A DNA stretch of 41,791 bases. Origin: a virus. Below are positions 1-41,791 of the stretch, one piece after another. A program made the translations under genes and the position numbers. The notes under the pieces were generated by a model that searched no databases, was not told the origin of the DNA, and saw only the letters and a list, made by a program, of their open reading frames with translations. The first letter of the stretch is position 1; every line of letters begins with the position of its first letter. The DNA lies in IMG/VR virus record IMGVR_UViG_3300037143_000045, positions 1-41,791 of that record; one strand, written 5' to 3'.

Positions 1-40
1 CACGAGAAGCAGAAAACTGGATAGCCTTCAACTTTTTGAA

Positions 41-46
41 TATAAA
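41..46 (+). promoter_or_regulatory. possible -10 box of the host tRNA-Lys promoter
   Basis: TATAAA lies 23 bases before the tRNA in an AT-rich host segment, and no good -35 is seen. It sits between the arms of an 8-bp inverted repeat, TTCAACTT (27-34) and AAGTTGAA (48-55). This assignment is weak. Confidence 0.25.
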
Positions 47-63
47 TAAGTTGAATCAATAGT

Positions 64-139
64 GAGCTCGTAGCTCAGTTGGTAGAGCAACGCCCTTTTA
101 AGGCGTGGGTCCTGGGTTCGAATCCCAGCGGGCTCACCA
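64..139 (+). tRNA. tRNA-Lys (anticodon UUU), integration target
   Basis: A full cloverleaf can be folded: acceptor GAGCTCG/CGGGCTC, D stem GCTC/GAGC, anticodon stem ACGCC/GGCGT around the loop CTTTTAA (anticodon TTT, Lys), T stem CTGGG/CCCAG with loop TTCGAAT, discriminator A and an encoded CCA. The last 54 bases around its 3' half are repeated at 40612-40665, which marks it as the attachment site of the prophage. Integration left this tRNA gene whole and presumably functional. Confidence 0.97.
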
Positions 140-141
140 CG
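88..141 (+). repeat. attL core (direct repeat of attR)
   Basis: This 54-bp segment starts in the anticodon arm of the tRNA-Lys and runs two bases past the CCA. It matches 40612-40665 at 53 of 54 positions; the only difference is A at 122 against G at 40646 in the T loop. The crossover lies somewhere within it. Confidence 0.93.
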
Positions 142-143
142 TA

Positions 144-276
144 TCTCTCTTTCCGCGACCGCTCGCGTATCCGGGAGCCCGGACGCCCCACATTCTGGGA
201 CCGGCTCGCAGGAACACGCGGCCCCCCGGTCGTGGGTCGTCCGCCCTCCCGGGCCGCAACCGGCGAGAAAGAGAGA
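144..276. repeat. 10-bp inverted repeat spanning the left-end noncoding region
   Basis: TCTCTCTTTC (144-153) just inside attL is the exact reverse complement of GAAAGAGAGA (267-276), which covers the ribosome-binding region of the first gene. The 139 bp between attL and that gene hold no other recognisable element except short GC hairpins such as CCGG/CCGG near 170. Possible roles are integrase or excisionase arm sites, or a site controlling the first gene; the sequence cannot decide between them. Confidence 0.3.
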
Positions 277-280
277 CGCC

Positions 281-1348
281 GTGCAGCCCTCCCAGCCCTC
301 CACTGAACTGCCTGCAGGTCCCGTTCCCCTCAGGCCCTCCCCCGTTTCTTCTCAGGCATCGTCGGAAGAACGCGCCTTTGTCACCTATGCGCTGGCCCGG
401 TTGCGTGTCTACGCGCACCGGCTGGCGATGGATAAGATCAAGCACGACGGCGCGTACGACATCTGCCTTGAGTGCGGCGCTTCCGCCCGCGCGGAAACCC
501 GCAGCATCGATCACCAGCTGGCCTGCACGACCGGCGCCGTGCTGCACTGGCTGGCGCAACTGCCCGACGATCTTCCCGCGATCGAGGCGGACGATCTGAA
601 GCGCGACGCGCTCCTTTCCGCGGCGCAGCATCGGGATCTGGCTGCGCTGATCTTCGAGGCGCGCTCTCTGGCGCGGGCGCAGATCATGACCCAGATCCCC
701 GGCACGGAGGTCTGTCACGAATGCGTGCAGGCTCTCGGCCTGTTCGGCGTCGACGGACACACGCCGGAGTGCCGTACCGGCAAGGTGCTGCGTCGGCTCG
801 ATGCGCTCTGCGCCGACAGCGAAGCGAAGTTTCCGCCTCCTTCCGCGGCGGCTGGTGAATCCGCTCCGGCCGCCGCGCTTTTTTCCGGAGAGCCGGTGCA
901 CTTCAACGAGCCGTGGGCGCTGCGCGATGGGATGCGCGACGGGACGCTGATCGTCGACGCGCGGGGCTGCGAGATCGCGGATCTGGCAATGAGCGACGTT
1001 GGCGAGTCCAGCGAGCGCGAATTCGCGCGGCGCATCCGGGCCTGCGTCAACGCGTGCGCCGGACAGCCGACGCATCAGCTGGAGACGATTGGCGAGGCCA
1101 TCGCCCAGGCGCCGCGCAACAGCTACGCGATGCTCTTCTTTCACCGGCGTCACTTTAAGGCGGCCGTGGTGGCCACGCTGCGCATGCTCCTCGATCAGGC
1201 CGAGCGCGAAGCGGAGCAGGCCGCGCAGCCGGAGAATCAGGCGGTTGGCATTGACCCCGACGCGCACCTCGGCGCCGTCGAGTCGTGCGAGGCGCCGGTG
1301 TGCCCCTGCGACGGCACCTCGGGATGCGAGAAGGGCGGCCAGTCATGA
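281..1348 (+). CDS. hypothetical protein with two CxxC-H-C zinc-knuckle repeats
   Basis: This is the first phage gene inside attL (355 aa, GTG start, weak purine-rich leader). I do not recognise the family. It shows two diverged repeats of about 35 residues: CLECG followed by H and C near residues 64-87, and CHECV followed by H and C near residues 147-167. Each is a CxxC-n-HxxxC pattern typical of small zinc-binding folds and is followed by a helix rich in L and R. The C-terminal tail is also Cys-rich. Its stop overlaps the start of the next gene by ATGA, so it heads a translationally coupled early operon. A DNA- or RNA-binding role is a guess from the zinc motifs only. Confidence 0.8.
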   Translation: MQPSQPSTELPAGPVPLRPSPVSSQASSEERAFVTYALARLRVYAHRLAMDKIKHDGAYDICLECGASARAETRSIDHQLACTTGAVLHWLAQLPDDLPAIEADDLKRDALLSAAQHRDLAALIFEARSLARAQIMTQIPGTEVCHECVQALGLFGVDGHTPECRTGKVLRRLDALCADSEAKFPPPSAAAGESAPAAALFSGEPVHFNEPWALRDGMRDGTLIVDARGCEIADLAMSDVGESSEREFARRIRACVNACAGQPTHQLETIGEAIAQAPRNSYAMLFFHRRHFKAAVVATLRMLLDQAEREAEQAAQPENQAVGIDPDAHLGAVESCEAPVCPCDGTSGCEKGGQS

Positions 1349-1596
1349 TCCGCGCGTTGCGCATCCCGCTCTGGCTCCTGTGGACGCTGCTGTTGGCCGC
1401 GTTGCTGTTCTGCGGCCGGGAATGGTATCGCGCCCAGCGCGAGGCCGCGACCTACCGCGACGCGCTCGGCGAGCTCGGCGTGCGCTGTGTGCGCGTCGAC
1501 CAGCCCGCTGGCGCTCTGGTCTGTGTGACCTCGCGGGGCGACGCCTTCGCCGTTGGTTTCCGCCAGCCCGTGCGCAGTGAAGGAGACGAGCAATGA
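1345..1596 (+). CDS. small single-pass membrane protein
   Basis: This 83-aa protein has an N-terminal hydrophobic helix (about residues 6-23, rich in L and W) preceded by two arginines. The soluble part has two cysteines (near C50 and C60) and probably faces the periplasm. I chose the ATG at 1345 because it overlaps the previous stop as ATGA; an upstream in-frame ATG at 1285 would bury the start deep in the previous gene. It is itself coupled to the ParB-like gene by another ATGA at 1593. The i-spanin-like layout is noted, but the position, far from the lysis cassette, does not support that. Function unknown. Confidence 0.65.
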   Translation: MIRALRIPLWLLWTLLLAALLFCGREWYRAQREAATYRDALGELGVRCVRVDQPAGALVCVTSRGDAFAVGFRQPVRSEGDEQ

Positions 1597-3188
1597 CCGC
1601 CGCCAAAGTTCAGGAAATGCCAAAGCACGCGCCGGCAGGGATGACCGTGCGCTCGATCCCTCGCGAAGCGCTCCACGCCGCGCCCTGGAACGCCCGGACC
1701 AGCTTTGCCGACGAAGCCATGGACGAACTGAAGGCCTCGATCGCGCAGCACGGGATCCTCGTTCCGCTGATCGTGCGGCCGATTGCAGGTCGCTCCGACG
1801 GCTACGAAATCGTCGCAGGCCACCGCCGTTATCTTGCCTCGCTGAACCCTGAGCTGCCCTGCGATGTGCGCGAGCTCAGCGATGCCGAGGCGCGCGAAGT
1901 GGGCCTCATCGACAACCTGCAGCGGCAGGACCTGTCGGCACTGGAAGAGGCCGAGGCCTACCAGCAGATGTTTCGTCTCGCCGGAGACAGCGGTCGCCCG
2001 CTGACCCCGGCTGAGCTCGCGGCGCGGGTGGGCAAAAGTGAGGGCTATGTCCGCCTGCGTCTGCGACTGCTCGCAGCCGACGCCGGGGTGCGCGACGCGC
2101 TGCGCGAGGGCAGGATCCTGCTCGGGCACGCGCTCGATCTGGCGCGGCTGGAATCCCCGGCGCAGAAGACGCTGCTGCAGTGGCTGCTCTTCGTGGACTG
2201 GGGCTCCGGCAAGCAGAAGCGGAAGGACGCGCCCAGCCTCGCCGAGCTGAAGCGGCACATCGCCGAGGAGATCCTGCTCGATCTGGCGAAGGCGCCGTTC
2301 GATACCAAGGACGCGCAGCTGGTACCGGCGGCCGGATCCTGCCTCGACTGCCCAAAGCGGACCGGCAACAACAAGCTGCTGTTCGCCGACGTGAAACAGG
2401 GCGACACCTGCACCGATCCCGCATGCTTCACCGGCAAGGTGACGCGCGCGATCGAAGTGACGGTGGAGCAGCTCACGGCGAAGGGCGAGAAGGTGGTGCG
2501 CATCTCCGAGAACTGGCAACGCGCCGCTACGCTGCCGAAGGATGCGCTGAACAGCAGACAGTACACCGCGCTGCAGGGGTACGTCCGCAACGCGCAGCAG
2601 GAGTGCCCTGATTTTGCGGTCGGGGTCTACGTCGACGGCCGCGAGCGCGGCAAGCGGCAGAACGTATGCCTCGCGAAGAAGTGCAAGGTACACGGATATC
2701 AGCGCGAGTCTGTCGCCCGCCCGACGCTGACCGCGAAGGACGTCGAGAAGAAAGCGAACCTCGATGTCGAGCGGACGGCGCGGCAGAGGATTTTCGCGGC
2801 GGTGACCGAGAAGGCTCTCAAGCTGACGAAGGCGACCGACGCGATGATTCGCGCGGTTGCGCTCACGGCGATCGAGTTCAGCGGCGAAGCGGACCTGATG
2901 AAGGCGGTCGGCTGGCCAGAGAAGACGTTTGCGAACAAGAAGGAGCTCGCGGCGAAGGTGCACGCGCTGCCGGCGTCGAAGGCGGTCGCGATCGCGATGC
3001 TGTCATCGTGCTGCGACGACCTTCCCGTCTTCCAGTATTCGAGGAAGCCGGAGTGCCTTGAGGCGGCCGCGATGGCTTTCGGGGTTCAGACGGCCGCAAT
3101 TCGCAAAGTCGTGGCGGCGGAGCTTGCCGCGAAGGCGAAGAAGCCCGCGGCGAAGAAGGCGGTTGCGAAGAAGGCGGGGCGCCCATGA
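1593..3188 (+). CDS. ParB/RepB/Spo0J-family nuclease-fold DNA-binding protein
   Basis: This 531-aa protein has a clear ParB N-terminal domain: the box with AGHRRY (residues 75-80; the usual GxRR CTP/phosphate motif) and LIDNLQRQDLS (residues 105-115; the usual ENIQRxDL). A helix-turn-helix follows at about 140-160 (ELAARVGKSEGYVRLRL). A four-cysteine segment (C250, C253, C273, C278; CxxC and CTDPAC) follows, a feature I recall from phage- and plasmid-borne ParB-like proteins. The tail is a K/A-rich repeat (KKA units). No ParA ATPase lies beside it, so classical partition is unlikely; regulation or replication support is more plausible. Overlaps on both sides are ATGA. Confidence 0.9.
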   Translation: MTAAKVQEMPKHAPAGMTVRSIPREALHAAPWNARTSFADEAMDELKASIAQHGILVPLIVRPIAGRSDGYEIVAGHRRYLASLNPELPCDVRELSDAEAREVGLIDNLQRQDLSALEEAEAYQQMFRLAGDSGRPLTPAELAARVGKSEGYVRLRLRLLAADAGVRDALREGRILLGHALDLARLESPAQKTLLQWLLFVDWGSGKQKRKDAPSLAELKRHIAEEILLDLAKAPFDTKDAQLVPAAGSCLDCPKRTGNNKLLFADVKQGDTCTDPACFTGKVTRAIEVTVEQLTAKGEKVVRISENWQRAATLPKDALNSRQYTALQGYVRNAQQECPDFAVGVYVDGRERGKRQNVCLAKKCKVHGYQRESVARPTLTAKDVEKKANLDVERTARQRIFAAVTEKALKLTKATDAMIRAVALTAIEFSGEADLMKAVGWPEKTFANKKELAAKVHALPASKAVAIAMLSSCCDDLPVFQYSRKPECLEAAAMAFGVQTAAIRKVVAAELAAKAKKPAAKKAVAKKAGRP

Positions 3189-3469
3189 TCCCGCCAGCCA
3201 ACTACGAAGAGAAGTGCGTCGTGCTGATCGCGGGAATGCTGGAGGAGCCGGTGCGGAGGATCCTGCCCTTATGCAGTCCTCCGGCGGTGGCCAACGCCGT
3301 GCAGATGGCAGTCCAGCAGTGCGCCGGCCGGCTGCGCGCCGAGGCCAGGGTGAAAGAGCTCGAACAGGCGCTTGCGTTTATCGGCGACGTGAAGGCGCGT
3401 TCGAAAAAGCCTCCCGCTCCGCATCCGGCGACGATGCTGGACGCCGTAAAGAAAGCCGGCCGCAAATGA
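3185..3469 (+). CDS. hypothetical early phage protein
   Basis: This 94-aa protein is coupled by ATGA overlaps to the ParB-like gene before it and to the next gene. It has an aliphatic N-terminal half (residues 10-60, possible helical bundle), a heptad-like segment around VKELEQALAFI and a basic K-rich C-terminus. I do not recognise it. Its position inside a tightly overlapping operon supports real expression. Confidence 0.65.
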   Translation: MIPPANYEEKCVVLIAGMLEEPVRRILPLCSPPAVANAVQMAVQQCAGRLRAEARVKELEQALAFIGDVKARSKKPPAPHPATMLDAVKKAGRK

Positions 3470-3690
3470 CGGCGCTGCACAATATCTCCGCCGATGAGCT
3501 GATATTGCGAGCAGCGAAACACGCTGGACTCGACCGAAAGCAGATGCCCCGTTGGGCCGCTGTGTCTCGCACGTTTGCGCTTGGATCGACCTATTCAAAA
3601 GACCTGTGCGCGATGCTGTCGCTGGATCCGGATGAACCTGTCGGCAGCGCCGAAGTCGAGCCGAGGGATGACGGGGAGACTTCGGCATGA
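3466..3690 (+). CDS. small conserved-type phage protein
   Basis: This 74-aa protein starts at the ATG overlapping the previous stop (ATGA). The core reads WAAVSRTFALGSTYSKDLC followed by the acidic LDPDEPV. A pattern of F-x-x-GS-T/S and then C-x-x-x-x-LDPDE recurs in small proteins next to replication genes of temperate phages, as far as I recall. There is no catalytic motif. It ends in ATGA with the next gene. Function unknown. Confidence 0.6.
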   Translation: MTALHNISADELILRAAKHAGLDRKQMPRWAAVSRTFALGSTYSKDLCAMLSLDPDEPVGSAEVEPRDDGETSA

Positions 3691-3989
3691 ACGAGTTCAC
3701 GCTCTGGGTTACGCGCAATTGGCCGGGCGCCGTTTGCCATTTCTGCGGCGTCGAGGACGCGCAGGTGGATGGCGATCGCGTTCGCTGGCTCTCGACGAAG
3801 CGCAACGTCTGCAACCACCCGGGTTGCCAGCGGAAGCTGCAGGTCGAGGTCGACCGCGAGCAGAAGCGGCAGCGCGCGTCGCGGCGCAGCGGCAAGCGCA
3901 CCCCGGCCGAGGTGCACGAACAGATCATGCAGGAAAGGCGCGCACGGCGGGCAGCCTCGCGGGCACGCCGAAAGGCGAAGGCGGCATGA
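3687..3989 (+). CDS. small basic zinc-finger-like protein
   Basis: The 100-aa product has CHFC (residues 17-20) and CNHPGC (residues 42-47), a layout compatible with a treble-clef or HNH-like zinc site, followed by a strongly basic helical tail (many RR and KR pairs). That combination suggests nucleic-acid binding, although no catalytic His-Asn-His triad is visible. It overlaps both neighbours by ATGA. No specific family recognised. Confidence 0.65.
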   Translation: MNEFTLWVTRNWPGAVCHFCGVEDAQVDGDRVRWLSTKRNVCNHPGCQRKLQVEVDREQKRQRASRRSGKRTPAEVHEQIMQERRARRAASRARRKAKAA

Positions 3990-4324
3990 TGGTCACGATT
4001 CCGGAGACCCTGCACATCTGCAACCGCTGCGGCGAGCTGGCCAGCCGGGAATGCGAAAGCTGCGCCGAAGTGCGGCGGCTGAACGAGCAGCTGGAAGAGG
4101 GCTGGCACGCGCGGCGCGCGGGGGTGTTCTTCGACTCGCTGCCGCGCATCACGCCTCCTGGCTCGGAGTTTCCCCGCCGCTTCCGCCCGCCGGAGTGGCT
4201 GTTCTGCCTGCGCGGCTGGATGCGGGTCGCCGCGGTGGCCCTGTTCGACGGCGCGTTGCTGCTGCTGGCGCTGGCCGCATTCTGGTGGGCCGGTAAGGCC
4301 GCCATCCACGAGCTGCTGGGCTGA
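3986..4324 (+). CDS. zinc-ribbon protein with a C-terminal membrane helix
   Basis: The 112-aa product opens with a compact zinc ribbon (CNRCG and CESC, residues 12-27) and ends with a hydrophobic helix (about residues 84-105, ALFDGALLLLALAAFWWAG). The start at 3986 is the ATG of an ATGA overlap with the previous gene. A cytoplasmic zinc ribbon anchored in the inner membrane from its C-terminus is the simplest reading. Function unknown; it closes the first run of overlapping genes. Confidence 0.65.
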   Translation: MMVTIPETLHICNRCGELASRECESCAEVRRLNEQLEEGWHARRAGVFFDSLPRITPPGSEFPRRFRPPEWLFCLRGWMRVAAVALFDGALLLLALAAFWWAGKAAIHELLG

Positions 4325-4360
4325 AAGAAAACGGTTTTCCGAAAGGAAGAGGGAGAGAGC

Positions 4361-4738
4361 ATGGAGCTGGATCCGCACAGGGAAGTCAATCCGATCAACA
4401 TTGGCAACATCAACGACGGCGCGGTGATCGAGGCCTTCGACATCGAGCTGCGCAAGGTGCTGGCCAACATCGTCGATCTCAACACGCCGGCGACCAACAC
4501 GCGCGCGCTCGTCCTGCGCATCGATTTCAAGCCGCACAGCGACCGCTGCACCATCGTGACCGACTTCCACTGCAGCTCGAAGCTGGCGCCGATCGAGACC
4601 CACACTTCGAAACTGTTCCTCGGCCGCTCCGAGGACGGGGCCGTCGTCGCGTTCGACAAGGATCCGCGGCAGATGCCGCTGTGGAGTGCGCCGAGGCCGA
4701 AAGAGGTTCCGGTGATCGAGTTCGGCAAATCGTCTTAA
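4361..4738 (+). CDS. phage protein of the 'replication terminator protein' type
   Basis: This 125-aa protein has a good ribosome-binding site (AAAGGAAGAGGG just upstream). The core runs from IANIVDLNTPA-type wording into an alternating beta segment with IDFKPHSDRCTI, then SSKLAP near the middle. This N-x-x-DxNT / FKP / SKLAP arrangement resembles small phage proteins often labelled 'replication terminator protein' in temperate phages of Gram-positive bacteria. That label rests on weak precedent, so I give it as a resemblance and not as a function. It lies between the zinc-protein cluster and a conserved early protein. Confidence 0.7.
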   Translation: MELDPHREVNPINIGNINDGAVIEAFDIELRKVLANIVDLNTPATNTRALVLRIDFKPHSDRCTIVTDFHCSSKLAPIETHTSKLFLGRSEDGAVVAFDKDPRQMPLWSAPRPKEVPVIEFGKSS

Positions 4739-4775
4739 CGCAGTTTTCAACCGCAGGTCAGGGAGAGAAAGCGCA

Positions 4776-5579
4776 ATGGCAAACAAAGCAGAGAAGTCGA
4801 TGGCGGGCAACGGAACGCCTGGAATCTTCGCGTACCTGTTCGATCGCCTCCGCGATCGCCAGCCGGTCACCCACAGAGTGGGCGAGCAGGAGTACGCCGT
4901 CAAGGAGGACGGGACGCTGGGCGCGCCGGTGCGCGAGCTGGCGCCGCAGTGGGACGCTCCGACGCTCGAAGTGAAGACGTTGTCGGCGCTGGCCGAGCTC
5001 TACAGCGCGCAGCTGGACGCTCTGCCGGTCGGTCTCGTCGAGGACAAACCGCAGGTCGGTTTCCACGTTGTCGATTATCTGACGGTCGAGATTCTCTCGC
5101 TGCGCGCCGACAGCTTCGGCCGGCGGCATGTGTACGCCCGGGCGAAGCATTTTCCCGATACGCCGTTCGTCTTCGGCAAATGGTATGAATCGCCGGAGGA
5201 TTTCCTGATCGCTTTCCGCGCCAGCTTCGACTTCAACGACGACGCGGTCAAGGTCTGTCAGATGTGCTCCGCCGTGGGCGCGGGCGAGGCCGTCGCGGTG
5301 ACCGACGACGGGATCTCGCAGGAAGTCGTGATCAAGTCGGGCACGGTGACCAAGAGCTCGGTGACGCTGCCGGCGGACGGGATTCAGCTGATGCCGTGGC
5401 GGACCTTCCGCGATGCGGCCCCGGTGATGTCGAAGTTCCTGCTGCGCATGCGCGGGGTCAAAGAGAAGCTGCCTCACATCGCCCTGTTCGAGATCGACGC
5501 CAAGTGGAAGATCGAGACCATGGCGAGCGTGGCGCACTACCTGAAACGCACGGTGAAGGACGCCACGATCATCGCTTAA
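4776..5579 (+). CDS. conserved early phage protein (267 aa)
   Basis: The product has no signal peptide or membrane segment. Recognisable blocks are FVFGKWYESPEDFLIAF (residues 128-144), TDDGISQEVVIKSG (about 176-189) and PWRTFRDAAPVMSKFLLRM near 208-226. The order 'FGKW...DFLI... DDGISQ ... RTF...FLLR' matches a protein I associate with replication modules of several temperate phages (YfdQ/DUF2303-like), but I cannot confirm the family. The ribosome site AGGGAGAG precedes ATG 4776. It is followed by two hairpins (5624-5672) before the next gene. Confidence 0.75.
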   Translation: MANKAEKSMAGNGTPGIFAYLFDRLRDRQPVTHRVGEQEYAVKEDGTLGAPVRELAPQWDAPTLEVKTLSALAELYSAQLDALPVGLVEDKPQVGFHVVDYLTVEILSLRADSFGRRHVYARAKHFPDTPFVFGKWYESPEDFLIAFRASFDFNDDAVKVCQMCSAVGAGEAVAVTDDGISQEVVIKSGTVTKSSVTLPADGIQLMPWRTFRDAAPVMSKFLLRMRGVKEKLPHIALFEIDAKWKIETMASVAHYLKRTVKDATIIA

Positions 5580-5623
5580 GAACCCCACGCCGACAACACG
5601 GGCAAGCGCCTGCAGCACGGGCG

Positions 5624-5672
5624 GGATGGATGCGGCCATCCGGTTTCGCTTCGCGTCCGCATGACGCGAAGC
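5624..5672 (+). terminator. two consecutive intergenic hairpins
   Basis: GGATGG (5624-5629) pairs with CCATCC (5636-5641). GCTTCGCGTC (5648-5657) pairs perfectly with GACGCGAAGC (5663-5672) around a 5-base loop. No strong T run follows (CTGTTCTCCTG), so this may be a weak terminator, an mRNA-processing or stability element, or a regulatory leader of the following gene. It accounts for the only gap over 100 bp in the early operon. Confidence 0.45.
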
Positions 5673-5693
5673 CTGTTCTCCTGAGGTCCTGCA

Positions 5694-5969
5694 GTGGTGA
5701 TGAACGCAAGCACGCGCGACGACGCACGTTTCGAGACCTGGTGGCAATCGACCGAGAGGCGGGGTGCTCGCCCGGTCTACGTGGAGGAGAAGGACGTGGC
5801 GTGGGCGGCATGGGAAGAGGCCACGCGGATCGCCGCCGGCGAGTGCGAGGCCGCGCTGAACCGTGTGGGCGCAGCCATCGAGCCGCAGATCGAGCACAAC
5901 ACCGCCGCCCGCGAAGCGCTGGTACGGGAAAACGCCGAACTCAGGCGGCAGCTGGCGGCGAAGGCATGA
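5694..5969 (+). CDS. hypothetical acidic helical protein
   Basis: This protein of about 90 aa begins GTG-GTG-ATG; GAGGT at 5683-5687 would serve the GTG at 5694 or 5697, or the ATG at 5700, so the exact start is open. The N-terminus has FETWWQSTE and VAWAAWEEA (W-rich helix), a pattern seen in small phage proteins. The rest is a helical, coiled-coil-prone segment ending in ENAELRRQLAAKA. No enzyme motif. It overlaps a 16-codon ORF by ATGA. Confidence 0.6.
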   Translation: MVMNASTRDDARFETWWQSTERRGARPVYVEEKDVAWAAWEEATRIAAGECEAALNRVGAAIEPQIEHNTAAREALVRENAELRRQLAAKA

Positions 5970-6016
5970 AGGCCTTGTCGCTCGAGCTTTGGCTCCGGAT
6001 TCCTCTCGAATTATGA
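5966..6016 (+). CDS. 16-codon micro-ORF bridging two genes
   Basis: ATG 5966 overlaps the stop of the previous gene (ATGA), and its own stop at 6014-6016 overlaps the ATG of the next gene (ATGA again). The peptide is MKALSLELWLRIPLEL. With no ribosome site for the next gene, this short frame would let ribosomes move from one gene to the other by termination-reinitiation. It may encode a peptide or be only a coupling device. Confidence 0.35.
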   Translation: MKALSLELWLRIPLEL

Positions 6017-6285
6017 GCGGCAAGCCGTGGGACCTGACCTCGACGCATGCGCTGGAAGGCGCGGCGGAGTGGATTCGGAAGCGCGCCGACGCCACCTGCG
6101 TGCTGGTGGTGCGGGGCAAGGATTACGCGTTCGCGGTGGCCGATGATGTCGATCCGGCGGCGGCCTACGACGCGGCGCAGTTTGTGTTGCCGGACGCGCT
6201 CGATCTGGAGCGCGCACGGCGGCGGGAGAAGCAGGCAGCGGCGACGCGAAAGCGGGCGGCTGCGATCGCGAAGGGTGTGAGGTGA
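6013..6285 (+). CDS. hypothetical protein (90 aa)
   Basis: ATG 6013 was chosen because it overlaps the micro-ORF stop. An upstream in-frame start at 5863 would overlap the previous gene heavily. The N-terminal half alternates helix and strand (ATCVLVVRGKDYAFAVADD), and the C-terminal half is a basic helix (ERARRREKQAAATRKRAA) that may bind nucleic acid. Unrecognised. Confidence 0.6.
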   Translation: MSGKPWDLTSTHALEGAAEWIRKRADATCVLVVRGKDYAFAVADDVDPAAAYDAAQFVLPDALDLERARRREKQAAATRKRAAAIAKGVR

Positions 6286-6290
6286 GGGCG

Positions 6291-6602
6291 ATGGAAAGGA
6301 CGACGCGGGTGTTCGACGTGCAGATCGCGCGGAGTGGCCTGACAGCGGATCGGGACGTTCCGTTAGGAAAGTTGGTGGTGATCGCGGATTCGTTCGAGGA
6401 GGCGTCGACGGCCGCGGTGGACGAAGCCAACCGGCGCTGGAAGCTGCTCAATAACCGGCGCTGGAAGCTGCTCAATCCGGCGAGTGCCGCGGGTGATGGT
6501 GCCGAGGCGGAGCCGTTCACGTTCACGCGCAGCTATGTAACGGAGATGACGGTGGTGCGGGAGGTGGCCAGCGTGCACGCCGACGTGGACAAGGCAGGAT
6601 GA
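6291..6602 (+). CDS. hypothetical protein with an internal 8-residue duplication
   Basis: ATG 6291 has the purine-rich AGGTGAGGG in front. A GTG at 6282 overlapping the previous stop is an alternative start that adds three residues. The protein (about 103 aa) has an N-terminal beta-rich part and contains NRRWKLLN twice in a row, made by a perfect 24-bp tandem duplication at 6429-6476. The repeat keeps the frame and is likely a recent slippage event. Function unknown. Confidence 0.6.
   Translation: MERTTRVFDVQIARSGLTADRDVPLGKLVVIADSFEEASTAAVDEANRRWKLLNNRRWKLLNPASAAGDGAEAEPFTFTRSYVTEMTVVREVASVHADVDKAG
6429..6476 (+). repeat. perfect 24-bp tandem duplication (2 copies)
   Basis: Bases 6429-6452 and 6453-6476 are identical (unit starts AACCGGCGCTGG and ends CTGCTCAAT) and encode NRRWKLLN twice. 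Confidence 0.95.
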
Positions 6603-7231
6603 CGTTCTTCAGGGAATGGATGAAGCGCTGGCAAGAGCGCAACGCTCATGCGGTTGGCTACCGCTTCGGCGATGCGCCCACGGCGGACGAGGTCGCGGCG
6701 CAGGCCGCCGAGCATGCGCGCTGGAGCGAGAGAGAGAACGCGCTGCGGGCGGCCATTGCTAGCGATTTTCGATGGCCGTGTCATTCGCGTCCAAAGGGGG
6801 AGTGGTGCGCTCGCGAAGGGCCCGGCGGGTTCATTGCGCACACCTGCCGGCGGCCAGACGAGGACGAGGTCGCGGCGCCGGCCGTCTGGACCATCCGGTA
6901 CGAGCAAAGGTCGCCTGACTGCGGCCTTACGGTGGCGCAGCACGCCCGGCTCGCGGAGCTGATCGAGGAGTGCGGCGAGGTGGTGCAGGCCGCGGCCAAG
7001 GTGCTCCAGTGCGGCTACGACGAGCGCTCGCGTCACGGGAAGGGCATGCCGCGGCGGGTCCTGCTGGAGCGCGAGCTGGGGCACCTGGAGGCGTCGCTCT
7101 CGGTGCTGTACGGCTCCGGCGACGCGCGGCGGTCTCAGGTACGCGTCTGGAAGGAGCGGCGGCTCGGCGTGCGGCATGCGTCCCCCGCGGCGGCTCCGAC
7201 TTTGCGGCAGGAGAGCGAAGCGAGCCAGTGA
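6599..7231 (+). CDS. MazG-like (NTP pyrophosphohydrolase-like) phage protein
   Basis: The 210-aa product has a C-terminal helical domain (about 110-185) with LAELIEECGEVVQAAAKVL followed by ERELGHLEASLSVLY. This is the EExxE ... ExxD pattern of all-alpha NTP pyrophosphatases, as in MazG-like phage proteins acting on nucleotide pools, but the usual Asp of the second motif reads His (ELGHLEA). The N-terminal about 100 residues are unrelated and have WPCHSRPKGEWCAREG-type Cys/His content. Activity is therefore uncertain. Its stop overlaps the initiator gene (GTGA). Confidence 0.65.
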   Translation: MTFFREWMKRWQERNAHAVGYRFGDAPTADEVAAQAAEHARWSERENALRAAIASDFRWPCHSRPKGEWCAREGPGGFIAHTCRRPDEDEVAAPAVWTIRYEQRSPDCGLTVAQHARLAELIEECGEVVQAAAKVLQCGYDERSRHGKGMPRRVLLERELGHLEASLSVLYGSGDARRSQVRVWKERRLGVRHASPAAAPTLRQESEASQ

Positions 7232-8319
7232 AAGACGTCGGGGCAACACGGACGATCCGCGTCCGGGACAAGCGGAAGCCGGGGCACTGCTGGCAGGATA
7301 ACGAGCTCTATGACGTTTTCCAGCCCGTCATCGGTGCCACCGCCACACACATCTATGCCGCGATGAGCCGGTGGGCTTTCGGACATCGCGTGGAGATGGG
7401 CATGAGGGAGATCGCTGTCGAATCCGGAACCAGCCGCAGCGCGGTGCAGCGTGCTTTGGTCGCCATGGAGCGGCTGGGCATGGTGCGCGGGGTGGCGGGG
7501 CGCGGACCGCAGCCGGCAGCCTACAACCTGCTCGACCTGAAGGAGGCCTCCATCGCGCTTGGCGCGGAGTGGAATCCTCATCGAGCGTCGCACGGCCTGT
7601 CGCCGACTCGGGTTGCCGAGCTGCGAACGGCCGTCCTGCATTGCGTCCCATATGGGGACACAAAAGCCGGTGGAAATCTCCCGGATTGTGTCCCACACGG
7701 GGACGCTTCTGGGACGCTACTGTCCCAGAAAAGGGGGGTTAGTGTCCCACACAGGGACGCTCATCTTTATATATATAAACAAGACACAAGACTACAAGAC
7801 AACCATCCCCTACCCCTTCCGCCAGCGGAAGGGGGGCTGCGCGATGAATCGGATTCTTCGGACATCGCACCAGCGGAAGGGGGGCTGCGCGATGAATCGG
7901 ATTCTTCGGACATCGCACCAGCGGAAGGGGGGCTGCGCGATGAATCGGATTCTTCGGACATCGCACCAGCGGAAGGGGGGCTGCGCGACGAATCGGAATC
8001 TTCGGACATCGCGCTGGACCGCGAAGCGCAGCGGGTGCTGCGAGCCTGCGGATCGACCTCGGACGGGGTGCTGCGCGTGATCCGCAAGCAGCTGGCGGAG
8101 CGTGTGCGCCCGGCGACGCCGGAAGGGCTCACGAAAACGGCGGAGTGGATGATCGCGATGTGGGAGGACTACCGCACATGCGGCGATCGCGGCTGGCTGC
8201 GGTTCGTCTGGGGACCGCGCAAGTTCTTCGGCGATGGGCACTGGGCGAATTGCGCGCTGTGGCCGATCGATGAAGAGCGCCGCGAGATGTACGGCAGGGC
8301 TCGGGAGGGTGCGCGATGA
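7228..8319 (+). CDS. replication initiator, winged-helix (lambda O-like role)
   Basis: GTG 7228 overlaps the previous stop (GTGA), with CAGGAGAG upstream. The 363-aa protein has an N-terminal winged-helix domain (about residues 25-105) with the recognition segment SGTSRSAVQRALVAMERLG. The middle is low-complexity and is encoded by the palindromic iterons and AT-rich tract (residues 140-191) and then by four 16-residue repeats AEGGLRDESDSSDIA (residues 199-262). The C-terminal about 100 residues are helical and W-rich, ending near WGPRKFF. An initiator whose gene carries its own origin parallels lambda O. A helix-turn-helix protein of this layout just upstream of small basic genes suits a phage origin-binding protein that recruits the host helicase; the helicase recruitment is inferred. 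Confidence 0.8.
   Translation: MKDVGATRTIRVRDKRKPGHCWQDNELYDVFQPVIGATATHIYAAMSRWAFGHRVEMGMREIAVESGTSRSAVQRALVAMERLGMVRGVAGRGPQPAAYNLLDLKEASIALGAEWNPHRASHGLSPTRVAELRTAVLHCVPYGDTKAGGNLPDCVPHGDASGTLLSQKRGVSVPHRDAHLYIYKQDTRLQDNHPLPLPPAEGGLRDESDSSDIAPAEGGLRDESDSSDIAPAEGGLRDESDSSDIAPAEGGLRDESESSDIALDREAQRVLRACGSTSDGVLRVIRKQLAERVRPATPEGLTKTAEWMIAMWEDYRTCGDRGWLRFVWGPRKFFGDGHWANCALWPIDEERREMYGRAREGAR
7641..7800 (+). other. candidate phage replication origin: palindromic iterons plus AT-rich tract
   Basis: Three copies of GTCCC-N5-GGGAC lie at 7645-7659, 7690-7704 and 7744-7758, with one inverted arrangement GGGAC-N6-GTCCC at 7711-7726. Flanks are also partly shared (TGTG before copies 2 and 4, GC after). 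Directly downstream, 7763-7800 is an AT-rich tract (CTTTATATATATAAAC and onwards) in an otherwise GC-rich gene. Iterons followed by an unwinding region inside the initiator gene is the arrangement known from lambdoid origins. Confidence 0.7.
7822..8013 (+). repeat. 48-bp tandem repeat, four copies
   Basis: Copies start at 7822, 7870, 7918 and 7966. The first three are practically identical and the fourth has a few substitutions (GACGAATCGGAATC). The unit is in frame and encodes a 16-residue acidic segment within the initiator's linker. No spacers are present, so this is not a CRISPR array. Confidence 0.95.
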
Positions 8320-8675
8320 AAGGCGGACGCAAGCCAAACCCGTGGGGAACGCAGCGGTGTTACGCGCCGTCGCTTCGACGGCCGATGACGCCCGAGCAGG
8401 CCGCCGCGAAGGCGGAACGGCGGGCGGTCGAGGCGCTCCGGCGCATGAAAATCTTTCGCTCGGAGATCACGAAAAAGCGGGCCATGATCCGGAGCTGGCG
8501 TCTCGACAATCCCTACAGCAGCCGCCGCGCCTGGAGCATCCTGCTGCGCGCGATGCTCGATGGCCAGCGTGAGGGGCGGATCGCAGCCCGTGAGCGCGCA
8601 TGGGAGCGCCGGCGGCCGTCGCTGGGCGCGCAGATCGACCGCCTGATGGAACGGGCCAGCAGGAGGCGCGCATGA
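8316..8675 (+). CDS. hypothetical highly basic protein
   Basis: This 119-aa protein is coupled by ATGA to the initiator gene and to the next gene. It is Arg-rich throughout, with predicted helices (TPEQAAAKAERRAVEALRR) and few hydrophobic stretches. Location directly after the initiator is where lambdoid phages place a helicase loader, but the protein is short and shows no AAA+ motifs, so I do not call it that. Nucleic-acid binding is plausible from charge. Confidence 0.6.
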   Translation: MKGGRKPNPWGTQRCYAPSLRRPMTPEQAAAKAERRAVEALRRMKIFRSEITKKRAMIRSWRLDNPYSSRRAWSILLRAMLDGQREGRIAARERAWERRRPSLGAQIDRLMERASRRRA

Positions 8676-9784
8676 GGCCGCCCGCTGGAGTGGAATGCGC
8701 GACCTGCCGGGGCGAGAAAAATCACCATTGCCAGGCGCAGATCTACGATGACGGCGTCGGTGGCGTCGCGCTGTGCCTGCCCTGCGCGGATGGCAAGCCC
8801 TGCGTGATCGATCGCGTGGGTGCGCCGCCGGCGCTCGGGTCAGTGGAAGCGCCCAGCTTCTTCAATCTCATCGAATCAGCAGCACCGCCGGCGCCGGTGA
8901 TTCATCGCACGCCGGAAGAGCTGGGGATTCCCGCGATCGTGCCGGCGCATGCGGGCAGGCGTTGGCTATCTGACGAGGAGTTCGCGGAGAAGAAGCGCGA
9001 GGGCTTCGAGCTCGCGAATGCGGTGCGACGCCGCGAGCGGCAAAAGCCGGAGCCGAACTTCAGCGTGCGCGCGTATCGCACGCGAACGAAGCAGATGCAG
9101 GAGAAGGTCATCGCCGGCGAAAGGGTGCGGATGTCGCCGGGCGTGACGATGGGACCGGAGATGCTCGCGCCGGAGCAGCGAACGCGCGGCGGATCGAAGC
9201 CGCGGAGGGCGCGGCATTTTCAGCCGGAAGATCTGGAGCGGAGGCGCAGGGAATTGACCGAGCGCAATGTTGCGAAAGGCGCGGCGACGCGGGCGAAGGC
9301 GGCGGAGCTGCTCGGGACGGCGCCGGACAAGGCGATCGCCGGGCAGGCGGGCGTTTCGGCCTCGCGCGTCGCGCAACTGCGCAAAGAAAAGGGAATCGCA
9401 CCGGTGGTGACGAGCAACAGCCATCCGGGCGAAAAACGAACGGAGGAAGCAATGGAAGCAATGCGGGAGGCCGTAAAGAAGCTGGGCGGCAGGATGACGG
9501 ATGCTGCGCTGGGCGAGCAGCTCGGCTGCAGCGGAAGCCGTGTCGGGCAACTGCGCAAAGAGTTTGGGATTCCAGCGGCCAGGCCGGGGCGCAAGCCGGG
9601 AGCGCCGGCGCAGACGGAGCAGCGGACGGTAGTGATTCCGGAAATGACGTGGGACGGGTTGGCGGCCCGGCCGCGGCTGCAGCTCACGCCGGCGCAGGCG
9701 CGCGCGCGGCTGGCCAGGCTCACGCCACAGCAGATGGCGGTCGCGCTGGGCGCGGTGCTGCAGGCGTCGCTCAAGGAGGGCTGA
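8672..9784 (+). CDS. zinc-knuckle protein with two HTH repeats, probable DNA-binding regulator
   Basis: The start is the ATG of the ATGA overlap with the previous gene, preceded by AGGAGG. The 370-aa product begins with CATC and CLPC (about residues 9-39, zinc ribbon). Its second half has two diverged HTH units: IAGQAGVSASRVAQLRKEKG (about 229-248) and ALGEQLGCSGSRVGQLRKEF (about 286-305), which share the pattern A-x-x-x-G-x-S-x-SRV-x-QLRKE-x-GI. The linker is Arg-rich. Two HTHs suggest binding to tandem sites. It sits just before an XRE gene, so a place in the lytic/lysogenic switch is possible but not shown. Confidence 0.7.
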   Translation: MRPPAGVECATCRGEKNHHCQAQIYDDGVGGVALCLPCADGKPCVIDRVGAPPALGSVEAPSFFNLIESAAPPAPVIHRTPEELGIPAIVPAHAGRRWLSDEEFAEKKREGFELANAVRRRERQKPEPNFSVRAYRTRTKQMQEKVIAGERVRMSPGVTMGPEMLAPEQRTRGGSKPRRARHFQPEDLERRRRELTERNVAKGAATRAKAAELLGTAPDKAIAGQAGVSASRVAQLRKEKGIAPVVTSNSHPGEKRTEEAMEAMREAVKKLGGRMTDAALGEQLGCSGSRVGQLRKEFGIPAARPGRKPGAPAQTEQRTVVIPEMTWDGLAARPRLQLTPAQARARLARLTPQQMAVALGAVLQASLKEG

Positions 9785-9791
9785 AGCGCAA

Positions 9792-10061
9792 ATGGCTCGT
9801 CGACGTTCCCCCGAAGACGAAGAGTTCTACCTGCAACTCGGCCGACGCATCGAGGCCGCACGCAAGCGCAAAGGATGGAGCGCGGATCAGCTGGCGCAGG
9901 AGGCGGGTATCCGGAACCGAGCGCAGGTGTATCGCTATGAGTCGGGCGAAAATGCCATCCCGGCGCCGGCGCTGGCGCGGATCGCGGCGGTCCTGCAGGT
10001 ATCGGTGATCGATCTGCTTCATCCGGGACTGATCCACGAATGGAGGTTAACTCGCGTTTGA
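9792..10061 (+). CDS. XRE-family HTH transcriptional regulator
   Basis: The 89-aa product is a compact Cro/CI-type helix-turn-helix. The first helix reads LGRRIEAARKRKGWS, the scaffold helix DQLAQEAGI, then the recognition part NRAQVYRYESGENAIPAPAL and the closing LARIAAVLQVSVIDLL. AAGGAGGG lies 11 bases before the ATG. It has no C-terminal peptidase-like half, so it is a Cro-like or simple repressor and not a LexA-type CI. It is the last early gene, on the same strand as the early operon, and so is the best candidate for a Cro-like switch protein. Confidence 0.85.
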   Translation: MARRRSPEDEEFYLQLGRRIEAARKRKGWSADQLAQEAGIRNRAQVYRYESGENAIPAPALARIAAVLQVSVIDLLHPGLIHEWRLTRV

Positions 10062-10081
10062 TGCGCCACACGCATTTTCTG

Positions 10082-10109
10082 TTGCGCGGCGGCGAGAAGC
10101 GTTTAGAGT
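10082..10109 (+). promoter_or_regulatory. possible sigma70 promoter of the lysis operon
   Basis: TTGCGC (10082-10087), 16 bases, then TAGAGT (10104-10109). This is a moderate match only. It would put the transcript start near 10116 and the hairpin series 10138-10217 in the leader RNA. Confidence 0.3.
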
Positions 10110-10137
10110 AGGCAGCGGAATCAATCCAACAATCTTG

Positions 10138-10217
10138 CCGGTGCAGGCAACCGGACCGTGTATGGCGGGTCATGCCATAGTCAGGCCGAAGAGACGGAAA
10201 CGTGTCTTTGGCCTTTT
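10138..10217 (+). terminator. structured leader: three hairpins ending in an intrinsic terminator
   Basis: In order: CCGGT/ACCGG (10138-10154), TATGGC/GCCATA (10161-10179), and a long stem from AGGCCGAAGAGACG to CGTGTCTTTGGCCT (10183-10214) capped by a GAAA tetraloop and followed by TTTT. The last is a good rho-independent terminator that lies only about 20 bases before the next start codon. It either ends the early transcript or attenuates the lysis operon. I could not match it to a known riboswitch class. Confidence 0.6.
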
Positions 10218-10237
10218 CCTTTTGGGAGTGAAAACGT

Positions 10238-10684
10238 ATGCGGGTTTGGCGCGACAGCGACCGACAGCGGAGCAAACTGCTGCTCTACGGTGCGAACACG
10301 ACACTGGGGTGGCGGATTCTGCGCACGATCTATGCGCGCGAAGGCGAGCGCGGTGTGGAGCGCGGGACGATGCGCATGGTCTACGACGAGATCAACGGTC
10401 ACCTGCTGGGCTATCAGGTTCTGGGCACGAGCGAGCAGCGGGGAGATCAGGATCTGCCTTCGATGCCCTCCGCGGCTTCGATTTCGTACAGCGAGATGCA
10501 GATCAATGCCGGGACGGCGTTCGAGAAGGGAAAGTCGCACACCGCTGGACTGCCGGAGCATCGCCGAGCGGAGCGGCACATTCCCGAGGATCGCGTCGAG
10601 CGCGTCCAGCAGAAGGTTCGGATGTTTGAGAGAAGGATCGGCCCGGCGAGGGGCGACATCCTGCGGGTGTGGCCGAAGGCATGA
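10238..10684 (+). CDS. hypothetical protein, first gene after the structured leader
   Basis: This 148-aa soluble protein has GGGAG upstream. The first half is mixed alpha/beta with GANTTLGWRILRTIYAREG and GERGVERGTMRMVYD; the second half is charged and helical (RVERVQQKVRMFERR). It does not resemble a known lysis protein. It shares ATGA with the next gene, so it belongs to the lysis operon. Unrecognised. Confidence 0.6.
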   Translation: MRVWRDSDRQRSKLLLYGANTTLGWRILRTIYAREGERGVERGTMRMVYDEINGHLLGYQVLGTSEQRGDQDLPSMPSAASISYSEMQINAGTAFEKGKSHTAGLPEHRRAERHIPEDRVERVQQKVRMFERRIGPARGDILRVWPKA

Positions 10685-10920
10685 ACCGGTTTGGGGGCGG
10701 CGCGGGCGGTGACGCGATCGACTTCAACGCAGTCGCGTCGACGCGCATCGGCTACATCGCGGTCGAGCCGAAGATTTGCGAGTGGTGCTGCGCGAACTTC
10801 TGCCGCGTGGTGGGATCGGGCGTCAGGGAATGTCCGAAGTGCGGCGGCCGTCTGGAGCGGCTGGCGAGCCAGCCTCTTCGCTCGACAATCCAAAAGGGAC
10901 ACGCTCGGAGGGTGGCGTAG
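10681..10920 (+). CDS. small zinc-ribbon protein
   Basis: The 79-aa product has two CxxC-type pairs (CEWCC near residue 33 and CPKCGG near 51), a classic zinc ribbon. The start overlaps the previous stop by ATGA. It has a glycine-rich N-terminus and a basic C-terminus. It may bind nucleic acid or a protein partner; no family assigned. Confidence 0.6.
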   Translation: MNRFGGGAGGDAIDFNAVASTRIGYIAVEPKICEWCCANFCRVVGSGVRECPKCGGRLERLASQPLRSTIQKGHARRVA

Positions 10921-11178
10921 GTGGCAACTGTGCATCTCGACGAAGAGTGGCCGAAGGCGAAAGGCACAGTCGAAGTGATGCTCGGCCGGCACAGCGCGCT
11001 GCTTGACGGCAACGGCAACGGTGAGCGCGGGCTCGTGAGCGTGGTGGCACGGATACAGACCGAAGAGACGATTGTGCGGGATCGGCAGCACAGGATCAAT
11101 CAGCGCTGGATGCTGCTCGTCGCTCTGATTCCGGTCCTGATTAAAGTGCTCACGATGATGGGCTGGTTGCCGAAATAA
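10921..11178 (+). CDS. small membrane protein of the lysis cassette
   Basis: This 85-aa protein starts at a GTG right after the previous TAG. The soluble helical N-terminal part is followed by one C-terminal membrane helix (about residues 62-82, MLLVALIPVLIKVLTMMGW). A helix plus C-terminal anchor is the layout of XhlA-type lysis accessory proteins. It sits directly before the endolysin (TAATG overlap), which supports a role in lysis. The family assignment is by layout only. Confidence 0.6.
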   Translation: MATVHLDEEWPKAKGTVEVMLGRHSALLDGNGNGERGLVSVVARIQTEETIVRDRQHRINQRWMLLVALIPVLIKVLTMMGWLPK

Positions 11179-11738
11179 TGGCGACGCCTGAACAGGTGGA
11201 GTTCCTGCGGAGGGCTTGCGGAGCGGCCCGGCTCGCGCATCACGTTTGGTCCGAATACGCAGCCTGCGAAGCGGCGCTCGAAACAGCGTGGGGGACGTCG
11301 CGGCTGTATCTGCAGGGCAACAATGTCTTCGGCGAAAAGCAGCACGCGAAGCCGGTGTTTCTCACGGTGACGCTGCCGACGCGCGAATACCGGTACGGCG
11401 TGGGCTGGATCACGGTGCAGGCGCCGTTTATCTGGTTTCCGTCGCCGATTGAGGCGTTCGAGATGCGGATGCAGACGCTGCGGCGGCTGGCGGTGGAGAA
11501 GAACAGCGCCGGCGAGCTCGAATATCCCGAATATGCCGCGGCGCTGGCCGCGACGTCGGGAGAAGCGTTCGTGACGGAAGTTTCAAAGCGCTGGTCGACG
11601 GATCCCGAGCGCGGCGCGAAGGTGCTGGAGATCTTCAACGCGCACATGGATGTGTTTGCGCAGAGCGCGAACCAGGAGGAAGGCAAATGGGCAGGCAACC
11701 GATATCGATTTCAGGCGGCAACGCGACGCCGGCAGTGA
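11178..11738 (+). CDS. endolysin, glucosaminidase-type (FlgJ/GH73-like)
   Basis: The 186-aa product reads HVWSEYAACEAALETAWGTS (residues 22-41), then GNNVFGEKQH: the catalytic-Glu helix and the 'NNxFG-K' strand of phage and bacterial N-acetylglucosaminidases that cleave peptidoglycan glycan strands. E31 is the likely catalytic acid. No signal peptide is visible, so release would depend on a holin. The gene overlaps the upstream membrane gene by one base and the following holin candidate by 52 bp. Confidence 0.85.
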   Translation: MATPEQVEFLRRACGAARLAHHVWSEYAACEAALETAWGTSRLYLQGNNVFGEKQHAKPVFLTVTLPTREYRYGVGWITVQAPFIWFPSPIEAFEMRMQTLRRLAVEKNSAGELEYPEYAAALAATSGEAFVTEVSKRWSTDPERGAKVLEIFNAHMDVFAQSANQEEGKWAGNRYRFQAATRRRQ

Positions 11739-11905
11739 GTACGGCGTCGCATTTCTTCGCCAATTACAAGACCACGCTGTGTGGACTGGCCGGCGCAGCG
11801 CTGCTCGCGGTGCAGACCTACAACGGCGGCGGCGGATGGAAGGGCTACGTCGGCGCGGCGCTGGTCGCGGTCTGCGGCGGCCTGATGAAGGACTTCAACG
11901 CTTGA
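11687..11905 (+). CDS. putative holin (class II-like small membrane protein)
   Basis: The 72-aa product has two hydrophobic segments (about residues 28-44 with TTLCGLAGAALLAVQTY, and 51-66 with GYVGAALVAVCGGLM) joined by a GGGG turn and ends in KDFNA. Short two-helix proteins ending in K-DFN-type tails are common beside phage endolysins. AGGAGG sits upstream inside the endolysin gene, and the overlap with the lysin is typical of lysis cassettes. Confidence 0.65.
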   Translation: MGRQPISISGGNATPAVSTASHFFANYKTTLCGLAGAALLAVQTYNGGGGWKGYVGAALVAVCGGLMKDFNA

Positions 11906-12231
11906 GCCTGTTCTCCGATCCCATCAGCGGCCTGTTCGGCGTCTTCTTCAAAAAAGCGCTGGACAGCAAGGTGATGCAGTACGTCGTGCTGCTGCTGGAG
12001 ATGGGGATTGCGGGGACGCTGGCGTTTCTCGCGTTCGCCGGCGGCGCGCTGGTCGCGCGACAGCCGGTGGCGTGGTCCGTCGGAACGGGTATGGTCGCCG
12101 CAGCTATCGCGATGCTGGCAACGTTTCAGGCGTCGCCCAACAGCAAAGGGCTCGTGATTTCGTTCCCGTCGAAGCTGGCGGACGAGCGGATCGATACGCC
12201 CACCACCACCATCGAGAGGAAAACGAAATGA
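11902..12231 (+). CDS. small two-helix membrane protein
   Basis: The best start is TTG 11902, overlapping the holin candidate's TGA, with GAAGGA upstream; the internal ATG at 11974 is an alternative. The protein (109 aa) has two membrane helices (about residues 28-55 and 65-82) and a polar C-terminus. It may be a second holin, an antiholin or an accessory lysis protein. It is coupled to the next gene by ATGA. Confidence 0.55.
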   Translation: MSLFSDPISGLFGVFFKKALDSKVMQYVVLLLEMGIAGTLAFLAFAGGALVARQPVAWSVGTGMVAAAIAMLATFQASPNSKGLVISFPSKLADERIDTPTTTIERKTK

Positions 12232-12764
12232 TTCGACGCATCGCAATTCTTGCATTCATCTTCGCGCTGGCGCTGAGCTTTGGCTTTGCGCAGACGGTTG
12301 TAGCTCCGGCAGTTCCCGCCGCGCCTGCAACCGGATTGCACTTTGCCACTTCGGTGCAGGCCATCGAGCTGGACATCGCCGGCACCACGGCGGCGGCGGA
12401 GAGCACCATCGCAACGCTCGACTTTACAGCCACGACACAGATTCAGGGACAGGCGATTGTCGGGCCCGGCTACAAAGGCTACTACGGCGGCCTGCAGTGG
12501 ACGCCCGATTTCTCGAAGCTGATCGCAAAGACGCTGCTGCCTGCGGACACTCTGCAGCCGTATCTCAGCGGCGCGGGCGGCGTCGGTCAGCAGGCGGACG
12601 GAATCAATCACGCCTCGGTGATCGTTGGCGGCGGCATGAACTACGATCCCACAGGTACCGGGCACTTCTCGGTGCAGGCTGGACGCTTCGATTACGTGCG
12701 TGTCGGCTCGAAGAACGGCTGGGCTGTGGGCGGCGGCATTTCCATCATCTTCCCGCAGTCCTAA
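12228..12764 (+). CDS. secreted or outer-membrane protein (178 aa)
   Basis: The start is the ATG of an ATGA overlap. It has a clear Sec signal peptide (IRR, then AILAFIFALALSFGFAQ, cleavage after A-Q near residue 22). The mature part is rich in G, A, T and aromatic strands with a repeated GGG-x pattern (HASVIVGGGMNYDPTGTGHF, NGWAVGGGISIIF), and it ends in a strand closing with an aromatic residue, FPQS. This suits a small beta-barrel or outer-membrane-associated protein. It may assist outer-membrane disruption or be a lysogenic conversion factor; neither is proven. Confidence 0.7.
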   Translation: MIRRIAILAFIFALALSFGFAQTVVAPAVPAAPATGLHFATSVQAIELDIAGTTAAAESTIATLDFTATTQIQGQAIVGPGYKGYYGGLQWTPDFSKLIAKTLLPADTLQPYLSGAGGVGQQADGINHASVIVGGGMNYDPTGTGHFSVQAGRFDYVRVGSKNGWAVGGGISIIFPQS

Positions 12765-12768
12765 GCCA

Positions 12769-13143
12769 GTGCCGAGTGCTGCCAAAAGGCCATGCGCGCG
12801 GCCGGGATGTCCAAACCTGGTCGCGCGTGGGTACTGTGCCAGCTGTCAGCCCGTGTACAGCTCGAAGGCGCTGACGGAGCAGCGGCGGCCGAGCGCGCAC
12901 AAGCGCGGCTACACGCGCAAGTGGGATGCGGCGAGCAAAGGATTCCTGCGGTCGAATCCGCTGTGCGCCGGCTATCCGCGGGGCGTCCATGGCGAACGGC
13001 CGGTCGCGGCAGAGGTGACGGATCACCTCGAGGCAGCGGCGAAGCGGCCTGATCTGTTCTGGGAGAGATCGAACTGGCAGCCGCTATGTGGTAACTGCAA
13101 CAAAAGAAAGAACATCGCGGAAGAGGGCGGCCTGAGGGGGTAG
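12769..13143 (+). CDS. HNH endonuclease
   Basis: GTG 12769 is the only sensible start after the previous stop. The product is about 124 aa, with an N-terminal Cys pair (CARPGC and CASC) and the HNH core TDHLEAAAKRPDLFWERSNW then QPLCGNCNKRKN. The last His of the motif is Asn (an HNN variant, seen in active members). Small HNH enzymes placed just before terminase genes take part with the terminase in cohesive-end cleavage in HK97-like phages (established for HK97 gp74). Confidence 0.85.
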   Translation: MPSAAKRPCARPGCPNLVARGYCASCQPVYSSKALTEQRRPSAHKRGYTRKWDAASKGFLRSNPLCAGYPRGVHGERPVAAEVTDHLEAAAKRPDLFWERSNWQPLCGNCNKRKNIAEEGGLRG

Positions 13144-13370
13144 GGGGGGTCGAAATCTCTCCCGAAGGCATCGCCGCAGACCGCATTGGAACACGACATT
13201 TACGTCCACAAAATACGACATTTCAGGCCAAGCGAATCAGAATCACGAACTTGCAGCATCGACGCGTCGAAGGGGCCGGAATCAGCCGTAGAAGCCCCGC
13301 AGAGGCGCCGATGCGCGGTTCGACGCCTTCGAAGGGGGAGTAAAGGCGCAGCAGCCAGAGTGGTGAAGCA
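13144..13370 (+). other. noncoding gap before the terminase, candidate cos region
   Basis: This 227-bp gap lies between the HNH endonuclease and terminase small-subunit genes, where cos-type phages carry their packaging site. It holds a direct repeat ACGACATTT (13193-13201 and 13215-13223, 22-bp period) and a perfect 12-bp palindrome TCGACGCGTCGA (13259-13270). No gene was found in it. Packaging function is inferred from position only. Confidence 0.4.
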
Positions 13371-13829
13371 ATGTCCAGACCGCGCACACCGACCGCCGTC
13401 CTCGAACTAAAGGGATCGTTCCGCAAGAATCCCAAGCGGGGTGAGGAGCGAGCATTCGAGCCGCGGTCGACCGGCCATTGTGAGCCACCGGCACAGTTCC
13501 TGCGCACGGACGTCTCCGAGTTCGCGCGCTACCTGGCGATCTGGAAGGAGACGGTTGCGATTTGCTGGTGGCTGACGCCAGCCGAGGCCGGTCCGCTCGC
13601 CAGCTATTGTCGTTTGAAGGACAAGGAAAACCGCGGCGTAGCGAAGCCGGCGGATCTCAGCAACCTCATCAAGCTGTATCCGATTTTGGGCATGACGCAG
13701 GATGGAAGAGCAAAGTTCAGAGAACGCGGCGCGGAAGCGCTCGGCGAAGGCGCCTCGAAAGGCCCGCACGCGCAAGCCGACGACTGGGAGAACATCGCCG
13801 GCGAAGCCGAGCGCCTCCGAATCGTCTAA
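13371..13829 (+). CDS. terminase small subunit (P27-family type)
   Basis: The 152-aa product opens with MSRPRTPTAVLELKGSFRKN, the standard N-terminus of P27-type small terminases, and continues with a helical domain including TPAEAGPLASYCRLKDK and a C-terminal helix. It recognises packaging-initiation DNA and hands it to the large subunit. It overlaps the large-subunit frame by 128 bp if the longest large-subunit start is used. Confidence 0.88.
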   Translation: MSRPRTPTAVLELKGSFRKNPKRGEERAFEPRSTGHCEPPAQFLRTDVSEFARYLAIWKETVAICWWLTPAEAGPLASYCRLKDKENRGVAKPADLSNLIKLYPILGMTQDGRAKFRERGAEALGEGASKGPHAQADDWENIAGEAERLRIV

Positions 13830-15561
13830 GCGCAACTATGCCGAGATCGCGCACCGCTATGCGCGCGACGTCGTCGCCGGTCTCGTTCCGGCCTGCAAGT
13901 GGGTGCGTCTGGCATGCCGGCGTCACCTGCGGGATCTCGCAAGGTCTCGCGAGAAGGATTATCTGTATCGGTTTGACGCGGCCCGGGCGAACCTGCCTTG
14001 CCGCTTCATCGAGAAGCTGCCGCACACGCGTGGCCAGTGGGCGCGTGTGCGGCGCGGACATTCAAACCGGATCCAGCTCGAGCCGTGGCAGATCTTCATC
14101 GTCTGCGCGATCTTCGGCTGGATCAACAAGGCGACGCGCTTCCGCCGTTTCGCCGAGGCCTACATCAAGGTGCCTCGGAAAAACGCGAAGAGCACCCTCG
14201 CCGCGGCGATCGGCCTGTACATGCTCATGGCCGACGGCGAGTACTCCGCGGAGGTCTACAGCGGCGCGACGAAAGAGAAGCAGGCCATGGAGGTCTTCAA
14301 GACCGCATGGCGCATGGTCAGGAAGACGCCGGCGCTGGAGGATTATTTCGGGATCGAGTCGGCGATCAAATCGCTGTATCGCCGGGAGGACGGGAGCAAG
14401 TTCGAACCGCTGGTGGGGGATCCCGGGGACGGCGCCTCGCCCAGCTGCGCGATCGTCGACGAGTATCACGAGCACGACACCTCGATCCTGCACGACACGA
14501 TGCAGACCGGGATGGGTTCGCGGGAGCAGGGGCTGGTCATCGACATCACGACCGCGGGCAGCAAGATCGAGGGCCCGTGTCACATCCTCGAACGCGACGT
14601 CGAGAAGCTCCTCGACGGTTTGGTCGAGAACGATGCGCTGTTCGGCATCATGTACGGGATCGACCTGGAGCCGTACGAATGGGACGGCGTCAAGGTGCCG
14701 GTCGACGACTGGAAAACGGAGACCGCGCTTCGCAAAGCGAATCCGAACTACGGCGTCTCGGTGTTCGCGACGTTCCTGCAGAAGCAACTGCGTGAGGCGA
14801 TCCAGAGCGCGCACAAGCAAAACACGTTCAAGACAAAGCACGAGAACGTGTGGGTCAACGCGGCGATCGGGTATTACAACGTGGAGGCCTGGCGCCGCTG
14901 TGCGGATCCAAGCCTGAATCTCGATCAGTTCAGGCGCGAGAAGTGCTGGGAAGGCACCGATCTCGGAGCGAAGGACGATCTGGCTTCGAGGGTTAAGGTG
15001 TTTCGCCGCATCGTCGGTGGCGCGGTGCACTACTACGTGTTCGGCCGGCATTATGTGCCGCACGACCGGGCGATGGATGGGGACCATTCGCACTACGAAC
15101 GCTGGATTGCCGACAACCAGCTGCAGGCGCATGCCGGCGCGGAGATCCAGCTGGAAGCGATCCAGAAGGAAATCGAGGACGAACTCGGGACCTTCGACTT
15201 TCAGTGTTTGGCTTTCGATCCATGGGGGGCTCTGCAAATGCAGCAGGAACTCGCGCTGAAGCTCTCCGAGGATGTGGTGCTGAGCATCCCGCAGACGGTG
15301 CAGTACCTGTCGGCGCCGATGAAGGAGATCAACGCCGCCTCGCTGGCCGGCAGGATCCATCACGACGGCGATCCGGTGCTGGCCTGGGCCATCTCGAATG
15401 TGATCGCGCGCGAGGACAACAACGAGAACGTGTTTCCGCGTAAGGAAAAAGGCGGGAACCAGAAGATCGACCCGCACAGCGCGCTGTTGAACGCGATGAA
15501 CCGGGCCATGGTGGGCGACACGCGTCGCCCGTTTACGCCGCCGATGATGGGGTACATGTGA
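13702..15561 (+). CDS. terL: terminase large subunit (HK97-like TerL)
   Basis: Up to 619 aa. The ATPase domain has Walker A VPRKNAKST (residues 157-165), preceded by LEPWQIFIVCAIFGW. Walker B is CAIVDEYHEHD (D253, E254), followed by the coupling segment DITTAG. The C-terminal nuclease domain shows GTDLGAKDDLAS and FDPWGALQM. The segment RNYAEIAHRYARDVVAG, where homologues usually begin, is about 43 residues in; the first part is basic and low-complexity, so a start inside the overlap nearer 13830 is possible. It drives ATP-dependent DNA packaging. Confidence 0.95.
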   Translation: MEEQSSENAARKRSAKAPRKARTRKPTTGRTSPAKPSASESSKRNYAEIAHRYARDVVAGLVPACKWVRLACRRHLRDLARSREKDYLYRFDAARANLPCRFIEKLPHTRGQWARVRRGHSNRIQLEPWQIFIVCAIFGWINKATRFRRFAEAYIKVPRKNAKSTLAAAIGLYMLMADGEYSAEVYSGATKEKQAMEVFKTAWRMVRKTPALEDYFGIESAIKSLYRREDGSKFEPLVGDPGDGASPSCAIVDEYHEHDTSILHDTMQTGMGSREQGLVIDITTAGSKIEGPCHILERDVEKLLDGLVENDALFGIMYGIDLEPYEWDGVKVPVDDWKTETALRKANPNYGVSVFATFLQKQLREAIQSAHKQNTFKTKHENVWVNAAIGYYNVEAWRRCADPSLNLDQFRREKCWEGTDLGAKDDLASRVKVFRRIVGGAVHYYVFGRHYVPHDRAMDGDHSHYERWIADNQLQAHAGAEIQLEAIQKEIEDELGTFDFQCLAFDPWGALQMQQELALKLSEDVVLSIPQTVQYLSAPMKEINAASLAGRIHHDGDPVLAWAISNVIAREDNNENVFPRKEKGGNQKIDPHSALLNAMNRAMVGDTRRPFTPPMMGYM

Positions 15562-15749
15562 AACCAGAGTGGATGCAGCTGGCGAAGCGTCTGGCCACGG
15601 ATCTGATGTTCCTCGCCGGCCTCGCTCTCGCGATCTTCGGTGTTTGGGTTTGGTCGCATCCATTGGGCCTGATCGTGGGAGGAATAGTCCTCGCGGCGCT
15701 CGGCTTTCTTTTCGGTTATGACCCGGCAACCCTGCGGAGACGCCCGTGA
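15558..15749 (+). CDS. small two-helix membrane protein between terminase and portal
   Basis: This 63-aa protein has a GTG start overlapping the TerL stop (GTGA). It has two hydrophobic helices (about residues 13-32 and 34-52) and a basic tail, RRRP. The next gene again overlaps by GTGA. Small membrane proteins in this slot occur in some HK97-like phages; the role is unknown. Confidence 0.6.
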   Translation: MKPEWMQLAKRLATDLMFLAGLALAIFGVWVWSHPLGLIVGGIVLAALGFLFGYDPATLRRRP

Positions 15750-17392
15750 CGATTGTCAGTTCGCTGGCTCGAGGCTTTTACGGCGCGCGCGCGGATCTCG
15801 CCGGCGCGCCGGCGCCGTGGGACGATTACTGGTACACGCCGATCGGAGCGCCCTCGGTCTCCGGGATGAGGGTGACGCCGGAAACGGCGAAACGGCTGGC
15901 TACGGTGATCGCCGCGGTGGGGGCCAAGTCGCGCGCCCTGGCCGTTCTGCCCTGTCTCATCTATACGGACATCCCGGGCGGCGGAAAGAAAGTCGTTCGC
16001 AAGCACCCGCTGTTTCCGATTTTGCATTCGCGGCCGAACGACATGCAGACGGCGTTCGAGTTCTACCAGATGCTGCAGGGGCATGTGGAGCTGCGCGGAA
16101 ATGCCTATGCGGAGATTCTGACCAGCAGCCGCGGTGTGATCGGCGAACTGATCCCGATGCATCCGGATCACGTTCGGGTCGAGATGCTCAGCAGTGGCCG
16201 GCTGCGCTACATCTATAACGACCCGCTCACAAACTCAACGCGGACGCTGCTGCAGGGCGAAGTGTTTCATGTTCGCGACTGGGCCGATTCCCGCGCGGTG
16301 GGGCAGTCGCGCATCACCATGGCGATGGACGTCTATGGCGTCGCCCTGGCGCAGCAGGATTACGCCGGCAAGTTCCTGAAGAACGACGCTGCGTCGGGAG
16401 TTATCGTTACCGGCACAAATTTCGAAACGAAGCAGGCCGAGGAGGAATATAAAGCCGCCTTTCTGGCTTCGGCAACGGGGGAAAACCGGCACAAGATTAA
16501 GCTGCTGCCGCCCGGCGTCGATATCAAGACGCTGGGAGTCAAGCCCAGCGACATGCAGTTGCTCGACGCCTCGAAGGCCTCCGACATCAAGATTTGCTCG
16601 ATCCACAACATCCTGCCGCACCTGATTGGGGTTGACACGGGTCGTGCGGCCACTTACGCGAGCGTCGAGCAATTCAACCTGATGCATGCGCAGCAGTCGG
16701 TCCTGCCGATGGCGGTGATGTGGGAGCAGGCGATTCAGCGCGATCTGATGGACGACGATCGCTTTTATGCCAAGTTCTCCCTGGCGGAACTATTGCGCGG
16801 CGACTTCGCGACGCGCACGACCGGCTATGCGGTGGCCATCGAGCATGGCTGGCTGTCGCCTGACGACGTCCGCGAGCTCGAGGATATGAACCCGATTAAG
16901 GGCGGCATCGGGCGTCAGTACTTCCGGCCTCTGAACTGGACGACGCTCGATGCGCCGGCCGCGCTGCCGCCATCGTCCGGGAATCAGGATGGAGTTTCCG
17001 AGGAGGACGACGATCAGGAGCCGGAAACGGGATCGGGCGCCGATCCGCAGGATCAGTCCGCACTGCGCTCCCGTCTTGAGCTGATGGCGCAGGACAGCGC
17101 CGCGCGCTGTGTCCGTCGCGAAGTGAATGCATTGCGGAAGATGGTGCAGAACGAGGCCTCCGCACCACAGATCGAGCAGTTTTATGCAGAGCACTTCCGC
17201 TTCATCTGCGGAGTGTTTCACTTCACCTCGCTCGCGACGGTCAGGGCGAAGCAAGGTTGCGATGCGCGCAAGTCGGAATTTACGCGGTGGATGGCCGAAG
17301 GGGACGCCGCGAACGCTATTCGCTGGATCGAAACGGTGGCCGCCACGCAACCGGCGGCTCTGGCAGCCCTCGCGGTGGAAGGAGTCCTTTGA
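15746..17392 (+). CDS. portal protein (HK97 family)
   Basis: The product is 548 aa with a GTG start. Typical portal blocks are seen: TAKRLATVIAAVGAKSRALA (residues 50-69), FEFYQMLQGHVELRGNAYAEI, the stem segment with VFHVRDWAD, and then LPHLIGVDTGRAATYASVEQ (about 293-312), the hallmark of HK97-type portals. From about residue 410 an acidic linker leads into a helical C-terminal extension. It forms the dodecameric DNA channel at one capsid vertex. Confidence 0.95.
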   Translation: MTIVSSLARGFYGARADLAGAPAPWDDYWYTPIGAPSVSGMRVTPETAKRLATVIAAVGAKSRALAVLPCLIYTDIPGGGKKVVRKHPLFPILHSRPNDMQTAFEFYQMLQGHVELRGNAYAEILTSSRGVIGELIPMHPDHVRVEMLSSGRLRYIYNDPLTNSTRTLLQGEVFHVRDWADSRAVGQSRITMAMDVYGVALAQQDYAGKFLKNDAASGVIVTGTNFETKQAEEEYKAAFLASATGENRHKIKLLPPGVDIKTLGVKPSDMQLLDASKASDIKICSIHNILPHLIGVDTGRAATYASVEQFNLMHAQQSVLPMAVMWEQAIQRDLMDDDRFYAKFSLAELLRGDFATRTTGYAVAIEHGWLSPDDVRELEDMNPIKGGIGRQYFRPLNWTTLDAPAALPPSSGNQDGVSEEDDDQEPETGSGADPQDQSALRSRLELMAQDSAARCVRREVNALRKMVQNEASAPQIEQFYAEHFRFICGVFHFTSLATVRAKQGCDARKSEFTRWMAEGDAANAIRWIETVAATQPAALAALAVEGVL

Positions 17393-18543
17393 TGCAATAT
17401 TCGCGGATCGTTCGCGCTGTCTATTCCTCGGTCTGGGCGATTTTGCCGGAAAAGCTGCAGGCGATCGCGGAGTTTCTGAATGTGAGAATCGCCGGCGGCG
17501 CGGTCTCGCCCGATCTGATCGCGGCGATCCGCGCGGAGAATGCGGTCGCAGCCTCGCGCATGCGGGCTCTCTCGGCCGACAAGCCGGGCTCGGTGATGGT
17601 GCTGCCGCTCTTCGGCATCATCAATCAGCGCTACGCGGGCGACTTCTCCGGGCCCAGCGGAACCTCGGTGCAGCAATTCACCCAGCAGTTTCGCCAGGCG
17701 ATGAACGATCCCAACGTTAAGGCAATCGTGATTGACGTCGATTCGCCCGGCGGCACGGTCTCCGGCGTCGACGAGCTCGCCACCGAGATTTACAACGCGC
17801 GAAAGCAGGGAACGAAAAAGATCACGGCGGTTTCAGATTGCCTCTGCGCCAGCGCCGCCTATTGGATCGCGTCTCAGGCCAACGAAGTAGTCGTCAGTCC
17901 AACCTCACTCACCGGCTCGATCGGCGTGTACCAGCTGCACGAAGACGATTCGGAGATGTTGAGCCAGGTGGGCGTCAAGGTTACGCTGATCTCGGCCGGA
18001 CCTTACAAGACGGAGGGCAACAACTACGAGCCTCTCGGCGAGGAAGCGAGGGTCGCGATGCAGGGCATGGTGGACGACTTCTACGGGATGTTTACGAAGG
18101 CGGTTGCCCGCGGTCGCGGCGTCGCCGTCAAGGCAGTCAGCGGAGGATTCGGCCAGGGCCGCGTGCTCACGGCGCAGGATGCCGTCAAGCAGGGTCTCGC
18201 CGACAGAATCGCGACGCTCGACGAAGTGCTGGCGAAGTTCGGCGTGAAGCAATCCGCGGGCTCGTCGGCCGCGACTGAGCCGCCGGCGATCGCGGAATCC
18301 GGATCCGCACTGCGCGCGGACACGGTGATCGATGACGACAATGTCGACGATGCCTCCGACGCGGAGTGCAGCTGCGAATGCGAAGGGTGCGTCGCCGGCG
18401 ACTGCGGCTCCTGCACGCATGAGGGCTGCGATCCGGAAGCAGAAGACTGTCAGGGCTGCGCAATGGCCTCCGGCGCGGCGAAGAAAGGCGCGAATCCGGC
18501 GGCAGCTGCGCGGTCGCGTCGGCTGCGGCTGGCGCGTATTTAA
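17392..18543 (+). CDS. S49-family (SppA-like) prohead protease with Cys-rich tail
   Basis: ATG 17392 follows AAGGAG and overlaps the portal stop. The 383-aa product has a serine-lysine protease core: DSPGGTVSGVDELA (residues 117-130), CASAAYW with nucleophile S154, and GPYKTEGN with general base K206. The 52-residue Ser-Lys spacing equals that of Bacillus SppA (S147/K199). The tail (about 320-383) is acidic with at least ten cysteines in CxC and CxxC pairs, unusual for this family. It processes the capsid scaffold during head maturation. Confidence 0.92.
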   Translation: MQYSRIVRAVYSSVWAILPEKLQAIAEFLNVRIAGGAVSPDLIAAIRAENAVAASRMRALSADKPGSVMVLPLFGIINQRYAGDFSGPSGTSVQQFTQQFRQAMNDPNVKAIVIDVDSPGGTVSGVDELATEIYNARKQGTKKITAVSDCLCASAAYWIASQANEVVVSPTSLTGSIGVYQLHEDDSEMLSQVGVKVTLISAGPYKTEGNNYEPLGEEARVAMQGMVDDFYGMFTKAVARGRGVAVKAVSGGFGQGRVLTAQDAVKQGLADRIATLDEVLAKFGVKQSAGSSAATEPPAIAESGSALRADTVIDDDNVDDASDAECSCECEGCVAGDCGSCTHEGCDPEAEDCQGCAMASGAAKKGANPAAAARSRRLRLARI

Positions 18544-18577
18544 CGCACCTGCGAAATTGCACAATTCATGAAGTTCC

Positions 18578-18591
18578 CCGGCCAAAGCCGG
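18578..18591 (+). promoter_or_regulatory. hairpin in the capsid gene leader
   Basis: CCGGC-CAAA-GCCGG forms a short stem 90 bases before the capsid start, with TTATCCC after it. Farther on is a palindrome ACGTGCACGT (18641-18650). The 139-bp gap 18544-18682 contains no gene. It may terminate, protect or enhance the capsid mRNA. Confidence 0.35.
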
Positions 18592-18682
18592 TTATCCCTG
18601 GCGTCTGCCTCCGCCCGATGGCGGCGATCCGCGGCGCTTGACGTGCACGTAGTTTCGAACCGGGAAAAGAGAGGAATGGAAA

Positions 18683-19957
18683 ATGAATCTGCGCAAATTG
18701 CAGCAGGCGAAGGCAGCGGCGCTCGATAAGGCTGCCGCTCTTCAGAAGGCCGCGGAAAATCGGGATATGACGGCGGAAGAGAACACGGCTTTCGACGCGG
18801 CGGCGGCCGAGGCGGAAGGCCATCAGGCGAACATCGACCGCCTGCAGAAGTTGGCCACGCTTGAGCGCAACGCGCCCTCCGGCGTCGAAGTGGGCGACAG
18901 TCTCGCGGAGAAAAAGCCCTGGCGGAACAAGGGCGAATTCTTCGGAGCGGTCATCGGTTCGTATCAGAGCGGACACGCAAACATGGATCCGCGCCTGCGC
19001 GCCGCGCTGGGAGCGAACGAAAACGTGCCGGCGGAGGGCGGTTTCCCGATCGCGCCCGAATTCGTCACGGATCTGCTGCAGCGCAGCTACGATGTCGGCG
19101 AAGTCGCCAAGCGCTGCCGGAAGATGACCATGAACTCGCTGCGGATGATTCTCAACGCAGTCGACGAAACCAGCCGCGCCGACGGCAGCCGGTGGGGCGG
19201 CATTCTGGCCTACTGGGAGGCGGAAGGCGCACCCTACACGGGCACCAAGCCGAAGTTCCGGCAGGTACAGCTCGTCGCCAACAAGCTCATCGGTCTCGCG
19301 TATCTGACCGAGGAACTGATGGAGGATACCACCGCGGTGTCGTCCTATATCGAAGAGGTTTTCCCGAACGAATTCGGCTTCAAGATCGACGACGCCGTCA
19401 TTAATGGCAGCGGCGCGGGGCTGCCTCTGGGCGTGCTGAACGCCAAGAGCGCCGCCACCGTCGTGCAGGCCAAGGATTCCGGCCAGGCAACAGGCACGAT
19501 CTCGACCACAAACCTCCTCAACATGTGGGCCCGGCTGTGGGCTCCCTCCAGAAAGAACGCTTGCTGGTTTATCAACCAGTCGGCCGAGCCGCAGTTGTAC
19601 CCCCTCACCCTCGGTTCGCCGAGCCTCGGTCAGATCCTCATGTACACGCCGCCGGGGCAGAACGGCAACAACAGTCCTTACGGGCTGCTGTTCGGCCGTC
19701 CGGTGATTCCCATCGAGCAAACGGCGAATCTCTCCACCCAGGGCGACATCGTCCTGATGGATCCGACGCAGTACCTGCTCGCGCAACGCAACGAGGTTCG
19801 GGCCGACAGTTCCATCCATGTCGCCTTCCTCACCGGCGAGCTGGCGCTTCGCTTCATGGTGCGCCTCGATGGGCAGTGCTGGTGGAACAAGCCGCTGACG
19901 CCAAAAGCGACCAGCGCGCCTACGCTCTCGCCGGTTGTCACCCTGGCGACCCGGTAA
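18683..19957 (+). CDS. major capsid protein (HK97 fold)
   Basis: The 424-aa product has an N-terminal helical delta (scaffold) domain (residues 1-60, AEENTAFDAAAAEAEGHQAN). The mature HK97 fold follows: GGFPIAPEFVTDLLQ, the spine helix, LIGLAYLTEELMED, then GAGLPLGVLN and a C-terminal RADSSIHVAFLTGELALRF. It sits right after the protease that should cleave the delta domain, and a strong hairpin follows the gene. Confidence 0.95.
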   Translation: MNLRKLQQAKAAALDKAAALQKAAENRDMTAEENTAFDAAAAEAEGHQANIDRLQKLATLERNAPSGVEVGDSLAEKKPWRNKGEFFGAVIGSYQSGHANMDPRLRAALGANENVPAEGGFPIAPEFVTDLLQRSYDVGEVAKRCRKMTMNSLRMILNAVDETSRADGSRWGGILAYWEAEGAPYTGTKPKFRQVQLVANKLIGLAYLTEELMEDTTAVSSYIEEVFPNEFGFKIDDAVINGSGAGLPLGVLNAKSAATVVQAKDSGQATGTISTTNLLNMWARLWAPSRKNACWFINQSAEPQLYPLTLGSPSLGQILMYTPPGQNGNNSPYGLLFGRPVIPIEQTANLSTQGDIVLMDPTQYLLAQRNEVRADSSIHVAFLTGELALRFMVRLDGQCWWNKPLTPKATSAPTLSPVVTLATR

Positions 19958-19964
19958 TCGCTCG

Positions 19965-19994
19965 GGCGCGGCGGGCCTTACCGGTCGCCGCGCC
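19965..19994 (+). terminator. strong hairpin after the capsid gene
   Basis: GGCGCGGCG (19965-19973) pairs perfectly with CGCCGCGCC (19986-19994). The sequence after it is C/T-rich, not a pure T run, so it may be a leaky terminator or an mRNA-stabilising structure between the capsid gene and the next structural gene. Confidence 0.5.
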
Positions 19995-20047
19995 GGACCT
20001 CTCACTCTTCACCGCGCTCGGCTTTATGCCGGGAAAGGATTCGTGTC

Positions 20048-20527
20048 ATGGAACGAGGCTTTTGGGCAGCACAGGATGGGCACGTGGTCAGCGTCCTGTC
20101 GCCGCAGAATATGTCGGGCGGCGTCACCGGACAGATCTTCAACATGGAGGGTTACGAGCACGCCAGCATCCTCATCCAGCTGGGCGCTCAGGCGGCGGCG
20201 GCCACCAAGATTCTCCTCAACGCGTGCACCGATGCCGCCGGTGACGGAGCCGCCGCGCAGCCGTTCAACCTCTTCACGCAGGAGACAGCCGGTCTGTCGA
20301 ACGATGTTCTGTCGACGCGCCAGGCGGTCGCGGCCACGGGCTACACGCCTTCCGCCAACGCGAACATCTTCTACGTGATCGAGCTCGATGCTGCCAGCCT
20401 GCCGCAGGGTTCGCCCTATGTGCAACTGCAGATTACCAATGGCGCGAATGCGGATTACGTCTCGGCGGTGGCCGTCCTCTCCGCGGGGCGCTATACCGGC
20501 GATCAGTCGCCTTCCGCCACTTCGTAA
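20048..20527 (+). CDS. probable head decoration or minor structural protein
   Basis: The 159-aa product follows GGGAAAGGA. It has an N-terminal beta-rich section (QDGHVVSVLSPQNMSGG) and alternating strands with YVIELDAASLP and PYVQLQITNGANADYVSAVA. Its size, its beta content and its place directly behind the capsid gene suit a capsid-binding decoration protein. No family was recognised. Confidence 0.6.
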   Translation: MERGFWAAQDGHVVSVLSPQNMSGGVTGQIFNMEGYEHASILIQLGAQAAAATKILLNACTDAAGDGAAAQPFNLFTQETAGLSNDVLSTRQAVAATGYTPSANANIFYVIELDAASLPQGSPYVQLQITNGANADYVSAVAVLSAGRYTGDQSPSATS

Positions 20528-20534
20528 ACAGGGG

Positions 20535-20567
20535 TCCCGCCGGGCAGCAGTTCGCTCTCCGGCGGGA
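20535..20567 (+). terminator. intercistronic hairpin
   Basis: TCCCGCCGG (20535-20543) and CCGGCGGGA (20559-20567) form a perfect 9-bp stem. No T tract follows. Probably a partial terminator or a stability element, as after the capsid gene. Confidence 0.5.
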
Positions 20568-20608
20568 GCCTCGCGCCGCCTCGAAATGCTGGATGGAGGT
20601 ACCGAACA

Positions 20609-20914
20609 ATGGGAATGCGCGTTCTTCGAATTTCGAACGAGATCCTCGTTCAGATGTTTGCTCCGGGTCTACACCCCGGCGGCTACGAGGTCATCCGGGA
20701 TGGCCTGCCGGCCGACACGTGTATTCTGCACGTCTTTCACGACGGACCGCAGGGAGAGGTCGGCCTGAAGATCGCAAGCGCGGAGTTCGACGGACCAGGG
20801 GCGGGCGAGGCAGCTCCCCAGATTAGGCCGATTTTGCGAACGCTGCCACCGCGGGAAGAAGAGTCGCCGCGAGTTACGCGGGTGAAGCCCACTGACGAGG
20901 TCCGCGGGAAGTAG
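20609..20914 (+). CDS. hypothetical structural-region protein
   Basis: The 101-aa product has GGAGGT 8 bases before its ATG (a second ATG six bases on is possible). It has a beta-rich first half (MRVLRISNEILVQMFAPG) and an acidic, proline-rich second half. It lies between the decoration-type gene and the head-tail connector, so it is probably a head or joining protein. Unrecognised. Confidence 0.6.
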   Translation: MGMRVLRISNEILVQMFAPGLHPGGYEVIRDGLPADTCILHVFHDGPQGEVGLKIASAEFDGPGAGEAAPQIRPILRTLPPREEESPRVTRVKPTDEVRGK

Positions 20915-21787
20915 ATGGAATCGCTTCGACGCATCATCGCGCCCGCAGCCGAGCCGGTGGCTCTGGTGGATCTCAAGAATATGCTCGAGATCCCGGCCAC
21001 CGACACGACGCATGACACCACGCTGATGTCATTCCTGATTGCGGCCCGCGAGGACTATGAGGACTGGGCGCGGATGAAGCTCATCACGCAGACCTGGCTG
21101 CTGCGCTGCGATTCGTTCCCCTCGGTTTCGCTGCGCTACGACCGCAACGGCTATCCGCAGTATCAGCTGCCCTTCCCGCCGTTTCAGTCGGTCCAGTCGT
21201 TCCAGTACGTCGACACAAGCGGCACGGTACAGACGCTCACGCGCGACACGACCTACGGGACGAATCCCGCCGAGCCGTTTTACGGCTACCAGCTGGAGCC
21301 GGGCGGGCACACGATCCCGGCGCGGCTCACGCCGCCGTGGGCGCGGCCGTGGCCGCCACAGCGCATGGTGCCGGCGAACACGATGATCCAGTTTCGCTGC
21401 GGGTATGGGGGTCCGGTTATGGTGACGGCGCAGGAGAACAATCCTGTCATCGCGACGCCCGGCTTCGTCTTCAATCCGGACGACGCGCCCGCGATGGCGG
21501 GCGACACGGGGACGCCTATCTCGATTCCAGGCGCCGGATCGGGAAACGCGCCGCTGGTGACGAACGTGCTCTCGGTGGACGGATCCGGCAATGCCACGCT
21601 GGCGACGGCGCCGGCGCGCGCGGTTTCCGATGTGAGTGCCTGGCTCGGCCTGCAGGTCCCTCAGTCGACGAAGCTTTCTATCCTGTTTCACGCGCAGTTC
21701 TTCTTTGAGCAGGGAGCCGTCGTCGACCAGGCCGTGCCGCGCGTTGTCGCCAGTTTGCGCGGCGCAAAAAGGAACCTGGTGAGCTGA
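20915..21787 (+). CDS. head-tail connector protein (HK97 gp6-like)
   Basis: The product is 290 aa, starting right after the previous TAG. Its N-terminus LVDLKNMLEIP ... DTTLMSFLIAAREDYEDWA is the helical start of gp6-type connectors, and the middle has TQTWLLRCDSFP and YQLPFPPFQSVQSFQYVD. It is longer than usual because of a roughly 60-residue G/A/P-rich insert around residues 180-240. It forms the ring under the portal. Confidence 0.85.
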   Translation: MESLRRIIAPAAEPVALVDLKNMLEIPATDTTHDTTLMSFLIAAREDYEDWARMKLITQTWLLRCDSFPSVSLRYDRNGYPQYQLPFPPFQSVQSFQYVDTSGTVQTLTRDTTYGTNPAEPFYGYQLEPGGHTIPARLTPPWARPWPPQRMVPANTMIQFRCGYGGPVMVTAQENNPVIATPGFVFNPDDAPAMAGDTGTPISIPGAGSGNAPLVTNVLSVDGSGNATLATAPARAVSDVSAWLGLQVPQSTKLSILFHAQFFFEQGAVVDQAVPRVVASLRGAKRNLVS

Positions 21788-22170
21788 TGGGCGGCTTCGC
21801 GGGGATCTATCGGCCGGGCAACAACCCGCTCGTCGTCCGCGCGGGCGAGCTGCGGCATCCGATCGCGATCAACTCGCCCAGCTCCACGCCGGGCCCCGAT
21901 GGCGCCTCCGTCACGCCGTCCAGCTGGACGCCGGTACGGTCCACAAACGCCGCCATCTACACCGCCGGCGGCAGGGAAACCTCGCAGGCGAACCAGCTCG
22001 TGTCGGAATGCTCGCATGTCGTTAAGGTGCGCTGGACGCCGGATGTGCTCAAGGCCGGCTACCAGGTCGCTTTTGGATCGAGGACGTTCACCGTGCTCTA
22101 CATCGAGAACGTGCTCGAACGCAACCGCGTGCTGCTGCTGTACTGCAAGGAAGTCGACGGAGCGCAATAG
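21787..22170 (+). CDS. head closure protein (HK97 gp7 / SPP1 gp16-like)
   Basis: The product is 127 aa. It has the motif AGELRHPIAINSPSS, matching the first strand of head-tail adaptor/closure proteins, then TNAAIYTAGGRET and a final strand pattern GYQVAFGSRTFTVLYIENV. The start overlaps the connector stop. It seals the DNA-filled head and docks the tail. Confidence 0.82.
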   Translation: MGGFAGIYRPGNNPLVVRAGELRHPIAINSPSSTPGPDGASVTPSSWTPVRSTNAAIYTAGGRETSQANQLVSECSHVVKVRWTPDVLKAGYQVAFGSRTFTVLYIENVLERNRVLLLYCKEVDGAQ

Positions 22171-22587
22171 ATGGACATCGACGTCGGCATCACCGCGCTG
22201 CTCGCCGGAGACAGCGGCGTTCAGGCCAATCTGAAGATGGGCGGCGTAGAGTCCATTTTCGATGGCGTCGTGCCCGAGGACATCGCGCAGTATCCCTGCC
22301 TCGCGTACCAGTGGGTGGGCGGCAGCAACGATCCGGGGCTCACCAGCGCAGGCCCGCGGCGCTCGCGCCTGCAGATCGATTGCTGGGGCCTCACGAAACC
22401 GCAGGCGAAGACGCTGGCGAACGCCGTGGCGCATCTGCTGGACGGCTATTCCGGCGTTCTCAGCGACGGCACGACGGTGATGAGCTGCTGGATCATCAAT
22501 CCGCCCGGCGTCGATTTCTTCAGCGGCGACTCGCGCTTCCGTCGCCGCATGCTCGAGTTCTACGTGCTGCACAACTTCACCCCATAA
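22171..22587 (+). CDS. tail completion protein (DUF3168-like)
   Basis: The 138-aa product starts directly after the previous TAG. The pattern ITALLAGDSGVQANL, later CLAYQWVG, RSRLQIDCWG, QAKTLANAVAHLL and a terminal strand RRRMLEFYV is that of tail terminator/completion proteins of siphoviruses. It caps the tail tube at the head-proximal end. Confidence 0.82.
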   Translation: MDIDVGITALLAGDSGVQANLKMGGVESIFDGVVPEDIAQYPCLAYQWVGGSNDPGLTSAGPRRSRLQIDCWGLTKPQAKTLANAVAHLLDGYSGVLSDGTTVMSCWIINPPGVDFFSGDSRFRRRMLEFYVLHNFTP

Positions 22588-22603
22588 ACAGGAGGACACG
22601 CAC

Positions 22604-23047
22604 ATGACTGGATATACCGGATCCCAGGCCCAGGCGGGCCGGGGAACAACCCTCGGCATCGGCGCGACGCCCACGCTGATCGGCGAGCTCGACAACGTTC
22701 CGATGGATCTGCCGGAATGGAACACGGATGACGTGACGAACTTCGAATCCGGTTCGGACGAAGAGTTCATCACGACCATTCGCAAGTCGATGGAGTACTC
22801 CGTCACCGGCAACCGCGTCAGCTCCGATGCCGGCCAGATCGCCGTGGAAACGGCCTATGCCGCGGGTTCGCTGTCCTCGTTCACCCTGACGCTGCCGAAG
22901 ACGGCGGCGCAGACAACCAGCGGCGACAAGTATGTCTTCAATGCGCTGGTGCTCAGCCAGTCGTTCAAGATCGAGACGACGAAGAAGGTCACCTTCAGCA
23001 TGAAGCTGAAGACGTCGGGCCCGGTGGCGTTCACCGCCGGCAGCTAA
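22604..23047 (+). CDS. major tail tube protein
   Basis: The 147-aa product has GGAGGACAC upstream. Characteristic features are a GRGTTLGIG start, then LPEWNTDDVTNFESGSDEEF, an extended loop, and the C-terminal strands KTSGPVAF. Genomic order (tail completion, tube, chaperones, tape measure) confirms the assignment. An intrinsic terminator follows, as expected for a highly expressed structural gene. Confidence 0.88.
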   Translation: MTGYTGSQAQAGRGTTLGIGATPTLIGELDNVPMDLPEWNTDDVTNFESGSDEEFITTIRKSMEYSVTGNRVSSDAGQIAVETAYAAGSLSSFTLTLPKTAAQTTSGDKYVFNALVLSQSFKIETTKKVTFSMKLKTSGPVAFTAGS

Positions 23048-23085
23048 GTTTCTCCCGGTGAGGTAGTGCAGCAGTGCAGCAACGC

Positions 23086-23118
23086 AGGGCCGGGCAACGT
23101 TCCGGCCCTGATCTTTTT
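23086..23118 (+). terminator. rho-independent terminator after the tail tube gene
   Basis: AGGGCCGG (23086-23093) pairs with CCGGCCCT (23102-23109) and is followed by GATCTTTTT. The stem is perfect. It probably lets the tube protein be made in excess over the downstream chaperones. Confidence 0.8.
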
Positions 23119-23130
23119 AAGGGTGTAAAA

Positions 23131-23514
23131 ATGAGAAAAAATCAGCCAGGCGGTTCTTCGGAATTTTCCGATCCGACGTTGCCGGAGACCTACGTCGACA
23201 TCGACGGCGAGAAGTTCAGGTTATGTTTCGATTTCGCGGCGCTGGCGCAGGCGAAGAGAAAGCTGCAGGAGCAGGGCGTGGAGATCAACATTCTCCACTC
23301 GCTCAACTTTTACACGCTCGACGTGGACACGCTCGCTGCGATCTTCTACGCGGCGGCGCACCGCTTCCATCCAAAGATGGAATGGTCGAAGGCGCAAAAG
23401 CTCACGAATCTGAGAACTGGAGCGGCGATCATTGAGGGTCTGGCGGCCGCCTATGCCGCAGCGATGACCGACCCAAAGAGAAACCCTCGGGAGGGGACGA
23501 CACAGAAAGCCTGA
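23131..23514 (+). CDS. tail assembly chaperone, short form (gpG-like)
   Basis: ATG 23131 has AAGGG upstream. The 127-aa product begins with a strand segment YVDIDGEKFRLCFDFAALAQ and continues with helical LDVDTLAAIFYAAAHRFHP and AAIIEGLAAAYAAAM, typical of the first-frame tail chaperone that wraps the tape measure protein. The in-frame slippery heptamer C-CCA-AAG at 23472-23478 lies 34 bases before its stop. Shifting by -1 there joins it to the long downstream frame. Confidence 0.8.
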   Translation: MRKNQPGGSSEFSDPTLPETYVDIDGEKFRLCFDFAALAQAKRKLQEQGVEINILHSLNFYTLDVDTLAAIFYAAAHRFHPKMEWSKAQKLTNLRTGAAIIEGLAAAYAAAMTDPKRNPREGTTQKA

Positions 23515-23906
23515 GCGAGCAGGAGCTCTGGCTGCATCTCTGGTCCGTCGCCCGATACGACCTGCATCTCAGTGATGCCGACTTTTTCCGGCTCACGCCG
23601 CGCAAGCTTGACGCCCTGCTGACCCGAAGAAGGGCCGGTGTTGAGCGCAACGAGCTTCTTTTCGCTCAGCTGACTGAAAAGGCGGTGAATTACAGCGTCA
23701 GAGCGCCCAAGGATCCGGCGCGGATTCAGGATTTCATGCCGTCGCAGTGGGTGGCCGACGTGAAGAGGAAGGCGGCGGTGCCAGACATAAGCAAGCCGGT
23801 TCGCATGACCGCGTGGCGGCGCAGGGAGGTAGCCGACAACTGGCGTCGGTTCATGAGCAGCGGCTTTGCCGGCTATACGACGGTGGAGACGCCGGACGCG
23901 GGATAG
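23131..23906 (+). CDS. tail assembly chaperone, frameshifted long form (gpGT-like)
   Basis: The -1 frame is open from 23436 to the TAG at 23904-23906 and has no good start codon near its beginning. It encodes SEQELWLHLWSVARYDLHLS ... LTPRKLDALL ... DFMPSQWV, the usual T-domain of two-frame siphovirus chaperones. Slippage at C-CCA-AAG (23472-23478; CCA to CCC and AAG to AAA) gives join(23131..23478, 23478..23906), about 258 aa. A small stem CCCT/AGGG (23484-23495) follows at a suitable distance. In lambda the equivalent site is G-GGA-AAG. Confidence 0.78.
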
Positions 23907-23918
23907 TGGGACTGCCAG

Positions 23919-23927
23919 TGGTATACT
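23919..23927 (+). promoter_or_regulatory. extended -10 promoter of the secreted cargo gene
   Basis: TGGTATACT is an extended -10 element (TG-N-TATACT) 24 bases before the ATG at 23951. No good -35 is seen, which is acceptable for this promoter type. It would allow expression from the lysogen independently of the late operon. Confidence 0.5.
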
Positions 23928-23950
23928 GCCGACGGCTTTCCGGAGGAAAC

Positions 23951-24379
23951 ATGTTGAAGCTGCTGGCAGTTATAAGTTTGCTAACTTGCGCGATAGGTCA
24001 TGCGCAGTCCGCGCCGACTATCTTCATCGACGCCGACAGTACCTTCGCGCCGTCGATCACGGCGGCCATGATCAGGAAACATGTTCCGGTGTCGATTGTC
24101 ATCGACCCGGAGCATGCGGAGTACGTGCTGAAGGCTGCACCGGTCATGTCGAAAGACGAGAGCGGCGCGGGGAAGGTCGCGAGGTGCCTGTTTCTGGACT
24201 GCGCGGGCATGAACGGTTTCTCGGCCGTGTCGGTGCAGTTGGTGCGAACGAAAGATAGCTCGGTGGTGTGGGCGTATCAGGTGCGGAAGGCCATGAGCGG
24301 GCCGGCGGGGCTGCAGTCGCTGTCGGAAGCGATCGCCAAACACTGCAAGGACGATTACCTGAAAAAGCATTCCGAATAA
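23951..24379 (+). CDS. secreted cargo (moron) protein, acidobacterial type
   Basis: The 142-aa product has GGAGGA just upstream and a Sec signal peptide (LKLLAVISLLTCAIGHAQS). The mature part reads FIDADSTFAPSITAAMIRKH, VSIVIDPEHAEYVLKAAPV, GKVARCLFLDCAG, VSVQLV and SVVWAYQVRKA, ending SEAIAKHCKDDYL. I recall chromosomal proteins of this pattern in Acidobacteriota, function unknown. It interrupts the tail operon between chaperones and gp10-like gene and has its own promoter, so it is a cargo gene rather than a virion gene. Confidence 0.75.
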   Translation: MLKLLAVISLLTCAIGHAQSAPTIFIDADSTFAPSITAAMIRKHVPVSIVIDPEHAEYVLKAAPVMSKDESGAGKVARCLFLDCAGMNGFSAVSVQLVRTKDSSVVWAYQVRKAMSGPAGLQSLSEAIAKHCKDDYLKKHSE

Positions 24380-24393
24380 CCGGTTTGTGGGAC

Positions 24394-24421
24394 TTGACAT
24401 CCCTGGAGGGGGTGCTATCCT
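24394..24421 (+). promoter_or_regulatory. strong sigma70 promoter of the second cargo gene
   Basis: TTGACA (24394-24399), 16 bases, TGC-TATCCT (24413-24421): a consensus -35 plus an extended -10. It is the best promoter seen in the window. A short stem GGGAG-AGT-CTCCC (24435-24447) directly before the ATG could mask the ribosome site. Confidence 0.75.
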
Positions 24422-24448
24422 GGCGGTTCTGGAAGGGAGAGTCTCCCC

Positions 24449-24709
24449 ATGAAGCTCGCAGGATGGGTCGCGATCGCGGTTGCGGTGCTGTTACTGGGCG
24501 CGGTGTTCGTGCAGTGGAGGAACGACACGGAGGCAGCGGCTGAACGTATTCAGCGTGGCTTTGCGGAGATATCCGCCGGGGATAGCGCCGCGCTTGATGC
24601 CGATTCCGCGCGAGCGGATGCAGAGAGGAACATGTGGACCATCGAGGGCATCGCCGGGGCCGGCTTCCTCGTGGCGGGGCTGGTCATGCTGCGGAAGCGA
24701 ACCGCTTGA
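24449..24709 (+). CDS. small two-helix membrane protein, second cargo gene
   Basis: The 86-aa product has an N-terminal membrane helix (about residues 5-22, WVAIAVAVLLLGAVFVQW), a charged helical loop of about 40 residues and a second helix (about 62-80) ending in RKRTA. It is transcribed from its own strong promoter and followed by an intrinsic terminator, so it is a self-contained unit within the tail operon. Superinfection exclusion is a common role for such proteins but there is no sequence evidence for it here. Confidence 0.65.
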   Translation: MKLAGWVAIAVAVLLLGAVFVQWRNDTEAAAERIQRGFAEISAGDSAALDADSARADAERNMWTIEGIAGAGFLVAGLVMLRKRTA

Positions 24710-24734
24710 GTTAAAAGGAAAGTAACGAGTTTTG

Positions 24735-24760
24735 AAGCCGCCTTTCGGGGCGGCTTTCTT
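24735..24760 (+). terminator. rho-independent terminator
   Basis: AAGCCGCC (24735-24742) pairs with GGCGGCTT (24749-24756) around TTTCGG, followed by TCTT. It closes the cargo gene unit just before the gp10-like gene. Confidence 0.8.
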
Positions 24761-24775
24761 ATTGGAGGCACGGCG

Positions 24776-25333
24776 GTGGGCGGGTTCACAATCCAAATCG
24801 AGGGCTTGCGTGAGCTCGATGCGAAGCTCAGCGAGATGAAGGACTCTCAGATCAAGCGAGTAATTCGTCACGGGCTCGATGCCGGTGGCGAAGCGATGAG
24901 GCGGTCCATTGCCGAAGCGGCGCCAGAGAGGCCGGATCTGCCCAGCGGCGACGCGCTCCCGGCCGGAGCCATGAAGCAGGACATTGAAGTTCGACGCGGG
25001 CGATTCGAGGGGCTGCTGGCTGTGTTTGTGGGGCCGGGGAAGTACACGCGACGCCAGGCGGGATGGGTTGAATACGGTCATCGGCTGGTGCGCGGCGGGA
25101 CCTCCCAATTGAAGAGGACGATCTTCGGAAACGTGAAATATAAGGGCCCGGGCTCGGAGGTGGGTGAGGTGAAAGCTCACTCTTTCATCCGTCTGGCCTA
25201 TGAAGGGTTTCGCGAAGAAGCGGTGCAGGTGGCTGTCGATACGATGCGGCGGGATGTCAAGCTGGGCGCGGTGCCAAGTTCCGTCTACGAAGGGCGTGGG
25301 GCGGAAGACAACTACACCGGGGAGGACTACTGA
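24776..25333 (+). CDS. HK97 gp10-like tail/neck protein
   Basis: The product is 185 aa with a GTG start and GGAGG at good distance. It has IEGLRELDAKLSEMKD at the N-terminus, then IRHGLDAGGEAMRRSI, VGPGKYTRRQAGWVEYGH and a final HSFIRLAYEGFREEAVQVA, the order found in HK97 gp10-family proteins. In most HK97-like phages this gene lies between head closure and tail completion; here it is displaced behind the chaperones and cargo genes. It overlaps the tape measure start by one base. Confidence 0.82.
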   Translation: MGGFTIQIEGLRELDAKLSEMKDSQIKRVIRHGLDAGGEAMRRSIAEAAPERPDLPSGDALPAGAMKQDIEVRRGRFEGLLAVFVGPGKYTRRQAGWVEYGHRLVRGGTSQLKRTIFGNVKYKGPGSEVGEVKAHSFIRLAYEGFREEAVQVAVDTMRRDVKLGAVPSSVYEGRGAEDNYTGEDY

Positions 25334-27894
25334 TGGCCGAGGCGGGCAGTGTAAAAATCATCTTCGCGGCAGATGCGACCAGCTACAGTGCCGCGCTGTC
25401 CTCGATGCAAAAACAGATGGACTCGTTCGCCGCCAAAGCCGGGGCGGCGGGGCGGAGCGGCGCGGCTGCCGGGCATGGCATGGTTGCGCCCTGGCAGGCC
25501 TCATCGGCCGCATTGCGTGTTGCCGAAGGCAACATGACGAACAATATCCGCGCCGCGGAAAGGTTCCTCGCCACGATTCCTGGAGTGGGCCGCGCGTTGC
25601 AGGTGGCCTTCCCGGTTGTCGGAGCCGTCGCCCTTCTGGGCGTATTTGCGCGAATGGGCAACGAGGTTGTGGACTTCATCAAGAAGACGAACAGGATCCC
25701 GCAGGCGCTGGAGACTGCCTTTCGGGAATCGTTGCTGAGTGGTCAGTCGGCGGCCGACGAGCTCCAGAAGGAGAACGATGCCCTCGACAATCAAATCGCG
25801 AAGCTCGAGGGACGGCCGCAAAACAATCTGGCCACGGCGATCGACGACGCGCGTATCGCGGCCGATAAGTTGGAGCAGTCGCTCATGCGCGACAATCGCG
25901 AGATTGCGGAGCTGCTGAAGCAGAACCAAATTGGGTCGCTCGGCGAGCTGCTCACCGGTAAGGGGCGAACGACGGCCGTCGCGGGAGACGTCAACTACTG
26001 GAATCAGGAGCTGGCGAATAAGGCGAAGGATTTCGACAAGGCGGTGCACGCATTCGGACCGGACAGTGTGCAGGCGAAGTCGGCGCAGACTGCACTCGCA
26101 CAGCGGCGACAGGCGGCGGAAGCCAACATGCAGATGGAGATCGACGTTCGCAAGCCCAGCCCCGACCGTGCGGCGAACATTACCGGCGACCAGGACCCGA
26201 ATCTGAACATCGCCCAGGGCTATCTCGCGATTCTGCAGCAGCAGGACAGAATGGACAGCCTGAGCGGGCAGCACGAGCAGAAGAAAAGCGTTGCGGATGC
26301 GCTGACCCACGCGCGCGAGCTACAAGCCGCGGCAAAGGAGCGCGGTGCTCAGCAAATGCAGGCGTGGGAGAAAGAACTTTCGGAGCAGAAGTCGAAGCAT
26401 GTCATGAGCCTCGACGAGGATGCAGATTTTTGGCAAAAGCGTGCCGACAGCGTGACGAAAGGCTCAATGCTGTACACTGACGCGCTGAAAAAGGCAAATG
26501 ATTTGCGTGCCGCGAGTCAGGTCCAGTATCAGCAGGAGTTCACCGGAGACGTGATCGAGAAGATGCGCTCCGGAGAAGCGGGCGACTCGTCGAGCGATCG
26601 CGTGCACGCCGCGCTGCAGGAGCAGTATGTCGGCGACGACACGCACGAGCGAGAGATCAAACGCCAAACGGAGGAGGGCGCCACGCGCGCCTTCGCTGCG
26701 GCCGAGCAGCAGCGCAAGGCGGCGGATAGCCTCGCGGAGGAAGCGATCCGGCTGCAGGAGCAGAGCGGGCAGCTCTCCCGCGCCGGCGCCGCGCAGGCCC
26801 TGATGACGGTCCATCAGGAGAGCTTTGCGAACTGGTCGGCGGCGTCCGCCTCGTTCTCGGCGCAGTTCCCGAATCTGGCCGTGCCGGGCGCGACGCAAGC
26901 CCTGCAGGAGTACGGGAAACAATCGCAGCAGGATGAAGCCGCGCAGGAGGCCACAACCTCGCTGGGTGCGCTGCGCGAGGCGACGGATCGCATGACGCAG
27001 GCCTTCACGGATCTGCCCGCGCACCTGACGCAGCTGATGACGAGCGCCATCAGCGGCTTCAATGAGGCGTTCTCCAGTGCGGTCATGGCGCACACCACGA
27101 GCGGCGTCGAGTATCGCCGCGGGATCACGAATGCGGTGGGTGGCCAGTTCCGCTCGCTGGGCGCAAAGGGCCTCGATTCCGCGTTGCAGATGGGCGAGGG
27201 CGGCCTGATGTCGAAGCTCGGCTTTGGCAAGTCGAAGCCGACCGGGACGCAGTCCGATCCGCTTTTTGTAAGGTTGATCGCAGCAGCGGGCGCCGCCGGC
27301 GGAACTCTCGACAGCACGGGAGCTGGGTCGCTGCTGCTGAGCGCGCTGGGCGCATCGGGTCCCGCGGGCACCACGGGCAGCAGCAAGGGCAGCTTCCTCT
27401 CCACGGTGCTGCCGGCGCTGACGCAAATGATTCCGCACCGCGCCTCGGGCGGTCCGATTCCGGCGAATACGCCGGCGATCGTCGGCGAGAATGGGCCGGA
27501 GCTGTTCATGTCGAGCCGGGCCGGTCACATCGTGCCCAACAGTGCGCTGGGCGGCGCGCTCTCGAAAGTGCTGCCGGCGCTGACGCATATGATTCCCGGC
27601 TTTGCCTCCGGAGGCCCGATTCCGTCGAACATGCCGGCGATCGTCGGCGAGAACGGGCCGGAGCTGTTCATGCCGGCGAGCTCCGGGCGCATTGTGCCGA
27701 ACGGAGACTTCGGAGGCGGCGCCGGCGGTGGAGACACGCACGTCCATGTGGACGCGCGCGGCGCGCACGATCCAACCGCGACCGAAGCCGCCGTGCATCG
27801 CGCCATGAAGTCGTACCTGCCGCACCTGGACGCGCGCACGATCGCCACGGTGCGGGCCTACAACAAGGCGCGGCCGGGAACGGCGCGACTGTGA
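25333..27894 (+). CDS. tape measure protein
   Basis: The product is 853 aa. It has an N-terminal variable part, a hydrophobic stretch (about residues 90-112, VGRALQVAFPVVGAVALLGVF), long helical coiled-coil regions rich in Q, A, E and R, and a glycine-rich C-terminus. The C-terminus carries two 54-residue repeats with ASGGPIP and AIVGENGPELFM, a common ending of tape measures. At about 1.5 angstrom per residue the tail would be near 130 nm. The order after the chaperones agrees. Confidence 0.92.
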   Translation: MAEAGSVKIIFAADATSYSAALSSMQKQMDSFAAKAGAAGRSGAAAGHGMVAPWQASSAALRVAEGNMTNNIRAAERFLATIPGVGRALQVAFPVVGAVALLGVFARMGNEVVDFIKKTNRIPQALETAFRESLLSGQSAADELQKENDALDNQIAKLEGRPQNNLATAIDDARIAADKLEQSLMRDNREIAELLKQNQIGSLGELLTGKGRTTAVAGDVNYWNQELANKAKDFDKAVHAFGPDSVQAKSAQTALAQRRQAAEANMQMEIDVRKPSPDRAANITGDQDPNLNIAQGYLAILQQQDRMDSLSGQHEQKKSVADALTHARELQAAAKERGAQQMQAWEKELSEQKSKHVMSLDEDADFWQKRADSVTKGSMLYTDALKKANDLRAASQVQYQQEFTGDVIEKMRSGEAGDSSSDRVHAALQEQYVGDDTHEREIKRQTEEGATRAFAAAEQQRKAADSLAEEAIRLQEQSGQLSRAGAAQALMTVHQESFANWSAASASFSAQFPNLAVPGATQALQEYGKQSQQDEAAQEATTSLGALREATDRMTQAFTDLPAHLTQLMTSAISGFNEAFSSAVMAHTTSGVEYRRGITNAVGGQFRSLGAKGLDSALQMGEGGLMSKLGFGKSKPTGTQSDPLFVRLIAAAGAAGGTLDSTGAGSLLLSALGASGPAGTTGSSKGSFLSTVLPALTQMIPHRASGGPIPANTPAIVGENGPELFMSSRAGHIVPNSALGGALSKVLPALTHMIPGFASGGPIPSNMPAIVGENGPELFMPASSGRIVPNGDFGGGAGGGDTHVHVDARGAHDPTATEAAVHRAMKSYLPHLDARTIATVRAYNKARPGTARL
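27406..27729 (+). repeat. 162-bp tandem repeat in the tape measure gene (2 diverged copies)
   Basis: Copies start at 27406 and 27568 with GTGCTGCCGGCGCTGACGCA. Each encodes VLPALT-x-MIP, ASGGPIP, then PAIVGENGPELFM and IVPN. The copies are clearly related but differ at many positions, so the duplication is old. Confidence 0.85.
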
Positions 27895-27959
27895 GGCTTT
27901 TCGTCGTTGGACGAGCACTTTACGTTCACTGCGCCAGACAGGGCGCGCGAAACACAACA

Positions 27960-27990
27960 ACAGCTCCGCTCACCGCGGGGCTGTTCTTTT
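27960..27990 (+). terminator. rho-independent terminator after the tape measure gene
   Basis: ACAGCTCCGC (27960-27969) pairs with GCGGGGCTGT (27975-27984), with one T-G wobble, followed by TCTTTT. It separates the tail assembly genes from the first fibre gene. Confidence 0.8.
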
Positions 27991-28004
27991 GGGGGAGATC
28001 TCCG

Positions 28005-30740
28005 ATGAAACGCTGGATTCCTGGCGCGCTCGCCGCGCTGCTGCTGCTGCCGTGCGCCCTCGCGCAGACGGGCTACGTGACGATGACGGCGGCCAATCTG
28101 ATCGACCAGAGCGGCGGCGGAGCCACGATCACGAATGCGACGGCGACGTTCTGTCTCGTGAATGCCGGCGGCACGCCGATCGGCGTGCATATCGGTTCGA
28201 GCTCCGGCGGCCAGGCCGCGCCCCGCTGTTCGTCGGGCCCGGTGAATAACGGCGCGCTGGTTGGGACGTGGCAGGCGGCCGACCCCACCGCCGCGGGCAC
28301 GAATCTGGTACCGGACCCGATCCTGACGAGTTGGACGACGTGGTCGAATCCTGGGGCGGGCTGGAGCATTCAGCCAGGCTCGGTAGGGCTGGCGGGCGTC
28401 AATTTCTTCCAGTTAAACACGTCCGCGAATGGCACGAACGCGTATTCGCAGTCTGCTGCGATTACGGTGGTTCCAGGGCAGACCTATACGTTCACGGGGT
28501 ATATGAACGCCCTTGATGTCACTGCTGGCAGCTTGTATTGGCAGGTGTGGGCCGAAGGTTCGGGGACGCAGTTGGGCGCGGTTGCGGCCACGCTGGGTGC
28601 GGTGGGGGGTTATTACACTGTCCAGTTCACTGTGCCGAGCGGGGTGACATCCGTTCTGGTGCGAGCCGTGATCAACTCGCTGGCGATTACGTCCGGTAAC
28701 ACCGCCGCATTCGCGGCACCGCTGCTGCAGGCCGGCAGCGCGCGGCTCGTCGATACCAACCTCAGCAACCCGCAGAATCCCTGCTATCAACTCACGGTCA
28801 CCGACAACACCAGCGGCAGCGTCCTGCTGGGCGGACCGGGATCCGGGTACAGTTGCCTGCAGCCGCAATGGACGGAAAGCTCGCCGATGAGCTGCGTCGC
28901 CGGCCTCTGCAACCTTGACAGCTATATCCCGACGACTACGCCCGGGGTGATGATCGGGCTCGCCGGGCCAGTGGGTCCCACAGGGGCCACAGGGGCAACG
29001 GGGGCGACTGGAGCGACTGGGCTATCCGGCTCTGTCTCCGCTGCGGGGTCGGCTGGAACTGTGCAAACATCCAACGGCGCGGGCGGATTAAGTGCGGCAA
29101 CGGTTGCGAACCTGGGCGCGGCTCTCTCCGATTCGAACGGGAATTATGTCCTGAATCGCTCTCCGACGTGGCCGATTAACAGCCTTCAGTCCGGGGCGGT
29201 GCTTCTCGGTGGCGCGTGCCCGCTGTATGGCAGCGGATCGCCAACGGCTGCCCAGGAAGGCGTGATTTGTATTGGTTGGCAGGCGGGGCAAAACCTGCTC
29301 TATGCCAACGGGAGTGTGTACATCGGCAATGATGCCGGGCAGTTTAAGGTAGGCTCAGCAAGCCTGGGCGGTGAAGATGGCAACATGACCTGCGTAGGTT
29401 CCTTCGCCTGTCAGGCGGACACTACCGGCGCAGAAGACGTTGTGTACGGGATGAAAGCCTATGAATTCGGCACGGGTGAGAACAGCAGCGTAATCATCGG
29501 AAACCACAACTACTACGAAGGCGGCGGGACCGATAACATCGACATAGGTTCGACGATTGCAGACTGGGCCAACACAGCCGGTACAAACACTACATTCCTG
29601 GGAGGCACGAACAACGTCAACCTGGGTTCCCAGCTGTTTGCGGCCACCGGCCTGACCCCGAGTACAACCTATGTCGAGACGCAATCGACGGTTGTAGGGT
29701 CCGGCGCGGGAGGCTGCCTCTTTAACACGGGTCCCAATCTTCTGTTGGGCGCTGGCGTGGCTGGGCCAGACAACGCCAGCGGTCTAGGTTCCCCATATCC
29801 GTGCACGGGCACACTGCCAACTGCACAGTACAACATCTTCATCCAGCCCGGGCCGAATGGGACAAACCCTAATGTAGGGCATTCCATCACAACAGGGTCC
29901 GCCAACATCGCGATGGGAACCGGCGGTACCTCAAACCCCTGGGGCGTCCCCGGTTCAGCACTGACGAGTGGCAACGGAAATACGATCCTTGCCGCCGGAG
30001 CTGGGGCAAATGCCACGACAGCGAGCTGGCTGTCTTTGTATGGCATGGAAGCAGGGAGTGCACTGACCACGCCCAGCGGCATCAGTGCTTTCGGCGCGTG
30101 GGCACTCTATCGCTTGCAGACGGGCACACAGGACAGCGCCTTTGGGTTCCACGCCTGTGATGCGGCCACGGGCAGCGAGTCGCAGGATACCTGCCTTGGT
30201 GACACTGCCAATATTGTGGCAGGAGCGTCCAGGGCAACGGTGATTGGCCAGGCGGCCACAGCTGCGTATCAGAGCCTGGTCCTGGGGTACAGTGCATCAG
30301 ACGCGGGCAGCAACGGTACCAATGTTGTGATCGGATATTATGCCGCGTGCACAGGTTCCGGTGAGCAATACAACACCATCCTGGGTGGCTCCTGCTCGGG
30401 CACTGGGACACAATATTCCCTCGCTTTAGGCTCTCATTCGGTTGTAGCAGCATCCGATGCTACGGAGATCAATGACAGTGGAGCTACAGCCACCAACAGC
30501 ACCCAGCACACGCTCCAGTATGACTCGTGGAATTTTCTGACGAGCAGCGGAGCAGCCACCTTTCTAACTGCCACGATCACCGGGGCCGCGCCCAGCGTCA
30601 CCACGGGGCAGCTTGGCATCGGCAGCAGCACGGTCACGACGGCGACAGCGGGAGCCGCCACGCTGCCCGCTAACCCACTAGGCTTTTTAACCTGGAATCT
30701 CGCCGGTACCGCCGTCAAGGTTCCGTACTACAGCAACTAA
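28005..30740 (+). CDS. exported collagen-like tail fibre / adhesin 1
   Basis: ATG 28005 has GGGGGAG upstream. The 911-aa product starts with a Sec signal peptide (KRW, then [14 protein letters not shown]). An N-terminal domain is shared with the second fibre gene and is split by an insert of about 145 residues (100-246) that looks like a CBM4/9-type jelly roll (NLVPDPILTSWTTW ... VVPGQTYTFTGYMNA). A collagen-like stretch of 8 Gly-X-Y triplets follows (28956-29030). The long C-terminal part has YadA-head-like repeats (ATVIGQAATAAYQSLVLGY, YSLALGSHSVVA). It may be a receptor-binding fibre or a surface adhesin of the lysogen. Confidence 0.75.
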   Translation: MKRWIPGALAALLLLPCALAQTGYVTMTAANLIDQSGGGATITNATATFCLVNAGGTPIGVHIGSSSGGQAAPRCSSGPVNNGALVGTWQAADPTAAGTNLVPDPILTSWTTWSNPGAGWSIQPGSVGLAGVNFFQLNTSANGTNAYSQSAAITVVPGQTYTFTGYMNALDVTAGSLYWQVWAEGSGTQLGAVAATLGAVGGYYTVQFTVPSGVTSVLVRAVINSLAITSGNTAAFAAPLLQAGSARLVDTNLSNPQNPCYQLTVTDNTSGSVLLGGPGSGYSCLQPQWTESSPMSCVAGLCNLDSYIPTTTPGVMIGLAGPVGPTGATGATGATGATGLSGSVSAAGSAGTVQTSNGAGGLSAATVANLGAALSDSNGNYVLNRSPTWPINSLQSGAVLLGGACPLYGSGSPTAAQEGVICIGWQAGQNLLYANGSVYIGNDAGQFKVGSASLGGEDGNMTCVGSFACQADTTGAEDVVYGMKAYEFGTGENSSVIIGNHNYYEGGGTDNIDIGSTIADWANTAGTNTTFLGGTNNVNLGSQLFAATGLTPSTTYVETQSTVVGSGAGGCLFNTGPNLLLGAGVAGPDNASGLGSPYPCTGTLPTAQYNIFIQPGPNGTNPNVGHSITTGSANIAMGTGGTSNPWGVPGSALTSGNGNTILAAGAGANATTASWLSLYGMEAGSALTTPSGISAFGAWALYRLQTGTQDSAFGFHACDAATGSESQDTCLGDTANIVAGASRATVIGQAATAAYQSLVLGYSASDAGSNGTNVVIGYYAACTGSGEQYNTILGGSCSGTGTQYSLALGSHSVVAASDATEINDSGATATNSTQHTLQYDSWNFLTSSGAATFLTATITGAAPSVTTGQLGIGSSTVTTATAGAATLPANPLGFLTWNLAGTAVKVPYYSN

Positions 30741-30752
30741 GAGGAGACACAA

Positions 30753-31139
30753 ATGAGGTACTTTCTTTATGCACTGCTGTTGAGTGCGGCCACACTTGCC
30801 GGAGCCCAGGTCAAGGGCACTATCGATTTCACACAGCCGCTGCACGGGCTAGACGGTAAGCCGATCCTGCTCACAGCGGAAAAGAACTCGCCCGCTGCTA
30901 CGCTGGGCGATGTGGCGGTGAACGCGCTCGAATCGGTGACCGATCAGGACCGTGGCCTTACCGGACAGGTGAAGTTTCAGCGTGACGAGCTGGCGCGCCA
31001 CATCTATGGCAACAAGCACGCCGTGCTGTCCATCGAAGATGTATCGCTCATCAAGGACCGCATCGGCCAGGTCTATGGACCGCTGGTGGTGGGCGCGGCG
31101 TGGCCCCTGCTCGATCCAAGCATGAAGGCGGAGAATTAG
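30753..31139 (+). CDS. phage protein with signal peptide, downstream of fibre 1
   Basis: The 128-aa product follows GAGGAGAC. It has a short Sec-type signal (RYFLYALLLSAATLAGAQ). The mature part reads IDFTQPLHGLDGKPILL, TLGDVAVNALES, then helical ELARHIY, IEDVSLIKDRIGQVYGPLVV. This second block resembles a small cytosolic phage protein (TLGxVAxNAL ... IGxxYxPLVVG) found near tail genes, here apparently fused to an export signal. Function unknown. Confidence 0.65.
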   Translation: MRYFLYALLLSAATLAGAQVKGTIDFTQPLHGLDGKPILLTAEKNSPAATLGDVAVNALESVTDQDRGLTGQVKFQRDELARHIYGNKHAVLSIEDVSLIKDRIGQVYGPLVVGAAWPLLDPSMKAEN

Positions 31140-31141
31140 CG

Positions 31142-31470
31142 GCGCAGCCAGCTGCAATTGATTGCAGAAAACCCGATGGTGGCACCAGCACTTCGCTCGG
31201 ATCGGTGACGCCCACCGGAATTACGCATACTGGCTTGACCCTCACAGGATCATGGAACGCAAACGACTATATCGGCATGGAGGTTACATCGGGAACCTGC
31301 ACGGCGTTTCAGGCCAGCCCGGAGTCTGCTCAACCAGGTCACCGCCTACGTTTCAGACTCGACTGCCTGCACGAGCGGCACGACCTACACCTCCGGCGGA
31401 TCGACAGCCTGCAAGGTCCTCTGCACGGGTGGCAACTGGGTCGAAACCGGCTACGGATACCCGTACTAAC
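31142..31470 (+). pseudogene. frameshifted remnant of a fibre C-terminal module
   Basis: No intact ORF fits this gap of about 350 bp, but two frames read as one protein. Frame A (from 31142) gives GSVTPTGITHTGLTLTGSW, NANDYIGMEVTSGTCTAFQ; from about 31320 frame B gives LLNQVTAYVSDSTACTSGTT, YTSGGSTACKVLCTGGNWV, ending GYGYPY and TAA (31468-31470). The second part resembles small Cys-containing modules at fibre tips. There is no convincing start codon, so this is probably a leftover of a replaced fibre end. Confidence 0.5.
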
Positions 31471-31490
31471 AACCGCACAAAAGGCCATCC

Positions 31491-32132
31491 ATGCAGACCA
31501 TCACCATCAACGGAACCAGCTACGGGCTGGTGACGATGCCGGCGTCGCCGGGTCCGGCCGACATCGAGATCGGCTGGAACGATCTCGTCACCCTCATGGC
31601 GTCGCCCTACACGCTGCAGCAGCAGGTGCTGCAGTGGCCTGGCGCCGACTGGTGGGATGCGAAGATCACCCTGCCGCCAATGGCGACGGCCAAAGCGGCG
31701 CCCTGGGAGGCCTTCCTCGCCGAGCTGCGCGGCCCGTTGAACGTCTTCAAGCTCGCCGATCCGCGCCACATGAAGCCGTTGGGGTCCGCCCTCGGCGTGC
31801 CGAAGATCGACAGCGGCACCTATGCGGCGACGACGTCGACGATCGGCACGACTGGCTGGCAACCCGATCAGGCGCGCGTTCTGTTGCGCGGCGATCGCTT
31901 CCAGCTCGGCTACCGCCTGCATATGGTGGTGGATTCCGATGTCAGCTCCGACAACAGCGGCGCCGCGACCATCTCCATCTGGCCTTCGCTGCGCGAGGCG
32001 CCGAGCGCCGGCGAAGCGCTGATCCTGAAGTGTCCGAAGGGACTGTTTCGCCTGCCGCAGGGACGCCGCTCGCTGCAGGCTTCGCCGCGCCGGCTGACCA
32101 CGCTCGGCTTTGCGGCGCTGGAAGTGAGGTAA
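31491..32132 (+). CDS. distal tail-type protein
   Basis: The product is 213 aa. The pattern PYTLQQQVLQWPGADWWDAK followed by ITLPPM, AAPWEAFLAELRGPLNVFKL and later FQLGYRLHMVV, ISIWPSLREAP, GLFRL occurs in tail proteins encoded between the tape measure and the tail tip protein of siphoviruses of Gram-negative bacteria. It probably forms part of the tail tip ring. One-base spacing to the next gene. Confidence 0.75.
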   Translation: MQTITINGTSYGLVTMPASPGPADIEIGWNDLVTLMASPYTLQQQVLQWPGADWWDAKITLPPMATAKAAPWEAFLAELRGPLNVFKLADPRHMKPLGSALGVPKIDSGTYAATTSTIGTTGWQPDQARVLLRGDRFQLGYRLHMVVDSDVSSDNSGAATISIWPSLREAPSAGEALILKCPKGLFRLPQGRRSLQASPRRLTTLGFAALEVR

Positions 32133-32133
32133 G

Positions 32134-32697
32134 ATGCCCCGCGATCTCGATGCAACCCTGGCCGCCGACATGGCGGGGCCCAGCTTTGCTCCGGTCGTGC
32201 TGGCGCAGTTCGGCTTCCGCTCGCAGACCATCGGCGCATGGAGCGGCCCGGGCACGCTGACATGGAACGGGATGACCTTTCTGGGCATCGGTACGCTGGG
32301 CAAAATCGGCCCGATCGGCTCCGGCACGGCCGAGGTGATGGAAAACGCGGCCTACGTCGAGATGTCCGGGATCGACGAGACGATGCTGGGCGAAGCACTG
32401 ACGGACTGCCAGCCCAATGGCCCGGTGAAGATCTGGATGGGCTCGTGGCAGAATGGCGCGCTGCACGGCACGCCGTATCTGCTGTGGCAGGGCACCATGG
32501 GGCAGCCGCAGGCGGTTCCCGATCCGGGTAAGTTCACCCTCCGGCTGGGGCTGCAAACGAAGATGGCGCAGCTCTCGCGCCCCACCTGCCGGCGCTATAC
32601 GGCAGCGGATCAGCGGCTCTACTACCCCGACGACTCGGCCTTCAACTGCGTCGAAATCCTCAACGACATTGCTCTGATCTGGGGCCAGGCGACCTAA
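32134..32697 (+). CDS. tail tip-region protein (DUF2163-like start)
   Basis: The product is 187 aa. It has a beta-rich build with GPGTLTWNGMTFLGIGTLGK, SGIDETMLGEALTD, PVKIWMG and a C-terminal LSRPTCRRYTAADQRLYYP and IALIWGQ. These blocks match minor tail proteins placed just before the NlpC/P60-like protein in lambda-like tail modules. It should form part of the baseplate-like tip. Confidence 0.75.
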   Translation: MPRDLDATLAADMAGPSFAPVVLAQFGFRSQTIGAWSGPGTLTWNGMTFLGIGTLGKIGPIGSGTAEVMENAAYVEMSGIDETMLGEALTDCQPNGPVKIWMGSWQNGALHGTPYLLWQGTMGQPQAVPDPGKFTLRLGLQTKMAQLSRPTCRRYTAADQRLYYPDDSAFNCVEILNDIALIWGQAT

Positions 32698-32702
32698 ACA
32701 AG

Positions 32703-33212
32703 ATGACCTCTCCCGTTGTTGCGAACGCGCATGCAGCCAGCGCGGCGAAGAAACTGGTGCGCGCCGAGCACTGGGCAACGCGCGCGTACCACACTTTTCT
32801 GGTCGAGCGCGCGCGGCAGCCGTTTGCCTGGGGCACGAACGACTGCGCCACCTTTGCCGCCGACGGTATCCTCGCGCTCACCGGCGTCGACATTGCCGCC
32901 GACTTCCGCGGAAAGTACACCGACGAGACCTCGGCGCTGTCTGCGATCCGCGCGATCGCCGGCGGGGCGACGATTGCGGACGCGGCGGCATGGTGCGCGG
33001 CGAAGTTTGGGCTGCCGGAGTGGAAGTATCCGCTGCTGGCGCAGCGCGGCGACCTGGTTGTGTTCACAGCGCCTGCGGAGGAGGGACAGCCGCAGCTGCA
33101 GTCCGGGCTCATCCACCTGACGGGCGCGCACGTCGTGGCGCCGGGCGCGAAGGGCTGGCACCTGATGCTGATCGGCAAACACGCGCAAATCGTAAGGAGC
33201 TGGCATGTCTAA
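32703..33212 (+). CDS. tail peptidase-like protein (NlpC/P60-like; DUF6950-type)
   Basis: The product is 169 aa. It has PFAWGTNDCATFAADGI (C near residue 55), the cysteine motif of papain-like phage proteins in this slot, and a later His-containing stretch, IHLTGAHVV. It stands exactly where lambda encodes its NlpC-like tail protein, before the J-like gene (8-bp overlap). It may cut cell-wall peptides during DNA injection. Confidence 0.75.
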   Translation: MTSPVVANAHAASAAKKLVRAEHWATRAYHTFLVERARQPFAWGTNDCATFAADGILALTGVDIAADFRGKYTDETSALSAIRAIAGGATIADAAAWCAAKFGLPEWKYPLLAQRGDLVVFTAPAEEGQPQLQSGLIHLTGAHVVAPGAKGWHLMLIGKHAQIVRSWHV

Positions 33213-36200
33213 GGCTCTGGCCGGCGCCTCCATGCTCGGCGCGGACGCGGCCCTGTGGGGGATCGCGACCGTGATGTCCGGGGGCTTCGCCGCGGCCATG
33301 GCGCCCTTCGTGAACGCGCTGGTTACGCCGCTGCTCGCCGGCGGCGTCAGCATGGAGGCGGGCGCGATCGCGCAGGCGCTGACGCAGCAGCGCGGCATGA
33401 ACATCACCACGCGGCAGCCGGCGCAGTACCGCCAGATCGTGTACGGCACGCAGCGCGTGGGCGGCGTGATCGTCTACCAGTCGACCACCGGCGGCAAGCA
33501 TGACCAGTTCAACATGGTCATCGTTCTGGCGACGCATGTGATCGAGGCCATCGAGAACCTCTATCTGGACGGCCGTCAGGTGTTCTGGAACTCCGGCACC
33601 GGCAACACCACGCGGAACGGCTACAACTTCGGCGGATCCGCGGCGACCGGCGGCGGCATCGACGGCGACGGCACCTACATCGGGCCCAACGGACAGCACT
33701 ACAACTTCGGGACGCTGGTCTACTGCGAGGCGCGCTTCGGCGACCAGGCGCAGGACGATGTGATTGGCGCCCTGACGGCCAACGACATCGCCTGGGCCAC
33801 CGGCGCGGCGGGCTCGCCCTGGCTGGGCGGCTGCGCCTATGTCTACCTGAAGGTCGAATACGACGCGGCGATGTTCCCGCAGTTTCCTGAGATTCGGTTC
33901 ACGCAGCACGGCAAGAACGACATCTACGATCCGCGCACCGGGCTCTCCGGCTACAGCAGCAACGCCGCCCTCATCGTCAACGACATCCTGAGCGGGCCCA
34001 CCTTGGGCCTGGGCGATACGACGGTCAACCAGGCGCAGCTGATCGCCGCGGCCAACGTCTGCGACGAGACGCTCGCCTGCGCCCCGACGACGGCGTATCC
34101 GGCGGGATCGCTGACCGAGGCGCGCTATGCGGCGGCATGGCACTACGACACCTCGACGCCGCCGGGCGAGGCGATCAAGGTTTTTCTGCAGGCGATGGAC
34201 GGCCGCCTGTCGCGCACCGGCGGCGAGTGGTTCCTCTGGCCGGCGTACTATCAGGGTCCGACAGCGACCCTCGATGAGAACATCCTGCTGGCGCCCCCGG
34301 AATGGCTGCCTTATCGCGAGCCGGACAAGCTGATCAACCGGGTCAACGGCACGTACATCGCGCCGAACTACCCGTACAACATCGCCGGAGACCTCTACGA
34401 CGCCAATGGCTGGTATGACGGCTCGATCCAGAACAACTTCCCCTTCGCTTTTCAGCCGACGAATTTCCCGCAATACGCGGCGGATTATCTGCACGGCTAC
34501 GCCAGCGACGACTACCTGAATCAGGACTCGGGAGCTGTCAGCAGCTGGAGCTCGACGGCGGCCTACGCGGTGGGCGATGTGGTGCTCTACGGCACCGGGA
34601 CCTCGCAGATCTATCGCGCGATCGCCGCGAGCACCAGCGTCGCGCCCTTCTCCGCCGCCGTGATCTGGAACCCGCTCACCGCCTATACCACGGGCGCGCA
34701 GGTGAGCTGCAACGGCACGCTCTACACGGCGCTGGCCGCGAGCACGGGAGCCGCGCCGGGGACCTCGCCCAGCGACTGGCAGCCGGCGCCATGGATTCCC
34801 TACAGCAACCAGCTGCCGCTCGAGCTGGAGCTCAAGGCGGTGCTCTCCGTCTCCCAGGCGCAGCGGCTGGCCAAGATCGAGTTGCTGCGCAACCGCTGGC
34901 AGGGCACGGGCTCGCTGAAGATGAAGATCGCGGGCTACGCGCTGCAGGCGATGGACACCTTCACGCAAAACTTTACGCCGTTCGGCTGGACGGGCAAGCT
35001 GCTCGAGGTGGCCGGCGAGCCGCAGTGGGCCCTCGAGGGCGGCGAGGTTGACAACGACGGCAAAGTGCAGTCGCCGCCGCAACTGACGGTGACGGTGCCT
35101 GTGGCGGAGACCGATACCACGGTGTACGAATGGTCGATCAGCGAGGAACTCACCGTCTACGACGTGCCCACCACGGTGAATCAGGCGCCTTACATCCCTG
35201 CGGCGCCAACGGCCATGTCCTGCACCTCGGGCGCGTCGACCGCCGTGCAGGGCGCGGACGGCGTGGTGATCCCGCGGGTGCTGGTGGAGTGGACCGATCC
35301 GCTGGACGTGTACGTCACCCAGATTCAGGTGCAGTACCGGCTGAACGGGACGACGCAGTGGATCCAGTCGCAGAACGTCGCCGTGGGGCTGGGGCAGGCC
35401 TACGTGACCGGCGTGGTGTCGGGGCTGGCTTATGACTTCCAGATCCGCTCGCTGCGCGCCAACGGCGCGACATCGGCCTGGACGCAGCAGCTGAATTACA
35501 CGGTGAGCCTGTCGCTTTCCGTCTCCAGCACCAGCGGGCAGCCGGTCGCGCCCGCGGGCACGCTGGTGGCGCAGGCGCTTTCCGGTGGCGGCGCGCAGAT
35601 TTTAGTCGCGGCCTTCAGCTGGACTCCCGCCGGCACGACGCTTTATTTCACGCCCAGCCCTTCCACGATCACCGGGCTGGCGCAGGGCCAGACGTACTAC
35701 GTGTACTTCGTCGATCCGAGCTTCGCCGGCGGCACGATCGTGCCGATCGCCACGCAGAATGTAGCCGACTTCCAGAACAAGATCGGCTATCTGCTCATCG
35801 GAACGATCATGACGCCGACCTACACGCCGCTCTATCGGCCGACGAGCTTCAGCGATGTCGGCGCCCAGACGAGCCTGGGCCCGGCATACGCTTACGACGG
35901 CAACATCTTGACCTCGGCGCTGGTTTCCGGAAACTGGAGCTATTTCTACTCCACGATGGAAACCTATCTCGGTGACTGCATCTGGAGCGGTTTCCCGGCC
36001 ATCGCGCTGGCCGCCGCGGCGAACCTGAACGTGACGCTGCAGCCGCTGGGTCCGGGCGGGTCGAGCGGGACCACCGGCGCCATCACCGTGATCGCGCATG
36101 TGGGCGGAACGTCGACGACGCTGGGCACCTTCACGGGCGCTGCCGCGACGCAGACGCTGCAGCTGAGCCTGCCCTCGGGAACGAATCTGGGCACGGTGAG

Positions 36201-36294
36201 CCTTGAAGTGCAGGCGCAGTCGACGAATGCATCGCCGCCGGCGAACGGAACGGGCAATGAAGCGGTCTACGTGTACGAGATCTGGGTGCAATAG
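33205..36294 (+). CDS. J-like tail tip / host specificity protein
   Basis: The product is 1029 aa. The N-terminal part has QALTQQRGMNITTRQPAQYR and IVYGTQRVGGVIVY, typical of siphovirus tip attachment proteins, with segments related to the gp27-like hub. At residues 448-528 there are two tandem CBM5/12-like units (AYAVGDVVLYG and AYTTGAQVSCNG, each with W and Y-x-A-x-AAST). About 660-770 is a fibronectin type III domain (VEWTDPLDVYVTQIQVQYRL). The C-terminal about 250 residues are beta-rich and probably receptor-binding. Confidence 0.85.
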   Translation: MSKALAGASMLGADAALWGIATVMSGGFAAAMAPFVNALVTPLLAGGVSMEAGAIAQALTQQRGMNITTRQPAQYRQIVYGTQRVGGVIVYQSTTGGKHDQFNMVIVLATHVIEAIENLYLDGRQVFWNSGTGNTTRNGYNFGGSAATGGGIDGDGTYIGPNGQHYNFGTLVYCEARFGDQAQDDVIGALTANDIAWATGAAGSPWLGGCAYVYLKVEYDAAMFPQFPEIRFTQHGKNDIYDPRTGLSGYSSNAALIVNDILSGPTLGLGDTTVNQAQLIAAANVCDETLACAPTTAYPAGSLTEARYAAAWHYDTSTPPGEAIKVFLQAMDGRLSRTGGEWFLWPAYYQGPTATLDENILLAPPEWLPYREPDKLINRVNGTYIAPNYPYNIAGDLYDANGWYDGSIQNNFPFAFQPTNFPQYAADYLHGYASDDYLNQDSGAVSSWSSTAAYAVGDVVLYGTGTSQIYRAIAASTSVAPFSAAVIWNPLTAYTTGAQVSCNGTLYTALAASTGAAPGTSPSDWQPAPWIPYSNQLPLELELKAVLSVSQAQRLAKIELLRNRWQGTGSLKMKIAGYALQAMDTFTQNFTPFGWTGKLLEVAGEPQWALEGGEVDNDGKVQSPPQLTVTVPVAETDTTVYEWSISEELTVYDVPTTVNQAPYIPAAPTAMSCTSGASTAVQGADGVVIPRVLVEWTDPLDVYVTQIQVQYRLNGTTQWIQSQNVAVGLGQAYVTGVVSGLAYDFQIRSLRANGATSAWTQQLNYTVSLSLSVSSTSGQPVAPAGTLVAQALSGGGAQILVAAFSWTPAGTTLYFTPSPSTITGLAQGQTYYVYFVDPSFAGGTIVPIATQNVADFQNKIGYLLIGTIMTPTYTPLYRPTSFSDVGAQTSLGPAYAYDGNILTSALVSGNWSYFYSTMETYLGDCIWSGFPAIALAAAANLNVTLQPLGPGGSSGTTGAITVIAHVGGTSTTLGTFTGAAATQTLQLSLPSGTNLGTVSLEVQAQSTNASPPANGTGNEAVYVYEIWVQ

Positions 36295-36369
36295 GTGATT
36301 GGGTACGTGCAGGAGATTCCGCAGCCGCGCGATCTGACGGCAATCGAGTTATGGGGCGAGGAGGAACGT

Positions 36370-36624
36370 ATGCAGACGAACCTGAAAGCGGTGCTGATTG
36401 CGCCGGAGACCATCGAACAGTGGCTGACCGAGGGGAGCCGGCGGGCCTTCAAGGTGACCACCGGGCTGCCCGCCGGCGCCGCGCTGATGCGGATCGACCG
36501 CTGGGACGGCCGAACCTTTCGCGCAATCTTCCATCACCCGTCGTTTCCGCTCGCCGATCCGTTCGGCGAGATCGAGCTGCTCGATGTGCGGCTGCAGGAT
36601 CTCTCGCTGGCCGCGAGCAGCTGA
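36370..36624 (+). CDS. hypothetical protein after the J-like gene
   Basis: The preferred start is ATG 36370, with AGGAGG five bases upstream (84 aa). A GTG at 36295, touching the J-like stop, would add 25 residues without a ribosome site. It has a mixed alpha/beta pattern, LKAVLIAPETIEQWLTEGSR and LMRIDRWDGRTFRAIFHHP. Unrecognised; position suggests a tail-associated or accessory role. Confidence 0.6.
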   Translation: MQTNLKAVLIAPETIEQWLTEGSRRAFKVTTGLPAGAALMRIDRWDGRTFRAIFHHPSFPLADPFGEIELLDVRLQDLSLAASS

Positions 36625-36630
36625 GGCAGC

Positions 36631-36879
36631 ATGACGCTGGCCGAAGCACAGGCGCGCGTGTGCAGTTACGAGCGCTTTCTCCTGAAGGCAATCGAAGGCG
36701 CCGACAAGAAGGAGCAGCGCTGGTGGGCATCGCGGCTGCTGGCGGCCGAAGGCGAACGGGCACGGATTCTATGCTGCCGCAACGAGCATCCGGACCGGCT
36801 TCGCGGGGTGCATCGAGCCCGCGCGCGCTACGCCAGAAAGGCGCCTGAGCCATGGTCCTGGATGACGGTCATGGACTGA
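36631..36879 (+). CDS. small basic hypothetical protein
   Basis: The 82-aa product is helical and Arg-rich (YERFLLKAIEGADKKEQRWW, RGVHRARARYARKAP). It lies six bases after the previous gene and just before the second fibre. Function unknown; coding status rests on spacing and lack of a better frame. Confidence 0.5.
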   Translation: MTLAEAQARVCSYERFLLKAIEGADKKEQRWWASRLLAAEGERARILCCRNEHPDRLRGVHRARARYARKAPEPWSWMTVMD

Positions 36880-36894
36880 AGAGGAGGAAGGGCG

Positions 36895-38217
36895 ATGAGG
36901 AACATCAGGGAGGTTTCGATGCAACGCTGGATGCTGGGATACGCGCTCGCCGCGCTGCTGCTGCTGCCGTGTGCCTTTGCGCAAACGGGCACGGTGACGG
37001 TGTCCGCCTCGGGGTTGGTCAAGTACACGCCGGCGGGAGCGACGCCGCTCGACAATGCCACGATCACCTTCGCGCCGACGACGGCCGCCGGCGCGCCGAT
37101 CGCGTATCAGATCGACGGCAACGGACAGGCGATGGATCTGCCGACGTCGGCGCAGGTGAGTGGCGGCGTGTTTTCGGTCATGCTGCCTGACACGAACCTC
37201 ACTTATCCGCAGAACGTCTGCTTCGCGATCACGATCACCGATAACAACAGCGGCAACGTGCTGCTGGGAGGGCAAAATTCGGGGTATGGCTGCGTCCAGC
37301 CGGCATGGAATACAACGACGCCGAACACCTGGTGCCAGAGCGGCATCTGCAATTTCGATCAGTATCCGCCCACGTCGAGCGCAATCGCGCTGCTGGCGAC
37401 CGGGCCAACCGGACCCACTGGAGCTACAGGCCCAGCGGGACCCACCGGACCCACGGGCTTGACAGGGGCTGCGGGAACTAACGGCACGAATGGAGCGACA
37501 GGGGCCACGGGTCCAACCGGAGCAACAGGCCCCACAGGCCCAACGGGTGCGGCTGGTCCTAACAGTGTGAGCACGAGCACCACCACGACACTCACGGGGC
37601 TGCTCAAGGGCAACGGGGCGAATGTCGGCGCGGCCACGGCGGGCACAGACTATGCAACGCCCGGTGGTAATGTGGCGACAGCGACGGCTCTGGCCGCTAC
37701 TCCGGGTCAGTGCCCCGCAGGACAAATTGCCACGGGCGTAACGGCGGCGGGTACGGCGAATTGTACAGCAACGCCCACGGTGACGCAGTTAACGGCCACA
37801 TCGCCCACCGCGATCACGAACGCCAACTGCCTCGCGGCGACTACGGTGAGCACGCCATGCGTGGCGTATCAGGGGACGTTTACCGCTCAAGGGTTGTCGG
37901 GTGGAACTGGGACAATCACGCTTTATACCTCTAACGCTCCGGCAAACGCAACGTTTCAATTCTGTCCCGAAATCTATCTCACTACAGCCGCCTCAACCGC
38001 AACGTTGATTTCCAACGGAAGCTGGACCAGTCCTGGGGGGGCTGTCATCACAAATAGGAGTTTCACTTCAAACGGCGCTACCCCCGTCGGGCTGATTTCC
38101 GTTGCTTGCTTCGATTTCACGGTGAAGGCAAATACTTCAGCAACCCTCTCAGTCTTCGCATCGGGGAGCGGCTCTCCGGTCTGGGAGACGGAGCCGGTGG
38201 TCATCCGCCTGCACTAA
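36895..38217 (+). CDS. exported collagen-like fibre / adhesin 2
   Basis: Two starts are plausible: ATG 36895 (after GAGGAGGAAGGG) and ATG 36919 (after GGAGG), which matches the first fibre's start better. A Sec signal peptide ([20 protein letters not shown]) is followed by an N-terminal domain homologous to fibre 1 ([27 protein letters not shown]) but without its insert. Then come 18 Gly-X-Y triplets (37402-37563, mostly GPTG, GATG, GPAG) and a beta-rich C-terminal head with three conserved Cys. It may be a receptor-binding or surface protein; the shared signal peptide argues against a purely cytoplasmic assembly route. Confidence 0.75.
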
Positions 38218-38289
38218 CCGGACTAGCAGGGGCTCTCATTTTCGGAGAGGAAGGGAGGTCGCGGACAATTCGCCAGAGCTAGGCGGAAT

Positions 38290-38317
38290 GCGGGAGGCGC
38301 GCCGTGCGCGCTCCCGC
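38290..38317 (+). terminator. strong hairpin between fibre 2 and the minus-strand operon
   Basis: GCGGGAG (38290-38296) pairs with CTCCCGC (38311-38317), with a GCGCG/CGCGC inner stem. The plus-strand tail is TTCTGCTTT. It can stop the late operon and may also act on the converging minus-strand transcript. Confidence 0.65.
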
Positions 38318-38324
38318 TTCTGCT

Positions 38325-38528
38325 TTATTTCAGCTTCTCTTTCTCGGGCCGGGCCTGAAAAAGCCCGCGCGGCGGATCCAGAGACGAACTTGTACCACGC
38401 AGTACATTCCTCTCGAAAGCGGCTATGAACTGATCGACCCACGCGTCAGCGTCCTCATGAGTAATTCCGTTCAATTCCATAAGTCTCCGGATGGCGCGCT
38501 CGCGTGCGAGGGACAGGAGGTCGCTCAT
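38325..38528 (-). CDS. 67-aa partner of the RHH regulator
   Basis: This is on the minus strand, and its ATG (38528-38526) overlaps the RHH stop as ATGA. The product is MSDLLSLARERAIRRLMELN, then GITHEDADAWVDQFIAAFER and a tail ending EKEKLK. It is predicted all-helical. Its last six residues equal those of the RHH protein because a 21-bp DNA segment is repeated. A toxin-antitoxin-like or co-regulator role is possible, but there is no catalytic motif. Confidence 0.6.
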   Translation of the reverse strand: MSDLLSLARERAIRRLMELNGITHEDADAWVDQFIAAFERNVLRGTSSSLDPPRGLFQARPEKEKLK

Positions 38529-38547
38529 TTCAGCTTCTCTTTCTCGG
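38327..38547. repeat. 21-bp direct repeat, exactly 200 bp apart
   Basis: ATTTCAGCTTCTCTTTCTCG and a final G occur at 38327-38347 and 38527-38547. They form the 3' ends of both minus-strand genes, encoding the shared EKEKLK tail and stop region. They may reflect an ancestral gene duplication or a recombination scar. Confidence 0.85.
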
Positions 38548-38686
38548 CCAGCGTGCGCAGCGCGCGGCGCAGCACTTCGGCGCGGCTCAGGAGGCCGGTT
38601 TTCTTCTGCAGCCGGGCCAGCAGCGCGAGATCCTCGGCGGTGAAGCGGACCGGGAAGGCCGGGTCGCGTCCTTTTTTCGCGGGCAT
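38525..38686 (-). CDS. ribbon-helix-helix (CopG/Arc-like) DNA-binding protein
   Basis: This short gene (53 aa, minus strand) reads MPAKKGRDPAFPVRFTAEDL, then ALLARLQKKTGLLSRAEVLR and RALRTLAEKEKLK. The strand FPVRF, helix LALLARLQKKTG and helix SRAEVLRRALRTLA form the classic ribbon-helix-helix fold. Such small proteins bind DNA as dimers, usually to repeated sites in their own promoter. It faces the integrase gene across about 170 bp holding repeated TAACG and CCAGTGT motifs, so autoregulation and control of integrase are likely. Confidence 0.75.
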   Translation of the reverse strand: MPAKKGRDPAFPVRFTAEDLALLARLQKKTGLLSRAEVLRRALRTLAEKEKLK

Positions 38687-38691
38687 GGGCA

Positions 38692-38785
38692 CCAGTGTAA
38701 CGCATCTAACGCCAGTGTGGTATATACAGGGTACATACCCATGCTAGAGTCCGTCTCAGTCTCGCAGGCAGCCGGCATAACGTTA
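38692..38785. promoter_or_regulatory. candidate RHH operator region between regulator and integrase
   Basis: CCAGTGT is repeated at 38692 and 38712, exactly 20 bp apart (two helical turns). TAACG occurs at 38698, 38707 and 38778, the last within a palindrome TAACGTTA (38778-38785). A TATATA lies between (38720s). The region holds both divergent promoters. Repeated short sites are what RHH proteins bind. Confidence 0.45.
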
Positions 38786-38857
38786 CGCACGCTTCTCGGC
38801 AGGAAGGTTCTCGGCCTCCGCTGTGCGTACACCGGCACACGCGGGAGGGGCGTGTCA

Positions 38858-40072
38858 ATGGTACCGAAGTCAATTGCGCGCACGCGCCGTACCGTGGATG
38901 ATGCGGAGGTTCCCAAAACAGAACCATCGCACACGCCAGGACATCGCGAATGCCCGGCCTGCGAGAGGACCCGGGCCATGCACTCTGTACCGCTGACGCC
39001 GCAGATGAGCTTTCCCGCGGCTTTCGACCTTTGGATCTCCCGTCGCATCATCGAAAAAGCCGGCGTGTGGTCAAACGCCCGCTACATCTCCCGCCGCACC
39101 GAGCAGGACCTTCGCCAGTACGCTCGCGCCGCCGCGCGCTTCTTCGGAGCGCTGCGTCTGGAAGAGATTCACGCCGGACACCTGCGCGAGTACCAGCGCG
39201 CCCGCGCGGTGTGCGATCGCGCGGCCGGAGACTGGGAGCAGGCCGCCGGCGCGAACCTGATCCGGAAAGAAGTGGGCACGGTGCTGCGCGTGATGCGCGC
39301 CGCCGGCGCCTGGAGCGAGCAGCTGGAGGAGGCGTACGAGCCGCTGCAGTCGGTCGAGAACGACGTGGCGCGCGCCATGACGCCGGAAGAACAGCACCGC
39401 TTTCTGCATCTGGCCGGCAGCCGCGAGGAGTGGCGCGTGGTCTACTGCTATGCGCTGGTCGCGCTGCAGACCACGGCATCGACCAATGAGCTGCGCGCGC
39501 TGCGGCTGGGCGACATCTTCCTGACGCAGGGCACGATCATGGTGCGGTCCGAGGGCGCGAAGAACAAGTTCCGCGTGCGCACGATCCCGCTGCAGACGCC
39601 GGAAGTGGTGTGGGCGCTGGACTGGCTGATCGGGCGCGCGCGGGCGCTGGCCGAGCATGCGAAGGACAAAGGCGACTTCGCTGGCGATCCCGGTCCGCAC
39701 TGCTTTTTGTTTCCGTTTCATCTGTGCCATGACCGCTACGATCCGCTGCGGTCGATGACGGTGTGGGGATTGCGCAAGCCGTGGTACGAGCTCCGCGGCG
39801 CGGCGGGGCTGGACTGGCTGCGGCCCTACGATCTGCGGCACACGGCGATCACGCGGATGGCGGAGGCGGGCGTGCCGATCCATGTGATCATGAGCTTCGC
39901 CGGGCACATGAGCGCGAAGATGCAGCTCCACTACACCAGCATCAGCATGGCGTCGAAGCGGGAGTGGGCGCAGAGGGCGTTTGAGATGCCGACGTGGGAG
40001 CAGACCGCGCAGGCGCTGAAGAAGCCGGTGGCGCGGGCAGGGTGGAGTGCGGAAAGGACGGGGACGCAATGA
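38858..40072 (+). CDS. int: tyrosine-type site-specific integrase
   Basis: ATG 38858 follows GGGAGGGG by 7 bases; an in-frame ATG at 38741 is possible but has no ribosome site. The 404-aa product has an N-terminal SAM-like core-binding domain (residues about 60-140) and a catalytic domain with R213 (TNELRALRL), K235/K237, R327 in RPYDLRHT (Tyr in the place of the usual His at 324, a common variant), H350 (FAGH) and nucleophile Y359 (LHYTS). It recombines phage and tRNA-Lys sites, and the gene lies 540 bp from attR. An N-terminal CPAC motif is present. Confidence 0.93.
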   Translation: MVPKSIARTRRTVDDAEVPKTEPSHTPGHRECPACERTRAMHSVPLTPQMSFPAAFDLWISRRIIEKAGVWSNARYISRRTEQDLRQYARAAARFFGALRLEEIHAGHLREYQRARAVCDRAAGDWEQAAGANLIRKEVGTVLRVMRAAGAWSEQLEEAYEPLQSVENDVARAMTPEEQHRFLHLAGSREEWRVVYCYALVALQTTASTNELRALRLGDIFLTQGTIMVRSEGAKNKFRVRTIPLQTPEVVWALDWLIGRARALAEHAKDKGDFAGDPGPHCFLFPFHLCHDRYDPLRSMTVWGLRKPWYELRGAAGLDWLRPYDLRHTAITRMAEAGVPIHVIMSFAGHMSAKMQLHYTSISMASKREWAQRAFEMPTWEQTAQALKKPVARAGWSAERTGTQ

Positions 40073-40392
40073 TCGACTTCGTGACAACCTGTAGGCGGGA
40101 CGCGGATGGCAAGTGGGTGTATGAGGAGAAGAAAATCGCGGAGCTGGCCGATGAAGAGCTGCTCAATGAATATGGGGGCGAAGAGGAATGCTCAACGCGC
40201 CGAATCAGCTCCGATCCGCCGAGTCCGATTGAGGAACTGAAACAAGAAATTCTGCGCCGCATGAAAATCGGTGCATCCCGGAACGAGCGGCTCCTCGATC
40301 TTGTCGTGGCGATTCAATCCGTTCGCACCTGCGAGGACTGCCAGTTATGCGCTGCGTCCAGCGAGATGCTCCATGACTTGTTTCTTGGCTGA
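40069..40392 (+). CDS. small protein coupled to the integrase
   Basis: The 107-aa product overlaps the integrase stop by ATGA, so it should be co-translated. The N-terminus is polar with VYEEKKIAELADEELLNEY; the C-terminus has CEDCQLCAAS (Cys cluster) after a helix. Its place next to integrase would suit an excisionase, but it is acidic and has no recognisable winged-helix motif, so I leave the role open. Confidence 0.55.
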   Translation: MIDFVTTCRRDADGKWVYEEKKIAELADEELLNEYGGEEECSTRRISSDPPSPIEELKQEILRRMKIGASRNERLLDLVVAIQSVRTCEDCQLCAASSEMLHDLFLG

Positions 40393-40611
40393 GGAGACAG
40401 ATCTCCGCATGGGTAGAAATGCCCGTGCACCTGTCACGCAAACGCGGCATTTGATGACCAAGGGAACCATCCGAGTTATCCACAAGCGACTTAGTTCTTG
40501 ACTTTTTGAAATTCGGAGTTATGTTCGAACACGTCCGGCCCGGCAGCAAAAACGAGGGCGGACGCGGAACAAAAGAGACGCGGTGACGATCCCCGCCCGG
40601 AGGAAATCGGC
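40393..40611 (+). other. noncoding right end of the prophage
   Basis: This 219-bp segment lies between the last phage gene and attR. It contains no convincing gene (only a 30-codon ORF from 40409), is somewhat less GC-rich near 40490-40530, and carries one TTATCCACA (40476-40484). It should include the integrase arm sites of the right half of attP, which I cannot identify by eye. Confidence 0.4.
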
Positions 40612-40665
40612 CAACGCCCTTTTAAGGCGTGGGTCCTGGGTTCGAGTCCCAGCGGGCTCACCACG
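40612..40665 (+). repeat. attR core (3' part of tRNA-Lys)
   Basis: 54 bp matching attL with one mismatch (G at 40646). Only the 3' half of the tRNA is present, so this copy cannot make a tRNA. Confidence 0.93.
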
Positions 40666-41024
40666 CACTCCGTCGCGATCTGCCGCGCCTCATCCAGACA
40701 GAGCCGCCCGACGCCTTCTCAACAGTGCCGTGGATCGACAGCCATCGAAGTCAGATACAGCGGCATCTCGCTCGGATCGAAGTATCTGGCGTCGATCGCC
40801 CACGGATTCCTCGTGGACAGCGTAAGCGACGCGACGATCCTGCCCCGAAATCTTCCGACGAACCCGCTGCCGTGCTCCATCGCCGCCAGAGCGCCCCTCT
40901 CGGTCCGCCGCCCAACCCCGTAGCCCTCGCTGAACCGGTGCGCCAGATTCCCATCGATCGCCGCGCAGAAGACCATCAGCTCAAGGACATCTCTCGCGTT
41001 AGCCGGCGGCAGAGTCAGCCGCAT
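40666..41024 (-). pseudogene. GNAT acetyltransferase remnant of the host
   Basis: Read on the minus strand from ATG 41024: a GNAT-like sequence with GFVGRFRGRIVASLTLSTRN and PLYLTSMAVDPRHC, which lead into the acetyl-CoA binding loop. There a TGA (in place of the usual Arg/Gln) interrupts PRHC-stop-EGVGRLCLDEARQIA, and the frame then runs into the tRNA-derived att sequence without the C-terminal third of the fold. The gene is thus broken by a stop codon and truncated. An ORF extends upstream to 41153, but the domain begins near 41024. Confidence 0.65.
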
Positions 41025-41322
41025 GGAACTCAACAGTAGGGTGCGGATTGCTTCGTGTAAGCACAGCAATCGCCCGTCCTTCATGCACAAGAGGACCTGG
41101 ATCGCGCCGTCCGGCCACTCCACTCCCCCATGCGGAACCCTCCGGAGTGGCACACTCTGTTCGACTTCGACCCCCCTGTCGTAACGGTACTCCAGTTACT
41201 GAAGAGGAATGGTTCCATGGTGGCTTAAAGGGTTAACTTGATTAGACTTCTACTTCGAGTGCTGTTTTGAGACAGTCGTCAGGTTAACGCAAAAGCAAAC
41301 ACTCCCCGGCAACAGGAGAGAC
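41025..41322. other. host intergenic region
   Basis: About 300 bp between the GNAT remnant and the next ORF. No convincing gene, RNA or repeat was seen. The part after 41210 is AT-richer (GGGTTAACTTGATTAGAC) and probably carries the promoter of the downstream ORF. Confidence 0.35.
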
Positions 41323-41791
41323 ATGTCAGGTTGGGGAGATAGCCGCAACAGTGAAGCCTTAGCGTCGTGGAAGTGGGGCTTCAGTCGGGTTTCTTCAGCC
41401 GGCTACCCGCCTCCCGCCATGACAGTCGATCAAAGAGCAGCGGTCCTGCTGCAAGCCCAGGGTGATGATGCCATGAAGCCGGATGAGATTCCCCGGAACC
41501 CCGACACAACCGAGCAGGCCGACGACGTTGCCACACTGTACTCGTGGGCGAACCTGCACGGGGCCAAGTACCGGGACTTCAGTGCGTCCCGCCAGGAAAT
41601 GAGGGTCCAGATGCGGCAGCGCACCATGGCAGATCGCGCGCGACTGGCCCGCGAAGAAGCGCAGAATCCGCCTCCGGCCCTGGGTGAAGGCCCCCGTTGG
41701 GAAGATCTGCTGCCCGGCAGCGAGCGGCAAGCCGCGGCAGGCGCTGCTGCGCCGGCTAGCTGGGAAAATCCCTTCGAACGGCGGTTGGAGA
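41323..41791 (+). CDS. host protein, partial; resembles start of acidobacterial BcsQ/YhjQ-type proteins
   Basis: The ORF is open to the end of the window (156 codons visible) and starts at an ATG with AGGAGAG three bases upstream. The first about 60 residues are variable; then DDVATLYSWANLHGAKYRDF and SASRQEMRVQMRQRT, followed by an R/E/A-rich helical stretch. I recall the 'YSWANLxGAKYRDFSASR' segment at the front of cellulose-operon ParA-like proteins in Acidobacteriota, but cannot verify it. The ATPase part would lie beyond the window. Confidence 0.6.
   Translation, partial: MSGWGDSRNSEALASWKWGFSRVSSAGYPPPAMTVDQRAAVLLQAQGDDAMKPDEIPRNPDTTEQADDVATLYSWANLHGAKYRDFSASRQEMRVQMRQRTMADRARLAREEAQNPPPALGEGPRWEDLLPGSERQAAAGAAAPASWENPFERRLE

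Follow-up and report, generated by a model that had tools for sequence, protein, structure and literature searches.

The window, that is the whole stretch of DNA analysed (41,791 nucleotides; positions 1 to 41,791 of IMG/VR virus record IMGVR_UViG_3300037143_000045), carries a tail gene region in the order tape measure, distal tail protein (Dit), tail protein, small protein and J (Table 1). The same order is found in phage Seurat. In Roseobacter phage CRP-406 the region around J is arranged as in Seurat, except that an unnamed gene occupies the Dit position, and a DUF6950 gene adjoins the 5′ side of the matching tail protein; in Loki an additional gene separates Dit from the tail protein. An integrase, a large terminase, a major head protein and a ParB-like protein are also encoded, so that the window reads as a temperate phage. 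Two tail-region ORFs (27891-30740 and 36895-38217) have a secretion-signal-like N-terminal stretch and a collagen-like stretch, features that are unusual for phage tail genes, with Pfam Collagen over its cut-off in 36895-38217 only. The C-termini of ORF 27891-30740 vary strongly among relatives, and its counterpart in one of them (L003, 1631-1723; L-numbers denote loci used for comparison) includes a weak CBM5/12-like unit directly after GPTGPAGPG (17.3 / 12.5 bits, below cut-off).

A relative of the J gene was identified in a cell genome, that of Granulicella paludicola, whose best-matching segment is 57% identical. Among 200 genomes of the Granulicella family, J was matched in 18 and the terminase in 20 (at most 62% identity; G. 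paludicola itself is not one of the 20). These J and terminase relatives point to Acidobacteriota as hosts of the phage group, with the host of the window itself putative and probably a soil member of the Acidobacteria. They also lend indirect support to the argument of the initial annotation from hosts that produce exopolysaccharide.

Table 1 Features of the tail region and of the J-like hub protein in the window.
Feature	Position (nt)	Strand	Basis
Tape measure	25333-27894		window gene order
Extra ORF between tape measure and Dit	27891-30740		
Distal tail protein (Dit)	31491..32132	+	phrog_1302, E 1.2e-30
Tail protein 5′ of J	32134..32697	+	phrog_2048, E 1.3e-28
DUF6950 protein, immediately 5′ of J	32703..33212	+	PF22262, E 3e-28
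J-like tail-tip hub protein (baseplate hub / Tal), 1029 aa	33205..36294	+	phrog_5616 (tail fiber), E 2.7e-54; structure match to T5 pb3 / lambda gpJ
Conserved hub core 5′ of insertion, residues 70-441	33412..34527	+	pLDDT mostly 75-95; within T5 pb3 alignment; kept in relatives
Inserted segment, about 91 residues (about 444-534, approximate borders)	34534..34806	+	loop length compared with zero-unit relatives
CBM5/12-type unit 1, residues 448-487	34546..34665	+	CBM_5_12 17.4 bits alone; small HMM 28.9 bits; pLDDT blocks 81-89
CBM5/12-type unit 2, residues 488-527	34666..34785	+	CBM_5_12 30.2 bits alone; VIA Z 8.4 to 1wvv_B
Hub core 3′ of insertion, residues 537-643	34813..35133	+	strand then helix with QAQRLAK; QR conserved; T5 pb3 alignment to 643
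FNIII-like domain, about residues 664-770	35194..35514	+	many FNIII structures, Z 12-13, for about 662-771

The full-length AlphaFold2 model of J (mean pLDDT 75.9, pTM 0.53) was compared with solved structures using VIA, with Foldseek also run, and has the hub fold of T5 pb3 (VIA Z 22.3, 3.0 Å over 398 residues; aligned span 70-643), lambda gpJ (Z 21.0, 3.5 Å over 359 residues) and the RcGTA hub 6tba (Z 20.7). The initial annotation had assigned the protein as J-like, which the phrog_5616 match and this fold bear out. In the first hub core, pLDDT falls to only 34-37 at residues 391-410. The first ~60 residues (33205-33390) are hydrophobic-rich and modelled with low confidence as helices (pLDDT 51-67), and may be a fused gpI-like plug segment. 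By analogy with T5 pb3 and lambda gpJ, J presumably forms a trimer.

Between the two conserved hub segments, the loop stretch of J is 132 residues long in the window, compared with 41 in close relatives that have no unit, L005 among them. Matches of the window J to L004 and L005 break off at residue 441 and restart at 536-538, and the same gap is present in the alignment with L008 (a G. paludicola contig). In these alignments the pair of units forms an inserted segment of about 91 residues within a single hub loop, with variable copy number among relatives, an observation that is new here and absent from the initial annotation. In the model, a strand (417-424) and a short helix (436-441) precede the loop, and a strand (538-543) and then a helix (549-564) follow it. 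Profile alignment places the loop opposite about residues 424-436 of lambda gpJ, ahead of TSRGQAHR; this position is approximate, because with the window J as profile master no alignment to lambda gpJ extended beyond residue 399 and the loop was placed via CRP-406 and Seurat masters. As the loop tolerates zero, one, two or other inserts, it probably faces outward.

The loop sequences of 97 J-type rows, window included, were sorted into classes by visual inspection; the viral loci among these rows are the best 80 of at least 536 confirmed, and the count leans to near relatives. Zero units are found in 85 rows, one unit-like insert in six (L026, L030, L032, L040, L052 and L053), two units in four (the window, L002, L003 and L051, all with both junctions kept) and another insert in two (L041 and L078). 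Among rows whose first core shares at least 40% identity with that of the window (n = 28; viral rows again from the best 80 of at least 536), 19 have none, four one, four two and one another insert; among the remaining rows, below 40% (n = 69, from the same set), the corresponding classes are 66 with none, two with one and one with another insert. Altogether 100 rows were aligned, three of them (L034, L063, L108) without a readable loop. Repeats of another row or place were omitted (L001, with a J identical to that of the window, L042, L027, L025, L008, L050 and L065), and loci repeating a listed place or representing fragments were kept out of the alignment (L021, L024, L031, L035, L037, L043, L044, L045, L046 and L049); some near-identical rows remain in the count, e.g. 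L039 and L056. None of eight cultured phages picked from the listed matches (Loki, Halfdan, Pavpe01, PSA28, Seurat, CRP-406, psageK9 and 51E28.4) has a unit at the loop, which is a bare turn instead; in psageK9, CBM_5_12 matches weakly at another place, residues 687-725 (17.0 bits, below cut-off).

In L005, a close zero-unit relative, a separate hub loop (J residue 245/246) holds a different insert, about 225 aa long; this insert has no PDB sequence match at E 1, and the L005 protein has no Pfam match over cut-off. At the C-terminus of the J-like ORF of L004 (residues 1252-1361) there is a weak Hint-domain match (Vint, 19.6 bits, below the cut-off of 27).

The insertion consists of two adjacent units, opened by W448 and W488. 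The initial annotation had placed them at 34546-34788, corresponding to residues 448-528 of the J ORF, and its motifs W-x4-A-Y-x2-G-x2-V and Y-x-A-x-A-A-S-T are indeed present in both. Pfam CBM_5_12 (PF02839) matches the whole J protein in two stretches at 34.5 bits (E 2.1e-8; cut-off 26.2), in agreement with the CBM5/12 family originally proposed; when single units are scored, unit 2 exceeds this cut-off and unit 1 is below it. A small HMM, with three chitinase domains and four units from viral contigs as its members and J rows excluded, scores the whole insert at 68.5 bits and unit 2 at 52.4, compared with a best score of 11.1 for shuffled inserts (1999 reported of 2000 shuffles). Unit 1 of L003 and of L051 scores 16.5 and 12.9 bits with this HMM, and the six one-unit rows 18.4-37.8 bits. 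Whole-protein CBM_5_12 scores are below cut-off in L003 (25.7 bits), L026 (22.9), L051 (22.2), L052 (15.6) and L030 (13.3), and the whole-protein Pfam scan gave no CBM_5_12 match for L040 and L053 among the matches listed; unit 2 of L003 reaches 28.9 bits, over the cut-off, in a genome search.

In the full-length model, residues 441-530 have pLDDT blocks of 29-47. Folded alone with an alignment of 12 rows, residues 441-540 reach pLDDT 83.9 and pTM 0.69, and the CBM fold, left as a check by the initial annotation, was predicted. Unit 2 overlays on chitinase C (1wvv_B; 1.1 Å over 44 residues) and on a Chromobacterium violaceum chitinase (Z 8.2, 1.0 Å over 45 residues) with the small beta fold of chitin-binding domain type 3, chitinases heading its VIA list. 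Unit 1, modelled with pLDDT 81-89, would have the same fold, and is less sure than unit 2 because just three other rows of the fold input (L002, L003 and L051) cover it. For the pair, attachment proteins of the Agrobacterium phages Milano and 7-7-1 and chitin oligosaccharide deacetylases of Vibrio take the top 13 Foldseek rows (92-99 columns, rmsd near 10 Å). This points to an overall resemblance of the pair to known doublets, the mutual angle of the units being either different or badly predicted.

Exposed tryptophans, of the AKWWT type or the ChiA1 type, form the binding face of chitinase CBM5 and CBM12 domains. The AKWWT tryptophans are replaced in 17/17 aligned units (the three chitinase references aside), including both units of the window, and the ChiA1-type column holds W in none of the 17; in L030 and L032 a W occurs some residues past the aligned column. 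AKWWTQ is named as a ChtBD3 motif in one source (PMC6222997). With both types of tryptophan missing, the chitin-type binding face is absent, and chitin binding by the window units is not supported. Of the earlier interpretation, the family, the fold and the J-like protein thus stand, and the description of the motif as typical of chitin or peptidoglycan binding is not supported. Any ligand is probably something other than crystalline chitin or cellulose, because the canonical chitin-gripping tryptophans are missing. It is accordingly very improbable that the units are true chitin or cellulose binders with which the phage would stick to fungal or plant debris at the host site, or to a chitin-like coat, even with chitinase domains as the closest solved relatives by profile and chitinases leading the structural matches; a CBM5/12 match in a phage protein need not mean chitin binding.

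Related units are found outside J hubs. CBM_5_12 is over cut-off in viral ORFs of L150, L151, L153 and L135 and under it in L136; the first three also have tail or fibre matches, and L135 is an ORF of unknown kind. Scans of viral contigs gave seven loci when the insert was the query (known window relatives plus three others) and ten when the unit was (known relatives plus six others), with no J hubs among those of the additional loci that were inspected. A tblastn search of the insert against 50,697 phage records returned 11 at E 0.1, led by a protein of a Vibrio phage with 33% identity. Unit 2 also matches solved attachment protein chains of phages Milano, 7-7-1, A-1(L) and Pam1 (Z 5.2-7.3, a range in which VIA warns of a mere common arrangement). 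The similar fold lies at residues 75-117 of the Milano receptor-complex chain (8fqc), 73-116 of the 7-7-1 fibre chain (9rkv; chains of about 560-570 residues) and 136-183 of the A-1(L) fibre chain. In the 7-7-1 paper, residues 1-120 of the long tail fiber are termed anchoring; by chain length the matched chain is presumably this long fiber, and a match within the anchoring part favours a structural role. The main texts of the papers on Milano and 7-7-1 contain none of the words ‘carbohydrate’, ‘chitin’ and ‘CBM’.

Units adjoin collagen-like repeats in L152, L153 and L155. The insert profile matches 23 of 396 genomes of Acidobacteriota, and collagen-like Gly-X-Y runs are found in the unit-bearing ORF at 19 of the 20 bacterial loci fetched; in all four ORFs of these that were scanned, Collagen and CBM_5_12 are both over cut-off. 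The module is therefore at home in bacterial collagen-like proteins too, as far as such matches tell. ORFs in the Acidobacteriota genomes of L156-L175 carry up to at least eight CBM5/12-like units, some together with a CBM96 or TIG-like match.

These data give weight to a strong rival, possible but held tentatively, in which the units are structural beads or spacers that have no sugar ligand, compact swappable modules that would hold or space parts of the tip. It is consistent with the loss of the AKWWT tryptophans, with the place of the fold in the Milano, 7-7-1 and A-1(L) chains, in 7-7-1 presumably the anchoring part of the long fiber, and with the collagen-like repeats beside viral and bacterial units. 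However, 85 of the 97 J rows (viral rows from the best 80 of at least 536) are unit-free at the loop, so that the family does not need the units as spacers, and copy number ranges from 0 to 2. The occurrence of the module in bacterial collagen-like proteins also opens the prospect, unlikely as it appears, that the hub loop serves as a socket dedicated to such modules, with zero, one or two of them exchanged among phages of Acidobacteriota, and that the phage tip would grip the same extracellular matrix as is gripped by the host's own fibres.

The inserted segment is under selective constraint. Between lineages that are 63-65% identical in the insert, its dN/dS is 0.45 (window compared with L003) and 0.39 (with L051), compared with 0.18 and 0.23 for the first core segment and 0.38 and 0.40 for the second. 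Judged by these ratios the insert is constrained, yet no more than the second core segment downstream, so that this constraint is no particular argument for binding. A quick tree of 47 rows (root not inferred, the two rows with another insert omitted, 17 of 44 inner branches below 80) needs five changes between presence and absence of units. Such patchiness is as expected of a tolerated passenger, gained by recombination with fibre genes and adding nothing at present; the low dN/dS in lineages this divergent and the retention of both junctions in all four two-unit rows make this improbable.

In siphophages that infect Gram-positive bacteria, the ‘evolved’ Tal and Dit proteins are known cases of tail-hub proteins with inserted or added CBMs. 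Evolved Tals are described as harbouring two decorating CBMs in the gp27-like N-terminal domain (PMC7291167). A second source describes lysin domains as the insertion in the Tal N-terminal domain and puts the Tal CBMs in a C-terminal extension (PMC9437275), which makes the precedent for CBMs inside the hub core less firm. For streptococcal phages, both sources report that CBMs of Dit and Tal bind the host, and host binding is also reported for two CBMs of neck and tail proteins as GFP fusions (PMC6669499). The CBMs of evolved Tal and Dit have other folds (BppA-like, CBM4-like and others), whereas the window has two CBM5/12 units of ~40 residues, inserted between conserved segments in one loop of a lambda/T5-type hub and present in zero, one or two copies among relatives. 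The hub fold is common to the window J, lambda gpJ and T5 pb3 (PMC10721106, PMC11101478), and lambda gpJ also has inserted domains, a beta-sandwich (483-569) and FNIII-A (72-215) (PMC10721106); the window loop lies away from both, and its insert is CBM5/12. The chitin-binding domains of chitinase C (1wvv, 2d49), ChiA1 (1ed7) and the C. violaceum chitinase (4tx8) share the fold (unit 2, 35-44% identity over 41-51 residues), but carry the AKWWT or ChiA1-type tryptophans that the window units lack. In the attachment proteins of Milano, 7-7-1, A-1(L) and Pam1 and in L150, L151, L153 and L135, the similar fold or family match is in fibres, tailspikes or an ORF of unknown kind (L135), whereas the window units are inside a hub protein. 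CBM5/12 units in a loop of a J-type hub were not found in titles and abstract openings of the literature on CBM or ChtBD3 in phage tails, which included few subscription journals.

The reading preferred here, with confidence that is evenly balanced, is that the units are a CBM-style decoration of the hub for weak attachment to glycan, the binding being putative. Two folded CBM5/12-type units would be plugged into one loop of the J-like hub and, if J is a trimer, six units would be displayed at the tip beside the main receptor-binding part. Before J is committed to its receptor, they would contact a glycan on the host surface or in its matrix weakly and reversibly, as the CBM decorations of Dit and Tal are held to do. 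This is supported by the CBM_5_12 score over cut-off, the confident fold of the pair and chitinase binding domains among its closest matches; by the hub fold with zero, one or two units between conserved segments; by the dN/dS of the insert; by related units in fibre-like ORFs of viral contigs; and by the host binding reported for the Dit, Tal, neck and tail CBMs. The different insert in the L005 hub is also as expected of a decorated hub. Against glycan-binding decoration stand the tryptophans missing from every aligned unit, the low pLDDT of the insert in the full-length model, which leaves its orientation on the hub putative, the predominance of unit-free loops among the J rows compared, and the location of the fold near the anchoring end in solved phage fibres.

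CBM-decorated tail hubs are a known kind, of which the window is a CBM5/12 variant in a lambda/T5-type J. This extends the idea of the decorated hub to a J protein whose virus probably infects Acidobacteriota, and the zero, one or two units in one loop form a natural series that would allow a direct measurement of the use of such decorations.
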